Shown here: positions 1 to 64,000 of the stretch, piece after piece | Position numbering within the stretch: the first letter of the stretch is position 1 | Layout of the letters: every line of letters begins with the position of its first letter | NCBI RefSeq assembly: GCF_000152625.1 | Contig: NZ_CH724156.1 | Coordinates: 3,154,602 to 3,218,601 of the forward strand | Length of the DNA: 64,000 bases | Origin: Roseovarius nubinhibens ISM | GTDB lineage: Bacteria > Pseudomonadota > Alphaproteobacteria > Rhodobacterales > Rhodobacteraceae | Direction: 5' to 3' | The notes under the pieces: generated by a model | Told to the model about the DNA's origin: nothing | The model's input: only the letters and a program-made list of their open reading frames with translations | Database searches by the model: none | Translations under genes and position numbers: made by a program

Positions 1-1
1 G

Positions 2-505
2 ACCCCGGTCGGCGGCCCCAACCCGCGCGCCGAGAACAACTATGGCCAGATCGTCCGCTGGCGTCCCGATGCCGATGATCACGCGGCGCTGGGCTTTGAC
101 TGGGATCTCTATGTGATGGCGGGCAACCCGGATGTGCATGAAGACGCGCGCAAAGGCTCCGAGAATGTCCACACCGGCAATCTCTTCAATGCGCCGGACG
201 GGATGATGTTCGACAGCACCGGCCTCTTGTGGATCCAGACCGATGGCAAGGACAACAACGAGGGCGATTTCGCCGGCATGGGCAACAACCAGATGCTGGT
301 CGGCGATCCCGTCACCGGCCGGATCGAACGGTTCCTCACCGGGCCCTACGGGGCCGAGGTCACCGGGCTGGCCTGGTCGGCGGATCGGCGCACGATGTTC
401 GTGGGCATTCAGCACCCCGACGCGCCCTTCCCCGATGGCGAAGGGCGTCTGCCGCGCTCGGCGGTGATTGCCGTCTGGCGCGACGATGGCGCAATGGTGG
501 GCTAA
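2..505 (+). CDS. PhoX-family (DUF839) phosphatase, C-terminal part
   Basis: This is the 3' end of a gene that begins before the window; the frame is open from base 2 to a TAA at 503-505 (167 residues). The segments RAENNYGQIVRW and HTGNLFNAPDGMMFDSTGLLW, followed by a conserved QMLVGDP stretch, are typical of the C-terminal half of PhoX-type phosphatases. These are secreted calcium/iron beta-propeller enzymes that release phosphate from organic esters outside the cytoplasm. The N-terminal signal and the upstream promoter lie outside the window, so Tat export and Pho control cannot be checked. It converges on the response regulator gene on the other strand. A related DUF839 protein of unknown activity remains possible. 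Confidence 0.85.
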   Translation, partial: TPVGGPNPRAENNYGQIVRWRPDADDHAALGFDWDLYVMAGNPDVHEDARKGSENVHTGNLFNAPDGMMFDSTGLLWIQTDGKDNNEGDFAGMGNNQMLVGDPVTGRIERFLTGPYGAEVTGLAWSADRRTMFVGIQHPDAPFPDGEGRLPRSAVIAVWRDDGAMVG

Positions 506-519
506 GCCCAGACCCCAAA

Positions 520-543
520 CGCCTCGCCCCAACGGGCGGGGCG
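520..543. terminator. Hairpin between convergent genes
   Basis: CGCCTCGCCC (520-529) pairs with GGGCGGGGCG (534-543), with one T-G wobble and a four-base loop. It lies between the converging ends of the phosphatase and the response regulator. There is no T run, so intrinsic termination is only plausible. Confidence 0.45.
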
Positions 544-551
544 TCCCCGTG

Positions 552-1208
552 TCAGAGGCTCACGCCAGTGCCCTGCAACACGCCATGCTCGAGCGCATAG
601 CGCGTCAGCCCGGCGGTCGAGCTGATGCCGAGCTTGCGCTTGATGTTCTTGCGATGGGTTTCCACCGTGCGCACCGAAATATCGAGCGCCAGCGCCACAT
701 CCTTGTTCGACCTACCTTGCGCCAGTTGCAACAGGATCGTCTGCTCGCGGTTGGTGAGCTGTTCGCGCACCCCGGCACCGCCCTGCGGTTCGAGCGAGCC
801 CTGCGCCCCGGTGCACAGATAGCGTTCGCCGCGCATCACCGCATCGATGGCGAGCTTGATCTCATCCGTCGGCACATCCTTGAGAACATAGCCCATCGCC
901 CCATGGCTCAGCGCCGACGAGATATATTCCGGGCTGTCATGCATGCTCAGGATCAAGATCCGCGTCGCAGGCCGCCGTTCGAGAATGATCTCGGTGGTCG
1001 AGAGCCCGCCAATCCCCGGCATGTTGAGATCGAGCAGGATCACATCGGGCGCGAGCTGTGACACCTGATCGATGATCTGCTGCCCGTCCGACAATGTGGC
1101 GACCACTTCGATATCGTCATAGGTCTCGAGGATCGCTTCGACCCCTTCGGCCACCATCGGGTGATCGTCGACGATTACGATGCGGGTGGGCGCGGGCGTT
1201 TCTGTCAT
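552..1208 (-). CDS. NarL/FixJ-type response regulator
   Basis: This 218-residue protein has a receiver domain with VDDHP at 13-17 and phosphoacceptor Asp60 in ILLDLNMPG. Its C-terminal LuxR-type helix-turn-helix (about 152-195) contains LTNREQTILLQLAQGRSNKDVA and RTVETHRKNIKRKL. It starts directly after the histidine kinase stop codon without a gap, so the two are one transcription unit and a cognate pair. The pair is transcribed away from the TRAP transporter genes, which makes transporter control a reasonable inference. It should bind DNA as a phosphorylated dimer. Confidence 0.92.
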   Translation of the reverse strand: MTETPAPTRIVIVDDHPMVAEGVEAILETYDDIEVVATLSDGQQIIDQVSQLAPDVILLDLNMPGIGGLSTTEIILERRPATRILILSMHDSPEYISSALSHGAMGYVLKDVPTDEIKLAIDAVMRGERYLCTGAQGSLEPQGGAGVREQLTNREQTILLQLAQGRSNKDVALALDISVRTVETHRKNIKRKLGISSTAGLTRYALEHGVLQGTGVSL

Positions 1209-2633
1209 CTAGGCGTTGACCTTGGTTTCGTGGCTGTCATCTTCGGGCGGTAGCATATGCGACAATGGCACGGTGGCTTCAATCACCGTTCCCGCCGAGG
1301 ATGAGAGAATGCGCAACGTCCCGTCAAGCTGATCAATCCGTTCCTGCATGTTCCGCAGACCGAGCCCGGGGGGCAGCCCGGTGCGGGCGCGCGCCGCTTC
1401 GATCCCGAGCCCGTCATCGCTGATCCGCATCGTACCACCGCGCCGGTGACCGCGCAAATCTATGGTCACCCGGCTCGCCGAGGCGTGACGCTCAATATTG
1501 GTGAGCGCCTCCTGCGCGATCCGGTAGAGCGCGATCTTGGCCTCGGGGTCGAGCCGGTTGCGAAACACCACCGTGGCAAATTCCGCCGTGATGCCGCTGC
1601 GCTTGCTGAAATCTTCCGTCAGCGCCTTGAGCGCGGGCCCAAGACCGAGATCGTCGAGCGTGCCGGGCCGCAGATCGCGGCTGATCCGGCGCACCTCCTG
1701 GATGGCCCCCGCGAGATGGGTGATCCCCTTGTCGAGATGATCCGCCGCCCGGTCGTCCCCCGCCACCAGCCGCCGCCGCGCCATGTCGAGCGCATAGCGC
1801 ACCCCGACGAGAAGCTGGCTGATCCCGTCATGCAGCTCGCGCGCGACGCGGCCGCGCTCCTCTTCCTGCGCGTCAAACACCCGTTGGGTGAGCCGCTTGA
1901 GCTTGGCATTGGCGAGCCTGCGCTCGCGGATGGTGATGAAAAGGCCGGAGGTAAAGACCACCAAGAGCGCCACAAGGGCAAAACCGCCGATAAAGAGGAA
2001 ACTGCGCCGCACCCGTTCTTCGACATCGGCCCGCGCCGCCGCCACCGTGGCCAGCACATCGTCGATAAAGACGCCGGTGCCCACCGCCCAGCGCCAATCC
2101 TGCAAGCCGATCACATAGGTGACGATCTGCGCCGGTTTGCCGGTCGACGGCTTGACCCATTCATAGCTGTGATAGCCGCTGCCCTGTTTCGCCAGCCGGA
2201 TGAGCTCGTCGGTGACCGGCACGCCCTCGGGATCGGCGAGCCCTGACCAATTGCGCCCGATAAGATCGGTGTGCCGCGGCGCCACAAGATTATTACCGTC
2301 ATAATCAAAGACAAAGAAATAGCCGTCCTGCCCATAGAGCATCGAGGACAGGATCTGCGTCACCGCCAGCTTGGCAGCCTCATCATCGGGGGCGGCGCGG
2401 CCATAGATATTGATGAAAGAGGTCCGCGCCATGGCGAGATAGTTCTTGAGCTCTTCGCGCTTGGCATGGATGAGCTGGCTTTCCAGCGCGGCAATCTCGC
2501 GATCGGCCAGATGGCGCGACTGCAGCGTGGCAAAGACGGCAATCACCACCGCCGCCGCGATAAAGGGCAGGGTGGCGGTCAGAAACAGTTTCTGCCCGTA
2601 ATTTTGCCAAAGCCGATCAGTTAAACGTCGCAT
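1209..2633 (-). CDS. Cache-domain sensor histidine kinase (HisKA_3)
   Basis: This is a 474-residue membrane sensor kinase. A first membrane helix (about 17-37) is followed by a periplasmic Cache-type domain (about 40-195) containing YGQDGYFFVFDYDG and GLQDWRWAVGTG. A second helix lies at about 211-234. The cytoplasmic part has a HisKA_3 dimerisation motif, RVARELHDGISQLL, with phosphoacceptor His268, and a HATPase domain with NIERHA, DDGLGI and GLGLRNM. Cache domains of this kind usually bind small carboxylates, which fits the divergent TRAP genes. It is the likely partner of the response regulator immediately downstream. Confidence 0.92.
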   Translation of the reverse strand: MRRLTDRLWQNYGQKLFLTATLPFIAAAVVIAVFATLQSRHLADREIAALESQLIHAKREELKNYLAMARTSFINIYGRAAPDDEAAKLAVTQILSSMLYGQDGYFFVFDYDGNNLVAPRHTDLIGRNWSGLADPEGVPVTDELIRLAKQGSGYHSYEWVKPSTGKPAQIVTYVIGLQDWRWAVGTGVFIDDVLATVAAARADVEERVRRSFLFIGGFALVALLVVFTSGLFITIRERRLANAKLKRLTQRVFDAQEEERGRVARELHDGISQLLVGVRYALDMARRRLVAGDDRAADHLDKGITHLAGAIQEVRRISRDLRPGTLDDLGLGPALKALTEDFSKRSGITAEFATVVFRNRLDPEAKIALYRIAQEALTNIERHASASRVTIDLRGHRRGGTMRISDDGLGIEAARARTGLPPGLGLRNMQERIDQLDGTLRILSSSAGTVIEATVPLSHMLPPEDDSHETKVNA

Positions 2634-2637
2634 CGCC

Positions 2638-2666
2638 GAATCGTTACGCGCAATTTGGAACGATTC
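2638..2666. promoter_or_regulatory. 8-bp inverted repeat next to the kinase start
   Basis: GAATCGTT (2638-2645) and AACGATTC (2659-2666) are perfect inverted repeats separated by 13 bases. They lie just upstream of the kinase ATG, in the 224-base divergent region shared with the TRAP operon. A dimeric regulator, perhaps the adjacent response regulator, could bind here. This is inference from position and symmetry. Confidence 0.35.
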
Positions 2667-2857
2667 CCAGAATTTCCGGTGCGAAACTGGGTCATATGCC
2701 TAAAGTTAAGGCAGGTTTTGGGTGTATAGTTTCTGTTTATACGCAGTAGTCGGTATTTCCTAAACCGCCGACATTGGCTAGCGTTGAAAGTCTTGTAACG
2801 GTCCGCGCGGGTGTGGAGGCACGCGCGCAGAAAACTTATCTGGGAGGGTATATCTTA

Positions 2858-3940
2858 ATGGATCGTCGTTCTTTTCTGACAAAATCCGCGCTGGGCGGGA
2901 CCGCAGCCGCGGCCTCGACGCTGGCCGCACCGGCCTATGCACAGGGCAACCGCACGCTGACCATGGTCACCACCTGGGGCCGGGGTCTGGCAGGCGTGTT
3001 CGACGCCGCGCAAAAGGCCGCTGACAACATCAACGCCATGGCCGATGGCCAGCTCACCGTCGACGTCAAGGGCGCGGGCGAGCTTGTCGGCGCGTTCGAG
3101 GTCTTCGACGCCGTGACCGCCGGTCAGGCCGACATGTACCACGGCGCCGACTATTATTTCGTGGGCCAGCACCCGGCCTATGCGTTCTTTACCTCGGTGC
3201 CCTTTGGCATGACCGCGCAGGAACTCGTCAACTGGTACTACCATGGCGGCGGACAAGAGTTCCACGACGAGCTGGGTCAGATCTTTGGTCTGAAATCCTT
3301 CCTCGCGGGCAACACCGGCGCGCAGGCTGGCGGCTGGTTCTCCAAGGAAATCAAAGGCCCCGAAGATTTCAACGGCCTCAAGTTCCGGATGCCCGGCCTC
3401 GGTGGCAAGGCGCTCGGCAAGCTCGGCGCAAGCGTCCAGAACCTGCCCGGTGCCGAAGTGTATCAGGCGCTGGCCTCCGGCGCGATTGACGGCACCGAAT
3501 GGATCGGCCCCTGGGCGGATGAAAAGGCCGGTTTCCAGGAGATCACCAAGATCTACTACACCGCCGGGTTCCACGAGCCGGGCGCCGGTCTCTCGATCGG
3601 GATGAACCGCGAAGTCTTTGAAAGCCTCACCCCGGCGCAGCAGAAGATCGTCGAGATCGCCTGTGCCGAGGCGCATCAATGGAACCTCGCACAATTCCTG
3701 TCGAACAACTCGGCCGCACTTGGCCGTCTGCAATCGGCCGGCGTGAAAACCATGGAATTCCCCGACAGCGTCTGGGACGCCTTCGGTGGTGCCGCCGACG
3801 CGGTGCATCAGGAGAACATGGGCGACGACATCTACAAACGCGTCTACGACAGCTACATGGCGTCGATGCGGTCGTCCTCGGCCTGGATCGCCAAATCGGA
3901 CGGTGCCTATTCCAAGCAACGCGACCGCGTGCTCGGCTAA
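2858..3940 (+). CDS. TRAP transporter solute-binding protein (TakP/FcbT1-like DctP)
   Basis: I start this gene at ATG 2858, preceded by GGGAGGG, rather than at an upstream in-frame ATG. The product then has 360 residues and a Tat-like signal (MDRRSFLTKSALGG ... APAYA). The mature part is a periplasmic DctP-fold binding protein. ASGAIDGTEWIGPW and YTAGFHEPGAGLSIGMN are typical of the branch whose known members bind 2-oxo acids or other monocarboxylates. It heads a three-gene TRAP set and is followed by a strong hairpin that may keep binding-protein levels above those of the membrane subunits. The ligand cannot be read from the sequence. Confidence 0.9.
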   Translation: MDRRSFLTKSALGGTAAAASTLAAPAYAQGNRTLTMVTTWGRGLAGVFDAAQKAADNINAMADGQLTVDVKGAGELVGAFEVFDAVTAGQADMYHGADYYFVGQHPAYAFFTSVPFGMTAQELVNWYYHGGGQEFHDELGQIFGLKSFLAGNTGAQAGGWFSKEIKGPEDFNGLKFRMPGLGGKALGKLGASVQNLPGAEVYQALASGAIDGTEWIGPWADEKAGFQEITKIYYTAGFHEPGAGLSIGMNREVFESLTPAQQKIVEIACAEAHQWNLAQFLSNNSAALGRLQSAGVKTMEFPDSVWDAFGGAADAVHQENMGDDIYKRVYDSYMASMRSSSAWIAKSDGAYSKQRDRVLG

Positions 3941-3958
3941 GCCCCACTCTCACCTGTC

Positions 3959-3990
3959 GGCGGGGCCCGGATTATGCACCGGGCTCCGCC
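3959..3990 (+). promoter_or_regulatory. Intercistronic hairpin between TRAP dctP and dctQ
   Basis: GGCGGGGCCCGG (3959-3970) pairs with CCGGGCTCCGCC (3979-3990), 12 pairs with one wobble and an eight-base loop. No T run follows. Such stems often stabilise the upstream binding-protein message or attenuate downstream transcription. Confidence 0.55.
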
Positions 3991-4044
3991 ATTGTGCTGT
4001 AAGATAAGGTCCATGTTGGACCAAAAAAGGGACATGGGGGAGCG

Positions 4045-4935
4045 ATGCTGGACGCGATCATCTGGTTTTTCCAGAATATCGGCTTGGCCTTCTACAATCT
4101 TGCCTATGCAGTGACCCACCCGGGGCTGTGGCTGGATTGGTCAAACAACGAGGCCATCATGCGGGTCGTCTATTATGGCGGCTCGATAGAGTTTTTCTTC
4201 GTGGTGTTTACCGCCTTTCTGGTGGTCTCCGCGATCGGGTTCTGGCGCAACAGTTTCATGTGGGGCTGTGTGCGGGTGCTCGAAGGCTTTGCCAACACGG
4301 TGGGACGGTTCGCCGCCTGGGCGGGCCTGTTGATGGTGCTGCAACAGATCGTCATCGTCTTCCTGCAACGGGTCTTTGTGCGGCCGGACATCGCCTTTGG
4401 CTTTGGCATCCCGCTGCAGATGGACATCAGCTGGTGGTCGGAAGAGCTCAAGCTCTACAACGCGCTCGTCGTCTGCCTCTGCGCCACCTACACCTTTGTC
4501 CAAGGCAGCCATGTCCGCGTCGATCTCGTCTATTCGGCGGTGAAATACCGCACCAAGAAGATGATCGACATGATCGGCAGCCTGATCTTCATGATGCCCG
4601 CCGCGGTGCTCATGTGGATGTATGGCTGGTATTTCATGTGGCGCCATCTCATCACACCCAAACCCTCGGCCAGCGACACGCTCGACCGGCTCTTGATGAA
4701 ATCCCGCGCGGTGCGCTGGAACGTCGAGACCATCGGCTTTAGCCCCAACGGGTTCAACGGCTATTTCCTCTTCAAGGTGCTGCTGGTTCTGTTCACCGCC
4801 ATGGTGTTCCTGCATGCCATCGCCTTCTTCTACCGCTCCTATCTCGAGTGGAAGGAAGGACCCGAGAGCGAAGGCAAATATCTCGACCGCGACACGTTGG
4901 GCGCGGGTGAAGAAGCCTATGAAGGCACGCATTAA
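4045..4935 (+). CDS. TRAP transporter small permease subunit (DctQ)
   Basis: This is a 296-residue inner-membrane protein, clearly longer than the usual 160-200 residue DctQ. Hydrophobic segments lie near residues 42-72, 92-115, 140-155, 175-200 and 245-268. The order binding protein, this protein, large permease identifies it as the small TRAP membrane subunit, and the extra length fits the FcbT2-type branch. It starts 105 bases after the binding protein gene and ends 15 bases before the large subunit, so it should be co-translated with the latter. A charged C-terminal tail (about 270-296) is probably cytoplasmic. Confidence 0.88.
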   Translation: MLDAIIWFFQNIGLAFYNLAYAVTHPGLWLDWSNNEAIMRVVYYGGSIEFFFVVFTAFLVVSAIGFWRNSFMWGCVRVLEGFANTVGRFAAWAGLLMVLQQIVIVFLQRVFVRPDIAFGFGIPLQMDISWWSEELKLYNALVVCLCATYTFVQGSHVRVDLVYSAVKYRTKKMIDMIGSLIFMMPAAVLMWMYGWYFMWRHLITPKPSASDTLDRLLMKSRAVRWNVETIGFSPNGFNGYFLFKVLLVLFTAMVFLHAIAFFYRSYLEWKEGPESEGKYLDRDTLGAGEEAYEGTH

Positions 4936-4950
4936 CGAGGGGCGGGACAC

Positions 4951-7308
4951 ATGCTTTTTGGACTAGACGGCGTCGAAATCGGCCTGATCATTGTATTTCT
5001 GTGCCTTTTCGGTGCGATCCTCTCTGGCTTTCCGGTGGCCTTCTCCATCGGTGGCGCAGGGGTCATCTCTTTCGCGATCATCGCGGCGCTCGACAGCTCG
5101 GGCCTGCTGATCCATCAGGCCATCGACACATCGAGCGAGGCCTACCGACAAATCATCGCCTCGGGCGTCAAGCCCGAGACCATATCGGTTTTCCGATACC
5201 CGGATTTGCCACGCTATGCCCAACCCGTCTTTGATCGCGGCTGGGAAGTGGCGCTCGACCGGAACGTCTCCTTCATCGTCAACCGGATGAACGAACGGGT
5301 GCTCGCGGGCGCCTCGATCGAAACGCTCCTGGCAGTTCTGATGTTCGTGCTGATGGGCATCACGCTCGAACGCTCGAAGATCGCCAATGATCTGCTGACC
5401 ACCATGGCGCGCGTCTTTGGCCCGCTGCCCGGCGGTCTGGCGGTGTCGGTGGTCGTCGTCGGCGCTTTCCTTGCCGCCTCGACCGGGATCGTCGGTGCCA
5501 CCGTGGTGACCATGGGCCTCCTGAGCCTGCCCACCATGCTGCGCAACAACTATTCCCCCGAGATTGCCACCGGGGTCATCGCGGCCTCGGGCACGCTGGG
5601 GCAGATCATTCCGCCCTCGATCGTGATCGTTCTGCTCGGCACGCTGGCGGGCGATCTCTATTCCGTGGCGCAAGAGGCGCGGGCACAGGAGGTCGGCTGT
5701 TCCGACGCGCTCACCTATCTGGGCGAACCGGCAGTCGTTTCCGTCGGCACGCTTTTTCAGGCGGCGCTCTTGCCGGGCATCCTGCTGGCGCTGCTCTACG
5801 GGCTCTATGCCTTTGGTTATGCGCTTTTGAACCCGTCCAAGGCCCCGGCGGTCCGGTTCACCGGTGAACCCGGTTCTGAGACCACAACCCGTGGCGAGAA
5901 ATTCACCTGGTTCGTTGGCGCGCCCGTCGCGCTCATCGTCGGGCTGATGCTCGCCAGCCAGGTCAATATCGTCGGCAGCCAGAGCCTCACCGTCGACACC
6001 TTTACCTCGCGTGGCGAAGGCGCATCCCTGCGCACCAATGTAAGCGCCGAGTGCAAGACGGCGATGATCGATCTCCACGGCCAATCGGCCTGGGATGCGG
6101 CCCTCGCCGAACAGGCCGAGATCGACGCGGCAGGCGGCGTGCAGGAAAGCACCCGGTTGAGCCCCGAACAGATCGCCGAGGCTCGGCTCGCCAAGATCGA
6201 CGATGCCGCGCCCATCGGCACCGGCGTCGCCACGATCCTGCTGATCCTGTCGCTGGTTCTGGTCATGGGCCGGGGCATCGCGCCCAGCGCCTCGGCGCGG
6301 CCTCTGATCATCGGTGGCATCGGGGTGATACTGGCGCTTCTCGCCGATATCCTGCTCATCGGTCCGGCCATGTCCTCGGGGGCCAGCATCCTGATCCTGC
6401 TCATCCCCTATGGTCTCGTGCTCTATGGCGCGGGTCATGCGGCGGGGCGGCTGGCGCAGAACGATCTCATCCGGGTGGTCTTTCCGCCGCTGGTGCTGAT
6501 CGTCGCGGTGCTCGGCTCGATCCTGGGCGGCATCACCAACCCGACGCCCGCCGCGGCGCTCGGCGCGGGCGGGGCCATCATGCTGGCGGCCTATCGCAAG
6601 CTCAAGGACGAGGAACGCTCGGGCAAGATCATCATCTGGGCGACACTGGCCATCGTGCTGGCGATCCTGATCGGCATCAATTTCGACCTGCGCATCAACA
6701 TCTCTGATGTGACCTTCGAGACATGGGTCGCCTTCTTCTTTGCCAAGGCGGCCTATCTCTTTGCGCTCTTCGGTCTGCTGTTCAGCTGCTGGGTGCTCTT
6801 TGCCGGCGGGGTGCTGACCCCGGTGGTGCGCGAGACGGCCAAGGTGACCTCGATGGTCTTTACCATCCTGATCGGGTCGCAGCTTCTCAACCTCGTGGTG
6901 ATCTCCTTCGGGGGCGAGCATTACATTCAGCAATTCCTGCGCAGTTTCGACAGCGAGTTCCAGGTCTTCCTGATCGTGATGCTGGTGCTCTTCGTGCTCG
7001 GCTTCGTGCTCGACTTCCTCGAGATCATCTACATCGTGATCCCGATTGTCGGGCCGGTCATCTATGGCGGCACCTTCGATCCGAAATGGGTGACGATCAT
7101 GATCGCGGTCAACCTGCAGACCTCCTTCCTCACGCCGCCATTTGGCTTTGCGCTGTTCTACCTGCGCGGCGTGGCCCCGAAAGAGGTCACCACCGGCCAT
7201 ATCTACCGGGGCGTGGCACCGTTCGTGCTGATCCAGGTGGTGGGGCTGGCGATCCTGTGGTTCTTCCCGGCGATCGTGACCATCGTGCCGGCACTGATCC
7301 CGAACTGA
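4951..7308 (+). CDS. TRAP transporter large permease subunit, expanded DctM
   Basis: This 785-residue polytopic protein is nearly twice the normal DctM length of about 430. The N-terminal GFPVAFSIGGAG, central AASGTLGQIIPPSIVIVLLG and C-terminal LQTSFLTPPFGFALFYLRG blocks are standard DctM signatures for the Na+-coupled transport core. Two additions are visible: a segment near residues 50-110, and a large one from about 215 to 600 that has extra membrane helices and a hydrophilic portion near 345-425. Expanded subunits of this kind occur with the FcbT/TakP-type binding proteins. It is the last gene of the operon and is followed by a strong terminator. Confidence 0.9.
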   Translation: MLFGLDGVEIGLIIVFLCLFGAILSGFPVAFSIGGAGVISFAIIAALDSSGLLIHQAIDTSSEAYRQIIASGVKPETISVFRYPDLPRYAQPVFDRGWEVALDRNVSFIVNRMNERVLAGASIETLLAVLMFVLMGITLERSKIANDLLTTMARVFGPLPGGLAVSVVVVGAFLAASTGIVGATVVTMGLLSLPTMLRNNYSPEIATGVIAASGTLGQIIPPSIVIVLLGTLAGDLYSVAQEARAQEVGCSDALTYLGEPAVVSVGTLFQAALLPGILLALLYGLYAFGYALLNPSKAPAVRFTGEPGSETTTRGEKFTWFVGAPVALIVGLMLASQVNIVGSQSLTVDTFTSRGEGASLRTNVSAECKTAMIDLHGQSAWDAALAEQAEIDAAGGVQESTRLSPEQIAEARLAKIDDAAPIGTGVATILLILSLVLVMGRGIAPSASARPLIIGGIGVILALLADILLIGPAMSSGASILILLIPYGLVLYGAGHAAGRLAQNDLIRVVFPPLVLIVAVLGSILGGITNPTPAAALGAGGAIMLAAYRKLKDEERSGKIIIWATLAIVLAILIGINFDLRINISDVTFETWVAFFFAKAAYLFALFGLLFSCWVLFAGGVLTPVVRETAKVTSMVFTILIGSQLLNLVVISFGGEHYIQQFLRSFDSEFQVFLIVMLVLFVLGFVLDFLEIIYIVIPIVGPVIYGGTFDPKWVTIMIAVNLQTSFLTPPFGFALFYLRGVAPKEVTTGHIYRGVAPFVLIQVVGLAILWFFPAIVTIVPALIPN

Positions 7309-7348
7309 TCGGGGGTGCAGTCAGAGCTGCAACCAGAGATAAGGGCAG

Positions 7349-7376
7349 GGGCCGGTCGCAGGACCGGCCCTTTTTT
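7349..7376 (+). terminator. Rho-independent terminator of the TRAP operon
   Basis: GGGCCGGTC (7349-7357), loop GCAG, and GACCGGCCC (7362-7370) form a perfect 9-bp stem followed by six T residues (7371-7376). It lies 40 bases after the large permease stop codon. Confidence 0.95.
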
Positions 7377-7427
7377 CCGTTAGGTGTAACCGCAGTGACT
7401 TCTCTAACTATCTAAGGAGCGTAAGAA

Positions 7428-7520
7428 ATGAAGATGCATCAGGAGGGCGTCCATTGCCAATCGACACCGAGATTTACACTCACCCTGATTGGGCTAAAGA
7501 TCATCTCACTTGTTATTTGA
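7428..7520 (+). CDS. Possible 30-residue leader peptide
   Basis: An ATG at 7428 has an excellent ribosome site, AAGGAG, about eight bases upstream. It opens a 30-codon frame ending in TGA at 7518-7520. The frame overlaps the start of the 244-residue orphan gene in another frame. The peptide begins MKMHQEGVHCQ and has a hydrophobic end (IGLKIISLVI). It could be a translated leader that couples to the downstream TTG start, or chance. Only the strength of the ribosome site supports it. Confidence 0.25.
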   Translation: MKMHQEGVHCQSTPRFTLTLIGLKIISLVI

Positions 7521-8188
7521 AGACAAGCTACAATAACCAGGTTGCGACATTCGCAAACTTTAGAGATCAAGCACGCGATGTTGTTGAGATTGATAGGATT
7601 TTCTTCAAGCTTCTAAGCGATGTAGTCGATCCGAAACCGCTATACCCATATGATTTCCTGACCCGCGGTCACTCCGCATTCATGGCAGCCTCCGGTGCGA
7701 CAATGGCTGGGCAAATTTTCGAGGCACAGTGTCAATTGCGCCTTTGCCTAGAGAATGCAGCGTATGCTTTTCATATTTTAGATAATCGTGATCTATGGGA
7801 AAAATGGATGGCACGGCATGACAGCAAGAGGTGCCTCGAAAACGTTCGTAAAGAGTTTTCCTTTGGGAACGTGTCGCGGAGTATCAAAGAGGTTCGGCCT
7901 GAAATTGCGGGCGCTTTTGTTGAGTTGTATGACCGCTGCATAGATTTTGGCGCACATCCCAATGAGCGTGGATTCACATCGAACAGAAAAATAGTGGATC
8001 AAGAAGATGGCAGTAAAAGGTTCCTGAATACATACCTGAACTGTGCGGAAGATATGATGCAATTTGGTCTTAGGACGCTTTGTCAGGTTGGTCTTATAAG
8101 TTTTGCAATCGCGAGAGAAATCTACCCGGAATGGGTGGCGCGCAAGGGCTTGAATAGCAGCTTTGAAGAAATGGCTAAGCGATACTGA
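7454..8188 (+). CDS. Hypothetical protein, AT-rich orphan
   Basis: This 244-residue protein is not one I recognise. Translation probably begins at TTG 7454, seven bases after AGGAGGG; no in-frame ATG is nearby. It is mostly alpha-helical with no signal peptide or membrane helix. Segments such as CQLRLCLENAAYAFHIL and YDRCIDFGAHPNERG faintly recall HEPN-like or DUF5677-like helical proteins, but this is weak. Base and codon use differ strikingly from the surroundings: A/T-ending codons are common, while its neighbours are strongly G/C-ending. It stands alone after a terminator, which suggests recent horizontal acquisition. No integrase or flanking repeat is visible. Confidence 0.75.
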   Translation: MPIDTEIYTHPDWAKDHLTCYLKTSYNNQVATFANFRDQARDVVEIDRIFFKLLSDVVDPKPLYPYDFLTRGHSAFMAASGATMAGQIFEAQCQLRLCLENAAYAFHILDNRDLWEKWMARHDSKRCLENVRKEFSFGNVSRSIKEVRPEIAGAFVELYDRCIDFGAHPNERGFTSNRKIVDQEDGSKRFLNTYLNCAEDMMQFGLRTLCQVGLISFAIAREIYPEWVARKGLNSSFEEMAKRY

Positions 8189-8272
8189 GTTTCAGGTCTT
8201 GCCGACTATCAAGACCGAGGTTTTGGCCAGTGCGATTTGGGCGTTGAATAGAGAAGTAGAGGCAGACATCCG

Positions 8273-8611
8273 ATGTCCATTTCCCGCGACACGGCCCCGC
8301 ATTACATCTGGGGCGCGGCCTGCGATGGCTGGCATCTGGTCGAGGGGGCGGATCTCTCGGTGATCGAGGAACGGATGCCACCCGGTACGTCCGAGACCCG
8401 CCACAGCCATGCGCAGGCAAGGCAATTCTTCTATGTGCTGGGCGGCGCGCTCACCCTCGAACGGGACGGCACGCGCCATGTGCTGAGCAAAGGGCAGGGG
8501 ATCGAGATCGCCCCCGGCACGCCGCATCAGGCGCTGAACGAAGGAGATGCGGACGCGGTCTTTCTGGTGATCTCCAGCCCCCGCGCGCAAACCGACCGCC
8601 AGCCCGCCTAG
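8273..8611 (+). CDS. Cupin-domain protein
   Basis: This 112-residue protein is a single small beta-barrel cupin. The first motif is PGTSETRHSHAQARQFFYVLGG, with metal-type histidines in HSH and Gln where Glu is usual. The second is APGTPHQALNEGD with the further His. Such proteins bind a metal and act as small enzymes or ligand-binding proteins; no substrate is evident. Its stop codon overlaps that of the opposing Lrp gene in a shared CTAG. GC content has returned to the local norm here, so the imported-looking segment ends before this gene. Confidence 0.85.
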   Translation: MSISRDTAPHYIWGAACDGWHLVEGADLSVIEERMPPGTSETRHSHAQARQFFYVLGGALTLERDGTRHVLSKGQGIEIAPGTPHQALNEGDADAVFLVISSPRAQTDRQPA

Positions 8612-9066
8612 AGCGGCAGCTCGGTCGTGTCCTTGATCTCTTCCATCACGAAACTGGCCGAAACATCGCCCATCGGCACCCGCGCGATGAGCCGCTGATA
8701 GAGCCGGTCGTAATCCTTCATATCCGCCACCCGCGCCCGGATGAGATAATCGAGATCGCCGGTCATCCGGTAGACGCTCTGGATTTCCGGCATCGCCTTG
8801 GTGGCCCGCGCAAAGGCGGTGAGCCATTCCGCGTCATGCCGCTCGGCCCGGATCTGCATGAAGACGGTGAGCCCAAGGCCCAACCGGTCGGGATCAAGCA
8901 GCGCCACCCGGCCGAGAATCACCCCCGCCTCGTCGAGTGCCCGGATGCGCCGCCAGCAGGCATTGCGCGACAGCCCCACCTTGTCGCCCAGCGCATCGAG
9001 CCCGATCGCCGCGTCACGTTGCAAAATGGCGAGGATACGCCGGTCTGTGTCATCAATTTTCACCAT
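8608..9066 (-). CDS. Lrp/AsnC-family transcriptional regulator
   Basis: This 152-residue protein has the family architecture. An N-terminal helix-turn-helix begins KIDDTDRRILAILQRDAAIGLDALGDKVGLS and continues to RNACWRRIRALDEAGVI. A RAM ligand-binding domain follows (about 65-145) with YRMTGDLDYLIRARVADMKDYD. Such proteins form octamers and respond to amino acids. It is transcribed away from the small DUF6356-like gene, with a 117-base gap that could hold its operator. Target genes cannot be assigned from the sequence. Confidence 0.92.
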   Translation of the reverse strand: MVKIDDTDRRILAILQRDAAIGLDALGDKVGLSRNACWRRIRALDEAGVILGRVALLDPDRLGLGLTVFMQIRAERHDAEWLTAFARATKAMPEIQSVYRMTGDLDYLIRARVADMKDYDRLYQRLIARVPMGDVSASFVMEEIKDTTELPL

Positions 9067-9183
9067 GACCGACTATATTCGTTGAAAATATCCCATGAGT
9101 CACGCATTTTTCGCAATCATTGGGAAAATCTCACAGCCTTCGCGCGGTATCTTGGACAAAATCGCACCACAGGAGGCAGACCC

Positions 9184-9387
9184 ATGATCACCCGCATTTT
9201 CCTCGCCCATCCGCGCAGCGTCGATGAGACCTATCTGCAACATGCGCGCTTTGCCGGGCTCTTTGCGCTGACGCTCTTTGCGGCGGCTTTTGCCGCGCTG
9301 ATCCACGCGATCATCCCCGCCGCCTTTGAAAAGACCGCGAGCCGCATCATCACCCGGCTCTACGAGCGCATTCACAACCGCGGCTGA
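9184..9387 (+). CDS. Small membrane protein, DUF6356-like
   Basis: This 67-residue protein starts at ATG 9184 after the ribosome site AGGAGG. It contains FLAHPRSVDETYLQHARFAGLFALTLF followed by a hydrophobic helix (about 25-48), then FEKTASRIITRLYERIHNRG. The HPRSV-ETY beginning, single membrane segment and basic RLYERI tail resemble what I remember of the DUF6356 family of small alphaproteobacterial proteins; its function is unknown. It is divergent from the Lrp regulator and could be regulated by it. The family name is from memory. Confidence 0.75.
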   Translation: MITRIFLAHPRSVDETYLQHARFAGLFALTLFAAAFAALIHAIIPAAFEKTASRIITRLYERIHNRG

Positions 9388-9413
9388 GGGGGCAAAACCG
9401 CCACTGTCGCTTT

Positions 9414-9442
9414 ACCGCCGTAATACCGACGTGTCACCGACA
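9414..9442 (-). repeat. 11-bp-period repeat, three units
   Basis: On the minus strand, units resembling CGTCGGTAnnn recur with exact 11-base spacing (core hexamers at 9437, 9426 and 9415 on the plus strand). Bases 9414-9433 are identical, in reverse complement, to 27647-27666. It lies in the gap between the small membrane protein and the amidotransferase gene. Confidence 0.8.
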
Positions 9443-9512
9443 TGCCATTTCCGGGGCTTGCGCGGCGGCCCGCGCCCTGCTTAGGCTAAAGTCCGACAAG
9501 GAGGAGCGCCCC

Positions 9513-10241
9513 ATGAAGCTACTGGTACTGCTGCACGAAGACACCGACCGCCCCGGCGTGTTTCATGAGTTTCTGGACGAGGACGGGCACAGCTATGACC
9601 CGGTCCATATGCACCGGAACACGCCCCTCCCGAGCCTTGATGGCTATGACGCGCTCTGGGTCATGGGCGGGCCGCAGAACACCTGGGAAACCGAGCAATA
9701 TCCGTGGCTTGTGGCGGAAAAGGCGCTGATCCGCGAGGCCGTCGAACAGCGCGGATTGCCGTTTCTCGGCATCTGTCTCGGGCATCAATTGCTGGCCGAG
9801 GCGCTGGGCGGCGAGGTCGGCCCCGCCACCACGCCCGAGATCGGCGTTTTCGACGTGCAGCTCACCGAAGCCGGCGCCACGGGCGTGTTCTTCGACGGGG
9901 TCACCGAACGCTTTCCGGTGCTCCATTGGCACAGCGCCGAGGTCCACAAACTCCCCCAAGGCGCCCAAGTCCTCGCCACCGCCCCCGCCTGCGCCGTCCA
10001 GGCAATGCGTTGGGGAACAAGGGCTTTTTCAACGCAGTTCCACCTCGAGGCCGACGAGGACACGATCACCCGCTGGATGGGACAGCCCGATGGCGTGGCG
10101 GCTCTGGTCGACACGCTCGGCAGCGACGGCCCGGCCCGTTATGAGGCCGCGGCGCGCGACCGGATGAGTGCGCTCAATGAGACGGCAGAACGGCTTTATA
10201 TCAACTGGTTGCAATGTGCGGCGCAGGCCGTGCCGGCCTGA
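9513..10241 (+). CDS. Class I glutamine amidotransferase domain protein
   Basis: This 242-residue protein has the Triad-type amidotransferase fold. The nucleophile is Cys88 in FLGICLGHQLLAEALGGEV, and a later HLEADE supplies the His and Glu. It is a stand-alone protein of the GMP-synthase-like amidotransferase family, whose members hydrolyse glutamine or gamma-glutamyl compounds. AAGGAGGAG precedes ATG 9513. It converges on the GntR gene and lies close to the nitrogen operon, so a role with gamma-glutamyl amides is possible but unproven. Confidence 0.88.
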   Translation: MKLLVLLHEDTDRPGVFHEFLDEDGHSYDPVHMHRNTPLPSLDGYDALWVMGGPQNTWETEQYPWLVAEKALIREAVEQRGLPFLGICLGHQLLAEALGGEVGPATTPEIGVFDVQLTEAGATGVFFDGVTERFPVLHWHSAEVHKLPQGAQVLATAPACAVQAMRWGTRAFSTQFHLEADEDTITRWMGQPDGVAALVDTLGSDGPARYEAAARDRMSALNETAERLYINWLQCAAQAVPA

Positions 10242-10916
10242 TCACGCATCCGCCGCCCGCATCAAAGACACCCGCGCGGTTTCGAGATGGATTTTCATCG
10301 CATTCGCAGCCTCTTCCGGTTCCCGGCTGCGGATCGCGGTGAGGATGCGGCGATGTTGCTCGTTATATTTACGAATAATTGACGGCTCTAGCGTCACATG
10401 GCGCATGCGGGTCCAATCATCCATCGAGCGCACCGCGTTGATCTGACCGATCACCCAGATCAGCAGGTTGTTGCGCGAAGATTTGGCCAGCGCGTGATGA
10501 AAGGCGGTGTCGGCCTCGGAAAAGGCGACGGGATCATGCTCGGCGCGTTCCATCCGCTCGCATTGCCGGGCCATTTCCTCGAAATCGGTCTGCCGGCCCT
10601 GCAGGACGCTCAACCGGCACAGATGCGGCTCGAGCGCGAAACGTGCATCAATGAGTTCCAGCGGGTTGGCATGTTCCAGCGCCTCGATGGTTTCGGTGCC
10701 TTTTTGGTAGGTCACATAGGTGCCGCTGCCCGCCCGTGTCTGGATCAGCCCTTCGCGTTCCAGCTGGGCCAGCGCATCGCGCAGCGTGTTGCGCGCCACG
10801 CCATGGGTTTCGGCCATCTGGCGTGAGGCAGGCAATCGCTCATGCTGCCGGTAGATTCCCTTGATGATATCGCGCCGGATCAGTGATGCCACATCCGCAG
10901 AGCCCAGTTTTGCCAT
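10242..10916 (-). CDS. GntR-family regulator, FCD (FadR) subfamily
   Basis: This 224-residue regulator has an N-terminal winged helix (about 8-72) with LPASRQMAETHGVARNTLRDALAQLEREGLIQTRAGSGTYV. The C-terminal all-helical FCD domain (about 85-215) includes the metal-type residues of DTAFHHALAKSSRN. AAGGAGG lies before the ATG. It is divergent from the glutamine synthetase-like gene and is its most likely regulator. The 355-base gap between them holds a long inverted repeat that could be the operator. The FCD domain should sense a small carboxylate or amino acid. Confidence 0.92.
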   Translation of the reverse strand: MAKLGSADVASLIRRDIIKGIYRQHERLPASRQMAETHGVARNTLRDALAQLEREGLIQTRAGSGTYVTYQKGTETIEALEHANPLELIDARFALEPHLCRLSVLQGRQTDFEEMARQCERMERAEHDPVAFSEADTAFHHALAKSSRNNLLIWVIGQINAVRSMDDWTRMRHVTLEPSIIRKYNEQHRRILTAIRSREPEEAANAMKIHLETARVSLMRAADA

Positions 10917-10944
10917 GAAACCTCCTTACAAACTGATCCGTAGA

Positions 10945-10991
10945 TGAACCAATTGACGGCATTTGTCCAGAAACCGGGCTTCATTGGTTCA
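10945..10991. promoter_or_regulatory. 9-bp inverted repeat, candidate GntR operator
   Basis: TGAACCAAT (10945-10953) and ATTGGTTCA (10983-10991) are perfect inverted copies. The unit spacing is 38 bases, suggesting two half-sites bound across several helical turns. It lies close to the GntR start within the divergent control region. Confidence 0.45.
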
Positions 10992-11271
10992 AAAAACTTG
11001 CTTGAAAAATCGATTCGTCCCTAACGTCAACCACAGAAGGGTCCGGGTTCTTTCTTCCGGAGCCAGTGAATTAAGAGCTTAACGGTAACAATCGGTGCTT
11101 TTGCAGGGCGTATCGCCTCATGACCACAGGTCAGGGTTGAACGGAAAGCAGGGCCAAAATCGAAAGGCGAACAAGATAAGGCCTAAACCAGGTCTGAACC
11201 AAAATAGTCCCAGCAATTCAAAAAGACGCGGCACCAAAGATCGCGGACCCGACCAGCAAGGAGAGACAGAC
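10992..11271. other. Leader region of the glutamine synthetase-like operon
   Basis: No gene is evident in this 280-base stretch. It is less GC-rich than the coding sequence and purine-rich towards the 3' end. A small hairpin is possible around CCGGGTTCTTTCTTCCGG (11044-11061). I cannot identify a riboswitch class or a convincing -10/-35 pair. The frame upstream of 11272 stays open to 11095 but looks non-coding. Confidence 0.5.
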
Positions 11272-12750
11272 GTGGCTGAAACAGACCTCGAAAGATTCGT
11301 CGAAGCGCCAGGGCGTGACGAAAAGATCAAAGAAGTCCGTAAGATGATCGATGCCAAGGGGATCGAATATCTTTACCTCCAATTCGTTTCCGTAACCGGC
11401 AAGATCATGGGCAAGGGTATCCCGGCAGATCACTGGGAAAGCGTTGCCAAGAAAGGGTTCCAACTGGTCTACGGGGCCACGGTGAACCTCTTTACCAACC
11501 GCGCCGGTGAATATCTGGGCTATGGGCCCGAAGCCGCTGAGCTGATCGGCATTCCCGAGCCGGAAACCTTCATGCAGCTGCCTTGGGCGCCGACCATCGG
11601 CCGGTTCTATTGCACGCTTTTCCGCAACCGAGAGGAAAAGGAAAACCCGGGTGGTTACCTGACCTCGGATTGCCGTGGCAACCTGCGCCGCATGCATGAT
11701 GATTTCGAGAAGAAACACGGCCGCCGCCTGCGCATCGGCACCGAGCCCGAAATGATGTGGCTCAAATTCGATGAAAACGGCAAGCCGCGCGACGGCTATT
11801 CCAAACCCTATTGCTATCACATTGATCAATTTGAGAGCCTGCGCCCGGTATCGATGCAGGTGATCCGCTATGCCCGCCAGATGGGGCTCGACATGATCCA
11901 GGGCGACCATGAGGACGCGCCCGGCCAGCTCGAATTGAACTGGATGTTCGACGACGTGCTGCGCAACGCAGACCGGCTCACCACCTATCGCCAGATCTGC
12001 GCCCAGGTGGCGCGGGAGAACGGGATCTTTGCCTGTTTCATGACCAAACCCTTCATGGGCGTGTCGGCCTCGGGCTGTCACCACAACATGAGCCTGTGGC
12101 GCGGTGGCGAGGATGAGTTCGTCAAATGCGGCAACGATCCGGATGATCTGCCGGGCATGGCCGAAAACTACATGTATGTGCGCGGCGGTGAAAACACCTT
12201 CATGCCCGATGACGACGATCCGCAAATGCCCGGCAAGGAAGGGCTCGAGGCGATCGGCGGGGTGGTGCATCACCTGCAGGCGCTGACGGCAGTGGGCTGT
12301 TCCACGGTCAATTCCTATCGCAGGCTCTGGGACACCGGGTTCTGGGCGCCGGTATTTGCCGACTGGGGCTTTCAGAACCGCACCACGGGTCTGCGCGTCT
12401 CGGCCCCGGGGCGGTTCGAATACCGCTCGGTCGACAGCATGGTGAACCCCTATCTCATGGGCACCACCTTGCTCGCGGCGATGGATGACGGGATCGACAA
12501 TCAGCTCGACCCGGGCGCACCCGAAGAGCGCAACATCTATGCCGCCATCAAGGCCGGCAAAGAGGTCAAGAAGCTGCCGATGAGCCTCGGTGAGGCGCTC
12601 GAGTTCCTGAAAAACAGCGAGGTGGTCCGGCGCGGCATGCCCGGTGAGATGTACCGCCTCTATGACGAGTACAAACAGGACGAATACGCGCGATTCATGT
12701 CCACGGTCACCGATTGGGACAAGGATACCTATATGGAGTGCCTTCCCTAA
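11272..12750 (+). CDS. glnT: Glutamine synthetase-family ligase (GlnT / GmaS type)
   Basis: I start this at GTG 11272, after AAGGAGAG, giving 492 residues. The N-terminal beta-grasp domain is followed by the catalytic domain with GTEPEMMWL, HEDAPGQLELNW, SGCHHNMSLW and VNSYRRLW, the metal, glutamate and ATP-binding elements of glutamine synthetases. The family ligates glutamate to ammonia or, in GmaS, to methylamine. Three glutamate synthase-like genes follow, which is the context of both alphaproteobacterial glnT-glxBCD and gmaS-mgsABC clusters. The nearby TMAO genes favour a methylamine role, but sequence alone does not decide it. The length is somewhat above the roughly 440 residues I recall for GmaS. 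Confidence 0.85.
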   Translation: MAETDLERFVEAPGRDEKIKEVRKMIDAKGIEYLYLQFVSVTGKIMGKGIPADHWESVAKKGFQLVYGATVNLFTNRAGEYLGYGPEAAELIGIPEPETFMQLPWAPTIGRFYCTLFRNREEKENPGGYLTSDCRGNLRRMHDDFEKKHGRRLRIGTEPEMMWLKFDENGKPRDGYSKPYCYHIDQFESLRPVSMQVIRYARQMGLDMIQGDHEDAPGQLELNWMFDDVLRNADRLTTYRQICAQVARENGIFACFMTKPFMGVSASGCHHNMSLWRGGEDEFVKCGNDPDDLPGMAENYMYVRGGENTFMPDDDDPQMPGKEGLEAIGGVVHHLQALTAVGCSTVNSYRRLWDTGFWAPVFADWGFQNRTTGLRVSAPGRFEYRSVDSMVNPYLMGTTLLAAMDDGIDNQLDPGAPEERNIYAAIKAGKEVKKLPMSLGEALEFLKNSEVVRRGMPGEMYRLYDEYKQDEYARFMSTVTDWDKDTYMECLP

Positions 12751-12836
12751 GGTGCCCCGAAAAACTGAGCGAAGGCCGGGTGTTACACCCGCCTTCACCC
12801 ATCAACGCAACCTGGAACGAAGGAGGCGCATTCAAG

Positions 12837-13772
12837 ATGTGCGGGATTGCAGGATTGATACACAAGGGCAAAAGCAGCTCGGTCGGGTCAGAGATGACCG
12901 CCATGCTGCAGGCGCTCAAACACCGGGGGCCGGACAGCACCGGCTATGCGGTCTACGGCGAACCGACAGAGGGCGACTATATCATGCGCCTCAAGGTGGC
13001 CGAGGCCGAAGACATGGACCGGGGCCGGGGCATCCATCAGGTGATCAAGGACCGGATCACCGAGGTGGAAACCATCCTCGCGGAACATGGCGCCAAGGTG
13101 AAATCGAAATCGGCGCCGCGGGAATATTCGCTGCGCTATGTGCTGACCCATTCCGGCGACACAGGTGAGATGGCGTCGCATATCGAAGAGACCGAAGGGG
13201 TCGAGATCCTCAGCATGGGCAACGGGCTCGAGCTGATCAAGGATCTGGGCGATGCGAGCGTTGTGTCCGAGGCCTATGGGCTCAATGACTTCAAGGGCAC
13301 TCATGGCATCGGCCACACCCGGATGGCCACGGAATCGGATGTGGATATCAAATCCGCGCACCCGTATTGGGCCTTTCCCTATAATGACGTGAGCGTCGTC
13401 CATAACGGCCAGATCACCAACTACTGGATCATGCGCCGCGAGATGGAGCGCAAGGGCCATCGGTTCATGTCGAACTGCGACAGCGAACTCCTGGCGGTCT
13501 ACACGGCGCATAACCTCGCCAATGGCGTGTCGCTGGAGGAAAGCCTGCGCAATTCGATCAACGAGATCGACGGCGTCTTCACCTATTTGGTGGCGACCAA
13601 GGATCAGCTCGGCATGGCCAAGGACACGATGGCCGCGAAACCGCTGGTTCTCTACGAGAGCGATGATCTCATCGCCATGGCATCCGAAGAGGTGGCGATC
13701 CGTGCGATCCTGCCAGAGGAAATCGACACATATGATCCCTATGATGAGGAGGTTCGGGTATGGCAGGCGTAA
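12837..13772 (+). CDS. glxB: Class II glutamine amidotransferase (GlxB / MgsA type)
   Basis: Start ATG 12837 puts Cys2 at the N terminus (MCGIAGLIHKGK), as required for the Ntn-type amidotransferase nucleophile; AAGGAGG is upstream. The 311-residue protein contains LKHRGPDSTGY, HTRMATES and VVHNGQITNYW, conserved in the GltB/PurF glutaminase domain. It corresponds to the first domain of glutamate synthase as a separate subunit and should release ammonia, or methylamine from gamma-glutamylmethylamide if this is MgsA. It overlaps the next gene by 13 bases, so the subunits are translationally coupled. Confidence 0.9.
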   Translation: MCGIAGLIHKGKSSSVGSEMTAMLQALKHRGPDSTGYAVYGEPTEGDYIMRLKVAEAEDMDRGRGIHQVIKDRITEVETILAEHGAKVKSKSAPREYSLRYVLTHSGDTGEMASHIEETEGVEILSMGNGLELIKDLGDASVVSEAYGLNDFKGTHGIGHTRMATESDVDIKSAHPYWAFPYNDVSVVHNGQITNYWIMRREMERKGHRFMSNCDSELLAVYTAHNLANGVSLEESLRNSINEIDGVFTYLVATKDQLGMAKDTMAAKPLVLYESDDLIAMASEEVAIRAILPEEIDTYDPYDEEVRVWQA

Positions 13773-14629
13773 GCGACGCAGAGCTCAAGACCATGAGCCA
13801 GGACGAGCGCGCCAAGGCGCTCGGCATGACCACCGAACAGCTGACGGGCAAATCGCTCTATGTCGAGTTCGACCCCGACGCCGAAGAGCGCTTTACCTAT
13901 CCTTGGGCGCCCGAGGTAGATTTCAACAAGCGGACCGAGATCGACACGGATGACATGACCTCGACCCAGGTCAACAGCCGCATCCGGTCGCTGATGGCCG
14001 AAGGCTATGGCACGATCGTGCTCAAGAACCCGCGCGGCAAGCACAGCCTTGGCGTCGGCATCCTGAGCAAGCTCAACCTGATCATCGAAGGCTCGACCGG
14101 TTATTTCGGCGTGGGGCTTCTCGATGGGCCGAATGTGCGCATCACCGGCCGCGTCGGCTGGTCCTGTGGCGAGAACATGATGTCCGGCACGGTTCTGGTG
14201 GAAAAGAATGCAGGCTCGACCTTTGGCGCGGCGATCCGGGGCGGTGATCTCGTCTGCCGCGGCTCGGTGGGCTCGCGGACCGGCATCGACCAGAAGGGCG
14301 GCACGATCATCGTCGGTGGCGACACTGGCGCGCTCTCGGGCTTTATGATGCAGCGCGGTCGGATGGTTGTCTGTGGCAATGCCGGCAAGAACCTGGGCGA
14401 CTCGATGTATGACGGCACGATTTTCGTGGGCGGAGACATCAAATCGCTCGGCGTCGATGCGGTCGAGGCCGAGCTGACCGAGCTCGACAAGAAATGGCTC
14501 ACCCGCAAGCTCACCCAATATGGGCTGATGCCGGACAAGGGCGTGGATCATTTCACCAAGATCGTCGCGGGCAAACAGCTCTGGAACTACGACAATCTCG
14601 AACCCTCCGAGAAGAAACTCATTCTGTGA
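13760..14629 (+). CDS. glxC: GXGXG-domain glutamate synthase-like subunit (GlxC / MgsB)
   Basis: This 289-residue protein has the GltB C-terminal beta-helix (GXGXG domain). Repeats such as GVGLLDGPNVRITGRVGW, GTIIVGGDTGALSGFMMQRG and VVCGNAGKNLGDSMYDGTIFVGG show the characteristic glycine pattern. In glutamate synthase this domain is structural and helps organise the ammonia channel. Here it is a free subunit between the amidotransferase and the FMN subunit, the standard three-gene order. The start at 13760 overlaps the preceding gene by 13 bases and follows GAGGAGG. Confidence 0.9.
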   Translation: MAGVSDAELKTMSQDERAKALGMTTEQLTGKSLYVEFDPDAEERFTYPWAPEVDFNKRTEIDTDDMTSTQVNSRIRSLMAEGYGTIVLKNPRGKHSLGVGILSKLNLIIEGSTGYFGVGLLDGPNVRITGRVGWSCGENMMSGTVLVEKNAGSTFGAAIRGGDLVCRGSVGSRTGIDQKGGTIIVGGDTGALSGFMMQRGRMVVCGNAGKNLGDSMYDGTIFVGGDIKSLGVDAVEAELTELDKKWLTRKLTQYGLMPDKGVDHFTKIVAGKQLWNYDNLEPSEKKLIL

Positions 14630-14697
14630 TGGCTGGCGCGCGCCCGGGTGTCACCGGGCGCAGTTCTCCAGCTCTCCGCAAGACAAGGAACACCACC

Positions 14698-16062
14698 ATG
14701 GCTGACGGTGACATGCCGAAAAAACCAGCGCTGGCCCGCGATGTGAACCGCATCGGTGACAGCTTTATTTTCCCGCCGAGGGTGATGGATGACATCCACA
14801 TCAAGTCCGAGCTCGGGCGCTATCGGATGCGGGGGTTCTCGCTCTTCAAGAAGATCCCGCATTGGGATGACCTGACCTTTCTGCCCGGCACGCTGACGCG
14901 TTTCGTGATCGAAGGTTACCGCGAGAAATGCGAAACCAAGACGGTCATTGGCCCGCGGGCCAAACGCCCGCTCGAGCTCGATATCCCGGTCTATATCACC
15001 GGCATGTCCTTTGGCGCGCTGAGCTATGAGGCCAAGACCGCGCTGGCCCGTGGGGCGACCATGGCGGGCACCGCGACCTGTTCGGGCGAGGGCGGCATGA
15101 TCCCCGACGAGCGGCGCTATAGCTCGAAATGGTTCTACCAATGCATCCAGTCGCGCTATGGCTTCAACCCCAACCACCTCGTGCTGGCCGATGCTTGCGA
15201 GTTCTTCATCGGGCAGGGCTGTAAGGTCGGGCTTGGCGGGCATCTCATGGGTCAGAAAGTGACCGATCAGGTGGCCGAGATGCGGTCCTTGCCCGCGGGC
15301 ATCGACCAACGCTCGCCCGCGCGGCACCCGGATTGGCTCGGTCCCGATGACCTCGCGCTCAAGATCCAGGAGATCCGTGAAGCGACCGATTGGCAGATCC
15401 CCATTCAGCTCAAGCTTGGCGCGAGCCGCGTCTATGACGATGTGCGGATGGCGGTGAAATGCGATCCCGACAGCATCTATATCGACGGGATGGAAGGCGG
15501 CACCGGGGCCGGTCCGCACCTCGCCACCGAGGACACCGGCGTGCCCGGCATGGCGGCGATCCGTCAGGCCCGCAAGGCCATTGACGACCTCGGCAAGCGC
15601 GGCGAGATCAGCCTCGTCTATGCCGGCGGTATCCGCAACGGCGCGGATGTGGCCAAGGCGATTGCGCTTGGGGCGGATGCCATCGCCATCGGCCATTCGG
15701 CGATGATGGCGCTCAACTGCAACAAGGACATCCCCGAGGCCAACTTCCCCGAGGAGATCGGCGCCGAGCCGGGCTATTGCTACCATTGCCACACGGGCCG
15801 CTGCCCGGTCGGCGTGGCGACGCAAGACCCCAAGCTGCGCGAGCGGCTTGATCCGGATGCGGCGGCGGAACGTGTCTATAACTTCCTGCACACGCTGACC
15901 ATCGAGGCCCAGCTCTTTGCCCGCGCTTGCGGCAAGACCTACATCCACAGCCTCGAGCCCGAAGACCTGGCGGCGCTGACGATGGAAGCCTCGGCCATGG
16001 CCGGCGTGCCGCTGGCGGGCACCAATCACACGGTGGGCGTCGAGGACTACCACCACCTGTAA
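14698..16062 (+). CDS. glxD: FMN-binding glutamate synthase-family subunit (GlxD / MgsC)
   Basis: ATG 14698 follows an AAGGA site and gives 454 residues. The TIM-barrel FMN domain shows TGMSFGALSYEAKTALARGA, GEGGM and YIDGMEGGTGAGP, and CYHCHTGRCPVGVATQ supplies Cys residues for a 3Fe-4S cluster as in GltB. It should catalyse reductive transfer of the amino or methylamino group to 2-oxoglutarate. With GlxB and GlxC it forms a split glutamate synthase or N-methylglutamate synthase. A long hairpin follows before the next gene. Confidence 0.9.
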   Translation: MADGDMPKKPALARDVNRIGDSFIFPPRVMDDIHIKSELGRYRMRGFSLFKKIPHWDDLTFLPGTLTRFVIEGYREKCETKTVIGPRAKRPLELDIPVYITGMSFGALSYEAKTALARGATMAGTATCSGEGGMIPDERRYSSKWFYQCIQSRYGFNPNHLVLADACEFFIGQGCKVGLGGHLMGQKVTDQVAEMRSLPAGIDQRSPARHPDWLGPDDLALKIQEIREATDWQIPIQLKLGASRVYDDVRMAVKCDPDSIYIDGMEGGTGAGPHLATEDTGVPGMAAIRQARKAIDDLGKRGEISLVYAGGIRNGADVAKAIALGADAIAIGHSAMMALNCNKDIPEANFPEEIGAEPGYCYHCHTGRCPVGVATQDPKLRERLDPDAAAERVYNFLHTLTIEAQLFARACGKTYIHSLEPEDLAALTMEASAMAGVPLAGTNHTVGVEDYHHL

Positions 16063-16073
16063 GAGCTGCGCGT

Positions 16074-16106
16074 CGTCCGCCTGAACCCCGAGGGGCAGGG
16101 CGGACG
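16074..16106 (+). promoter_or_regulatory. Hairpin after the FMN subunit gene
   Basis: CGTCCGCC (16074-16081) pairs with GGCGGACG (16099-16106), and an inner CCCC/GGGG stem extends it. No T run follows. It may protect the upstream message or reduce downstream expression. Confidence 0.5.
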
Positions 16107-16131
16107 GCCCCCAAAACGGAGGAAAGACCAA

Positions 16132-16545
16132 ATGGCTGGAACACAGTATCGCGGCTCCGAGATCAAGGATGTCGACCAGTTCCTGAAGGACAAGGACGGG
16201 CTCGAGAGCGAGCGCGAAAAGGAAATCGGGCAGCACATCGGCTACCGCTACGATGTGAACCTCGTGCCCGATTACGAACGGATCACGCCTTTTCTGACCA
16301 AATATATGGAGACGATGGGCTGGGACGATCTCAATTGGCTCGAAGATGTCCATATGGGCTATGAAGAGGGCAGCCCGGCGGTGTTCGACCGCAACAACAA
16401 TGGCTGGGTCCGAGTGCCCGACACGATCTCGCTGCCCGACAATCAGCAGGATCGGGACATGATCGCGCGCGAGCTGCTCATCAAGTTTCAGATGTCTGAT
16501 AGGCATCCGCTGGTGAACCTGCGCAAAGCTTATATGAAGTTTTGA
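16132..16545 (+). CDS. Conserved-looking unknown protein in the operon
   Basis: This 137-residue soluble protein has a strong ribosome site (GGAGGAAAG) and high-GC codon use, so it is very probably real. It is acidic and contains GQHIGYRYDVNLVPDYERITPFLTKYMETMGWDD and IARELLIKFQMSDRHPLVNLRKAYMKF. I do not recognise a domain. It sits in line behind the three glutamate synthase-like genes, and its stop overlaps the start of the following hydrolase. A role as accessory subunit or electron-transfer partner of the split synthase is possible, but there is no cysteine motif to support redox function. Confidence 0.85.
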   Translation: MAGTQYRGSEIKDVDQFLKDKDGLESEREKEIGQHIGYRYDVNLVPDYERITPFLTKYMETMGWDDLNWLEDVHMGYEEGSPAVFDRNNNGWVRVPDTISLPDNQQDRDMIARELLIKFQMSDRHPLVNLRKAYMKF

Positions 16546-17405
16546 ACCCCGTGCCGCGCCCGCTGCATATCGCCTGTCTTCAGACCCGGCCTCTGGCCGG
16601 GTTTCAGCCCGCCTTGGACGAGGCCATCGGGCTGGCCGAAGAGGCGGTGGCGGCGGGCGCGGAAATTCTGTTCCTGCCGGAATATTGCGGCGGGCTGCGC
16701 ACCGAGGATGGGCGGCTTGCCCCGCCGGTGGCCGAGGAGGAGAGCCATCCCGTCCTGCAAGGTCTGCGCGACTGGTGCGCGGGCGCGGGCGTCTGGCTCA
16801 ATATCGGCTCGATTGCCGTTCGCGGGCCAAGCCCCGAGAAATTCATCAACCGCGGCTATATGATCGCCCCCGATGGTTCCATCGTGGGGCGTTATGACAA
16901 GATCCATCTCTTCGATGTCGATCTCGGCCCCGGTCAATCCTATCGCGAAAGCGCCACGGTCGCGCCGGGCGGACAGGCTGTGATCCATGACACGCCCAAG
17001 GCGCGGATCGGTCATGCAATCTGCTATGACCTGCGCTTTCCGGCGCTGTTTCACACGCTGGCCTGCGAGGGCGCCGAAATCCTGTGCTGTCCCGCAGCCT
17101 TTACCAAGCTTACCGGCGAGGCCCATTGGCATATCCTGAACCGCGCCCGCGCGATTGAAACCACGCGTTTCATGGTCTCGGCCTGTGCGACCGGCCCGGT
17201 GCCGGGCGGCGGCGAGACCTATGGGCATTCTCTCATCATCGACCCTTGGGGGCGCGTGCTGGCCGATGGCGGCAGTGACAAGGGCATCATTTCCGCCACC
17301 ATTGATCTCGACATGGTGGCCGCCACCCAATCCCGAATTCCAAGTCTTAACAACGCGAGGAGCTTTGACACCCCAACAGCTTTTTCAACGCAAGAGCGCG
17401 CCTGA
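16542..17405 (+). CDS. Nitrilase-superfamily amidohydrolase (omega-amidase-like)
   Basis: The catalytic triad is visible as Glu in FLPEYCGG, Lys in YDKIHLFDVDL and Cys in HAICYDLRFPALF. The protein has 287 residues from TTG 16542, which overlaps the previous stop, or 284 from GTG 16551. The sequence is closest in feel to Nit1/Nit2 enzymes, which deamidate 2-oxoglutaramate, succinamate or deaminated glutathione. In an operon with a glutamine synthetase-like enzyme, a gamma-amide of glutamate or 2-oxoglutarate is a sensible substrate. That is inference from position. Confidence 0.88.
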   Translation: MNPVPRPLHIACLQTRPLAGFQPALDEAIGLAEEAVAAGAEILFLPEYCGGLRTEDGRLAPPVAEEESHPVLQGLRDWCAGAGVWLNIGSIAVRGPSPEKFINRGYMIAPDGSIVGRYDKIHLFDVDLGPGQSYRESATVAPGGQAVIHDTPKARIGHAICYDLRFPALFHTLACEGAEILCCPAAFTKLTGEAHWHILNRARAIETTRFMVSACATGPVPGGGETYGHSLIIDPWGRVLADGGSDKGIISATIDLDMVAATQSRIPSLNNARSFDTPTAFSTQERA

Positions 17406-17499
17406 CCTCTCCGAGTAACGCCGAACATGGTCCGAGTATTGCGGGGGTCGGCACGAAAATCAGCGAAAAATAACAAACTGAACAGTGGAGATGTGAGAA

Positions 17500-19116
17500 A
17501 TGACTTTGGCAAATGAAAATGTCGGGGCGGCACCAGGGGACGGAACCCTGCACCGCGCCATTCGATGGCCTCAGGCCTTTTGGCTCGCCAGCGGTGTTCC
17601 GGCTCTGGTTCTGTTTTCCATCGGCGGTATTGCCGCCACTATTGGTAACCCGTCTTGGGTGATCTGGATGCTCTCGGTGAGCTTCGGCTTTCTGCAGGCC
17701 TTTATCTATGCCGAGATCGCCGGGCTTTTCCCGTCGAAAAGCGGCGGCGCCTCGGTCTATGGCGCGGCGGCTTGGGTGCGCTATAGCAAGCTTTTGGCGC
17801 CACTATCAGTCTGGTGCAACTGGCTCGCCTGGACGCCGGTTCTGGCGATCGGCGGCGGGCTTGCAGCGGGCTATATTCTCAACGTCTTCTTCGATCCCGA
17901 AAGCGCCATTCGCAGCTGGCAGATCACGCTGGTCAATCTCGATGGTCTGAAAGAGGGGCTGAGCCTGCGGATCGACGCGACCTTCATGCTCGGCGCGATG
18001 ATCCTGTTGGTGGTCTTCGGTGTTCAGCATGGCGGCGTTTTGCGCGCGGCCAAGTTCCAGACGATCATGGGGCTTGCCGTGGTGATCCCGCTTCTCATCG
18101 TGGGGATCGTGCCGCTGTTGACCGGCGATGTTCTGGCGGAAAACCTCACGCCGCTCAAACCTCTGGCCTTTGACGCGGACGGCAATGTGACCCAAGGCCA
18201 GTGGGATATCCCCGGCTGGACGCTCTTCCTTGGTGGGCTCTTTATCGCGGCCTGGTCGGCCTATGCGTTCGAGACGGCGATTTGCTATACGTCCGAGTTC
18301 AAGGACCCGGCCTATGACACGCCGCGGGCGATCCTCTTTGCCGGGCTTCTGTGCATCTTGGTCTATACGCTGGTGCCGCTCTCGTTTCAGGGGGTTCTGG
18401 GCGTCGAAGGGATGTTGCAGGACGGCATTGTCGACGGCTCGGCGGTGGCCGGTGCCATGGCGGGCATGGTCGGCGGCGGATCCTTCGTTTTCTCGCTCAT
18501 GGTGATCATGCTGATCCTCGCGCTTTTGCTGGCGGTGATGACCTCGATGGCGGGGTCGTCGCGCACGCTCTATCAGGGCGGCGTCGATGGCTGGTTGCCG
18601 CGCTACCTGGCCAAGGCCAATAGCCATGGCGCGCCGACCAATGCGATGTGGACGGACCTTGGGTTCAACCTGATCCTGCTGATGATGTCGGATTACCTCT
18701 TCGTGCTGGCAGTGTCGAACTGCTGCTATCTGATCTTTAACTTCCTCAACCTCAACGCCGGTTGGATCCACCGGATCGACAGCCCCGACACACCGCGCCC
18801 GTGGCGCTGCCCGACGCCGTTGATGGCGGTGGGTATCGTGCTCAGCTTCATCAACGCGATCCTGCTTGGCGCCGGTGCGAATGTCTGGGGCGAGGGGACG
18901 CTGATGTCCGGGATTATCGCGGCGCTTCTGATTCTGCCGGTCTTTGCCTATCGGCATTACGTGCAGGACAAGGGCCAGTTCCCCGATGCAATGCTCGACG
19001 ATCTACATCTGAGCTCGCGCGATCTGAGCGTGAAGAAGGCGGGCATGCTGCCCTATCTGGCGCTGGCCGGAGGCATCGCGGTGGCGATCATCGCCAACCA
19101 GATCTTCCAGCTCTGA
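17500..19116 (+). CDS. APC-superfamily amino acid/amine permease
   Basis: This 538-residue inner-membrane protein has about twelve hydrophobic segments. The start of the family fold is visible in FWLASGVPALVLFSIGGIAATIGNPSW, with a consensus region FIYAEIAGLFPSKSGGASVYGAAAW. It is in line with the synthetase operon, 94 bases after the amidohydrolase. A role in importing an amino acid, amide or amine handled by the operon is likely. A 9-bp hairpin follows its stop. The substrate is not determinable from sequence. Confidence 0.9.
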   Translation: MTLANENVGAAPGDGTLHRAIRWPQAFWLASGVPALVLFSIGGIAATIGNPSWVIWMLSVSFGFLQAFIYAEIAGLFPSKSGGASVYGAAAWVRYSKLLAPLSVWCNWLAWTPVLAIGGGLAAGYILNVFFDPESAIRSWQITLVNLDGLKEGLSLRIDATFMLGAMILLVVFGVQHGGVLRAAKFQTIMGLAVVIPLLIVGIVPLLTGDVLAENLTPLKPLAFDADGNVTQGQWDIPGWTLFLGGLFIAAWSAYAFETAICYTSEFKDPAYDTPRAILFAGLLCILVYTLVPLSFQGVLGVEGMLQDGIVDGSAVAGAMAGMVGGGSFVFSLMVIMLILALLLAVMTSMAGSSRTLYQGGVDGWLPRYLAKANSHGAPTNAMWTDLGFNLILLMMSDYLFVLAVSNCCYLIFNFLNLNAGWIHRIDSPDTPRPWRCPTPLMAVGIVLSFINAILLGAGANVWGEGTLMSGIIAALLILPVFAYRHYVQDKGQFPDAMLDDLHLSSRDLSVKKAGMLPYLALAGGIAVAIIANQIFQL

Positions 19117-19133
19117 GCGCCTTATGACCACCC

Positions 19134-19156
19134 GGAGGGCGCAGGTCGCGCCCTCC
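19134..19156 (+). terminator. Hairpin after the permease gene
   Basis: GGAGGGCGC (19134-19142) and GCGCCCTCC (19148-19156) form a perfect 9-bp stem with a five-base loop. No T run follows, so it may be a weak terminator or a stability element. Confidence 0.45.
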
Positions 19157-19187
19157 GACCCCAAGACAGAAAAGAGAGTATGCGCCC

Positions 19188-19778
19188 GTGTCGATGCTTC
19201 AGGACCAGTTCGGAATAGCCCGCGATCCCAACCCGCTGCAGATGACCTTTCTGCGCTGGCAATGTCGTGTGCGGCAAATGGCGATGCGCGATCAAGAGGG
19301 GCGGCCCGATGACGCGATCACCCCAGCGGTCTTTCTGCCCGGCGAGGATGACGCCATGGGCCATATCATCACGCTTTTGAACAAGAGCCCCGGCTATTCG
19401 GTGACGGCCGAGCTCGATTACATGGCGGCCAAGACCAATGACCCGGCCCAGCGCCGCGATCAGGCGTTGCAGTTTCTGGCGGCAGGCTATTATCAAAACG
19501 CGGTTGAATTTTCCGATATTCTGACCGCGACCTTTCCGCCGGGATCTGAAGGGGCCAAGACCTTGCATGAGGCGGGCCATGTGACCTTGGTCTTTGAGGC
19601 GTTCAATCAGCGCTTTGACCTCAAGTGCAAGGTCTGGCGGCTGGCGGCGCATATTCCGCTCCATGCGGCGACCATCGCCCATAACCGCCTGTTCAACCCG
19701 GCACTGCCACCGGGCACCGAGGTGCTCGGGTTCGAGCCGGATTGGGACGCCTCGAGCGCCGTCGCGCCGGGCCGTTAA
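19188..19778 (+). CDS. Unknown soluble protein at the end of the operon
   Basis: This protein has 196 residues from GTG 19188 (ATG 19194 is an alternative). It has no signal peptide or membrane helix. Visible stretches include QMTFLRWQCRVRQMAMRDQ, a mixed alpha/beta middle and FDLKCKVWRLAAHIPLHAATIAHNRLFNP. I do not recognise the family. Its last bases overlap the convergent LysR gene. Codon use matches the neighbours, so it belongs to the native genome and probably to the permease/synthetase unit. Confidence 0.8.
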   Translation: MSMLQDQFGIARDPNPLQMTFLRWQCRVRQMAMRDQEGRPDDAITPAVFLPGEDDAMGHIITLLNKSPGYSVTAELDYMAAKTNDPAQRRDQALQFLAAGYYQNAVEFSDILTATFPPGSEGAKTLHEAGHVTLVFEAFNQRFDLKCKVWRLAAHIPLHAATIAHNRLFNPALPPGTEVLGFEPDWDASSAVAPGR

Positions 19779-20737
19779 CCGAGGCTATGGGCAGGTTGCG
19801 CCGGTGGCGTGTAGCGTTTGCGCGCGGCGCTTTCCTGCAAGAGCCAATCCTCGACGATCTGACGTTCGGGAAAGGCCTGCTGTTCGGTCGGGCGTAGAAG
19901 GTGATAGCCTGACTTGGTGCGCAGGCAGGTGTCGCCCAAAGGCCGCACCAAGCTGCCCGCTTCGAGCTGCCGATCGACCAGATGCGCCCAGCCCAGCGCC
20001 ACGCCCAGCCCATCCACCGCTGCCTGCACCGCGAGCGGATAGGTGTTGAGCTGTATGCGGCTGCCGGTGTCATGGGTCAGGTCGTAATTGACGTGGTTCT
20101 GCGTGAGCCAGGTGCGCCAATTCATCCATTCCGTATGCTGGTTCGCCACCTCGATGAGATCATGCCGGGGCAGGGCCGCGGCGCAGTCGAGCTCTGGGTG
20201 CGCCTCGAGATAATCGGGCGAGCAGACCGGAAACACCGTCTCGCCAAAGAGCTGGCTCGCCTGGAAACAGGGCCAATGCCCTTCGCCACGCAGAATGGCG
20301 AGATCGACCGTATCGGCCAAGCATTCGCCGTCATCATCCGACGCGATTAGCGTGATCCGAATCCGCGGATTGGCCCGGTTGAACCGCGCCAGCCGGGGCA
20401 TCAGCCAGAGCGCCGCGACTGAATTGGTGGCGGACACCGTCACCGTGTTGCGCTGATGTTTCGAGAGCATGTCCTGCGAAGTGTTGCGGAGCTGGTTCAT
20501 CGCCTGCTGCACCGGCACCAAGAGGCTATGCCCCTGCGGCGTGAGCGTGACAGAGCGATGCCCGCGCACGAAGAGCGGCACGTCGTAATGCTGTTCCAAC
20601 AGCCGCACTTTGCGGCTGATCGAGGTCTCGGAGATGTTCAAAAGCCGTCCGGCGCGGGCAAACGACCCGTGCTGCGCCGCCGCCTCGAAGGCCAGCAGGT
20701 AATCCAATGGGGGCAGTAATTTTCCGGCTCGGCCCAT
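19775..20737 (-). CDS. LysR-family transcriptional regulator
   Basis: Start ATG 20737 gives 320 residues; an upstream in-frame ATG is less likely because it lies outside the conserved domain. The N-terminal winged helix reads PPLDYLLAFEAAAQHGSFARAGRLLNISETSISRKVRLLEQ, and the effector-binding domain follows. It resembles the GcvA-like branch. It is divergent from tmoX and separated from it by a 231-base region with a repeated GACGTCA...TACGGCAG element. Control of the TMAO genes is therefore the natural hypothesis. The 3' end overlaps the unknown 196-residue gene by four bases. Confidence 0.9.
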   Translation of the reverse strand: MGRAGKLLPPLDYLLAFEAAAQHGSFARAGRLLNISETSISRKVRLLEQHYDVPLFVRGHRSVTLTPQGHSLLVPVQQAMNQLRNTSQDMLSKHQRNTVTVSATNSVAALWLMPRLARFNRANPRIRITLIASDDDGECLADTVDLAILRGEGHWPCFQASQLFGETVFPVCSPDYLEAHPELDCAAALPRHDLIEVANQHTEWMNWRTWLTQNHVNYDLTHDTGSRIQLNTYPLAVQAAVDGLGVALGWAHLVDRQLEAGSLVRPLGDTCLRTKSGYHLLRPTEQQAFPERQIVEDWLLQESAARKRYTPPAQPAHSLG

Positions 20738-20755
20738 GATGGTGACACCTTTTGC

Positions 20756-20913
20756 GACGTCATACGGCAGGGACAGAGGGTAGATCCCTTTGGCCTTCCT
20801 GCGCAACAGGTTGATTAGACCAGAAAAACCCTGCCAAGGCTATAAAATATGAAGGCTCAGCCTCGCAAATCTCTTGTTCAGGATTTGCCCCTCCTGACGT
20901 CACAATACGGCAG
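20756..20913. promoter_or_regulatory. Two direct copies of a GACGTCA...TACGGCAG element
   Basis: GACGTCATACGGCAG (20756-20770) recurs as GACGTCACAATACGGCAG (20896-20913), 140 bases apart, with three extra bases in the second copy. Both lie in the lysR-tmoX divergent region, one near each gene. They could be regulator sites; the core GACGTC is itself palindromic. Confidence 0.4.
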
Positions 20914-20926
20914 CCCGGCGGCGTAG

Positions 20927-21928
<1,002 letters not shown>

Positions 21929-21951
21929 GCCTTTCACCTACAGCCAACGTC

Positions 21952-21972
21952 GCGCCCGCCCGTCGCGGGCGT
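21952..21972 (+). promoter_or_regulatory. Hairpin between tmoX and tmoV
   Basis: GCGCCCGC (21952-21959) pairs with GCGGGCGT (21965-21972) with one terminal wobble; flanking bases may add pairs. No T run follows. It probably raises tmoX message relative to the downstream genes. Confidence 0.5.
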
Positions 21973-21997
21973 GACCCCAGCAGCCCCAGGGGGACCA

Positions 21998-23026
21998 ATG
22001 ACCACAGATCAACCAGTGATTTCCGCGCGAAACGTATGGAAGCTTTTTGGCGCCAACCCCAAGAGCTATCTGTCCAAAATGCCGCAAGGGCATTCTTTCG
22101 ACGCCATTCGCGCAGATGGGTATATTGCCGGCGTCAAAGATGTGTCGATTGATGTGGGACGGGGCGAAATGCTCGTCATCATGGGGCTGTCGGGATCGGG
22201 AAAATCTACGCTTGTGCGTTGTTTTTCGCGGCTCCATGACATCACCGGCGGCACGATCGAGGTGGATGGCGAGGACATCATGGCGATGTCCGAGCAAGAG
22301 CTGATCGAGCTGCGCCGCTCCAAGATGGGGATGGTATTTCAGTCCTTCGGCCTTCTGCCGCACCGCACCGTTCTCGACAATGTGGCCTTTCCGCTCGAAA
22401 TGCGTGGGCAAGATCGACATGCCCGCCGCGAACGCGCGATGGAAGTGATCCAGCTTGTTGGTCTCGACGGGCGCGAGGATTATTTCCCGCGCGAACTTTC
22501 CGGCGGTCAGCAACAGCGCGTCGGCATCGCCCGCAGCCTCGCCATCGAGCCGGATATCTGGTTTCTCGACGAACCGTTCAGCGCGCTCGATCCGCTCATC
22601 CGGCGCGAAATGCAGGATGAGTTCCTGCGCCTGCAGGAAATGCTCGGCAAGACCATCGTCTTCATCACCCATGATTTCGACGAGGCGCTGCGCCTTGCTG
22701 ACCGGATTGCCATCATGCGCAACGGCGCGGTCGAACAATGCGACACGCCGGACAAGATCGTGCTCAACCCGGCGACCGATTATGTCCACAAATTCACCGA
22801 AGACATCGACAAGGCGCGGGTTGTGCGCGCCCGAGGGCTGTTGCGCCCGGTCAATGGCACCGCCGTCGAAGGCCAGCCCATCGCCGGTCACCTGACCATT
22901 CACGCGCTGGCCCGGCAATTGGTCAACGACCCGCGCGAATTGATGCCCGTCAGCGACCGCCAAGGCGCTGTGATCGGCGTGCTTGAACGCAAGGCAGCTC
23001 TGGATGTGCTGCTGGGGGCGGAATAA
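21998..23026 (+). CDS. tmoV: TMAO-type ABC transporter ATP-binding protein
   Basis: ATG 21998, preceded by an AGGGGGA site, gives 342 residues; GTG 21971 is less likely. Walker A (GLSGSGKST), signature LSGGQQQRVGIARSL and Walker B (IWFLDEPFSALDP) are complete. It belongs to the ProV/OpuAA group, which carry a C-terminal regulatory extension; here residues from about 270 look like a shortened CBS-type tail. The stop overlaps the permease start as TAATG, so the two are coupled. It should power amine import with TmoX and TmoW. Confidence 0.92.
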   Translation: MTTDQPVISARNVWKLFGANPKSYLSKMPQGHSFDAIRADGYIAGVKDVSIDVGRGEMLVIMGLSGSGKSTLVRCFSRLHDITGGTIEVDGEDIMAMSEQELIELRRSKMGMVFQSFGLLPHRTVLDNVAFPLEMRGQDRHARRERAMEVIQLVGLDGREDYFPRELSGGQQQRVGIARSLAIEPDIWFLDEPFSALDPLIRREMQDEFLRLQEMLGKTIVFITHDFDEALRLADRIAIMRNGAVEQCDTPDKIVLNPATDYVHKFTEDIDKARVVRARGLLRPVNGTAVEGQPIAGHLTIHALARQLVNDPRELMPVSDRQGAVIGVLERKAALDVLLGAE

Positions 23027-25008
23027 TGGCCGAGACGCAGCTTGTGACGGAGTTGGAACCGACGCGGTCGATCTGGCCGCAGAACCCGGTGCTCTGGGCG
23101 CTCTTGGGCGGATCGGTGGCCTTGGTGCTGCTGCATGCGGTCGGGGCGCTGCCCGCGTGGCTCGTGCGGGTGCCCGAGTGGGCGGTGCCGCCGATGGCGG
23201 TCTGGCTCGATGCGGTGTTCAATTTCATCAAGGACGATCTGGGCCTGATCCATCTCACCCGGGCACTGACCGCCGGGCTTGAAGTGATCCTGGACGCCAC
23301 GGCCAACCTCTTTTACGGCAAGCGCCGCTGGCCCAATATCGGCCCGATCCCATGGACGGCGATTGCCGCATCGGCGGCGGTTCTGGGGTACTATCTCGGT
23401 GGCTGGCGGTTTGCACTGCTGGCGGGTGGGACATTCGTCTGGACCGCGCTGATCGGCCAATGGGACATCGCGATGCAGACCATGTCGGTGCTCGTCGTGG
23501 CCGCACCTTTCGCCTTTGTCATCGGGCTGACCCTGGGCATTCTCGCGTGGAAATTCCACGGCTTCGAGCGGATGATCAAACCGATCCTCAGCGTGCTTCA
23601 GACCCTGCCGTTCTTTACCTATCTGCTACCGGCGGTGATCTTTTTCAAAGTTGGGCCGACGGCGGGCGCGGTGGCGACGATCATCTATGCCATCCCGCCG
23701 ATGGTTCTGATGACGACGCTCGGCCTCAAGAAAGTCAGCCCCGAAGTGGTCGAGGCGGGCAAAATGTCGGGCTGTACGCGCTGGCAAATGCTCAGCCGGG
23801 TCTATGTGCCTTCGGCGCGAACCGAGATCCTCGTGGGGCTCAACCAGGTGATCATGCTCTGCCTCGCCATGGTGGTTCTCACCGCCTTTATCGGGATGCC
23901 GGGCCTTGGCGCCAAGCTCTTGGCGATGATGGGCAGCTTCAAGCTCGGCCGGTCCTTCGAGATCGGCGTGACCATCGTCCTTCTGGCGATCATGCTCGAC
24001 CGGCTGAGCAAGGCCTGGGTCGTCAAACAGCCCGAACATTTCGAGCGCGGCACGCCCTGGTGGAAGCGGCATATCTACCTGCTGGCAGGCGTCGGCGGTT
24101 TTGTCCTCTTCCTCTTGCTGTCGCAGGTGATCGAGGTTTTCGCCGAGATCGGCCGCCGTCAGCATTTCAGCCAGGGCAAGGAAATCGACAATATCATCAA
24201 GAACTTCCTCGCTCTCGAGGCGGTGCGTGGCGTGACGGATTGGCTGCGCTGGTTCCTCAATGTGAAGATCCTGATCCCGTTCCGGGATGCGCTCTTGTGG
24301 GTGCCGACGCCTGCTTTCGTGCTCGTCATCGTGGCCTTTGCCTATGGGGTGGGCGGGCGCAAACCGGGGATCTATGCGGCGGTGTTTTTCACGATTGTCG
24401 CCTTCTCGGGCTGGTGGGATCGGTCGGTGATCACGCTCTACACGGTGATCTCGGCGGTGATCCTCGCGACGCTTCTCGGCATCCCGCTCGGCATTGCGGC
24501 GGCGCGGTCGGAGAAATGGTCGAAACGGGTGCTGCTTGCCTGTGACACGGCGCAGACCTTCCCGAGCTTCATTTACCTGATCCCGGCGATCATGCTCTTT
24601 GGGGTGAATGATGTGGCGGTGGTCTTCTCCATCCTGATCTTCGCCATGGTGCCGCTCTGCCGCTACACGGTGGAAGGCCTGCGCTCGGTGCCGCCAGAGA
24701 TGACGGAATCCGCCGATATGTCGGGCGCGACGCGGCGGCAGAAGATGCGGTCGGTGCAACTGCCCATCGCGCTGCCGACCATGGCGGTGGGGTTCAATCA
24801 GGCCATCATCTTTGCCTTTTTCATGGTGATCATCGCGGCCTTTATCGGCACGCAGGATCTCGGTCAGGAGCTGCAGCGGACGCTGGCCGGGACCGAGATG
24901 GGCAAGAATTTCGTGCTCGGGATGAACGTCTCGCTGATGGCGCTGACCTTCGATCTCGCGATCAGCTCTTGGGCCGAAAAACGTAAGAAATCATTGGGGT
25001 TAGGGTGA
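23026..25008 (+). CDS. tmoW: TMAO-type ABC transporter permease, double-length ProW
   Basis: This 660-residue protein contains two ProW-like permease halves in tandem. Each half has an EAA-type loop, EAGKMSGCTRWQMLSRVYVP and ESADMSGATRRQKMRSVQLP, followed by a similar membrane block ending in FIGMPGLG or FIGTQDLG. The fusion means one polypeptide could replace the usual homodimer. It starts in TAATG overlap with tmoV and ends in TGATG overlap with tdm, so the gene is tightly embedded in the operon. Confidence 0.9.
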   Translation: MAETQLVTELEPTRSIWPQNPVLWALLGGSVALVLLHAVGALPAWLVRVPEWAVPPMAVWLDAVFNFIKDDLGLIHLTRALTAGLEVILDATANLFYGKRRWPNIGPIPWTAIAASAAVLGYYLGGWRFALLAGGTFVWTALIGQWDIAMQTMSVLVVAAPFAFVIGLTLGILAWKFHGFERMIKPILSVLQTLPFFTYLLPAVIFFKVGPTAGAVATIIYAIPPMVLMTTLGLKKVSPEVVEAGKMSGCTRWQMLSRVYVPSARTEILVGLNQVIMLCLAMVVLTAFIGMPGLGAKLLAMMGSFKLGRSFEIGVTIVLLAIMLDRLSKAWVVKQPEHFERGTPWWKRHIYLLAGVGGFVLFLLLSQVIEVFAEIGRRQHFSQGKEIDNIIKNFLALEAVRGVTDWLRWFLNVKILIPFRDALLWVPTPAFVLVIVAFAYGVGGRKPGIYAAVFFTIVAFSGWWDRSVITLYTVISAVILATLLGIPLGIAAARSEKWSKRVLLACDTAQTFPSFIYLIPAIMLFGVNDVAVVFSILIFAMVPLCRYTVEGLRSVPPEMTESADMSGATRRQKMRSVQLPIALPTMAVGFNQAIIFAFFMVIIAAFIGTQDLGQELQRTLAGTEMGKNFVLGMNVSLMALTFDLAISSWAEKRKKSLGLG

Positions 25009-27392
25009 TGAATATAACACCGGTTTTTGAGGTGCCGTGGGAGCGGCAGGGGGTGCTGACGCCGGGGTTGCCGATCCTGCCGCCGGGGGTGGAGAGGCAT
25101 CCGGTGCCGGGCGGGGGCAGCCGGGCGGTGGCGGTCTGGCGCGGCGATGAGATCATGGTGCTCGACCGTGAGGGCATGCAGCCAGTGGAGATGGTCTTCT
25201 TTGGTCCGGACAAACGCTCGGACGCCGGGCGGCTCGGGGCCAAGGGCTATGGCCGGCCCGAGGGCATCATCGCGACCCTCAACAATGGCTCAAGATCAGG
25301 GGCCAAAGTGTTGAAATCGCTGGATGCCGCCGGGTTCGACATTGGCCGGGGCGACGCCATAAGGGCGCTGGGCGAAGGCTCGCGGCCGGGGGATATGGCG
25401 CGGTTCACGGCCGAGCAGGATGGGCTGTTGATCGTGGCCGCACCGGGGGGTGAAATGGGCCCCGAGGGTGAGGGTTTGGCCACGGAATTGACCCTTTATA
25501 TCCGTAGGGCCGATCCGAAACTGGTCAAAATGACCGGGCAGAGCCACGATCCGCTGGCCGATCCGCTCTTGGATGCGACCATTATGCCGGGCGAGGCGAA
25601 ACCCTATGAGGTCCGAAAAGGCCAATATATTCAGATCCTTGACGTGCAGGGCAGAGAGTGTTCGGACTTTCAGGCCTTCTCTATGCGGGCGCTGGACAAG
25701 GGGCTCGAGCGCGAAATTGACCCGACGACGACACGGGCGTTAATGGGAAATCTTTACCCGACCCCCGGAATTTTTTCAAAATACTGGTCGTCGGACCAAG
25801 AACCGCTCGTCGAAATCGTGCAGGACACCTGCGGGCGGCATGACACGTTCGGGCTCGCCTGTACGGCGCGCTATTACGAGGATCTGGGCTATCCGGGCCA
25901 TGTGAATTGTTCGGACAATATGAACGCCGAACTCGGCGCCTATGGCATCCGGCCGCGCGGCGGCTGGGCTGCGATCAACTTTTTCTTCAACACGATGCTG
26001 GATGACGCCAATGCGATCGGGATGGACGATCCCTGGTCACGGCCGGGCGATTTCGTGCTGCTGCGGGCGCTGACCGATCTGGTCTGTGTCTCGACGGCCT
26101 GCCCGTGTGACGTGGACCCGGCCAATGGCTGGAACCCCACGGAAATTCAGCTTCGGACCTATAAGGAAACCGAGAGTTTCCAACGGAGTATCGGTTACAG
26201 GAAATCCACGGAGGCAGATGTGGAAGAGACCAAGAAAACAGCGTTCCACGAGTGTTTCGCACGCCATACCCGCGATTTCATCGAGTATAACGGCTATTGG
26301 CTGGCCAATACGATGACCAATCACGGGGCGATTGCCGAATATTGGGCCTGCCGGGACAAGGTCGCGGTGATGGACCTGAGCCCCTTGCGCAAATACGAGG
26401 TCACGGGGCCGGATGCCGAGGAGCTCATGCAGCTCTGCGTGACGCGCAACATGAAGAAGCTCAGCGTCGGGCAGGTGGTCTATACCGCCATGTGCTATGA
26501 GCATGGCGGTATGATCGACGATGGCACGGTTTACCGGCTCGGCGAGACCAATTTCCGCTGGATCGGCGGCAACGACACGAGCGGGCTCTGGCTGCGCGAA
26601 CAGGCCGAGCGGCATGGGTTGAATGCCTGGGTCCGCAATTCGACCGATCAGCTGCATAATATCGCGGTGCAGGGGCGGCATAGCCGCGATATCCTGTCCA
26701 AGATCTTCTGGACCCCGCCGCAGCAGCCCACCATCGACGAGCTGCCGTGGTTCCGGCTCACCATCGCGCGGCTTGGCGATCTGTCGGGGCCCTCGGTGGT
26801 CATCTCGCGCACCGGCTATAGCGGTGAGCTCGGCTATGAGATCTTTTGCCACCCGAAACATGCCGTTGAAATCTTTGACAAAGTTTGGGAGGCGGGGGCG
26901 CCCTATGGGATCACGCCCCTGGGGCTTGCGGCGCTCGATATGCTGCGGATCGAGGGCGGGCTTATCTTTGCCGGCTCCGAGTTCGACGACACCACGGACC
27001 CCTTTGAGGCGGGCATCGGCTTTACCGTGCCGCTCAAATCCATGGAGGATGATTTCATCGGCCGGGTGGCGGTCGAGCGGCGCAAGGCCAGCCCGCATCG
27101 CAAGCTCGTGGGCTTTGAGGTGCAGGGCGGCGTGGTGCCGGTGCCGGGCGATTGCGTGCGCGTCGGCAAGGCGCAGGTGGGCGAGATCACCAGCGCGATG
27201 AAATCGCCCATTCTGGGCAAGGTGATTGCCCTGGGCCGGGTGGCGCCGGAATATGCCGAACCCGGCACGGTGATCGAGATCGGCCAGCTCGACGGGCTGC
27301 AAAAACGGCTGCGGGCGACGGTGTCGGCCTTTCCGCATTTCGATCCGACAAAGTCCCGGGTGAAGGGCGAATATGCGAGTGAGATGGCCTGA
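25008..27392 (+). CDS. tdm: Trimethylamine N-oxide demethylase (Tdm)
   Basis: I start at ATG 25008, overlapping the previous stop; GTG 25005 is an alternative. The 794-residue protein joins an N-terminal DUF1989-type domain (about 1-390) to a C-terminal GcvT-like tetrahydrofolate domain (about 400-790; MTNHGAIAEYWACRDKVAVMDLS, GYSGELGYEIF). That architecture is characteristic of Tdm, which splits TMAO to dimethylamine and formaldehyde. Cys301, Cys365 and Cys367 (VNCSDN, TACPCD) have the same spacing as the zinc-binding Cys279/343/345 I recall for Methylocella Tdm. Formaldehyde would be captured on tetrahydrofolate. A strong terminator follows. Confidence 0.9.
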   Translation: MNITPVFEVPWERQGVLTPGLPILPPGVERHPVPGGGSRAVAVWRGDEIMVLDREGMQPVEMVFFGPDKRSDAGRLGAKGYGRPEGIIATLNNGSRSGAKVLKSLDAAGFDIGRGDAIRALGEGSRPGDMARFTAEQDGLLIVAAPGGEMGPEGEGLATELTLYIRRADPKLVKMTGQSHDPLADPLLDATIMPGEAKPYEVRKGQYIQILDVQGRECSDFQAFSMRALDKGLEREIDPTTTRALMGNLYPTPGIFSKYWSSDQEPLVEIVQDTCGRHDTFGLACTARYYEDLGYPGHVNCSDNMNAELGAYGIRPRGGWAAINFFFNTMLDDANAIGMDDPWSRPGDFVLLRALTDLVCVSTACPCDVDPANGWNPTEIQLRTYKETESFQRSIGYRKSTEADVEETKKTAFHECFARHTRDFIEYNGYWLANTMTNHGAIAEYWACRDKVAVMDLSPLRKYEVTGPDAEELMQLCVTRNMKKLSVGQVVYTAMCYEHGGMIDDGTVYRLGETNFRWIGGNDTSGLWLREQAERHGLNAWVRNSTDQLHNIAVQGRHSRDILSKIFWTPPQQPTIDELPWFRLTIARLGDLSGPSVVISRTGYSGELGYEIFCHPKHAVEIFDKVWEAGAPYGITPLGLAALDMLRIEGGLIFAGSEFDDTTDPFEAGIGFTVPLKSMEDDFIGRVAVERRKASPHRKLVGFEVQGGVVPVPGDCVRVGKAQVGEITSAMKSPILGKVIALGRVAPEYAEPGTVIEIGQLDGLQKRLRATVSAFPHFDPTKSRVKGEYASEMA

Positions 27393-27421
27393 GACCGGGC
27401 CATGAGGTAGATGGTTAACGG

Positions 27422-27453
27422 CGGCGGGTGCATGGGATCGCACCCGCCGTTTT
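27422..27453 (+). terminator. Terminator of the tmo-tdm operon
   Basis: CGGCGGGTGC (27422-27431) and GCACCCGCCG (27440-27449) form a perfect 10-bp stem with an eight-base loop, followed by TTTT. Confidence 0.9.
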
Positions 27454-27721
27454 CTATAGGGTTGGGGTTTTTGAGATTATTATATAAGTCCAGTATTACG
27501 GGTGCTTAGAGATCACTCTTGAACTATTAACCGAAATGCCATCTGAGCGGGTTTTGACCGCTTGTCGCGCCGCGTTAACCTTTGGCGAGACCTCGTCGAG
27601 AGGGTCAAAATGGCCCGTCGGCAGCCCGTCGGCAGCGCGTCGGTATCACGTCGGTATTACGGCGGTGGGGGAGTCGGGCGCGGTTGTGCAGGGCGCAAAT
27701 CTTGCCACAAGGGGCGATGGC
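27454..27721. other. Non-coding stretch between convergent operons
   Basis: No gene is evident between the tdm terminator and the VWA gene end. The first part (to about 27540) is AT-richer. The middle holds the five-unit 11-bp repeat described separately. I see no second terminator that clearly serves the minus-strand VWA gene. Confidence 0.5.
27616..27670 (+). repeat. 11-bp-period tandem repeat, five units
   Basis: Core hexamers CGTCGG begin at 27616, 27627, 27638 and 27649, with a variant CGGCGG at 27660, exactly 11 bases apart. The unit is CGTCGGYAnnn. Bases 27647-27666 match 9414-9433 exactly in reverse complement. One unit equals about one helical turn, so all copies would present the same face of the DNA. 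Confidence 0.9.
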
Positions 27722-28906
27722 TTAGCGTAGCAGCGTCCGCATGCCGCGATCGAGCCCTTCGAGCGTCATCGGCACCATGCGCCCGTCGAAAATCTCGGAG
27801 ATCATCGCGATGGATTGGGTGTAGCCCCAATGCCGTTCCGGCACCGGGTTGATCCAGAGATTGGCCGGCCATTGTTCGCGGGCGCGGGTGAGCCAGAGCT
27901 GACCGGGTTCTTCGTTCCAATGCTCGTTGGCGCCGCCCGGATAGGCGATCTCATAGGGTGACATGCTCGCATCGCCGACAAAGATGCATTTGTAATCGGG
28001 ACCATAGGTGTTGAGCACCTCCCAGGTCGGGGTTTTCTGATCCCAGCGGCGGTGATTGTCGCGCCAGACGCCTTCGTAAAGGCAATTATGGAAATAGTAA
28101 TATTCGAGGTGTTTAAATTCGGCACGGGCGGCGGAAAACAATTCCTCCACCACTTTGATATGCGGATCCATCGAGCCGCCAACATCGAGAAAGAGGAGGA
28201 TTTTAACCGCATTGCGCCGTTCCGGGCGGGTCACCACATCGAGATAGCCGTGATCGGCGGTGGCGCGGATCGTGCCGTCGAGATCGAGCTCTTCTTCGGC
28301 GCCGTCGCGGACCCAGTTGCGCAGCCGTTTCAGCGCCACCTTGATGTTGCGCGTGCCGAGCTCGACGCTGTCGTCGAGATTGCGAAACTCGCGCTTGTCC
28401 CAGACCTTGACGGCGCGCTGGTGGCGGCTCTCGTCCTGGCCGATGCGGATGCCTTCGGGGTTGTAGCCATAGGCCCCGAAGGGCGAGGTGCCGGCGGTGC
28501 CGATCCATTTGTTGCCGCCCTGGTGGCGGCCCTGCTGTTGCTTGAGCCGCTCTTTCAGCGTCTCCATCAGCTTGTCAAAGCCGCCCAGCGCCTCGATCTC
28601 GGCCTTTTCTTCGGGCGTGAGGTGTTTCTCGGCCATTTTTTCGAGCCAGTCGGCGGGCAGATCGACGGCGTCGAGCACCTCTTGGGCGGAGAGGTTTTCT
28701 AGGCCCGAAAAGCTCGCGGAGAAGGCGCGGTCAAAGCGGTCGATGTGGCGCTCGTCTTTGACCATGGCGGAGCGGGCGAGGTAGTAGAAGGCCTCGGGGT
28801 CATAGGTCACGAGACCGGCGCGCATGGCTTCGAGAAAGGTCAGGAATTCCCGCAGGCTCACCGGGACGCCGGTTTTGCGCAGGGTCTCGAAGAAGGGCAG
28901 GAACAT
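27722..28906 (-). CDS. VWA-domain (CoxE-like) protein
   Basis: This 394-residue soluble protein has a C-terminal von Willebrand A-type domain with the metal-site motif LFLDVGGSMDPHIKVVEE (about 240-257). An N-terminal helical part of about 220 residues contains charged, Gln-rich linker sequence. Proteins of this type work with MoxR AAA+ ATPases in metal insertion or protein-complex maturation; a MoxR gene lies upstream on the same strand. Target unknown. It ends about 330 bases from tdm in a convergent arrangement. Confidence 0.9.
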   Translation of the reverse strand: MFLPFFETLRKTGVPVSLREFLTFLEAMRAGLVTYDPEAFYYLARSAMVKDERHIDRFDRAFSASFSGLENLSAQEVLDAVDLPADWLEKMAEKHLTPEEKAEIEALGGFDKLMETLKERLKQQQGRHQGGNKWIGTAGTSPFGAYGYNPEGIRIGQDESRHQRAVKVWDKREFRNLDDSVELGTRNIKVALKRLRNWVRDGAEEELDLDGTIRATADHGYLDVVTRPERRNAVKILLFLDVGGSMDPHIKVVEELFSAARAEFKHLEYYYFHNCLYEGVWRDNHRRWDQKTPTWEVLNTYGPDYKCIFVGDASMSPYEIAYPGGANEHWNEEPGQLWLTRAREQWPANLWINPVPERHWGYTQSIAMISEIFDGRMVPMTLEGLDRGMRTLLR

Positions 28907-28924
28907 CGCGGCGCGCCCCCCGGA

Positions 28925-29092
28925 TCAGGCCATCAGGCGGAAGAAGACGATGCCGCCAAACAGCGCCAGAAGGGCGAAGATCAGCGCGTGGACCGCGCCA
29001 TATTGCACCATGTCGGCGCTGTTGCCCTTGCGGCGGCGCGCCCGGAGTGCGCCAAGGGCGGCGCCCAGAAGCGCCGCGAGTAGAATATGCAT
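28925..29092 (-). CDS. Small two-helix membrane protein
   Basis: ATG 29092 gives 55 residues. Two hydrophobic stretches (about 3-16 and 33-52) flank a basic RARRRKGN segment, suggesting a helical hairpin with a cytoplasmic positive loop. It lies 18 bases before the VWA gene and 46 bases after the DUF2927 lipoprotein, all on the minus strand, so it is probably co-transcribed. I know no function. Its short length makes the call less sure, but position and hydrophobic pattern support it. Confidence 0.6.
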   Translation of the reverse strand: MHILLAALLGAALGALRARRRKGNSADMVQYGAVHALIFALLALFGGIVFFRLMA

Positions 29093-29138
29093 GGCGGTCC
29101 TCGTCAGAAGCTTGGCCTTGGAGGCCCAAGCCCCCGGT

Positions 29139-30503
29139 TCAGAAGGACTTGAGCGGGTTGAGCGCCGCGACCTCGCGCATTTTCGCGCGCACGGCCCAGT
29201 CGGCCCCGTATCCGTATCGTGCCCAGCCGAGGCTGTCCAGCCGAACGGTCTTGGCCTCGGAGCTGCGCCCGGTGAGATCGAGAGCCTCGGCGCGCAACAG
29301 CAGGAGCGTGGCCAAAAGCGCCGCGTTTTCATAGCGTTCCGCGACTTCGATCTGCGGGTTGATGAGCATCAGCGCGACATCGCCACGGCCTTGCGAAATG
29401 GCGTTTGCGGCCAGTTGCGAGGCGGTCAGCGCGCGGTGCGGCGCGGTGGCGGGGCTTTGGCGGTAATAGGCGTCGGCGGCGGAGAAATGTTTCTGCGCGG
29501 CGGCGGGGTCGGTCGATTGCGCGATGCGGCCCATGGCGTAATGGGAAAACCCGCGGCGGTGATCGGTCCAGCCCATGGTCTGGGCGATCGAGACGGCCTG
29601 GGAGGCGGCGCGCTGGCGCTGGCCATAGCTCGCGCCCGGGCCGAGCGCGGTCTGCACGGCCTGGATCCAGGCGCGCGGGGTGCTCGAAATGGCGCCGGAG
29701 GCCACGCTATTGCCGCGCGGGTTGAGCCGCGACAGAAGGGCGGGCAGCCGTTCGGCCACCTGATTGTAGCTCATGCCGGAGCGCAGTTCGGGGGCGTAAT
29801 AGGCGCGCAGGATCAGCATGTCGAAGCCGGTGAGTACGGTGTGGACATTGTCGTCGTTAAAGACGCTGTCGGGCAGGCGGTAGAGATCGTTGAGCGGGCC
29901 GATGGCCTGCGCCAGTTCCTCGTGCAGGCAGTCGCGGACCTCTTGCGGGCTCGCGTCATTGGGCAGGAAGATGGCGATCTTGTCGCGGCGGGTGAGGCTC
30001 GACCAATTGGTGCGGCCCGCCATCCGGGCGCGGCGATATTGCGAGATGTCGTCGATATTGGGGACGACGAAACAGGCGGCCTGTGGCAGGTGACGGCGGA
30101 TTTCGGCGCGGCTCACGGCCTGAATGGTCAGGTTGGCGGGCGCGTTCGATCCGGCGTGATCAATGTCGATCCCGGCCTCGCTGCGCAGGCGGTGCAGCAC
30201 GCGGGCCAGATCGGGCAGCAATGTGGTGGGCGGTGCGCCGGTGACGCGGACGCGGATCGGGGCCTCGAACCGCGAGAAGCTGCGCAGCTGGCGGCCGCTT
30301 TCGAGCTGCATCGAGAGATCGAGAAAATCGCGGGCGATGTCGCGGTTGGAGCGCATCGGCGGCGTCGGACGGGGCACCGAGAAGAGCTTGATCGAGCCGA
30401 TGTCAGCCGGTGAGGGGGTCGCGGCGCGCGACGGAATATCGCCCGAGTTTCCGGGCATACAGGCGCCCAGAATCAGGCAGATTGGAAGAAGGATGCGGCG
30501 CAT
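29139..30503 (-). CDS. DUF2927 lipoprotein
   Basis: ATG 30503 gives 454 residues with a clear lipobox (LLPICLILGAC, Cys at about 15), so the protein should be lipid-anchored. The middle (about 190-285) contains RDKIAIFLPNDASPQEVRDCLHEELAQAIGPLNDLYRLPDSVF, characteristic of DUF2927 and reminiscent of a metalloprotease His-Glu motif. The C-terminal half has helical TPR-like repeats. It lies between the MoxR and VWA genes. Function unknown. An upstream in-frame start at 30584 would bury the signal and is rejected. Confidence 0.88.
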   Translation of the reverse strand: MRRILLPICLILGACMPGNSGDIPSRAATPSPADIGSIKLFSVPRPTPPMRSNRDIARDFLDLSMQLESGRQLRSFSRFEAPIRVRVTGAPPTTLLPDLARVLHRLRSEAGIDIDHAGSNAPANLTIQAVSRAEIRRHLPQAACFVVPNIDDISQYRRARMAGRTNWSSLTRRDKIAIFLPNDASPQEVRDCLHEELAQAIGPLNDLYRLPDSVFNDDNVHTVLTGFDMLILRAYYAPELRSGMSYNQVAERLPALLSRLNPRGNSVASGAISSTPRAWIQAVQTALGPGASYGQRQRAASQAVSIAQTMGWTDHRRGFSHYAMGRIAQSTDPAAAQKHFSAADAYYRQSPATAPHRALTASQLAANAISQGRGDVALMLINPQIEVAERYENAALLATLLLLRAEALDLTGRSSEAKTVRLDSLGWARYGYGADWAVRAKMREVAALNPLKSF

Positions 30504-30741
30504 AAGCCCCCCGATATTTGTCAGTTTCACCCATCCCGCCACACACACGGCGGGGATACACGGCCACGTACCAGATCGGATCACGCCGAGCAGGTGATGT
30601 GGTCAAGGGTGACACTCTTGCCCCTTCCAGTCACCTGTAAGGTTGGATGAGGGCAATAATGTGACTTTTGCCACCGGAGCAAATTAACAACCGGAGCGCG
30701 AGGGACAAAGCATTAGTTTCGAGGGGGCCGACAGCCGTGGG

Positions 30742-31581
30742 CTAGCGTTGCCGGCGTGCCATAAAGGCGAGCCGCTCGAAGAGATGCACATCCTGTTCGT
30801 TTTTCAGCAAGGCGCCATGCAGTTTCGGCAGCGCATCGGTGGCCCCGGCGCGCAGATCCTCGGGCGCCAGATCCTCGGCGAGGATCAGCTTGAGCCAGTC
30901 GAGCACCTCGGAGGTGGAGGGCTTCTTCTTGAGCCCTTGCTGATCGCGAATCTCGTAGAACTGGGTGAGGGCGGTGGTCAGCAGCGCCTCTTTGATGCCG
31001 GGGTGATGGACCTCGACGATCTTCTTGAGCGTCTCCATGTCGGGAAACTGGATGTAGTGAAAGAAGCAGCGGCGCAGAAAGGCGTCGGGCAGCTCTTTTT
31101 CATTGTTGGAGGTGATGATGATCACCGGGCGCTGTTTGGCGCGGATCGTCTCGCCGGTCTCGTAGACATGGAATTCCATCCGGTCGAGTTCCTGCAGCAG
31201 GTCGTTGGGAAACTCGATATCGGCCTTGTCGATCTCGTCGATCAGGAGCACCACCTGATCGTCGCTGTCGAAGGCCTGCCAGAGCTTGCCGGGGCGGATG
31301 TAATTGCGCACGTCATGCACCCGGTCGTCGCCGAGCTGGCTGTCGCGCAGACGGCTCACCGCGTCATATTCATAGAGGCCCTGGGCGGCGCGGGTGGTCG
31401 ATTTGATATTCCATTCGATCATCCGAAGGCCCAGCGCCTGCGACACCTGACGCGCCAGTTCGGTCTTGCCTGTGCCGGGCTCGCCCTTGACCAGCAGCGG
31501 ACGCTGAAGGGTAATGGCCGCATTCACTGCAACCTTAAGGTCATCGGTGGCGACATAGGCCTCGGTGCCTTGGAATTTCAT
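30742..31581 (-). CDS. MoxR-family AAA+ ATPase
   Basis: This 279-residue protein has Walker A GEPGTGKTELARQ, Walker B VVLLIDEIDKADIEFPN and sensor-1 region RPVIIITSNNEKELPDAFLRRC. MoxR ATPases act as chaperones with VWA partners to insert metals or assemble enzymes; a CoxE-like VWA gene is in the same gene group. It is the first gene of the minus-strand set and is divergent from dksA. The region between MoxR and the lipoprotein (238 bases) could contain another promoter, so co-transcription is not certain. Confidence 0.92.
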   Translation of the reverse strand: MKFQGTEAYVATDDLKVAVNAAITLQRPLLVKGEPGTGKTELARQVSQALGLRMIEWNIKSTTRAAQGLYEYDAVSRLRDSQLGDDRVHDVRNYIRPGKLWQAFDSDDQVVLLIDEIDKADIEFPNDLLQELDRMEFHVYETGETIRAKQRPVIIITSNNEKELPDAFLRRCFFHYIQFPDMETLKKIVEVHHPGIKEALLTTALTQFYEIRDQQGLKKKPSTSEVLDWLKLILAEDLAPEDLRAGATDALPKLHGALLKNEQDVHLFERLAFMARRQR

Positions 31582-31776
31582 GTCTTTTCAACCCTTTTCT
31601 GGAAATTGCTCAGGCGCTGCACGCGGCAAGCTATCGCGAAGCTCAATTCACCGCAACTCTGTGTGATTGGCTAGTGACAATCGGGTTTCATTGGAGTAAA
31701 CGCCACGTCATGAGGGGCCAGAGTCTGAAGGTAAGATTGTATGACGACAGACAATGGTATTGACGAGGGGGACCTA

Positions 31777-32199
31777 ATGAAGTCCGAAGTTTTTCTTCCG
31801 GAAGATTACCAACCGGTCGAGGACGAACCGTTCATGAACGAGCGTCAGACCGAGTATTTTCGACGTAAATTGATCACGTGGAAAAATGAGATCCTGGCAG
31901 GCAGCCGCGACACGATCGAAGGCTTGCAGGACGGCACGCGGGCCATTCCCGATGTGGCGGACCGCGCCAGCGAAGAGACCGACCGCGCGCTTGAATTGCG
32001 GACCCGGGATCGGCAGCGCAAACTGGTCGCCAAGATTGACCAAGCACTGCGGCGTATCGAGGATGGCGAGTATGGCTATTGTCAGGTGACGGGCGACCCG
32101 ATCAGCCTCAAGCGGCTGGACGCGCGACCCATCGCCACCATGAGCCTTGAAGCTCAGGAACGTCACGAACGGCGCGAAAAAGTACACCGCGACGACTGA
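31777..32199 (+). CDS. dksA: DksA-type RNA polymerase-binding regulator
   Basis: ATG 31777, behind a GAGGGGGA site, gives 140 residues. A long coiled coil carries the tip motif DVADRASEE, which enters the RNA polymerase secondary channel and supports the ppGpp response. The C-terminal finger (YGYCQVTGDPISLKRLDARPIATMSLEAQERHE) has only Cys102; Thr, Ser and Ala replace the other three cysteines of classic C4 DksA. Single-cysteine DksA proteins are typical in alphaproteobacteria such as Rhodobacter. A good terminator follows. Confidence 0.9.
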   Translation: MKSEVFLPEDYQPVEDEPFMNERQTEYFRRKLITWKNEILAGSRDTIEGLQDGTRAIPDVADRASEETDRALELRTRDRQRKLVAKIDQALRRIEDGEYGYCQVTGDPISLKRLDARPIATMSLEAQERHERREKVHRDD

Positions 32200-32230
32200 T
32201 AATAGATCGTCGCACGTATAAAGAACTCGG

Positions 32231-32257
32231 CGCCGGGGCAATGGCCTCGGCGTTTTT
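32231..32257 (+). terminator. Terminator after dksA
   Basis: CGCCGGGGC (32231-32239) pairs with GCCTCGGCG (32244-32252) with one wobble, followed by TTTTT (32253-32257). Confidence 0.85.
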
Positions 32258-32289
32258 GTTTTCGGAACGGATTGGGGGTTTTGGGGTCT

Positions 32290-33462
32290 GTGAAGGGACG
32301 CAAGGTCATCATCGTGGGGGCCGGGATCGGCGGGCTGGCGGCGGCAACGGCGCTGGCGCGGCAGGGCGCGATGGTGACGGTTCTCGAACAGGCCGAAGCG
32401 ATCACCGAAGCCGGCGCAGGCATTCAGGTCAGCCCCAACGGCTTTGCGGTGTTGCGCGCCTTGGGGCTGGCGCAGGAGGCCTGTGACCTCTCGACCAAGG
32501 CTAGCGGCGTCTGTCTTTATGATTACCAGCGTGGGCCGGTTCTGCCGCTCGATATGGCGGGCGGCCAGTATCGGCTGTTTCATCGCGCCGATCTCATCGA
32601 TCTCTTGCATTGGGCGGCGCGGCGGGCCGGGGTGCGGGTGCTTCTCTTGCAAAAGGTGCGCGAAGTGGTTCCGGGGCCCGAGCCTTTGGTGCGGCTGGCG
32701 TCGGGGGCCGAGCTCTGTGCCGATCTGGTGGTGGGTGCGGATGGGCTGCATTCGGTATTGCGGCAGGCGCTCAACGGCGAGGAAGAGCCTTTTTTCACGG
32801 GCCAGGTGGCGTGGCGGGCGGTGATCGACAACCCGACCGAGCGGCGCGATGACGTGACCTTGCATATGGCGCCGCATCGGCATCTGGTGACCTATCCGCT
32901 GCGGCAGGGGCGGCAGCTCAACATCGTGGCGGTGCAGGAACGCGCGGCCTGGGTCGGCGAGGATTGGCGGCAGCAGGACGACCCGGAGGCGCTGCGCGCG
33001 GCATTTGCCGATTTCGCGCCGGATGTGCGGGCGTTGCTCGACCGGATCGAGACCGTGCATCTCTGGGGCTTGTTCCGGCATCGGATCGCGCCGGTCTGGC
33101 ATCGCGAGGGCGTGGCGCTTTTGGGGGATGCGCTGCATCCGACGCTGCCGTTTCTGGCGCAGGGGGCGAATATGGCGCTCGAGGATGGCTGGGTTTTGGC
33201 CGAGGCGCTGGGCCGGGCCGAGGCGATCGAGCCGGGGCTGGCCGAGTATCGCGCGCGGCGCGAGGCGCGGGTGGCGCGGGTGGTGCGGGCGGCCAGTGGC
33301 AATGCGCGCAAATACCATCTGGCGTTCCCGCCGCTGCGCTGGGCCGCGCGCACCGGGCTGCGGATGGCGGGGCGGGTGGCGCCGGGCATGATGCTGCGCA
33401 GTTTTGACTGGCTCTACGGGGTCGATGTGACCGAGGGCAGCGCCGCGCGGTCGCGCAAGTAA
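32290..33462 (+). CDS. FAD-dependent aromatic monooxygenase family protein
   Basis: The protein has 390 residues from GTG 32290; TTG 32272 or 32281 are possible starts. The N-terminal Rossmann motif VIIVGAGIGGLAAATALARQG binds FAD. DLVVGADGLHSVLRQAL and GVALLGDALHPTLPFLAQGANMALEDGW are the second and third flavin motifs of the UbiH/salicylate hydroxylase group. It uses NAD(P)H and oxygen to hydroxylate an aromatic ring or related substrate. The gene is alone after the dksA terminator and converges on the nitrilase gene with a 49-base overlap. Substrate unknown. Confidence 0.88.
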   Translation: MKGRKVIIVGAGIGGLAAATALARQGAMVTVLEQAEAITEAGAGIQVSPNGFAVLRALGLAQEACDLSTKASGVCLYDYQRGPVLPLDMAGGQYRLFHRADLIDLLHWAARRAGVRVLLLQKVREVVPGPEPLVRLASGAELCADLVVGADGLHSVLRQALNGEEEPFFTGQVAWRAVIDNPTERRDDVTLHMAPHRHLVTYPLRQGRQLNIVAVQERAAWVGEDWRQQDDPEALRAAFADFAPDVRALLDRIETVHLWGLFRHRIAPVWHREGVALLGDALHPTLPFLAQGANMALEDGWVLAEALGRAEAIEPGLAEYRARREARVARVVRAASGNARKYHLAFPPLRWAARTGLRMAGRVAPGMMLRSFDWLYGVDVTEGSAARSRK

Positions 33463-34202
33463 GGTAGGCGGGCGCGGGCCTCGGCCACTTGCGCCGGGTC
33501 GAGCGTGGCGCGGATGATATCGGGTGTTTGCGCGGCGCGGGCGAGGGGCGTGCCCCAGGGGTCGGCGATGACCGAGCCGCCGAAATAGCCATGGCCGTTT
33601 TGGGCGCCGGCGTGATCGGCGTAGGCGACATAGGCGCCGTTTTCAAAGGCGCGGGTCGGGATCAGGTGGCGCGAGACGACGCCCCAGTCGGCCCCGAGCG
33701 CCGTCGGCACGAGGATGAGATCGCAGCCCGCCATGGCCTGGGCGCGGGTGTTTTCGGGAAATTCCACGTCATAGCAGATGAGAAAGCCGCAGGTGAGCCC
33801 GCCGAGCGTGAACTGACCCAGATCTGCGCCGCGGGTGAAATGATCGGCCTCATAGCCGGGCGGCAGGGTGAGCTTGCGGTGATGGCCGATGGGTTGACCT
33901 GATTTATCAAGGCATTGCGCGGAATTGTAGAGGCGGCCTTCGGCGGCCTCGGCATAGCCATAGGCGAGGGCAACCCCGTGCTGACGGGCGAGATCCGCCA
34001 TGGCGCGGGCGAAGGGGCCGTCGCGCGGCTCGGCCCGCTCGGGCAGGGCGTCGCCGATGTTGTAGCCGCAGTGGAAAAGCTCGGGCAGCAGCAAGAGATC
34101 GGTGGCTTGCAGGGTGGCGAGATGGTCGCGCAGCCAGCCGAGACGCTCCTCGGGCAGGCCGAGATCGCCCGGTGGCTGGGCGATGGCGAGGGTGAACCCC
34201 AT
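33414..34202 (-). CDS. Nitrilase-superfamily amidohydrolase
   Basis: This 262-residue protein has the family triad: Glu in LLLPELFHCG, Lys in IGHHRKLTLPP and Cys in GFLICYDVEFPENTR. The related R-amidase/nitrilase branch hydrolyses small amides, nitriles or carbamoyl compounds. Its 3' end overlaps that of the flavin monooxygenase on the other strand by 49 bases, and it begins two bases after the Fur-type gene stop, so it shares that gene's transcript. Substrate not identifiable. Confidence 0.88.
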   Translation of the reverse strand: MGFTLAIAQPPGDLGLPEERLGWLRDHLATLQATDLLLLPELFHCGYNIGDALPERAEPRDGPFARAMADLARQHGVALAYGYAEAAEGRLYNSAQCLDKSGQPIGHHRKLTLPPGYEADHFTRGADLGQFTLGGLTCGFLICYDVEFPENTRAQAMAGCDLILVPTALGADWGVVSRHLIPTRAFENGAYVAYADHAGAQNGHGYFGGSVIADPWGTPLARAAQTPDIIRATLDPAQVAEARARLPYLRDRAALPSVTSTP

Positions 34203-34204
34203 GA

Positions 34205-34627
34205 TCAGTCCTTGGATTTGTCGAGCGGCACGCCGAAGAGCTCCATCCGGTGGCCTTGCAGCTTGTAGCCGAGGCGGCGGGCGATCTTTTCTTGCAGCGC
34301 TTCGATCTCGGGGTCGACGAATTCCACCACATCGCCGGTGGTGACGTCGATCAGGTGGTCGTGATGTTCGCGCTCGGCATCCTCATAGCGGGCGCGGCCG
34401 TCGCCGAATTCGAGCTTTTCGAGAATGCCCGCCTCTTCGAAGAGCTTGACCGTGCGATAGACCGTGGCGATGGAAATGCCCGGATCGACCGCCGAGGCGC
34501 GGGCGTAGAGCTCGTCCACATCGGGGTGATCATCAGAGCTTTCAAGGACGGTGGCGATGGTGCGGCGCTGTTCGGTCATCCGCAGCCCGCGGGCTTCGCA
34601 GCGTTCAAGGATCGTCGTATCGGTCAT
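34205..34627 (-). CDS. Fur-family metalloregulator (Fur/Mur type)
   Basis: This 140-residue protein has the winged helix LRMTEQRRTIATVLESSDDHPDVDELY ... ISIATVYRTVKLFEEAGIL and the dimerisation-domain metal motif EREHHDHLIDVTTG. There is no C-terminal CxxC zinc site. Rhodobacterales members of this group often act as the manganese regulator Mur, while iron is handled by other regulators, so the metal is uncertain. The transcript continues into the nitrilase gene after two bases. Confidence 0.9.
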   Translation of the reverse strand: MTDTTILERCEARGLRMTEQRRTIATVLESSDDHPDVDELYARASAVDPGISIATVYRTVKLFEEAGILEKLEFGDGRARYEDAEREHHDHLIDVTTGDVVEFVDPEIEALQEKIARRLGYKLQGHRMELFGVPLDKSKD

Positions 34628-34702
34628 GGGCTCTTCCGCGGTAAATCTCGGCTTGGACAGTAACGGGGGGCAATAACGGGTCGGGCCGGGCAGTTCCAGT
34701 GT

Positions 34703-35950
34703 TTAAACCAAATCCGGCTCGCGGCCAAAACGATTGGCAAGACGGGCCACGGTGAGCCCTTGGACGATGATCGAAAAGATCACCACGAGATAGGTGGCGG
34801 TGAGGATCACCGGCTTCCATTCGCTGTCGGGCAGCGAGAGCGCCAGCGCCACCGAGATACCGCCCTTGAGCCCGCCCCAGGTCATGATCGGGATGACGCC
34901 GTTTTCAAATGTGCGGAAGGGGCGCAGGATGTAGATCGGCACCAGCACGGCGGCGAGCCGGCCAAAGAGCGCCAGCGCGATGGAGGCCGCGCCAATGAGC
35001 AGGTAATCGGTCTCAAACGCCACGGCGAAGACCTCGAACCCGATCATCAGGAAGAGCACGGCGTTGAGGATCTCGTCGATGAGTTTCCAAAACCCGTCGA
35101 CATATTGCCTTGTGGTTTCGCTCATCCCGTGTTTGGCGCCGACCTCACCGATCAAAAGACCGGCGCAGACCGCCATGATCGGGGCCGAGACATGGAGATA
35201 GACGGCGAGCTCATAGCCGCCGAAGGCGAGGCCGAGGGTCAGCAGCACTTCGAGCGAATAGTCGTCGATATGGCGCATGACGCGGAAGGTGAGCCAGCCC
35301 AGCGCGAGGCCGAGAGCTGCACCGCCCAGAGCCTCCTGGATAAAGAGCTTGGCCGCGCCGGCAAGACCGCTGCCATGGGCGTCGCCGGTGGGGAATGCGA
35401 GGCCCACGAGCACCAGAAAGACCACATAGCCCACGCCATCGTTGAAGAGGCTTTCGCCCGCGATCTTGGTCTCGAGCGCCTTGGAGAGATTGGCCTCGCG
35501 CAGCACGCCGAGCACCGCCACCGGATCGGTGGGCGAGACCACCGAGCCAAAGACCAGTGCAATGAGGAAAGGCGCGCCGGTGAGCCAAGAAAAACCGGTG
35601 CCGATGACGAGGGTGGAGAGGCCGACGCCGAGCGTTGCCATGAGAAACACCGCCCGCCATTGGGCGCGCAGGTCGGAGATTTTCACATGGAGCGCCCCGG
35701 CAAAGAGCAAAAGCCCCAGCATCCCTTCGAGCAGCGCGTCAGAGAAATGCAGCCCGGTGACCAAGCGTCGGATTTCGTCGGAAATCCCCAGATGCGGCAG
35801 CATCCAGTCGACCCCCATCATCCCGAAAGAGGCGACCAGCGCCACCACCAGAATGCCGATGGCGGAGGGCAGTTTGAGAAAGAGGTAATTGATGGCCCCG
35901 AAGACGCCTGCGAGCACGATGAGCAGCGAGGAAATCTGCAGAATGGTCAT
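34703..35950 (-). CDS. CPA1-type Na+/H+ antiporter (NhaP family)
   Basis: This 415-residue inner-membrane protein has about twelve hydrophobic helices. GSVVSPTDPVAVLGVL and ESLFNDGVGYVVFLVLVG contain the paired acidic residues of the ion site in CPA1 exchangers. TWGGLKGGISVALALSLP is the usual late conserved helix. It should exchange sodium or potassium for protons and help pH and salt balance, fitting a marine bacterium. It is transcribed singly. Confidence 0.92.
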   Translation of the reverse strand: MTILQISSLLIVLAGVFGAINYLFLKLPSAIGILVVALVASFGMMGVDWMLPHLGISDEIRRLVTGLHFSDALLEGMLGLLLFAGALHVKISDLRAQWRAVFLMATLGVGLSTLVIGTGFSWLTGAPFLIALVFGSVVSPTDPVAVLGVLREANLSKALETKIAGESLFNDGVGYVVFLVLVGLAFPTGDAHGSGLAGAAKLFIQEALGGAALGLALGWLTFRVMRHIDDYSLEVLLTLGLAFGGYELAVYLHVSAPIMAVCAGLLIGEVGAKHGMSETTRQYVDGFWKLIDEILNAVLFLMIGFEVFAVAFETDYLLIGAASIALALFGRLAAVLVPIYILRPFRTFENGVIPIMTWGGLKGGISVALALSLPDSEWKPVILTATYLVVIFSIIVQGLTVARLANRFGREPDLV

Positions 35951-36068
35951 GGGCGCGCTCCGGGCGAAAGATCAATCCTTGCCAAAGACCTAGCACGGGG
36001 GGCGCGATGGGGCCAGAGTCATGGGTCAGTGCGATGGGCCAGAGTGATGGGCCCATCGCACTCCTGTC

Positions 36069-37493
36069 TCAGGTGCCGCAGAAGGTCTGTTGCACGCGCT
36101 CTTCGGGCAGGGGCGGCCGGGTCAGATCGGCAAACTCTTCGCGCGTCTCATAGGGGCTGGAGAGCGCCGTCAGCAGCCGGTCGAACGGGGCGTAATCGCC
36201 TTCGCGCGCGGCCGCGATCATCTGCTCGATGCGGTGATTGCGCGGGATCACGTAAGGGTTGGCGGCGCGCATCACCGCCTCTGGGTCGGTCTCGTATTTG
36301 AGGCGGGCCTGCCAGCGGGCGTGCCAGCCGTCGAAAGCGTCGCGGTCGGTGAACTGATCGCGGGGGGCGCCGTCGCTCAGGCTGCGGAAGGTGTTGGTGA
36401 AATCCGCGCCATCCTGCTGCATCAGCGTCAGGAGATCATCGACCAGCGCATCATCGCCGTCTTGCGCCGCGCTCAGGCCAATTTTGCGGGCGAAAACCTC
36501 GCTTCGGTATTTGGCGATGAGGGCGGGCATGTCATGGACGAGCTTGGTGAACTCCTCGACCGCCACGTCCTGATCCGGGGTGAGCGGCACGAGGCAGGTG
36601 GCGAGCTGGGCGATGTTCCAGACGATCACATGCGCCTGATTTGAATAGGAATATCGGCCCTGGGCGTCGATCGAGCTAAACACCGTTTGCGGGTGGTAGC
36701 GGTCCATATAGGCGCAAGGCCCATAGTCGATGGTCTCGCCCGAAAGCGTGGTGTTGTCGGTGTTCATCACGCCATGGATAAAGCCCAGACCCTCCCAAAG
36801 CGCGATGAGCCGGGCCTGCCGTCCGATGACGCCTGCGAGCATCTCGCCCGGGGTCTCGGCCTGCGGGTAATGGCGGGCGCGTGTGTAGTCGAAAAGCGCG
36901 CGCAGCCGGTCAAGATCGCGGCGGGCGAGGAAGAACTGAAACGTGCCCACGCGGATATGGCTGTCGGCGACGCGGGTCAGCACCGCGCCGGGTAGGGCGC
37001 CGCTCTCGCGAAAGACCTTTTCGCCGGTCTCGACGGCGGCGAGCGCCCGGGTGGTCGGCACGCCCAGCGCATGCATCGCCTCGCTCACCACATATTCGCG
37101 CAGGACCGGGCCGAGCCAGGCGCGGCCATCGCCCATCCGGCTATAGGGGGTGGGGCCGGAGCCCTTGAGCTGAATATCGCGGCGGCGGCCAGCGCTGTCG
37201 ATCACCTCGCCCAAGAGATTGGCGCGGCCATCGCCGAGCTGGGGTGAGAAGCCGCCAAATTGATGCCCGGCATAGGCCTGGGCCAGCGGGTCGGCCCCGT
37301 CGGGGATGCGGTTGCCAGCGAGCATGTCGGCCAGGGCGGGATCAGAGGCGTCGGCCTCGATCCCGAGATCGCGGGCGAGGCCGTCGTTGAAGCGGATGAG
37401 GCGCGGGGCGGCGACGGGTTTCGGGTTGATCCGCGTGAAAAAGCCCTCGGGCAGGGCGGCATAGCTGTTGTCGAAGGGGATCTGCAGGGTCAT
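36069..37493 (-). CDS. selO: SelO-family protein adenylyltransferase (YdiU)
   Basis: This 474-residue protein belongs to the SelO pseudokinase family, which transfers AMP to Ser, Thr or Tyr of target proteins. Conserved elements include YAGHQFGGFSPQLGDGRANLLGE, IQLKGSGPTPYSRMGDGRAWLGPVLREYVVSEAMHALG and FIHGVMNTDNTTLSGETIDYGP, where Asn and Asp bind metal in an inverted ATP orientation. Length is normal for bacterial SelO. Its role is linked to redox stress in other bacteria. Confidence 0.93.
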   Translation of the reverse strand: MTLQIPFDNSYAALPEGFFTRINPKPVAAPRLIRFNDGLARDLGIEADASDPALADMLAGNRIPDGADPLAQAYAGHQFGGFSPQLGDGRANLLGEVIDSAGRRRDIQLKGSGPTPYSRMGDGRAWLGPVLREYVVSEAMHALGVPTTRALAAVETGEKVFRESGALPGAVLTRVADSHIRVGTFQFFLARRDLDRLRALFDYTRARHYPQAETPGEMLAGVIGRQARLIALWEGLGFIHGVMNTDNTTLSGETIDYGPCAYMDRYHPQTVFSSIDAQGRYSYSNQAHVIVWNIAQLATCLVPLTPDQDVAVEEFTKLVHDMPALIAKYRSEVFARKIGLSAAQDGDDALVDDLLTLMQQDGADFTNTFRSLSDGAPRDQFTDRDAFDGWHARWQARLKYETDPEAVMRAANPYVIPRNHRIEQMIAAAREGDYAPFDRLLTALSSPYETREEFADLTRPPLPEERVQQTFCGT

Positions 37494-37535
37494 CGGCTCT
37501 CCTTTCGCGGCGCTCTGAGAGGGGCGGATGGGGGG

Positions 37536-37982
37536 TCAGAGCTTGCGGCTCATCAGGATATAGTCATCGCGGGGCGTGAAATGGAGACGTTGGTAGAGCT
37601 TGCGCGCCTTTTCATCGCTGCGATCCACCTCGAGATGGATGGCCTTGAGCCCGTGCCCGGCGAGCGCCTTGGGCAGCGCGGTGAGCAGTTCCGAGCCGAT
37701 GCCGCGGCCGCGCACGCCGGGGCGGATGTAGATCTCGTCGAGAATGGCGTCGAGCCCGCCAAATTCGAGCGACCAGCCAAAGGAGAGCGCCGCATAGCCG
37801 ATGGGGGCGCGGCGCGGTCCGGCGAGGTAGATCACCCCATGCGGCGAGCCGGTCAGGAGCGGTTCGAGCGCGGCCCGGCGGCCCGCGTCATCCTGGGCGA
37901 TCCCGGCCTCGGCATGGAAGGCGGTGACCAGCGGCAAGAGCCGGTCGAGATCGTCGAGTGTGGCAAGGGTGAGCGCGGTCAT
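37536..37982 (-). CDS. GNAT-family N-acetyltransferase
   Basis: ATG 37982 gives 148 residues and overlaps the nucleoside hydrolase stop as ATGA, which decides the start. The acetyl-CoA motif is visible in EIYIRPGVRGRGIGSELLTALPK, and LHFTPRDDYILMSRKL closes the domain. The acceptor is unknown. Tight coupling to the nucleoside hydrolase suggests that both are made together but does not reveal the substrate. Confidence 0.9.
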   Translation of the reverse strand: MTALTLATLDDLDRLLPLVTAFHAEAGIAQDDAGRRAALEPLLTGSPHGVIYLAGPRRAPIGYAALSFGWSLEFGGLDAILDEIYIRPGVRGRGIGSELLTALPKALAGHGLKAIHLEVDRSDEKARKLYQRLHFTPRDDYILMSRKL

Positions 37983-38920
37983 AGGCGGGCGAGCCTTTCG
38001 GTCAGGAGCGAGAAGAAGCCATCGGCGTCGATATCGCCGAGGAACAGGGCATTGGGGGCGCGGGAGGTCACGCCCCACCAGTCGGCGACGCTCATGCCCA
38101 TGGTGAGTTCGGACGTGGTCTCGATCGCGACATTGACGTGGCGGCCGGAAAAGAGATCGGGGCGCAGAAGATAGGCGATGACGCAAGGATCATGCAGCGG
38201 CGCGCCGGGCGAGCCGTATTTCTCGCGGTCGTAGCGTTCAAAGAACTCGGTCATCTGGGCCACGGCGATGCCCACCGGGGTGCCAAGCGCTCGGAAGGCG
38301 GCGTTGCGGCTTTCGGTGACCAGCGCCTTATGGGTGAGATCGAGCGGCGCCATGGTGATATCAACGCCGGATTTCAGCACGATGCCAGCGGCTTGCGGGT
38401 CGACATGAATGTTGAATTCAGCGGCGGGGGTGACATTGCCCACGGCGAAATAGGCGCCACCCATGAGCACGATCCGGCGGATGCGGGGCGCGATGTCGGG
38501 GGCTTTTTGCAGGGCGGTCGCGATATTGGTGAGCGGCCCGAGCGGGCAGAGCGTGACGGTGCCGGAATCGTGCTCGCGCAGGCAGGCGATGATGTGATCG
38601 ACGGCGTGGGCGTCCTGCAGCGGCATGGTGGGTTCGGGCAGGTCGGGCCCGTCGAGCCCGGTCTTGCCATGGACATGTTCGGCGGTGACGAGAGCGCGGC
38701 CCAGAGGCCGGTCGCAGCCTGCGAAGACCGGGATGTCGCGGCGGCCCGCCAATTCGCAGACCATCCTCGCGTTGCGCGCGGTGAGCGCCAGCGGCACATT
38801 GCCCGCGACACAGGTGATCGCCAGCAGATCAATCTCCTCCGGGCTGGCCAGAGCCAGCAGGATCGCCACGGCGTCATCCTGGCCGGGGTCGGTGTCGATG
38901 ATGATCTTTTCTCTGCTCAT
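37979..38920 (-). CDS. Inosine/uridine-preferring nucleoside hydrolase family protein
   Basis: This 313-residue protein begins MSREKIIIDTDPGQDDAVAILLAL, with the Asp cluster that binds the catalytic calcium. Later LMGGAYFAVGNVTPAAEFNIHVDPQAA matches the ribose-binding region. It should hydrolyse ribonucleosides to base and ribose for salvage. It is coupled to the acetyltransferase by a 4-base overlap and begins 32 bases after tpiA. The base preference cannot be determined. Confidence 0.92.
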   Translation of the reverse strand: MSREKIIIDTDPGQDDAVAILLALASPEEIDLLAITCVAGNVPLALTARNARMVCELAGRRDIPVFAGCDRPLGRALVTAEHVHGKTGLDGPDLPEPTMPLQDAHAVDHIIACLREHDSGTVTLCPLGPLTNIATALQKAPDIAPRIRRIVLMGGAYFAVGNVTPAAEFNIHVDPQAAGIVLKSGVDITMAPLDLTHKALVTESRNAAFRALGTPVGIAVAQMTEFFERYDREKYGSPGAPLHDPCVIAYLLRPDLFSGRHVNVAIETTSELTMGMSVADWWGVTSRAPNALFLGDIDADGFFSLLTERLARL

Positions 38921-38952
38921 GGCCGCACCTTGGGACCCGGCGGGGCGGATGT

Positions 38953-39699
38953 CTAGGCCGAGGCTTCGAGGGCGCTGACGATGGGGGAGAAATCGGCGGC
39001 CTTGAGCGAGGCGCCGCCGACCAGCGCGCCGTCAACATTGGAGACGGCAAAGATCGAGGCGGCGTTTTCGGGTTTGACCGAGCCGCCATAGAGCAGTCGC
39101 ACCGAGCGGCCGACGCCCGCGCCAAAGCGCCGTTCGAGACGAGCGCGGATGAAATCATGCACCTCGCCAATCTGATCGGTGTCGGGCACCAGCCCAGTGC
39201 CGATGGCCCAGATCGGCTCGTAGGCGATGACGGTGTTTTCGCCGGTGGCGCTGTCCGGGACCGAGAGGGCGAGCTGGGCGCCGATGATGTCGAGCGTGTT
39301 CTGGGCCTCGCGCTGGGCGAGGCTCTCGCCGAGGCAGATCACGGTCAGGAGGTCTGCCGCATGGGCGGCGCGGGCCTTTTCGCGGACCTGATCGCTGTCT
39401 TCGTCATGGTCTTCGCGGCGCTCGGAATGGCCCAAGATGACCGCCGTGGCCCCGGCATCGCGGAGCTGGGCGGCGGAAATGTCGCCGGTATGGGCACCCG
39501 AGGGCGCGGCATGGCAGTCCTGGCCGCCGATGCGGATCGGGCCGGCGCAGGAGACGGCGCGCGAAATCAGCGTGGCGGGCGGGCAGATGAGCAGATCGAC
39601 GGAGGCCTCGGCATGACGTTGGGCCAATGTGGCCAGCTCATCCAGCGTGGCGCTGTCGCCATTCATCTTCCAATTGCCGGCGGCCAGCTTGCGTCGCAT
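38953..39699 (-). CDS. tpiA: Triosephosphate isomerase
   Basis: This 248-residue TIM-barrel enzyme interconverts dihydroxyacetone phosphate and glyceraldehyde 3-phosphate. Catalytic Lys in AAGNWKMNG, His in ILGHSERR, Glu in VIAYEPIWAIGTG and the phosphate loop LLYGGSVKPENAASI are all present. Length and motifs are normal. It leads into the nucleoside hydrolase and acetyltransferase genes. Confidence 0.97.
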   Translation of the reverse strand: MRRKLAAGNWKMNGDSATLDELATLAQRHAEASVDLLICPPATLISRAVSCAGPIRIGGQDCHAAPSGAHTGDISAAQLRDAGATAVILGHSERREDHDEDSDQVREKARAAHAADLLTVICLGESLAQREAQNTLDIIGAQLALSVPDSATGENTVIAYEPIWAIGTGLVPDTDQIGEVHDFIRARLERRFGAGVGRSVRLLYGGSVKPENAASIFAVSNVDGALVGGASLKAADFSPIVSALEASA

Positions 39700-39748
39700 A
39701 TACTCGTCCCTGATTTGTTTCTCTTATCAACGGCTTGCGCCGCGACGT

Positions 39749-40099
39749 TCACATCCCTTCGAAGCGGATGGATTCGCCGCAGCCGCAGGCTTCGGTGACG
39801 TTGGGGTTATTGAATTTAAAGCCGGATTCCAAGAGCGACACCTCGTAATCGATCTCGGTTCCGAAGAGAAACATCTGGGCCATGGGGGCGATCATGATGC
39901 GCGCGCCCTCTTGTTCGACCACCTCGTCATTGGGGTCGACCTCGGTCACGTAATCCATCGTGTATTCCATACCCGCGCAGCCGCCTTTCTTGACGCCGAT
40001 GCGCAGCCCCTGATGGCCGTCCTTGGTCATCAGCTTGGCGATCTGGGCAGCGGCGGCCGGGGTCATGGTCACGGCCTGTTTTCCGGGGATTCCGAACAT
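39749..40099 (-). CDS. HesB/IscA-family iron-sulfur carrier (ErpA/SufA-like)
   Basis: ATG 40099, with AAGGAG eight bases upstream, gives 116 residues; an in-frame TTG at 40105 is less likely. The three conserved cysteines are in VKKGGCAGMEYTM and EACGCGESIRF, which bind a 2Fe-2S or 4Fe-4S cluster for transfer to target enzymes. Other Fe-S assembly genes are not adjacent, although a SufT-like gene lies about 1.6 kb away. Confidence 0.92.
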   Translation of the reverse strand: MFGIPGKQAVTMTPAAAAQIAKLMTKDGHQGLRIGVKKGGCAGMEYTMDYVTEVDPNDEVVEQEGARIMIAPMAQMFLFGTEIDYEVSLLESGFKFNNPNVTEACGCGESIRFEGM

Positions 40100-40124
40100 G
40101 GGCAAGTCTCCTTATGCGCCATAT

Positions 40125-40868
40125 CTAGGCGCTTGGGCGGATGATCTCAAGCAGGGGCAGACCGAGAAGGCTGTGCAATAGGGCGAGCGTGCCCATCGAC
40201 ACCGCCAGCGCCCAGGCAAATGAGGCCAGCGTGCCGATGATAACATACTCCGCCATCTGGCGGCTGTCGTCTTCGCCGCCGCTCTGGATCGTCTCGAATC
40301 GCAGCACCGATTTGGCGGCGATGAGAAAGCCGATCCCGGCGGGCAGCCCGGCGATCATCAGCCCGAAAATGAGCCCGCGTTCGAGAATGCCGATCATCTG
40401 GCCACCGCCCGGCAGGCTCTGGCGGGTGAGCTCGGGGCTGAAGGGCTCCATCAGCTTGCCCACGGCAAAGCCGCCGGCGCGGGTGGCGTAGAGGAGGCCG
40501 GCGAGCAGGAGCGCGCTTTCGGGCAGCCAGGTGAGCGGGGCGTGCGGTGCATCGGCCCAGAGCGAGGGGGCGAGGGCGGCGGTGATCAGCAGCGTGGCGA
40601 TATGGGCGATCTGGTCGAGGATATGGGCGCGAAACCGGTCGTCGAAGAGCTGCACCTTGATCGTGTCGATAAAGATATGGCTGAGCGCCAGCAGATAGAG
40701 CGCCGGGGCGTCCCATTGGCCGAAGATGAGCAGCAAGCTGCCCAGCACGATGAGGAAATGCAGCGCCAATGTCGCGCCCTTGTCCTTGGTCTCGACCATG
40801 CGGCGGGTTTGCAGCACGTAATCGGCGAGCACATGGGCAAAGAAGAGAAGGGCGAGGGTTTCGGGCAT
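40125..40868 (-). CDS. DUF3307 membrane protein
   Basis: ATG 40868 gives 247 residues with about six hydrophobic helices. The start FFAHVLADYVLQTRRMVETKDKGATLALHFLIVLG and LALSHIFIDTIKVQLFD carry the conserved His and Asp residues of DUF3307. It lies five bases downstream of the SatD-like gene, a pairing that recurs in many bacteria. No biochemical function is established as far as I know. As a membrane partner of a nucleotide-cyclase-like cytoplasmic protein it could be an effector or channel, but that is inference. Confidence 0.88.
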   Translation of the reverse strand: MPETLALLFFAHVLADYVLQTRRMVETKDKGATLALHFLIVLGSLLLIFGQWDAPALYLLALSHIFIDTIKVQLFDDRFRAHILDQIAHIATLLITAALAPSLWADAPHAPLTWLPESALLLAGLLYATRAGGFAVGKLMEPFSPELTRQSLPGGGQMIGILERGLIFGLMIAGLPAGIGFLIAAKSVLRFETIQSGGEDDSRQMAEYVIIGTLASFAWALAVSMGTLALLHSLLGLPLLEIIRPSA

Positions 40869-40873
40869 GGCGC

Positions 40874-41533
40874 TCAGTCCGGTGCGGCGTGGTGTTCGAG
40901 GGCGGAAAGCGCCAGTTCGATCGCCGGGAAATGCGCCGCGTCGAGCGATTTGGTGACGCTCTGGCGGGATTTGCCGACGGTCTCGGCGAGCGCGGTAAAG
41001 CTTGGTCGGGGCGGCGGCGCGAGGGCCTGGGTCAGGATCTCGGCCTGCACCGGGGTCCAGCCGCGCGACAGCGTGTCGAGCAGGTAGAGCGTCGCCTGAC
41101 GCGGGCCGGTGGCGGCATCTGTGCCGTGGTAATAGAGGCGAGAGGGGGCCGTTTTGCCCAGTTTGATCGCCTCGAGCGCATGGCCGGAGGCGGCAAAGAC
41201 CGGATCGGTTTCGGCGTTGAGATCGGGGCCGAGCAGGGCGGTGACAGGGCCGATGGCGAGGCCGATATAGCTGTCGTAGCCGTCCCCCAGCGCGCGCAGG
41301 GCGGCGCGGAAGGCAAGGCAGGCGCGAAAGGCCAGCTCGGGCCGCCCCAGCGCCACCTGCCAGCCATCGCCCCGGTGACGGGTAAAGCGCAGGCTGTCGC
41401 CTTGCCAGGCGGCCTGAGCCATGGCGCAAGCGGCCAGCGCGTCAAAGGCGCGGGCGACACTTGCCTCGCCCAATCCGGTCGAGTTCACGAGGTCGCCGGT
41501 CAGCACGGCAATATGATCGGGTGTGCGGGTCAT
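40874..41533 (-). CDS. SatD-family protein (cyclase-like fold plus HTH)
   Basis: The 219-residue protein starts at ATG 41533. The N-terminal part has IAVLTGDLVNST (about 8-19) and FTRHRGDGWQVAL (about 50-62), which recall the metal and substrate motifs of class III nucleotide cyclases. The C-terminal part (SFTALAETVGKSRQSVTKSLDAA) looks like a helix-turn-helix. This matches the SatD family, whose role is poorly understood. It forms a tight pair with the DUF3307 gene. A strong promoter ends close enough to the ATG for a leaderless message, and four 30-bp repeats lie across it. Confidence 0.85.
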   Translation of the reverse strand: MTRTPDHIAVLTGDLVNSTGLGEASVARAFDALAACAMAQAAWQGDSLRFTRHRGDGWQVALGRPELAFRACLAFRAALRALGDGYDSYIGLAIGPVTALLGPDLNAETDPVFAASGHALEAIKLGKTAPSRLYYHGTDAATGPRQATLYLLDTLSRGWTPVQAEILTQALAPPPRPSFTALAETVGKSRQSVTKSLDAAHFPAIELALSALEHHAAPD

Positions 41534-41644
41534 TGCGCATCCAGTATAGGCTGCGAATGAAGAAATGCAATATGTTTGGGCTGCGGTGATTGAGGCGCAC
41601 CCTGTAGGGGCTGCGGAAGCGGAGATGCATCCCAAAGGGGCTGC
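41525..41644 (-). repeat. Four tandem 30-bp repeats upstream of the SatD gene
   Basis: On the minus strand GCAGCC recurs at 41644, 41614, 41584 and 41554, exactly 30 bases apart. Each unit also has a second conserved part around TGCRY about 15 bases on. The last unit contains the SatD start codon and the -10 box. The copies are degenerate, which suggests preserved binding sites rather than a fresh duplication. Confidence 0.85.
41543..41570 (-). promoter_or_regulatory. Sigma-70-like promoter giving a probable leaderless transcript
   Basis: On the minus strand, TTGCAT (41570-41565) is followed after 16 bases by TATACT (41548-41543). The SatD ATG begins ten bases after the -10 box, so transcription would start at or within a few bases of the ATG. 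No ribosome site could then be present on the message. Confidence 0.6.
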
Positions 41645-41648
41645 CACG

Positions 41649-41671
41649 AAAAAGGCGGCCCGCAGGCCGCC
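41649..41671 (-). terminator. Terminator after the SufT gene
   Basis: Reading the minus strand, GGCGGCC (41671-41665), loop TGCG, and GGCCGCC (41660-41654) form a 7-bp stem followed by TTTTT (41653-41649). Confidence 0.85.
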
Positions 41672-41676
41672 CGATC

Positions 41677-41700
41677 TTCGCGTTACATTTCGCGTTACAT
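41677..41700. repeat. 12-bp tandem duplication across the sufT stop
   Basis: TTCGCGTTACAT occurs twice in a row (41677-41688 and 41689-41700). The second copy contains the sufT stop codon, so the Met-stop context is duplicated. It looks like a simple slippage duplication. Confidence 0.85.
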
Positions 41701-42057
41701 GAAGCCCAGTTCGAGACGGGCTTCGTCGCTCATCATCTCCATGCCCCAGGGCGGCTCCCATGTCAGTTCGACATCCACCTGCTTGACCCCGGCCATCGGT
41801 TCGATCGCCTCGGCGACCCAGCCCGGCATCTCGCCCGCCACCGGACAGCCCGGAGCGGTCAGCGTCATGATGATCTTGACCGCGCTCTCGTCGTCGATGT
41901 CGATCGTGTAGATCAGGCCAAGGTCATAGATATTCACGGGAATTTCAGGGTCATAGACCGTGCGGCATGCTTCGACCACGCCGTCGTAGAGCGGGTGATC
42001 CGTCGAGGAGGGGGCGATCAGCGGAGCGCCTTCGAATGTTTGGGTGTTCTCGGTCAT
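41695..42057 (-). CDS. sufT: SufT/MIP18-family (DUF59) iron-sulfur assembly protein
   Basis: ATG 42057 gives 120 residues. The DUF59 domain includes ACRTVYDPEIPVNIYDLGLIYTIDI, and the conserved Cys lies in MTLTAPGCPVAGEMP, followed by ELTWEPPWGMEMMSDEARLELGF. SufT proteins help deliver Fe-S clusters to target enzymes under high demand. It is transcribed alone, with its own terminator. A longer frame reaching 42138 lacks family similarity upstream of 42057. Confidence 0.93.
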   Translation of the reverse strand: MTENTQTFEGAPLIAPSSTDHPLYDGVVEACRTVYDPEIPVNIYDLGLIYTIDIDDESAVKIIMTLTAPGCPVAGEMPGWVAEAIEPMAGVKQVDVELTWEPPWGMEMMSDEARLELGFM

Positions 42058-42252
42058 CAAGCCTATCCGGTCATGTATCCGAGCAATCATATAAGGATTA
42101 ACAGGGCCGAGGTCCAGAGGCGGTGACCTTTGCTCCATGGGCGGGTTTTTGCAGAAAATGACCCCTCTGCGACGGAATGCTGGCGCGAGACCGTATCAGG
42201 GCTGTAATCGGATGCGAGCCAGGGCCGCATCGAGCCTTGTGGAGAAAAAACA

Positions 42253-42681
42253 ATGAAACGATCGAGCACAGTACTGAGCCTTGCCGTGATGGCCACTTTG
42301 ATCGGGGGGGCGGTGCAGGCCGGCCCGTCGCGCCATGAGGATGACAAAGGCCGCGATGGCTATTCCCAGCGCAGCGAGCGCGGCGAGCAACGCGGCCAGT
42401 CGAAGAGCCGTCAGGTCACCGTCAAGAAGGTCACCGTGACCAAGGGCAATTCGGGCAAGGCCCATGCCAACAAGGGCCATTCGGCCAAGACCCATGGCAG
42501 CCAGCGCGCCCAGCGCCATGCCGTGGGGCAGCGGCTCGACCGGAACAAGGTGGTGGTGGTGAACAATTACCACAATCATGGCTTCAAGGCGCCGGGGCGT
42601 GACCGGGTCTATGTGCAGCAGGGCGATGCGATTTACCTCGCCGCCGCCGCGACGCTGGCGATTCTCGCCGTGATGAACTGA
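42253..42681 (+). CDS. Secreted basic protein, RcnB-like
   Basis: This 142-residue protein has a signal peptide (MKRSSTVLSLAVMATLIGGAVQA), a low-complexity basic and His/Lys/Ser-rich middle (about 25-90), and a C-terminal domain with LDRNKVVVVNNYHNHGF, PGRDRVYVQQGDAIYLAAAATLAILAV. The end resembles the RcnB periplasmic family, linked to nickel/cobalt homeostasis in E. coli, but the match is loose. GGAGAAAA precedes the ATG. The following small secreted protein gene starts within a few bases, so they are likely co-transcribed. Confidence 0.75.
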   Translation: MKRSSTVLSLAVMATLIGGAVQAGPSRHEDDKGRDGYSQRSERGEQRGQSKSRQVTVKKVTVTKGNSGKAHANKGHSAKTHGSQRAQRHAVGQRLDRNKVVVVNNYHNHGFKAPGRDRVYVQQGDAIYLAAAATLAILAVMN

Positions 42682-42692
42682 GGGGGCGGGTG

Positions 42693-42917
42693 ATGTCGGC
42701 CAAATGGATCGCGGTGGTTGGAGCGGCGGCGTTGGCCGTGACGTTGGGATCGGTGGTGATGACCGAACGGCAGGCGGCGGCGGAGAATATCACGCCGCAT
42801 CTGCCGGGCATCCCGCCGGTGTCGGTGCAGGATCTCGACAAGGATCTGGCCCGCAACGGGCCGGAGCCGCAGAAGATGTCGGTTCAGAGATCAGGACAGC
42901 AATCGGGCCGGGGCTAA
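42693..42917 (+). CDS. Small secreted or membrane-anchored protein
   Basis: ATG 42693 (or GTG 42690, directly upstream) gives 74 residues. A hydrophobic N-terminal segment (about 5-24) ends near a possible cleavage site (RQAAA-E). The remainder is short and polar (ENITPHLPGIPPVSVQDLDKDLARNG). I do not recognise it. It begins 11 bases after the RcnB-like gene and probably shares its message. It converges on the RimK fusion. Confidence 0.65.
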   Translation: MSAKWIAVVGAAALAVTLGSVVMTERQAAAENITPHLPGIPPVSVQDLDKDLARNGPEPQKMSVQRSGQQSGRG

Positions 42918-42939
42918 CCCCCGACCCGGTGTTTTCAGA

Positions 42940-44352
42940 TCAATCCTGAGAGGCGGTGCCCTTGCGGCGTCGGATCGGGGCCGGGCGCACCTGGCCTTCG
43001 ATCGCCTCATAGAGCTTGCCCACGATATTCTTGGCGGTGGATTTCTCGATCCCCTCAAAGCCCGGCGACGAGTTCACCTCGAGCACTTTGGGCCCGGCGC
43101 TCGACCGCAGGAGATCGACCCCGGCCATGTTGAGGTTGAAGGCGCGGGCGGCGCGCAGGGCGGTGTCCCGCTCTTCCTTGGTGATGCGCACCGATTTGGC
43201 GGTGCCGCCACGGTGCAGGTTGGAGCGGAAATCGCCATCCGCCCCGGTGCGTTTCATCGAGGCCACCACCTTGCCCGCGATCACCAGACAGCGGATGTCT
43301 TCGCCGGCGGCCTCCTTGACAAAATCCTGCACGAGAAAGTTCGCCTTGAGCCCGCGGAAGGCGTCGATGACGCTCTCGGCGGCCTTTTTGGTTTCGGCCA
43401 GAACCACGCCCTTGCCCTGGGTCGATTCCAGAAGCTTCACGATGAGCGGCGCGGTGCCCACCAGCCCGATGATGTTATGGGTGTCGCGGGGGCTTGCGGC
43501 GAAGGCGGTGTTGGGCATGCCGATCTTGGCGCGGGCCATGATCTGATGGGCGTAGAGCTTGTCCCGGCTGGCGGTGATGCCGGCCGAGCCGTTGACGCAA
43601 TAGGTGCCGATGGTTTCGAACTGGCGCACGATGGCGGCGCCATAGGGGGTGATCGAGGCGCCGATGCGCGGGATCACCGCGTCGAACCGGGGCAGGCGCT
43701 TGCCGTCGTAATGGACCTCGGGGGCCATGGCGTTGATCGCCATATAGCAGCGCGTGGTGTCGATCACCTCGACCGTATGGCCGCGTTTCTCGCCCTCTTC
43801 GACAAGCCGGCGGGTCGAGTAATTGTCCTCGCGCGACAAGACCGCCACGCGCAGGGCGCGTTCGGGCGCCGCATGGCGCATCCGGGCGGAATGGTAGACG
43901 TCATAGCTCAGCTCGGGCTGCATGAAACGGTCGGTGGCGACAATGGAGATGTGATCCTTGAGCGCCTGACGGCCCAGGAGCATCCGCGAATTCATCGTGG
44001 CGCGGTTCGTGAGCGTGATCTCGATCGGCCAGCTTTCGCCCGCCACGTTCATCGGCGTCTGGATCACATAGCGGTTTTCCTTCTCGCCATTGGAGGAGGT
44101 GACATCGCGCCGGTCGATGATCGTGGCCGAGCAGGGGATCACCAGATCCTCGCGCCCCGGAATCGGGTGCAGGGTAAAGCGCACCTTGGGCTTGCTCTGC
44201 GGGCCGAAGGTTTCGATGTCGAACGCATGCAGCGCCGAGGTGCGCGCGCCGGTATCGACCTTGGCGCGGATCGCGGGCACGCCCAGACCGGGTAACGAAA
44301 TCCATTCCTCCCAGCCGAATTGCAGCTGTTGCGGGGTGTCGTCATCGGTCAT
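42940..44352 (-). CDS. RimK-type glutamate ligase fused to an RimK-associated protease domain
   Basis: ATG 44352 gives 470 residues. The N-terminal part (about 1-160; LPGLGVPAIRAKVDTGARTSALHAF, NSRMLLGRQAL) matches the retroviral-protease-like ATP-dependent zinc protease family (RimB/PF05618). The C-terminal part (about 175-455) is an ATP-grasp ligase with RVAVLSREDNYSTRRL, PLIVKLLESTQGKGVVLAETKK and GVDLLRSSAGPKVLEVNSSPGFEGIE. RimK adds glutamate to ribosomal protein S6 or makes poly-glutamate. The two activities are usually separate genes, so here they are physically joined. Confidence 0.9.
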   Translation of the reverse strand: MTDDDTPQQLQFGWEEWISLPGLGVPAIRAKVDTGARTSALHAFDIETFGPQSKPKVRFTLHPIPGREDLVIPCSATIIDRRDVTSSNGEKENRYVIQTPMNVAGESWPIEITLTNRATMNSRMLLGRQALKDHISIVATDRFMQPELSYDVYHSARMRHAAPERALRVAVLSREDNYSTRRLVEEGEKRGHTVEVIDTTRCYMAINAMAPEVHYDGKRLPRFDAVIPRIGASITPYGAAIVRQFETIGTYCVNGSAGITASRDKLYAHQIMARAKIGMPNTAFAASPRDTHNIIGLVGTAPLIVKLLESTQGKGVVLAETKKAAESVIDAFRGLKANFLVQDFVKEAAGEDIRCLVIAGKVVASMKRTGADGDFRSNLHRGGTAKSVRITKEERDTALRAARAFNLNMAGVDLLRSSAGPKVLEVNSSPGFEGIEKSTAKNIVGKLYEAIEGQVRPAPIRRRKGTASQD

Positions 44353-44458
44353 GGGATACTCCTTGGTACGTGCGTTTACTGGCGTCCCCCCATCATCGGG
44401 GATTCGCCGCGAGGTGCAACCAATGCCCCCGGAACGCCGTCCACACCAGTGGGAAAGA

Positions 44459-44737
44459 TCACTGGTTGATATCTTCGTCGATATAGCGCGTCTGGTCATT
44501 CGGAGCGCGGAACACCCGTCGCAGGATCATCCACGCAATCAATGACAAAATCGCAAAGATCGCCAAGGTTGGCGCAAGCCCCGGCGCCCATGGCAGCACC
44601 AGAAAGACGAGCGCCATGACCGCCGCCGCCGCCGCAAAGCCGAGGAAGAGAAACCCCGGCAGAAACACCTCGAGTACGGCCAGCGCGAGCCCGGCAGAGA
44701 GCCAGACCCACCAGATTGTCCAGAGCTGGCCCATCAT
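44459..44737 (-). CDS. NfeD-like membrane protein
   Basis: This 92-residue protein has three hydrophobic helices in the first 75 residues (WWVWLSAGLALAVLEVFLPGF, FAAAAAVMALVFLVLP, LAIFAILSLIAWMILRRVF). Its start overlaps the end of the SPFH gene by four bases. NfeD and SPFH proteins form membrane microdomain complexes. This is a short NfeD without the OB-fold domain. Function in the pair is scaffold-like. Confidence 0.85.
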   Translation of the reverse strand: MMGQLWTIWWVWLSAGLALAVLEVFLPGFLFLGFAAAAAVMALVFLVLPWAPGLAPTLAIFAILSLIAWMILRRVFRAPNDQTRYIDEDINQ

Positions 44738-45624
44738 GCGCCTCCCTTGAGCATCTTGAACGCGTCACCGAAGGCTTCGAGCGCCTGGGCGGGCAGCACG
44801 ATGGTCTGTTTGCCAGTGCCCGCGCCGAGCGCGTTGAGCGCCTCGACCTGTTTCAGCGCGACCTGATAGCGCGCGGCCTCCAACCCGTGATCGGCGATGG
44901 CCTTGGCCACCACCCCGGTGGCGAAGGCCTCAGCCTCGGCCTCGATCCGGCGGGCCTTGGCGCTTTGCTCGGCGGCGTAGAGTTCCGCATCGGCGTTGAG
45001 CTCGACCGCGCGTTTGCGGCCCTCGGCCTCGGTCACATGGGCGCGGCGGGCGCGTTCAGCGTTGAGCTGTTGCAGCATCGCGTCGCGGGTCGCCTGATCG
45101 AGATTGACGTCGAGGATCTCGGCCCGGGTGACTTCGATCCCCCAATTGTCGACGGCATCCTCGACCGTGGCCTTGATCGTCGAGATGAGCTGTGAGCGGT
45201 TCGACTGCACCTCGTCGAGATCCATCTTGCCGATCTCGGCCCGGACGATCCCGGCGACGGTGGTGGCGATGGCGGCATCGACGTCGCGGATGCGGTAGAC
45301 CGTCTTTTCCGGCTGCACGATGCGGTAGAAGACCGAGGTTTCCACCTGCACCAGCACGTTGTCGCGGGTGATGGCGTCCTGGCTCGCCGTCGGCAATTGC
45401 CGTTCTAGGATAGAAATCCGGTGCCGCACCACATCAAGGAAGGGCACGATGATGTTGATCCCCGGCCCAAGCACCGAGCGCAGCCGCCCGAAACGTTCGA
45501 CCACATGCTGTTCGGACTGCGGCACGATCTTGATGCCGCGGAAAATGATCACCACCACCAGCAGCGCCAGCAGCAGGTAGATCAGATTGGCAGAAAGGAA
45601 GTCGTTGAAAAAATCGGGGTCCAT
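44734..45624 (-). CDS. SPFH/Band 7 (stomatin-like) membrane protein
   Basis: This 296-residue protein has one N-terminal membrane helix (about 9-28) and an SPFH domain (QSEQHVVERFGRLRSVLGPGINIIVPFLDVV). DNVLVQVETSVFYRI, WGIEVTRAEILDVNLDQATRDAM and a long coiled region (about 185-255) rich in Ala and Glu follow. It is the QmcA/paraslipin type, forming large membrane-associated rings with NfeD. The NfeD gene overlaps its stop by ATGA. Confidence 0.93.
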   Translation of the reverse strand: MDPDFFNDFLSANLIYLLLALLVVVIIFRGIKIVPQSEQHVVERFGRLRSVLGPGINIIVPFLDVVRHRISILERQLPTASQDAITRDNVLVQVETSVFYRIVQPEKTVYRIRDVDAAIATTVAGIVRAEIGKMDLDEVQSNRSQLISTIKATVEDAVDNWGIEVTRAEILDVNLDQATRDAMLQQLNAERARRAHVTEAEGRKRAVELNADAELYAAEQSAKARRIEAEAEAFATGVVAKAIADHGLEAARYQVALKQVEALNALGAGTGKQTIVLPAQALEAFGDAFKMLKGGA

Positions 45625-45736
45625 GAAAACTCACCTGTGAAGAGAAGGGACGGGATCAGACTGCGGCAGGGCGGGCGGTTTTACAAGGCTGCGGTTTCGG
45701 CCTAAAGGGGGCGCAAACCTGTTTGAGGAACGACCC

Positions 45737-46867
45737 ATGACCCGCAGTTTCGGCTTTACGCTGTCCGCCACCGACGGGCGCGCCCGCACCGGCCGCATCG
45801 ACACGCCGCGCGGCGAGATCCGCACGCCTGCCTTCATGCCGGTGGGCACGGCGGCGACCGTCAAGGCGATGATGCCCGAGAATGTCCGCGCCACCGGGGC
45901 GGATATCTTGTTGGGCAACACCTATCATCTGATGCTGCGCCCCGGCTCGGACCGGGTGGCGCGGTTGGGCGGGCTGCACAAGTTCATGAACTGGGAGCGG
46001 CCCATTCTGACCGACAGTGGCGGGTTTCAGGTGATGAGCCTCGCCGGGCTGCGCAAGCTCACCGAGGAGGGCGTCAAGTTCAAGAGCCATATCGACGGCT
46101 CGGTCCATAACCTCACGCCGGAACGGTCGATGGAAATCCAGGCCGAGCTTGGCAGTGACATCGTCATGTGTTTCGACGAATGCCCGGCCTTGCCCGCCGA
46201 TGAAAAGCGCGTGGCCGAGAGCATGCGGCTCTCGATGCGCTGGGCGCAGCGGTCGCGCGACGCCTTTGGCGACCGGCCCGGTCATGCGCTCTTTGGCATC
46301 ATGCAGGGCGGGCTCAGCCCTGAGCTGCGCGAAGAAAGCGCCGAGGCGCTGCGCGGCATCGGCTTTGACGGCTATGCGATTGGCGGTCTCGCCGTGGGCG
46401 AGGGGCAGGAGGCGATGTTCGACGTGCTCGACTATGCGCCGGGGCTTCTGCCCGAGGATCAGCCGCGCTACCTCATGGGGGTGGGCAAGCCCGATGATCT
46501 CGTCGGTGGGGTCAAGCGCGGCGTCGATATGTTCGACTGTGTGCTGCCGTCGCGGTCGGGGCGGACGGGGCAGGCCTTTACCCGCCGGGGCGTCGTCAAC
46601 ATCAAGAACGCGCGCCATCAGGACGATCCGAGACCTCTTGACGAGAGCTGTGACTGCCCCTGCTGCCGCAACTATAGCCGCGCCTATCTGCATCATGTGA
46701 TGCGGGCCAAGGAAATCATCAGCTCGATGCTCATGACATGGCACAATCTGCATTATTATCAGGTGCTCATGTCCGAGATGCGGGAGGCGATTTCTGCAGG
46801 TCGGTTTGACACCTGGGAGGCCGGGTTTCACGCCGAGCGGGCGCAGGGCGATATCGAGCCGCTGTGA
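45737..46867 (+). CDS. tgt: tRNA-guanine transglycosylase
   Basis: This 376-residue TIM-barrel enzyme exchanges guanine 34 for the queuosine precursor preQ1 in tRNAs with GUN anticodons. [25 protein letters not shown]-type and [15 protein letters not shown] motifs and the zinc-binding end [18 protein letters not shown] are present. Length is normal. It is followed by a 456-base region holding a possible small peptide gene. Confidence 0.96.
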
Positions 46868-46974
46868 TCGCTCAGGGGCCGTCCGGCAGGGGCGGGCCGG
46901 AAAATTTCGCAAGAAATGGAACCATTTGCCCGCGCCGCGCATTCCCTATGCAGACCACATCTGGAGGGGAAGAT

Positions 46975-47043
46975 ATGCATTTCGCGGTATTCATGCAGGG
47001 TTGGATCATGGTGGCAATTGTCGCGGCAACGACGCTCGCCTGA
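46975..47043 (+). CDS. Possible 22-residue hydrophobic peptide
   Basis: ATG 46975 follows GGAGGGGA (46962-46969) at ideal spacing and opens a 22-codon frame ending in TGA at 47041-47043. The peptide (MHFAVFMQGWIMVAIVAATT...) is almost wholly hydrophobic, like a single membrane helix. A hairpin with a GCAA loop follows 30 bases later. A small membrane protein or a toxin-like peptide would look like this, but no family is recognised and it could be chance. Confidence 0.5.
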   Translation: MHFAVFMQGWIMVAIVAATTLA

Positions 47044-47072
47044 TCCGTGATCCGGGGCCTGATATTTACGGG

Positions 47073-47096
47073 AAAGCGTCGCGCAAGCGGCGCTTT
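47073..47096 (+). terminator. Hairpin after the small peptide frame
   Basis: AAAGCGTCGC (47073-47082) pairs with GCGGCGCTTT (47087-47096) with one wobble and a GCAA tetraloop. The T run is short, so termination may be partial. Confidence 0.6.
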
Positions 47097-47323
47097 CTTG
47101 CGTTTCGAGGGATGGGGAAGGGACGTCTTGGCGCGGTTTGGCCAAAACGACCTTGCCCCCTTTCGGCGCAGAGGCCATTGTGGGGCACAGGCGGTTGAAA
47201 GGGGGCGTGAGACCCCCCAGATGTAGCCGGTAAACGGAGAGGATCGGGGCTGCCGCCCAGCGGGGCCAGTATCCTCTTGCCAAGAATAGGGTGCCAATGA
47301 GCGCCCGAGACAAAGGATAGAGC
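47097..47323 (+). other. Upstream region of lon
   Basis: No gene is evident in this 227-base stretch. It contains a possible heat-shock promoter (listed separately). The lon start has only a modest ribosome site (AAAGGA). Confidence 0.5.
47195..47222 (+). promoter_or_regulatory. Candidate heat-shock (RpoH-like) promoter of lon
   Basis: TTGAAA (47195-47200) is followed after 14 bases by CCCCAGAT (47215-47222), close to the E. coli sigma-32 pattern TTGAAA and CCCCATnT. Lon is a classic heat-shock gene. The same bases can form a GGGGG/CCCCC hairpin, so the call is tentative. Confidence 0.35.
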
Positions 47324-49731
47324 ATGCAAGAGCCACTCAACGCTTCCTACCCGGTCCTGCCGCTGCGCGACATCGTGGTGTTTCCGCATATGATCGTGCC
47401 GCTGTTCGTGGGGCGTGAAAAATCCGTGCGGGCGCTGGAAGAGGTGATGCAGGACGACAAGCAAATTCTGCTGTCGAGCCAGATCGACCCGGCCGAGGAC
47501 GAACCCGATACCGATGGCATCTATGCCACCGGGGTGCTGGCCAATGTGCTGCAGCTGCTGAAACTGCCCGATGGCACCGTCAAGGTGCTCGTCGAAGGCG
47601 TGGCGCGGGTGCGGATCAAGGATTACCTTGAAAACGACGAATATTTCGAAGCCACCGCCGAGTATCTCACCGAGATGCCGGGCGATCCGGCGACGATCGA
47701 GGCGCTGCTGCGCACCGTGAATGACGAGTTCGCGCGCTATGCCAAGATCAAGAAGAACGTGCCCGAAGAGGCGCTGAGCGCGGTGTCGGAAGCCGAAGAG
47801 CCCGCCCGTCTCGCCGATCTCGTGGCCGGTCATCTGGGCATCGAAGTGGCGCAGAAGCAGGATCTTCTCGAGACCCTGTCGATCAGCGAGCGGCTTGAGA
47901 AAGTCTATGGTCTCATGCAGGGCGAGATGAGCGTTCTGCAGGTCGAGAAAAAGATCAAGACCCGCGTCAAGAGCCAGATGGAGCGCACGCAGCGGGAATA
48001 TTATCTGAATGAGCAGATGAAGGCCATTCAGAAGGAGCTTGGCGATGGCGAGGAGGGCGAAGGCGAAGTGGCCGAGCTCGAGGCGCGGATCTCCGAGACC
48101 AAGCTCAGCAAGGAAGCCCGCGAAAAGGCCGAGGCCGAGCTCAAGAAGCTCAAGAACATGAGCCCGATGAGCGCCGAGGCGACGGTTGTGCGCAACTATC
48201 TCGACTGGATGCTGTCGATCCCGTGGGGCGTCAAATCCCGCGTCAAGAAAGACCTGAGCCGCGCCGAGAGATCCTCGATGCCGATCACTACGGGCTCGAG
48301 AAGGTCAAGGAGCGGATCGTCGAATATCTCGCGGTGCAGCAGCGCTCGAAAAAGCTCAAGGGGCCGATCATGTGCCTTGTGGGCCCTCCGGGTGTGGGTA
48401 AGACCAGCCTCGGCAAATCCGTGGCCAAGGCGACGGGGCGCGAGTTCATCCGCATCAGCCTCGGCGGGGTGCGTGACGAAAGCGAGATCCGTGGCCACCG
48501 TCGGACCTATATCGGCTCGATGCCCGGCAAGATCATCCAGGCGCTGAAGAAGGCCAAGACCACCAACCCGCTCATCCTGCTCGACGAGATCGACAAGATG
48601 GGTCAGGATTTCCGTGGTGACCCGGCCTCGGCCATGCTCGAAGTGCTCGATCCGGAACAGAACGGCACCTTTGTCGACCATTACCTCGAGGTGGAATATG
48701 ACCTCTCGAACGTGATGTTCCTGACCACGGCCAACAGCTATAATATGCCCGGGCCGCTCTTGGACCGGATGGAGATCATCCCGCTGGCCGGCTATACCGA
48801 GGATGAAAAGCGCGAGATCGCCAAGCAGCATCTCATCGCCAAACAGGTCAAGAACCACGGGCTCAAGCCCAAGGAATTCAGCCTGCGTGACGATGCGCTG
48901 ACCGATGTCATCCGCCACTATACCCGCGAGGCGGGGGTGCGGAACCTCGAGCGCGAGCTGGCCAAGGTGGCGCGGAAAGCGGTGACCAAGATCGTCAAGA
49001 AAGAGGCCGAGCGCATCGAAGTGACGGCGGATAATCTCGACGATTTCCTCGGCGTGAAGAAGTACCGCTATGGTCTGGCCGAAGAGAAGGATCAGGTCGG
49101 TGTTGTCACCGGGCTGGCCTATACCTCGGTCGGTGGCGAGCTTCTCAACATTGAGGCGCTGCGTCTGCCGGGCAAGGGCCGGATGAAGACCACCGGCAAG
49201 CTTGGCGACGTGATGAAGGAATCGATCGACGCGGCCTCGAGCTATGTGCGCTCGATCAGCCCGCAGATCGGGGTCAAGCCGCCGAAGTTCGAGAAATGGG
49301 ACATCCACGTGCACGTGCCCGAGGGGGCGACGCCCAAGGACGGGCCGAGCGCGGGGCTTGCCATGGTGACCTCGATCGTTTCGGTGCTGACCGGCATTCC
49401 GGTGCGCAAGGACATCGCTATGACCGGCGAGGTGACGCTGCGCGGCAATGCGCTGGCCATTGGCGGGCTCAAGGAAAAGCTTCTCGCGGCGCTGCGGGGC
49501 GGCATCAAGACGGTGCTGATCCCGGAGGAGAACGAGAAGGATCTGGCCGATATTCCTGACAATGTGAAGGAAGGGCTGACGATCATTCCGGTGACCCATG
49601 TGTCCGAAGTGCTCAAACATGCGCTGGTCGAGGCGCCCGAGCCGGTGGAATGGGATGAGGCCGCCGAAGAGGCAGCCGCCGCCGAGGCGGCGCTCAAATC
49701 CTCGGGCGGGGCCGAAGCCACAGCCCATTGA
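47324..49731 (+). pseudogene. lon: Lon protease, interrupted by a one-base frameshift
   Basis: Together the two frames encode a full Lon: substrate-binding N domain (NASYPVLPLRDIVVFPHMIVPLFVGRE), coiled region, AAA+ domain with Walker [14 protein letters not shown], Walker [12 protein letters not shown], and the Ser-Lys protease domain with [10 protein letters not shown] and Lys in [14 protein letters not shown]. Reading frame is lost near 48266-48270. The first frame continues out of register to 48547, and the correct sequence resumes as [23 protein letters not shown] in another frame. Deletion of one G from a GAGGAG context explains it. Everything else is intact, so a sequencing error or very recent mutation is likely. 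Confidence 0.9.
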
Positions 49732-49750
49732 TCTGGGTGAAGAGTAACGG

Positions 49751-49780
49751 AAAGCCCCCTGATTTCAGGGGGCTTTTTGT
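49751..49780 (+). terminator. Terminator after lon
   Basis: AAAGCCCCCTGA (49751-49762) and TCAGGGGGCTTT (49765-49776) form a long perfect stem, followed by more T residues. Confidence 0.92.
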
Positions 49781-49784
49781 TTTG

Positions 49785-50771
49785 TCAAAGCCGACCCGCG
49801 AGCGCGGTGAGATCCGACAAGAGCCCTTCATACATCCGGCGTGCGGCGCGGATGCGGCGGTCTGGAAGGTTGCGGTTTTCCACCCGCAACAGCGCTTCGA
49901 CCCCGAGGAAGAAGGGCAGCAGGATCTCGGCCTCGAAGGGGCTTAGCTCGAAACTGGTCTTGAAAGCCTGCGCCAGCGCGGCATCGACGCCCATCCAGCG
50001 CGCGCCCGAGGGCAGGAGACCGCGCCGCCCGAGATGCATCAGGAACCGCGCCATATCCTTGTAGATCGGCAGCCGGTGACTGCCGCCAAAGTCGATGCCC
50101 GAGAGGTGCCGCGCGCTGCGCAAGAGATTGTCGGGATGGAAATCGCCGTGGATGATCGCGACGCGCCAGTTCTGACCTGAAATATGTTTCTCAAGCTGTT
50201 CCAGAATAACAAGAATTTCGTCCTCGAGAGCGCGTAGATCGGCAAAGGGCTGTTTCGCGGCGGCCTTGGCGGCGCGGGCGCGCCAGGGGCCGGGACGGGC
50301 GGCGCGGTCTGCCTCGCTGTCCCGCGTGGCATGGCGCAACCATTGGGCCGCCTCGCACAGCATCGGCAGCGCCTCGGGCCCCGGCATCTGCCGCGCCAGC
50401 GCAAACAGCGGCTGCCCCTCCGCCCGCGACACGATCAGCGCGCCTTGGGCGGCGTTATAATAGAGCGGCTCGGCCATGGTCAGCCGTCCGTCCCGCAGAT
50501 GCGGCCAGAGGCGGTTCATCTCTTCCCAGGTCTGATCAAGCCCGATGTCGACCGAGCCGGTGGAAAGTCGAAGAATGGCGTCCAGCCCATTGTATTTGCA
50601 ATGCAAAACCGCATAACGCCCGGGCACGTTGCGGATGATCTCGCCAAATTCGACAGCCGCGAGAACGGGATCGGCGGCGGCGATCGCTTCGAGCCGCGCC
50701 GAGACGTCCATGAGCGCCGCGATATCGCTGGCCAAATTGGGGGTCTGGTTTTTGGTTTGGGGTCCGGTCAT
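49785..50771 (-). CDS. Aminoglycoside phosphotransferase-fold kinase
   Basis: This 328-residue protein has the APH/choline-kinase fold. VAIIHGDFHPDNLLRSA contains the catalytic Asp and Asn, and LSGIDFGGSHRLPIYKDMARFLMHL supplies the metal-binding Asp. The N-terminal lobe is divergent. Family members phosphorylate small molecules such as choline, sugars, fructosamines or antibiotics. It is transcribed singly, divergent from xseB. No substrate can be given. Confidence 0.82.
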   Translation of the reverse strand: MTGPQTKNQTPNLASDIAALMDVSARLEAIAAADPVLAAVEFGEIIRNVPGRYAVLHCKYNGLDAILRLSTGSVDIGLDQTWEEMNRLWPHLRDGRLTMAEPLYYNAAQGALIVSRAEGQPLFALARQMPGPEALPMLCEAAQWLRHATRDSEADRAARPGPWRARAAKAAAKQPFADLRALEDEILVILEQLEKHISGQNWRVAIIHGDFHPDNLLRSARHLSGIDFGGSHRLPIYKDMARFLMHLGRRGLLPSGARWMGVDAALAQAFKTSFELSPFEAEILLPFFLGVEALLRVENRNLPDRRIRAARRMYEGLLSDLTALAGRL

Positions 50772-50915
50772 GGCGCAGCATCCCGCAGGGCGCGGTTGCG
50801 GTCAAGCTACGGTCGCGCGGGGCGCTTAGCGAATTGAACCCCGGCGCGGCTCTGGCTATGGTGCCGCGAACCCGCACGCGGGGCAGGAATCCTGCGTCTG
50901 GAAGAGGAGAGCGAG

Positions 50916-51158
50916 ATGAGCACAGCCGATGTCAATGAAATGAGCTTTGAAGACGCCATGCGCGAGCTTGAGGCCGTGGTCAACAAGCTCGAACGCGGCG
51001 ATGTGGCGCTCGAGGAATCGATCACCCTCTATGAGCGTGGCGCGCTTCTTAAAAAACGCTGTGAAAAGAAGCTCAAGGAAGCCGAAGAGAAGGTGGCCAC
51101 CATCACGCTCGACGGGCAGGGACAGCCCACCGGCACGACGCCCACCAAGGAAATGTGA
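50916..51158 (+). CDS. xseB: Exodeoxyribonuclease VII small subunit
   Basis: This 80-residue protein has the family core SFEDAMRELEAVVNKLERGDVALEESITLYERGALLKKRCEKKLKEAEEKV, a helical hairpin binding the large subunit XseA. The enzyme degrades single-stranded DNA in both directions. The ispA and dxs genes follow at once, the usual alphaproteobacterial order. AGAGGAGA precedes the ATG. Confidence 0.96.
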   Translation: MSTADVNEMSFEDAMRELEAVVNKLERGDVALEESITLYERGALLKKRCEKKLKEAEEKVATITLDGQGQPTGTTPTKEM

Positions 51159-51160
51159 CC

Positions 51161-52024
51161 ATGCAAGAGCGTCTGGCGGAGGTGGCAGCCGGGGTTGCCG
51201 CCCATCTCGATCATGTTCTGGCGCCATTTGGCACGGGCGAGCTGGCGCAGGCGATGCGCTATGCCACCGAGGGCGGCAAGCGTCTGCGGGCCTATCTGGT
51301 GATCGAGGGCGCGCGGCTGCATGGGGTGCCGGCGGAACAGGCGATCTGGCCCGCCACCGCGATCGAGGCGCTGCACGCCTATAGCCTCGTGCATGACGAC
51401 ATGCCTTGCATGGATGACGACGATCTGCGCCGGGGCCGTCCGACGGTGCATCGCAAATGGGATGAGGCGACCGCCGTTCTGGTGGGCGATGCGCTGCAAT
51501 CGCTGGCCTTTGAATGCGTGGCCGATCCGCGTGCGGGCAGTGGCGAGGTGCGGGCCGAGCTCTGCCTCGGGCTGGCACGCGCTGCGGGCGGGCAGGGGAT
51601 GGTGCTGGGCCAGGCGCTCGATATCGCGGCTGAGACCGCCGGCACGCCGCTCAGCCTCGACGAGATCACCACGCTGCAGGCCGGCAAGACCGGTGCGCTC
51701 ATCATCTGGTCGGGCATTGCCGGGGCGGTGATGGCGGGGGCAGATCCCGCGCCGCTCACCCGCTATGCGCAGGCCGTCGGTTTGGCTTTTCAGATCGCCG
51801 ATGACATATTGGATGTTGAGGGCTGTGCCGAAGAAACCGGCAAGGCGGTGGGCAAGGATGCCGCGGCGGGCAAGGCGACCTTTGTGTCGCATCTCGGGCT
51901 GGCCGGGGCGAAATCCCGCGCAAGCGCCCTCATCGACGAGGCGATTGCCGCGCTCGATATATATGGTGAGGATGGCGATGACTTGCGGGCTCTGGCGCGC
52001 TTCGTTATCGCAAGGTCCAGTTGA
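51161..52024 (+). CDS. ispA: Farnesyl/polyprenyl diphosphate synthase
   Basis: ATG 51161, eight bases after AAGGAA, gives 287 residues; GTG 51155 overlapping the xseB stop is an alternative. The first Asp-rich motif DDMPCMDDDDLRRG and second DDILDVEG bind magnesium and diphosphates. It condenses isopentenyl and dimethylallyl or geranyl diphosphate to farnesyl diphosphate. Position between xseB and dxs places it in isoprenoid synthesis. Confidence 0.95.
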   Translation: MQERLAEVAAGVAAHLDHVLAPFGTGELAQAMRYATEGGKRLRAYLVIEGARLHGVPAEQAIWPATAIEALHAYSLVHDDMPCMDDDDLRRGRPTVHRKWDEATAVLVGDALQSLAFECVADPRAGSGEVRAELCLGLARAAGGQGMVLGQALDIAAETAGTPLSLDEITTLQAGKTGALIIWSGIAGAVMAGADPAPLTRYAQAVGLAFQIADDILDVEGCAEETGKAVGKDAAAGKATFVSHLGLAGAKSRASALIDEAIAALDIYGEDGDDLRALARFVIARSS

Positions 52025-52051
52025 TTTCCCCCCAAAGGAGGGGTGTGCCAG

Positions 52052-53980
52052 ATGTCTGATGCTCCAGTAACACCGATCCTGGACCGTGTTTCCAGCCCGT
52101 CCGATCTCAAGCGGATGTCCGATGCCGAGCTGCGTCAGCTGGCCGATGAGCTGCGCGCCGAGACAATCTCCGCCGTGTCGCAGACCGGGGGCCATCTGGG
52201 GGCGGGGCTTGGCGTGGTCGAGTTGACCGTGGCGCTGCATGCGGTGTTCGACGCGCCGCGCGACAAGATCATCTGGGACGTGAGCCATCAATGCTATCCG
52301 CATAAGATCCTCACCGGGCGGCGCGACCGGATGCGCACCCTGCGCCAGAAGGATGGGCTGTCGGGCTTTACCAAACGCTCCGAGAGCCCCTATGACCCGT
52401 TCGGCGCGGCGCATAGCTCGACCTCGATCAGCGCGGCGCTGGGCTTTGCCGTGGCGCGCGATCTGGGTGGCGCAAGCGAGACCGGCCATGGCGATGCGAT
52501 TGCGGTGATCGGCGACGGTGCAATGAGCGCGGGCATGGCCTTTGAGGCGATGAACAACGCGGGCCATCTGAAGAAACGGATGATCGTCATTCTCAACGAC
52601 AATGAGATGTCGATCGCGCCGCCGGTGGGCGCGCTGTCCTCCTATCTGAGCCGGCTCTATGCCGAGGCGCCGTTCCAGGAGCTCAAGGCTGCCGCCAAGG
52701 GCGCGGTGAGCTTGCTGCCCGGCCCGTTTCAGGAAGGCGCCAAGCGGGCGCGCGACATGCTGAAGGGGCTCGCCGTCGGCGGCACGCTCTTTGAAGAGCT
52801 GGGGTTCTCCTATCTCGGGCCGATTGATGGCCATGACATGGATCAGCTCTTGCCGGTGCTGCGCACGGTGCAGGATCGCGCGACGGGGCCGATCCTCATC
52901 CATGTGCTGACCAAGAAGGGCAAGGGCTATGGCCCGGCCGAGGCGGCGCGCGATGGCGGGCATGCGACCGCGAAATTCGATGTGGTGACCGGCAAGCAGA
53001 AGAAATCGCCGAGCAATGCGCCGAGCTATACGGCGGTTTTCTCCGACGCGATCCTCGCCCATGCTGCCGAAGATCAGCGGATCTGTGCGGTGACGGCCGC
53101 GATGCCCGATGGCACCGGGCTCAAGCTCTTCGAGGAACGCTATCCCAGTCGTTGTTTCGACGTGGGCATTGCCGAGCAGCACGCGGTGACCTTTGCCGCG
53201 GGGCTGGCCGCCGGGGGGCTGCGGCCCTTCTGTGCGCTTTATTCGACCTTCTTGCAGCGCGGCTATGATCAGGTGGTGCATGACGTGGCCATTCAGCGCC
53301 TGCCGGTGCGTTTCGCCATTGATCGCGCGGGGCTTGTGGGCGCGGATGGCGCGACCCATGCCGGGAGCTATGATGTGGCCTTTCTGGCCAACCTGCCGGG
53401 GATGGTGGTGATGGCCGCCGCTGACGAGGCCGAGCTTGTCCATATGGTGGCGACCGCCGCCGCCCATGACGAGGGCCCGATTGCCTTTCGCTATCCGCGT
53501 GGCGAGGGCGTGGGCGTCGAGATGCCAGACCGTGGCGTGCCGCTCGAGATCGGCAAGGGCCGGATCATCCAGGAGGGCAAGGGCGTGGCGATCCTGTCCT
53601 TTGGTACGAGGCTCGGCGAGGTGCGCCGCGCCGCAGAGGCGCTGGGCGCGCGCGGCATCACGCCGACCATCGCCGATGCGCGCTTTGCCAAGCCGCTCGA
53701 CCGCGACATGATCCTCGATCTGGCGGCGCGGCATGAGGCGCTCATCACCATCGAAGAGGGGGCCGTTGGCGGCTTTGGCAGCCATGTGGCGCAGCTTCTG
53801 TCAGAGGAGGGCGTGTTCGATCATGGGCTCAAATTCCGCCAGATGGTGCTGCCCGATATCTTTATCGATCAGGCGAGCCCGGAGGATATGTACCGGGTGG
53901 CGGGGCTGAGTGCCGAGGATATCGAGGCCAAGGTGCTCGAGCTCTTGGGCGTGGCCCGGATCAGCGATCAGCGCGCCTGA
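52052..53980 (+). CDS. dxs: 1-deoxy-D-xylulose-5-phosphate synthase
   Basis: ATG 52052 follows AAAGGAGGGG at good spacing and gives 642 residues, normal for Dxs. The N-terminal thiamine diphosphate domain has [18 protein letters not shown] and [18 protein letters not shown]. The middle domain has [17 protein letters not shown], and a transketolase C-terminal domain follows. It condenses pyruvate and glyceraldehyde 3-phosphate, the first step of the MEP isoprenoid pathway, and lies directly after ispA. Confidence 0.97.
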
Positions 53981-54039
53981 CCCTCGCAATCCTCGGATCA
54001 GCCCCTAGATTACTCCTGTCCCCCAAAGGGAGAGGAGAG

Positions 54040-55143
54040 ATGCCCCGATTTCCAATGATATTTGCCTGCCTGGCGCTCTGGGCGCTGCCTTTGCAGGCGC
54101 TGGAGAGCTCGCAAGGCGCGTTGCGCGTCGAAGAAAAGGCGCAGGGGCTCTCTGCGCCTTGGGGGTTTGGATTTTTGCCCTCGGGCGAGGTTCTGATCAC
54201 CGAGAAAGCCGGGCGGCTTCTGCGGCTCGACCCCGATGGAGGGTTGAGCGAGATCACCGGGCTCGGCGAGATTGCCAATCGCGGGCAGGGCGGGCTCTTG
54301 GATATTCTGGTGCCGGGTGCTTTCGAGACGCGGCGCGAGTTGTTCTTTACCTTCGCCAAACCGCAAGGGCAGGGTGAGGGCACGGCGGTGGCGCGGGCGC
54401 GGCTCAGCCCGGCGGGCGATGCGTTGCAGGACTGGACTGTGATATATGAGATGACGCCCGGGTCCAGCGGCGGACGGCATTTCGGCTCGCGCCTTGTGGA
54501 GGCCCGCGATGGCACGCTTTTTGTCACCATCGGCGAGCGTGGCGACAGGCCGTCGGCGCAGGATCTGAGCCGCGAAAACGGTTCGGTGCTGCGCATCAGC
54601 CGCGCGGGCGAAGTGCCGCGTGACAACCCGTTTGTCGGGCAAGAGGGCGTGCGCGGCGCGATCTGGTCCTATGGGCATCGCAACCCGCAGGGCGCGGCGC
54701 TCGACCTCGATGGGCAGCTCTGGGTGAGCGAACATGGCGCCAAGGGCGGTGACGAGGTGAACCGCGTGGTGAAAGGCGCGAATTACGGCTGGCCGGTGAT
54801 TTCCTACGGGCGGCATTATTCCGGGGCCAAGATCGGCGAGGGCACGGCCAAGCCGGGGATGGAACAGCCCGCCCATTACTGGGACCCGTCGATCGCGCCC
54901 TCTGGCCTCATGATCTATTCCGGCGCGCTCTGGCCCGAGTGGCGCGGCGATGTGTTCACGGGCAGTCTCAAATTCGGGTTTCTGTCACGGCTTGACCCGT
55001 CCGAGAGCTCGGGCGACGGCTGGACCGAGGAACGGATCGAGGGGCCAGAGACCGGCCGGCTGCGGGATCTGCGCGAGGCGCCGGATGGGGCGATCTGGAT
55101 CCTGTCGGAAGAGCAGGGCGCGCTCTATCGGCTCAGCCCGTAA
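54040..55143 (+). CDS. PQQ-type soluble sugar dehydrogenase family protein
   Basis: This 367-residue protein has a signal peptide (MPRFPMIFACLALWALPLQA) and a beta-propeller with GLSAPWGFGFLPSGEVLITEK, GGRHFGSRLVEARDGTLFVTIGERGDR and SYGHRNPQGAALDLDGQLWVSEHGAKGGDEVN. These blocks define the soluble glucose dehydrogenase / YliI (aldose sugar dehydrogenase) family, which uses PQQ and calcium to oxidise sugars in the periplasm. AGAGGAGA is upstream. It converges on the GlxA-type regulator. Confidence 0.9.
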   Translation: MPRFPMIFACLALWALPLQALESSQGALRVEEKAQGLSAPWGFGFLPSGEVLITEKAGRLLRLDPDGGLSEITGLGEIANRGQGGLLDILVPGAFETRRELFFTFAKPQGQGEGTAVARARLSPAGDALQDWTVIYEMTPGSSGGRHFGSRLVEARDGTLFVTIGERGDRPSAQDLSRENGSVLRISRAGEVPRDNPFVGQEGVRGAIWSYGHRNPQGAALDLDGQLWVSEHGAKGGDEVNRVVKGANYGWPVISYGRHYSGAKIGEGTAKPGMEQPAHYWDPSIAPSGLMIYSGALWPEWRGDVFTGSLKFGFLSRLDPSESSGDGWTEERIEGPETGRLRDLREAPDGAIWILSEEQGALYRLSP

Positions 55144-55164
55144 TTCGAGTCCGATAGGCCCGCG

Positions 55165-56166
55165 TCAGATCGACAGTCGCGAGGCCTGCGAGCCGCGTTC
55201 GCGATAGGGCGTGGTGTTGTAATGCGCCCGGTAGCATTTCGAGAAATGCGAGGGCGAGGAAAAGCCGCAGGCCAGCGCCACGTTGATCACCGTCATATCG
55301 GTCTGCATCAACAGGTTGCGCGCCTTTTGCAGCCGCAGCTCCATGTAATACCGCTTGGGCGAGCGGTTGAGATAACGCCGGAAGAGCCGTTCGAGCTGTC
55401 GCGTCGACATGCCCGCGTCCTTGGCGAGGATCGAGGGGCTGATCGGCTCTTCGATATTGCCCTCCATCATCTGGATGACCTGGCTGAGCTTGGGGTGGCG
55501 GACGCCGATGCGGGTCGGCACCGAGAGACGCTGTGTGTCCTGATCGGTGCGGATCGTGTTGTAGATGAGCTGATCGGCCACGGCATTGGCCAGTTTCTCG
55601 TCGTGATCCTTGGCGATGATATGCAGCATGAGATCAATGGACGAGGTGCCGCCCGCCGTGGTCATCCGGTTGCCATCGACGGTAAAGACCGATTTCGTCA
55701 AGTTCACCTCGTCGAATTCCTCGGCGAAACTGTCGTGGTTCTCCCAGTGGATCGTCGCCCGTTTGCCATCCAGAAGCCCGGCGCGCGCCATCGTGTAAGA
55801 GGCGGTGCAGAGCCCGGCCACCGGCAGCCCGCGACGGGCCTCGCGGCGCAGCCAGCTCAGCAGGCGTTTGGTGGTGGCGAGATGAATATCCATGCCACCA
55901 CAGAGCATCACCGTGTCGTCGCGGTTGAGTTCGCTCAGCGGGATGTCGATCTGAAACCGCGAGCCGGCGGAGCAGGAAATCGTCTCTTCGGTGTCGCCAG
56001 AGACCTGCCATTCATAGATCGGTTTGCCGGCCATCCGGTTGGCAATACGCAGACATTCCACGGCCGAGGCAAAGCTCAGCAGGGTGAATCCCTCCATCAA
56101 AACGAACACAAAGCGCCGGGGCGCGTCTGCGTTGGACCCGCGGGTCTGTTTTGCCTGTACTGTCAT
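55165..56166 (-). CDS. GlxA-type AraC-family regulator
   Basis: ATG 56166 gives 333 residues. An N-terminal DJ-1/PfpI-like domain (about 20-190, with GLPVAGLCTASYTMARAGLLDG) is followed by a C-terminal double helix-turn-helix of the AraC family (LAKDAGMSTRQLERLFRRYLNRSPKRYYMELRLQKARNLL ... VALACGFSSPSHFSKCYRAHYNTTP). Regulators of this build include GbdR and ArgR-like activators of choline, betaine, carnitine or arginine use in other bacteria. The target cannot be fixed here. It is divergent from the DAHP synthase gene. Confidence 0.92.
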   Translation of the reverse strand: MTVQAKQTRGSNADAPRRFVFVLMEGFTLLSFASAVECLRIANRMAGKPIYEWQVSGDTEETISCSAGSRFQIDIPLSELNRDDTVMLCGGMDIHLATTKRLLSWLRREARRGLPVAGLCTASYTMARAGLLDGKRATIHWENHDSFAEEFDEVNLTKSVFTVDGNRMTTAGGTSSIDLMLHIIAKDHDEKLANAVADQLIYNTIRTDQDTQRLSVPTRIGVRHPKLSQVIQMMEGNIEEPISPSILAKDAGMSTRQLERLFRRYLNRSPKRYYMELRLQKARNLLMQTDMTVINVALACGFSSPSHFSKCYRAHYNTTPYRERGSQASRLSI

Positions 56167-56332
56167 CGGCCGCCACTCCGATTGGCTGTGGAATTGAACC
56201 GTCTTCTGTGAAATCGCGCACAAACACAAGGGGTCGCGCGGAATTTCCGGTTTTTACTATATCTCGGATATGGCGATTTGGCCCGTGGCGCGTTATATGG
56301 CTATTTCAGACTTCTGAAGGTGGAGAGAGAAG

Positions 56333-57700
56333 ATGAGCGAGTGGCAGAAAAAAGGATGGCGCAACAAGCCGCGGATCCAGATGCCCGACTATCTGGATAT
56401 GGATGCGCTGCAGGATGTCGAGGCGCGCCTTAGCCAGTATCCGCCGCTCGTCTTTGCAGGCGAAGCGCGGCGGCTCAAGGCCCAGCTTGGGGCGGCGGCG
56501 CGCGGCGAGGCCTTCCTGTTGCAGGGCGGCGATTGTGCCGAGGCCTTTGACCAATTCAGCGCCGATGGCATCCGTGACACGTTCAAGGTGATGCTGCAGA
56601 TGGCGATGGTGCTCACCTATGGCGCCAAGGTGCCGGTGATCAAAGTGGGCCGCATCGCGGGCCAGTTCGCCAAGCCGCGTTCGGCGCCCACGGAAACCCA
56701 GGGCGATGTCGAGCTTCCGAGCTTCCGGGGCGATATCATCAACGAGCTGGACTTCACGCCCGAGGCGAGAATTCCCAACCCGTCCAAGATGTTGCAGGCC
56801 TATACTCAAGCAGCGGCGACGCTCAACCTGATCCGGGCTTTTTCAACGGGCGGCTATGCCGATGTGCATCAGGTCCATGCCTGGACGCTGGGCTTTACCG
56901 AGGGTGAGAAGGCCGCGCGCTATCGTGAGATGGCGAACCGGATCAGCGATACGCTCGACTTCATGAAGGCCGCCGGTGTCGACAGTGACAGCGCCCATAC
57001 GCTGCAGACGGTGGATTTCTACACCAGCCACGAGAGCCTGCTTCTGGAGTATGAAGAGGCGCTGACGCGGGTGGATACGACCACGGGCAAATGGCTGGCG
57101 GGGTCGGGGCATTTCCTGTGGATCGGGGACCGCACGCGGCAGCCGGATGGCGCGCATGTGGAGTTCCTGCGCGGCGTGCAGAACCCGATCGGGTTCAAAT
57201 GCGGACCGTCGATCACGCCGGAGGATCTCAAGCAGCTTATCGGCATTCTGAACCCGAAGAACGAGCCGGGCCGGATCACCCTGATCAACCGCTTTGGCGC
57301 GGGCAATGTGGGCGAACATCTGCCCAAGCTGATCCGCACCGTGGCCGAGGAAGGCTTTGACGTAACCTGGGTCTGCGACCCGATGCATGGCAATACGATC
57401 AAATCGGCCAGCGGCTATAAAACCCGGCCTTTTGAACGGGTTCTGCGCGAGGTGCGGGAATTTTTCGCGATCCACAAGGCCGAGGGCACGATCCCCGGCG
57501 GGGTGCATTTCGAGATGACCGGTCAGGACGTGACCGAGTGTATCGGGGGCGTCCAGGCGGTCAGCGAGGAAAACCTGAGCGACCGCTACCACACGGCCTG
57601 CGATCCGCGTCTCAACGCGTCGCAATCGCTCGAGCTGGCCTTCCTCGTGGCCGAGGAATTGTCGAGCCTGCGCGAGGACCGGCAAGCCGTCGCGGTGTAA
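56333..57700 (+). CDS. Class II DAHP synthase
   Basis: This 455-residue enzyme condenses phosphoenolpyruvate and erythrose 4-phosphate to 3-deoxy-arabino-heptulosonate 7-phosphate, the first shikimate step. It is the plant-like class II form. Visible signatures include [45 protein letters not shown] and [13 protein letters not shown] with the metal-binding His and Cys region. Start ATG 56333 follows GGAGAGAG. A perfect terminator follows. Confidence 0.95.
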
Positions 57701-57723
57701 TTCAGCCGATACAAGAAACGTAT

Positions 57724-57751
57724 AAAGGCGGGGGAAACCCCGCCTTTTTTT
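57724..57751 (+). terminator. Terminator after the DAHP synthase gene
   Basis: AAAGGCGGGG (57724-57733), GAAA loop, CCCCGCCTTT (57738-57747) and a run of T to 57751 form a strong intrinsic terminator. Confidence 0.95.
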
Positions 57752-57752
57752 A

Positions 57753-57796
57753 TGTCGGTATCCCGTCGGTAAAACGACGGCAGCGCGTCGGTGCAC
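57753..57796 (+). repeat. 11-bp-period repeat, four units
   Basis: Core hexamers begin at 57753 (TGTCGG), 57764 (CGTCGG), 57775 (CGACGG) and 57786 (CGTCGG), exactly 11 bases apart. It starts directly after the DAHP synthase terminator, between convergent genes. Bases 57753-57780 match 27638-27665 at 23 of 28 positions. Confidence 0.85.
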
Positions 57797-57837
57797 ATTT
57801 TGCCCCCTCGATACGCCCCGATTTCGCGCCTCGAAGG

Positions 57838-58344
57838 TCAGTAGCGGCCGAGCTCGACCTGACCGCGATCGAGCACCTGACCCTTGGCCGAGATCGCCTT
57901 GACCACGGCGAAATAGGCGTTGCCCTTGCCACCGGAACAGGGCGGCAGGTAGCCGCGCGATTTATACTTGCCGGTGCCGCGCGCCGGTTTGATGACCTTG
58001 GCCTGACCGGGGAGCTTGCCGGCGAGACCGGGGACCGGATGCAGATTGGCCGAGGCGCCTTTCACCGGGTAGCCGATGACCCCATGACCGCCGTCGCGCG
58101 ACAGCGGTTTGTAGCTGCGGTCGTTGAATTCCACATAGACCCAGGCCGTGCCCTGGGGCAGGCCGCTCACCTGCATCGGCGGGGTCGCGCCCTTGCCACC
58201 AAAGAGCGGGCAGTGCTGACCGGCGGGCACCCGTTTGCCATCCCAGCCGCCGCCGAGCTTGACCGAAATCTCGGCAAGGGCGGCGGGGGCTGTGGCAAGG
58301 CTGGCAGCGGTGACGAGAAGAGCGGGGAGAATGAGAGATTTCAT
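57838..58344 (-). CDS. Secreted PEBP/YbhB-like protein
   Basis: ATG 58344 gives 168 residues with a signal peptide (MKSLILPALLVTAASLATAPAALA). The mature part has GATPPMQVSGLPQGTAWVYVEF, VIGYPVKG and GYLPPCSGGKGNAYFAVVKAI, which resemble the phosphatidylethanolamine-binding family elements SPPLxWSGLPxGT and GPCPPxGxHRYxF. The similarity is partial, so it may be a divergent relative. It should be periplasmic or secreted. No role is known. A longer frame to 58365 would bury the signal. Confidence 0.8.
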   Translation of the reverse strand: MKSLILPALLVTAASLATAPAALAEISVKLGGGWDGKRVPAGQHCPLFGGKGATPPMQVSGLPQGTAWVYVEFNDRSYKPLSRDGGHGVIGYPVKGASANLHPVPGLAGKLPGQAKVIKPARGTGKYKSRGYLPPCSGGKGNAYFAVVKAISAKGQVLDRGQVELGRY

Positions 58345-58476
58345 GAATGGCCTCCGAAATGGCATCGCGCAAGGTACACGGGCGCGGAAACTGCGCCCGG
58401 GATCAGCTTAGCCAAGAGGGGTGCCCGGTCAATTCCTTTCCCGGATCAGAGTTTCCGGGATGAGGCTGTCAGGGTC

Positions 58477-59250
58477 TTAGCGGACCAGCCGCAGGTAGGG
58501 CCGCTCGCTCGGATAGCTGGGCGCGTCCGAGCCGGGGGCGAGAAAGTCGAGCTGTCGCTCGGCAAAGCCGGGCTGGGGCGCGGGATGGGCGGTGGGAGAA
58601 GCGGTGGGCAGCGGGTAGCCGGGCGGGAGGCCCTGTGGCTGTGCGATGCGCTGGACCGAGCTGCTGGTGATGCCAAAGCGGTTGACGCCGCTGCCCACCG
58701 GGCCGCGCGTGCGCAGGATGCCAAGGGCGCGAGAGACATCGCCGAGATCGCTGCGCAGCGGCAGGAGCAGCATCGCGCCGGTGAGCCGCGCGCCCGAGCG
58801 CAGGCGCATCCGCAAGATGGCCGGTTCCTCGAAGAGCCGCACCAGATCGGCTTGCAACGCGTCGCGGCTGCCGAGCTGGATCAGCGCGCTGAGCGGCATG
58901 CCGCGCAGGTCCATGCCCATGACTTCGCTCACCTGTTGGCCGGCGATGCGAAACCGGGCGAGGCCGGGGGCGATTTTTTCCAGTACGAAGACGGAGGAGA
59001 CATGATCCGAGAAGCCGCGCGGGTCGAGATCGGCGCGGCGTGGTACGAGATGGCCGCGCCGCAGCCCGTGCCAATAGTCGGAGATCGCATCGAGCGCCGC
59101 GTCTTCTTGGGTCGCGCGGCGCAAGAGCCGGGTGAGGCCGCTGAAGGGCTGCGGCGTGTTCGAAGCTGCGCCAGAGGAGGCACGCCGGTCCGCGCCGTCG
59201 AAGCGCTTGCCCTCGTCGTCCCGTGGTGTGTCGTGCCGATCATCTTGCAT
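58477..59250 (-). CDS. PAS-domain protein (PAS_5 type)
   Basis: ATG 59250, with AAGGA nine bases upstream, gives 257 residues; an ATG at 59310 lacks a good ribosome site. Residues about 45-180 form a PAS-like fold (DAISDYWHGLRRGHLVPRRADLDPRGF, FVLEKIAPGLARFRIAGQQVSEVMGMDLRGMPL). The C-terminal part is Pro-rich and disordered. Such PAS proteins are common in Rhodobacterales and have no output domain of their own. Function unknown. Confidence 0.82.
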   Translation of the reverse strand: MQDDRHDTPRDDEGKRFDGADRRASSGAASNTPQPFSGLTRLLRRATQEDAALDAISDYWHGLRRGHLVPRRADLDPRGFSDHVSSVFVLEKIAPGLARFRIAGQQVSEVMGMDLRGMPLSALIQLGSRDALQADLVRLFEEPAILRMRLRSGARLTGAMLLLPLRSDLGDVSRALGILRTRGPVGSGVNRFGITSSSVQRIAQPQGLPPGYPLPTASPTAHPAPQPGFAERQLDFLAPGSDAPSYPSERPYLRLVR

Positions 59251-59485
59251 GTCATCGCGTCCTTGCTGCTGTCCGGTCAACGCGGTCCTCAGACCTCCGG
59301 TTGCCACCATGATGACACAAGTCCCATGAGAATTGACTCAAATCCTAAACGATTGGTTAACCTCTGGCCGCAAGGCCTCTGGCAGGTTCCTGGCAAGCAT
59401 CTGGCGGGGCTCTGGCGGGCCGCGACCTTGCGCGAGGGGGCAAGCCCGCGTAGGACGAGGCGCGAACCAAAAGCGGAGACTAGGC

Positions 59486-60376
59486 GTGCTGATATCAATG
59501 ACAGGGTTTGCCTCGGGCCGGGGCGCGAGCGAGGGCTATGCCTGGGACTGGGAGCTGCGCTCGGTGAACGGCAAGGGGCTCGACCTGCGGCTGCGCGTGC
59601 CGGATTGGGTTGAGGGGCTTGAGACCGCCTTGCGGGCGCGGCTTGGCAAGGGTTTGGCGCGCGGCAATGTCACGGTGAACCTGCGGCTGCAAAGCGAACA
59701 GCGCGCCGCACGGATGCAGGTCAACGAGGCGCAGCTCGACGATGTGCTCGAGGCGATTGCCCGGATCGAGAGCGAAGCGATGGCGCGCGGCATCTCGCTC
59801 GCCCCGTCGCGGCCCGGCGATATTCTGGCGCAGCGCGGCGTGCTCGAGATGGCCAGCAGCGAGGCCGACACCACCGCGTTGCAAGCGGCGCTTCTGGCAG
59901 ATTTCGAAGCGGTGCTCGACGGATTTCTCGATATGCGGCGCGGCGAGGGCCGGGCGCTCGAGGAGATCCTCGCAGGCCAGCTCGACGAGATTTCGCGGCT
60001 GACAAGCGAGGCGGCGGAGGCCGCCCAATCGCGGCGCGAGGATGTGGCGCAGGCGCTGCGTGACGCGCTGGCGCGGGTGCTCGACAACAGCGAGGGGGCA
60101 GACCCGGACCGGATCGCGCAGGAGCTGGCGCTTCTCGCTGTGAAATCGGATGTGACCGAAGAATTGGACCGGCTTCATGCGCATGTTACAACGGCGCGCG
60201 ACATGATCGCCACTGGCAGCCCGATTGGCCGCAAGCTCGATTTTCTGGCGCAGGAATTTAACCGCGAGGCCAATACCTTGTGTTCCAAGGCGCAATCGGG
60301 CGCGCTGACCAAGATCGGGCTCGAATTGAAAACGGTGATCGACCAGATGCGGGAGCAGGTGCAAAATGTCGAGTGA
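59486..60376 (+). CDS. YicC-family endoribonuclease-like protein
   Basis: GTG 59486 gives 296 residues beginning [11 protein letters not shown], the conserved YicC start; the frame extends upstream but without similarity. Further elements are [34 protein letters not shown] and [28 protein letters not shown], near the C-terminal conserved block. YicC proteins are metal-dependent RNases or RNase adaptors in E. coli. It overlaps gmk by 11 bases, a conserved pairing. Confidence 0.92.
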
Positions 60377-61028
60377 CGCGAAAAAACTGCCGTCGCGGCG
60401 CGGCTTGCTCATCATTCTCAGCTCGCCCTCGGGGGCGGGGAAATCGACGCTCACCCGGCGGCTGCGGGCATGGGACGAGAGCCTGAGTTTCTCGGTCTCG
60501 GCCACGACGCGGGCGCCGCGCGAGGGCGAGATCGATGGGCAGGATTACTATTTCCTCGACGAGGCCGGGTTTCGCCATCAGGTGAGCGAGGGGCAGATGC
60601 TCGAACATGCGCATGTGTTCGGCAATTTCTATGGCTCGCCCAAGGGGCCGGTGGAAGAGGCGATCAGCGCCGGGCGCGATGTGCTCTTCGACATCGACTG
60701 GCAGGGCGCACAGCAAATCCAGAACTCGGACCTTGGCAAGCACACGCTGTCGATCTTTATCCTGCCGCCCTCGATCGCCGAGCTGCGCCGCCGGTTGGAG
60801 AGCCGGGGCCAGGACAGCGCCGAGGTGATCGCGAAACGGATGCAGAAGAGCTGGGACGAGATAAGCCATTGGGCGGAATATGATTTCGTTTTGGTCAATG
60901 ACGATCTTGACGCGACCGAAGAGCGGCTCAAATCCATCGTCGAGGCGGCGCGGCTCAAACGTATTCAGCAGCCGGCGCTGACCGACCATGTGCGCGCCTT
61001 GCAGGCGGAATATGAGGAGACGGCATGA
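60366..61028 (+). CDS. gmk: Guanylate kinase
   Basis: This 220-residue kinase converts GMP to GDP. The P-loop is [15 protein letters not shown], and [27 protein letters not shown] and [20 protein letters not shown] form the GMP-binding region. The start lies inside the yicC end, and its stop overlaps the gamma carbonic anhydrase start by four bases. Length is normal. Confidence 0.97.
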
Positions 61029-61552
61029 CGCTCTATACGCTCGACGGGGTTGCCCCGCAGACACCCGAGGATGGCGATTTCTGGGTCGCGCCCGATGCCA
61101 ATGTGATCGGCAAGGTGGCGCTTGAAAGTGCCACGTCGGTCTGGTTCGGGGCGACGTTGCGCGGCGATAATGAGCTGATCCGTGTCGGTGCGGGCAGCAA
61201 TATTCAGGAAAACGCGGTGCTGCACACCGATATGGGCTATCCGCTGGTGATCGGCGCAGGTTGTACCATCGGCCATAAGGCGATGCTGCATGGCTGTGTG
61301 ATCGGCGACAATAGCCTCATCGGGATGGGGGCGACTGTTCTCAATGGTGCCAAGATCGGCCGCAATTGCCTCATCGGGGCAGGGGCCTTGATCACCGAGG
61401 GCAAGGAAATCCCCGATGGCAGTCTGGTGATGGGCGCGCCGGGCAAGGTGGTGCGGGCGCTGGATGCGGCGGCGGTGGATCGGCTCAAGCTGAGCGCGCT
61501 GGGCTATCAGAAGAACATGCGGCGGTTTCGCGACGGGCTTGAGAGGATCTGA
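61025..61552 (+). CDS. Gamma carbonic anhydrase-family protein
   Basis: This 175-residue protein is a left-handed beta-helix of hexapeptide repeats. Metal-binding-type His residues occur in [38 protein letters not shown]. The family includes zinc carbonic anhydrases and many of unclear activity (YrdA/PaaY). The ATGA overlap with gmk couples its translation. Confidence 0.92.
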
Positions 61553-61554
61553 CC

Positions 61555-62598
61555 ATGGAGCTGGTGCGCGACGAGATCGACGGGCTGATCGCGGCACTGC
61601 CGCTGGCGGCACTGGTGATCGGGCGCGACGAGCGCATCCATGCGGTCAATGATCAGGCGCGGGCGCTGTTGGGCGAGCATCTGGTGGGGCGGCATTTCAT
61701 CACGGCGCTGCGACAGCCGGCGGTGATGGACGCGATCGAGGATTGTCTCGCGAGCCAGGTGCCGCAGGTCGGGCGCTATCTCGGCAATGACGGGGCGCAG
61801 GACACCACCTATCGGGTGCAGGCGGCCTGGGTCGAATTTGCCGGCAAGGCCGGGGTTCTGGTGTCCTTTGAGGATGTGACGCCGATGGAGCGGGCAGGCC
61901 AGATGCGGCGCGATTTCGTCGCCAATGTGAGCCATGAGCTGCGCACGCCGCTCACCGCGATGATGGGGTTCATCGAGACGCTGCAGGGCCCGGCGCGGGG
62001 CGATACCGCGGCCTCGGACCGGTTTTTGGCGACGATGTATTCCGAAGCCAACCGGATGGAGCGGCTGGTGCGCGATCTGCTGGCGCTGAGCCGGGTCGAG
62101 AGCGAAGAGCGGGTGCGCCCCAATCAGACGGTCGATCTGGCGGGGCTGGTGCGCAGCGTGGCGCATACGCTGCGGCCGCTCTTGGAGAATTCCGAGGTGA
62201 CGCTCGATCTCGAGCTGCCGCAGAGCGACACGGAACTGCCGGGCGATGCCGACCAGCTGCGTCAGGTGGTGACCAACCTGATCGAGAACGCGGTCAAATA
62301 CGGCGGCAAGGGCAAGACCGTCACCGTGACGCTGAGCCATGCCGAGAATGATCCGATGCTGCGCCGCGATGCGCTCTTGTTGTCGGTGCGCGACGAGGGG
62401 CCGGGAATTTCCGAGATCCATATCCCGCGCCTGACGGAACGATTCTACCGGGTCGACAGCCACCGGTCGCGCGAAATGGGCGGCACCGGGCTTGGCCTCG
62501 CCATCGTCAAACATATCGTGAGCCGCCACCGCGGCCGGCTTCGCATCGAAAGCGAGCTGGGGCAGGGCAGCGTGTTCCGGGTGATTCTCCCTCGCTGA
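61555..62598 (+). CDS. phoR: Phosphate-regulon-type sensor histidine kinase
   Basis: This 347-residue protein has an N-terminal PAS-type region (about 10-110), then HisKA FVANVSHELRTPLTAMMGFIETLQG with phosphoacceptor His, and a HATPase domain with NLIENAVKYG, VRDEGPGISE and GGTGLGLAIVKHIVSRHRG. No clear membrane helix precedes the PAS part. The match to PhoR and the position directly before pstS make PhoR the best call. Start ATG 61555 follows the previous gene by two bases. Confidence 0.9.
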   Translation: MELVRDEIDGLIAALPLAALVIGRDERIHAVNDQARALLGEHLVGRHFITALRQPAVMDAIEDCLASQVPQVGRYLGNDGAQDTTYRVQAAWVEFAGKAGVLVSFEDVTPMERAGQMRRDFVANVSHELRTPLTAMMGFIETLQGPARGDTAASDRFLATMYSEANRMERLVRDLLALSRVESEERVRPNQTVDLAGLVRSVAHTLRPLLENSEVTLDLELPQSDTELPGDADQLRQVVTNLIENAVKYGGKGKTVTVTLSHAENDPMLRRDALLLSVRDEGPGISEIHIPRLTERFYRVDSHRSREMGGTGLGLAIVKHIVSRHRGRLRIESELGQGSVFRVILPR

Positions 62599-62718
62599 GC
62601 TCGTCTCAGGGGTGCAGATGTCATGATTCCCCTCTGGCGCGCGGTTGTTCGCGGTTTGTCAGCCGGTGGCAGGGCAAAAAATCGGCTGTTTTGTCTGGTT
62701 TTCTTCAACAAATCCACG

Positions 62719-62747
62719 CTGTCATAAAACCGTTACAAAATCGTAAC
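62719..62747 (+). promoter_or_regulatory. Three Pho boxes upstream of pstS
   Basis: CTGTCAT (62719-62725), CCGTTAC (62730-62736) and TCGTAAC (62741-62747) are direct repeats separated by AAAA-type spacers, 11 bases apart, matching the PhoB consensus. pstS begins 90 bases downstream. Confidence 0.88.
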
Positions 62748-62836
62748 AAAAGCTTTGTCCGTGGGGCGTAGACCGCCGCTGTAGGCCACGCAGTTGTGGC
62801 CGCTGCCAAATTCAAATCGCATCTAAGGAGCGACAC

Positions 62837-63895
62837 ATGTCCCGTTTCACCCTCAGCACTTCGGCTCTGGCCATCCTGGCCGTGTCGGCCACTGCCGCTG
62901 CCGCCCGCGACAACGTTCAGGTTGCCGGTTCCTCGACCGTGCTGCCCTATGCCTCGATCGTGGCCGAAGCCTTTGGCGAAAACTTTGACTTCCCGACGCC
63001 CGTCGTCGAATCCGGCGGCTCGTCGGCTGGTCTCAAGCGCTTCTGCGAAGGTGTTGGCGAAAACACCATCGACGTCGCCAACTCGAGCCGCAAGATCCGC
63101 GAAAAAGAAATCAAGGCCTGTGCCGAAGCCGGCGTGACCGACATCATCGAAGTCCGCATCGGCTATGACGGGATCGTCTTTGCCAGCCAGAAGACCGGCC
63201 CCGAATTCACCACCTTCACCCAGGCGGACCTGTTCAACGCGCTGAGCCCGAAAGTGGTCATCGACGGCAAGCTGGTCGACAACCCCTATCAGAAATGGTC
63301 GGATTTCAACGCCGATCTGCCCGACGTGGAAATCGCCACCTTCATCCCCGGCACCAAGCATGGCACCCGTGAAGTGTTCGAAGAAAAAGTTCTGGTTCAG
63401 GGCTGTGAAGACACCGGCGCCTATGAGCTGCTGAAAGCCGAAGCCGAAGGCGAAGACGACAAAGCCAAGGGCAAAGCGGCGCATAAAGCCTGCTACAACG
63501 TCCGCACCGATGGCAAATCGGTCGACATCGACGGCGACTACACCGAGACTCTGGCGCGTCTCGACAGCAACTCGAACGGCGTTGGCGTCTTTGGCCTGGC
63601 CTTCTACGAGAACAACACCGACAAGCTCAAGGTTGCGACCATGGCCGATGTGGCCCCCTCGACCGAGACCATCGCCAGCGGCGAATACCCGGTGTCGCGC
63701 CCGCTCTACTTCTACGTCAAGAAAGCGCATATCGGCGTGATCCCGGGCCTCAAAGAATACGCTGAATTCTTTGTCAGCGACGAGATCGCAGGCCCCGATG
63801 GCCCGCTCTCCGACTATGGCCTCGTGTCCGATCCGGAACTGGCCGCGACCCAAACTCTGGTGGCTGACGAAGCGACCATGGGCGAAGGCATGTAA
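62837..63895 (+). CDS. pstS: Phosphate ABC transporter substrate-binding protein
   Basis: This 352-residue protein starts at ATG 62837 after AAGGAG. A signal peptide (MSRFTLSTSALAILAVSATAAAA) precedes QVAGSSTVLPYASIVAEAFGE, VESGGSSAGLKRFCEG and IDVANSSRKIREKEIKAC, which bind phosphate. It is the periplasmic phosphate receptor of PstSCAB; the permease genes would follow beyond the window. Low-phosphate induction through the upstream Pho boxes is expected. A hairpin terminator follows. Confidence 0.96.
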   Translation: MSRFTLSTSALAILAVSATAAAARDNVQVAGSSTVLPYASIVAEAFGENFDFPTPVVESGGSSAGLKRFCEGVGENTIDVANSSRKIREKEIKACAEAGVTDIIEVRIGYDGIVFASQKTGPEFTTFTQADLFNALSPKVVIDGKLVDNPYQKWSDFNADLPDVEIATFIPGTKHGTREVFEEKVLVQGCEDTGAYELLKAEAEGEDDKAKGKAAHKACYNVRTDGKSVDIDGDYTETLARLDSNSNGVGVFGLAFYENNTDKLKVATMADVAPSTETIASGEYPVSRPLYFYVKKAHIGVIPGLKEYAEFFVSDEIAGPDGPLSDYGLVSDPELAATQTLVADEATMGEGM

Positions 63896-63911
63896 GCCAA
63901 AGGCTTGCTCT

Positions 63912-63944
63912 GGGGCGGCGCGGGTTCTCGTGCCGCCCCTTTTT
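63912..63944 (+). terminator. Terminator after pstS
   Basis: GGGGCGGC (63912-63919) pairs with GCCGCCCC (63932-63939), followed by TTTTT. It may partly terminate before downstream pst genes, favouring binding-protein expression. Confidence 0.85.
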
Positions 63945-64000
63945 GATGTTTGCACGCCTCTGGCCGCTGGGACATCTGGGGACGAAAAAGGGCTTGGGGG

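Follow-up and report, generated by a model that had tools for sequence, protein, structure and literature searches.

The tandem 11-bp repeats found in the window (the whole stretch of 64,000 nucleotides that was analysed) are part of a family of at least 150 composite elements of about 60 bp, which are oriented with respect to replication and are more evenly spaced along the chromosome than under random placement. These results suggest that the arrays are unrecognised chromosome signposts for a putative protein. To our knowledge, the known bacterial replication-polar signals are short and common, and long dispersed repeats are not tied to replication direction. A replication-oriented, over-evenly spaced element of about 60 bp would give a concrete handle on the sequences that tell machines the direction from origin to terminus, and would also show how such a direction code changes between related genera.

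Anatomy of the element and its copies in the genome

The original prediction described five units at an 11-bp step at 27616-27670, four units at 57753-57796 and three units on the minus strand at 9414-9442. Direct reading reproduced the first two arrays unit by unit (Table 1), as well as the exact reverse complementarity of 27647-27666 and 9414-9433. The third array is indeed on the minus strand, but its three units are the central part of an element with four units (9389-9454). Thus, the arrays are real, but a head, a tail and a fourth unit had been missed, the arrays being parts of elements of about 57-66 bp in total with an AAATG-type head, four 11-bp units (five in the 27616 array) and a CGACAGTG-type tail. 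When the window was searched for CGTCGGTANNNCGTCGG with up to two mismatches, nine matches were obtained, all of them within the three arrays, compared to 0.51 ± 0.78 (largest 4) in 100 dinucleotide shuffles, so that the arrays stand well apart from shuffled sequence.

Table 1. Elements of the window and arrays found behind the VWA gene in other genomes
Feature	Location	Strand	Anatomy	66-bp profile (bits)	R1 covariance-model match	Flanks
Complete canonical element	9389..9454	-	head GGAAATGGCA, four 11-bp units, tail CGACAGTGGCGGTTTT	82.1	C2:3163992-3164054, 65.6 bits	just 3' of + strand stop codon at 9385-9387
Five-unit element	27615..27680	+	units at 27616, 27627, 27638, 27649, 27660 (direct reading)	51.0	C2:3182226-3182280, 51.8 bits	between convergent gene ends at 27392 and 27722
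Four-unit element	57741..57806	+	units at 57753, 57764, 57775, 57786 (direct reading)	50.4	C2:3212353-3212405, 42.8 bits	between convergent gene ends at 57700 and 57838
Array behind VWA gene	Shimia sp. CNT1-13L.2 (L228)					
Array behind VWA gene	Aquicoccus porphyridii (L225)					
Array behind VWA gene	Marimonas lutisalis (L211)					

As had been claimed, two of the three arrays lie between convergent genes according to the gene calls, and the third follows a + strand stop. These calls come from a simple caller, which is wrong at least at 9100-9375 of the window, where a minus-strand gene was called instead of the actual + strand frame that runs to the stop at 9387. By direct reading, a terminator-like hairpin with a T run immediately precedes the 57741..57806 element, and terminator-like hairpins adjoin several elements (window 27419-27455 and 57727-57752; C2:587066 and 1373729).

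Genome-wide, CGTCGGTANNNCGTCGG gave 61 matches vs. none for a control pattern, and CGTCGGNNNNNCGTCGG gave 82 vs. two for the reversed control pattern. A 66-position profile detected 75 copies at 40 bits or more in 620,559 bases of the same genome, these bases being the stretches picked by the exact pattern; the first consensus omitted locus L040, and L097 was omitted as a duplicate of part of the window. A sequence-only covariance model (R1), built from 66 profile-found copies, revealed at least 150 copies genome-wide at E ≤ 6e-7, a lower bound as 150 of 2201 candidates were scored. The many copies genome-wide that the original prediction named as support are therefore present, far in excess of the control, and the outcomes that it named as refuting did not occur. 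Among the matches listed, all lie on the 3.58-Mb contig C2, with 121 of the at least 150 copies in the sampled stretches and 29 outside them. The intergenic location that had been claimed holds for most copies, but genome-wide 11 of 121 are inside predicted genes.

The aligned copies share a unit consensus that is mostly CGnCnGYRnnn. Each of the four units has its own spacer (TGTCGGTnACA, CGTCGGTATTG, CGTCGGTAAAG and CGACAGTGnG), with a head around AAATG and a tail around GATTT. For the analysis of base conservation, the alignment was anchored on the exact pair by which the copies had been found (81 pairs at 72 sites) and, leaving ASCERTAINMENT aside, bases were counted in the next unit, which was unused for finding except in overlapping pairs (C78 G76 A58 C76 A37 G79 T61 G44, of 81). 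Positions 1, 2, 4 and 6 were kept in 94-98% of cases, compared to 72% for position 3 and 46% for position 5, with near-random bases at positions 9-10 (0.07 and 0.24 bits). Such alternation of kept and free bases points to contacts of a DNA-binding protein. The earlier proposal of protein binding on one face or nucleoid organisation is therefore supported in part, by a large, mainly intergenic, 11-bp-phased family with contact-like conservation; given the fixed phasing and this conservation, putative protein contacts along one side of the helix and a putative role in chromosome organisation are reasonable.

Orientation and spacing along the chromosome

Three exact parS sites (C2:1380409-1382602) mark the origin. 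A dif-like site, AAGTCGCATAATCAGTATTATGTTAATA, is located at C2:3227986 (L266), about 9.4 kb past the right end of the window; it matches 19 of 28 positions of the E. coli dif sequence, with a switch in the sign of the GC skew no more than about 10 kb away. The window thus adjoins the replication terminus. The elements switch strand in the interval of 1.374-1.394 Mb, which contains the three parS sites, and again between 3.212 and 3.264 Mb, around the dif-like site at 3,227,986, a weak copy at 3.2475 Mb being already on the minus strand.

With the replichores defined by parS and dif, 111 of 150 copies among the matches listed were in the leading-strand orientation. The strand of the element coincided with the sign of the local GC skew (the element itself excluded) in 116 of the 121 copies in the sampled stretches, the five that disagree having skews of -0.057 to 0. 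These 121 include the copies in 40 stretches around model matches outside the exact-pattern list, of which 44 of 46 agreed. In the window, the 9389..9454 element lies opposite to its own replichore, at a local skew of about zero (-0.001). Out of the 121 copies, 33 are off the replichore direction, 28 of these where the local GC skew is also reversed (e.g. 1.50-1.785 Mb). This block of C2 and smaller ones look like inversions, skew and element strand being both reversed as expected for them.

GC skew showed no correlation with gene strand (r = -0.002, 99 stretches) and third-position skew changed sign along with it; therefore, GC skew is here no by-product of gene strand. The element strand was that of the net gene strand in 38 of 75 copies, and in 57 co-directional gaps it was the same as that of the genes in 25 and opposite in 32. 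Thus, of the two relations raised in the original prediction, to gene ends and to replication, it is replication and not the genes that orientation follows.

From origin to terminus, strand bias rose by quarter among the matches listed (18/33, 25/37, 34/43 and 34/37; Spearman 0.26, p = 0.0014), with a flat abundance of 33, 37, 43 and 37 copies. The rise may be due to inversions, as GC skew reverses with most exceptions. Copies reversed relative to their replichore (39 of 150 among the matches listed) were no more degenerate than the others (p = 0.41), and so give no sign of a penalty for wrong orientation, which counts against a binding site.

Consecutive copies were separated by a mean of 23.8 kb among the matches listed. 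The coefficient of variation of these gaps was 0.665 vs. 0.989 ± 0.079 for random placement, below all 5000 simulations, and 0.614 vs. 0.914 when copies less than 2 kb apart were merged. Six close same-strand pairs were seen (C2:192147/192786, 637944/638039, 1046194/1046264, 2296973/2297069, 2699735/2699861 and 2741988/2742079), five of them 70-126 bp apart, and one further close pair, C2:167664/168961, is on opposite strands. Regarding the neighbouring genes, 38 of 109 intergenic copies are in convergent gaps and 14 in divergent gaps, compared to 69 convergent and 130 divergent among the 445 gaps of at least 60 bp in the same stretches, element-bearing ones included (one copy with an incomplete flank is omitted from the gene-context table).

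Arrays in other genomes

In a family sample of 394 genomes from 393 genera, the strict pattern was detected in 32 genomes, 17 of them with at least 10 matches; its absence from the other 362 counts against the binding-site reading. Triple CGTCGG with free spacers was also found in 32 of 394, adding G142 (94 matches) and G294 (60), although several single matches with unrelated spacers look like chance. Within the class, it was present in two of 115 genomes, both of the same family, and in none of the 113 outside it. Spaced CGTCGG, which the original prediction proposed to look for in related Rhodobacteraceae, is therefore present in some genera but absent from most of those sampled. The congener G278 had no strict pair genome-wide and no dispersed array in the 380 kb sampled, which again counts against binding sites. 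In its contig C1 a lone four-unit 11-bp array of another kind was seen (L273:377-410; TGCTCTAGTGG TGCTATAGTGC TGCTCTATTGG TGCTTTAG).

The reversed control pattern was unexpectedly matched in G211 (36 matches), G377 (19) and G349 (7). These genomes carry 11-bp arrays with a GGCTGC core, placed behind a head, GGGGGGTGAC, in G377 and G349. The arrays were on the G-rich strand (3 kb) in 19 of 19 copies examined, of 26 matches, in G377 and G349 and in 9 of 11 copies examined, of 36 matches, in G211. A reading in the register of the units described above (GnCnG) is possible for the GGCTGC units, but not all of them keep the initial C or the YR step. With its head, the GGCTGC pattern was found in three of 120 genomes, with one or two pattern matches each. 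Apart from this, the reversed control pattern (GGCTGC triples) had one to three matches each in G023, G042, G196, G285, G293 and G388. A CGTCGG type with a different head and tail is present in G269 (97 matches), where, of 22 copies in 20 stretches, 20 were on the G-rich strand and 10 matched the net gene strand. GTTAAC or GTTAA appeared frequent in the intergenic flanks of the elements, both in the genome of the window and in G269, in whose tail consensus it is present; this is a raw impression with no chance expectation.

The reported array adjoins a VWA gene; among 80 named loci around this gene, three carry an array behind it (Table 1). A first periodicity scan of these 80 loci with a high threshold gave nothing at lag 11, and a hexamer scan gave three triples at that lag, including the L225 array. 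The copies of Aquicoccus and Marimonas have the genes on either side and much flanking sequence in common, and so look inherited in place. Regarding orthologues of the immediate neighbours of foreign elements, 10 of 33 also flank an element here, compared to 210 of 850 (25%) for all genes in the sampled stretches and to three of 35 for neighbours in second to fourth position (p = 0.03); when the two loci picked around the gene of the window itself were left out, the figure was eight of 31 (p = 0.10).

A phage or plasmid origin was rejected, the consensus having no match among 72,556 plasmid records and 50,697 phage records. In IMG/VR, three and two stretches matched the two core patterns; the full array was present only in L327, with a single pair each in L326 and L328 and no array in L329 and L330.

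Possible roles and comparison with known elements

The reading that we place first, at about even chances, is that the elements are polar binding sites for a putative protein in replication-coupled chromosome organisation or segregation. Each element would be a polar multi-site platform for a putative sequence-specific protein, in which four (three to five) sites one helical turn apart would bring the contacts to one DNA face and the subunits side by side, and the unlike ends, head and tail, would give the array a direction. Arrays about every 24 kb along the leading strand could then allow a moving machine, such as a segregation translocase, a loop extruder or a fork-coupled factor, to distinguish ori-to-ter from ter-to-ori. 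We infer the protein binding, its cooperativity, the moving machine and the function from sequence features. A kept function is favoured by the contact-like conservation, the over-even spacing and a polarity common to the different types in other genera.

A serious competitor, though we consider it rather unlikely, is a non-autonomous mobile repeat with insertion biased to one template strand of the fork, like IS608 and ISDra2, which target the lagging-strand template according to the abstract of PMC6006769. Orientation would then record insertion, even spacing would result from target immunity or purging, and no host function would be needed. Copying must have spread the element, since a composite of about 60 bp would hardly arise 150 times independently. 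Plain mobility is also favoured by the patchy distribution across genomes, by a positional conservation across genera that is not clear and by the lack of decay in reversed copies, and the preference for convergent and avoidance of divergent gaps would agree with it. In contrast, contact and spacer positions differ sharply, whereas neutral decay would strike both alike and is not expected to produce such alternation, which favours a kept function. Strand-specific insertion could explain the orientation and target immunity the spacing, but neither explains the kept bases 1, 2, 4 and 6 of the unit; therefore, binding sites are ranked first and the mobile repeat second. The lack of a Y1 transposase in the same genome (0 matches, G000) supports this ranking; the enzyme was found in two of 14 carriers tested (G151 and G349) and in none of four non-carriers, that is, in two of 18 genomes overall. 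Also against mobility, no hairpin is supported, as none of six predicted pairs had a compensatory change, and plasmid and phage records lack the consensus. If the element were nevertheless a mobile repeat, it would exemplify replication-strand-specific insertion in a genome without Y1 transposase. Both readings can be successively true, the repeat being dispersed first and later put to use.

A further reading, which we regard as speculative and improbable, is a bacterial counterpart of oriented loop-extrusion boundaries. The arrays would load a putative clamp-like protein, an SMC complex or other motor would pass in the ori-to-ter direction and be slowed in reverse, and protein and site would have been adjusted jointly in the different genera, the site variants being CGTCGG, CGTCGG with different spacers, and GGCTGC behind the GGGGGGTGAC head.

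Chi is a short signal and Ter sites are concentrated around the terminus. A chromosome-wide Chi-like signal for recombination or repair, or a Ter-like site of polar fork arrest, would agree with the strand polarity and the even spacing of about 24 kb, but is quite improbable. Single units outside the elements were hardly biased, unlike a short Chi, with leading vs. lagging counts of 7 vs. 3 for CGTCGGTA, 16 vs. 16 for GTCGGTA and 375 vs. 281 for CGTCGG, and on this basis a Chi-like single-unit signal was rejected. In contrast to a Tus-Ter fork trap, the elements are spread over the whole chromosome without concentration near the terminus, as seen in the flat counts by quarter among the matches listed.

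A role in transcription, as terminator, as insulator or in 3'-end processing, is very improbable, since the orientation of the elements is independent of the flanking genes and there is neither a conserved RNA fold nor an Rfam match in the window, despite the copies in convergent gaps (38 of 109 intergenic ones) and those abutting terminator-like hairpins (window 57741). An RNA or hairpin element was discarded, as covariation was absent (RNAalifold -5.13 kcal/mol, 0 compensatory pairs) and the window gave no Rfam match at the gathering threshold.

According to a passage of PMC5993296, the AIMS (architecture imparting sequences) are octamers that become more abundant toward the terminus. The elements resemble them in leading-strand polarity and in a strand bias rising toward the terminus, but are four-unit arrays of about 60 bp with flat abundance; conservation extends over about 57-66 bp, isolated CGTCGGTA being just 7 to 3. 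The element is described neither in that passage nor in those seen of PMC7901474, which treats dif and KOPS in Dinoroseobacter shibae. Searches of one library of open full-text literature gave no description of it and no occurrence of six literal repeat strings. The original statement that no named element matches was thus upheld in Rfam (window), in plasmid and phage records and in the open literature searched.

REP/BIME, RAYT and IS200/IS605 derivatives are similarly dispersed intergenic repeats near gene ends with a possible strand bias, but the present element has no conserved hairpin and the genome no Y1 transposase, for which reason RAYT/REP mobilisation was rejected. The BOX-type composite repeats of pneumococcus also consist of a head, a variable number of units and a tail; by description, the elements are set apart from them by 11-bp, helically phased units and replication polarity. 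ParR-parC and other direct-repeat centromeres of 10-11 bp share the tandem sites one helical turn apart, but there is one site per plasmid, compared to at least 150 per chromosome here.

Finally, GGGNAGGG, the KOPS motif, a leading-strand-abundant octamer recognised by the gamma domain of the FtsK translocase, provides polar sites in the origin-to-dif direction as the elements do, but is absent from the element consensus. Outside the elements it was found 134 times on the leading strand vs. 24 on the lagging strand in 620 kb of the same genome, a bias as expected for ordinary KOPS.
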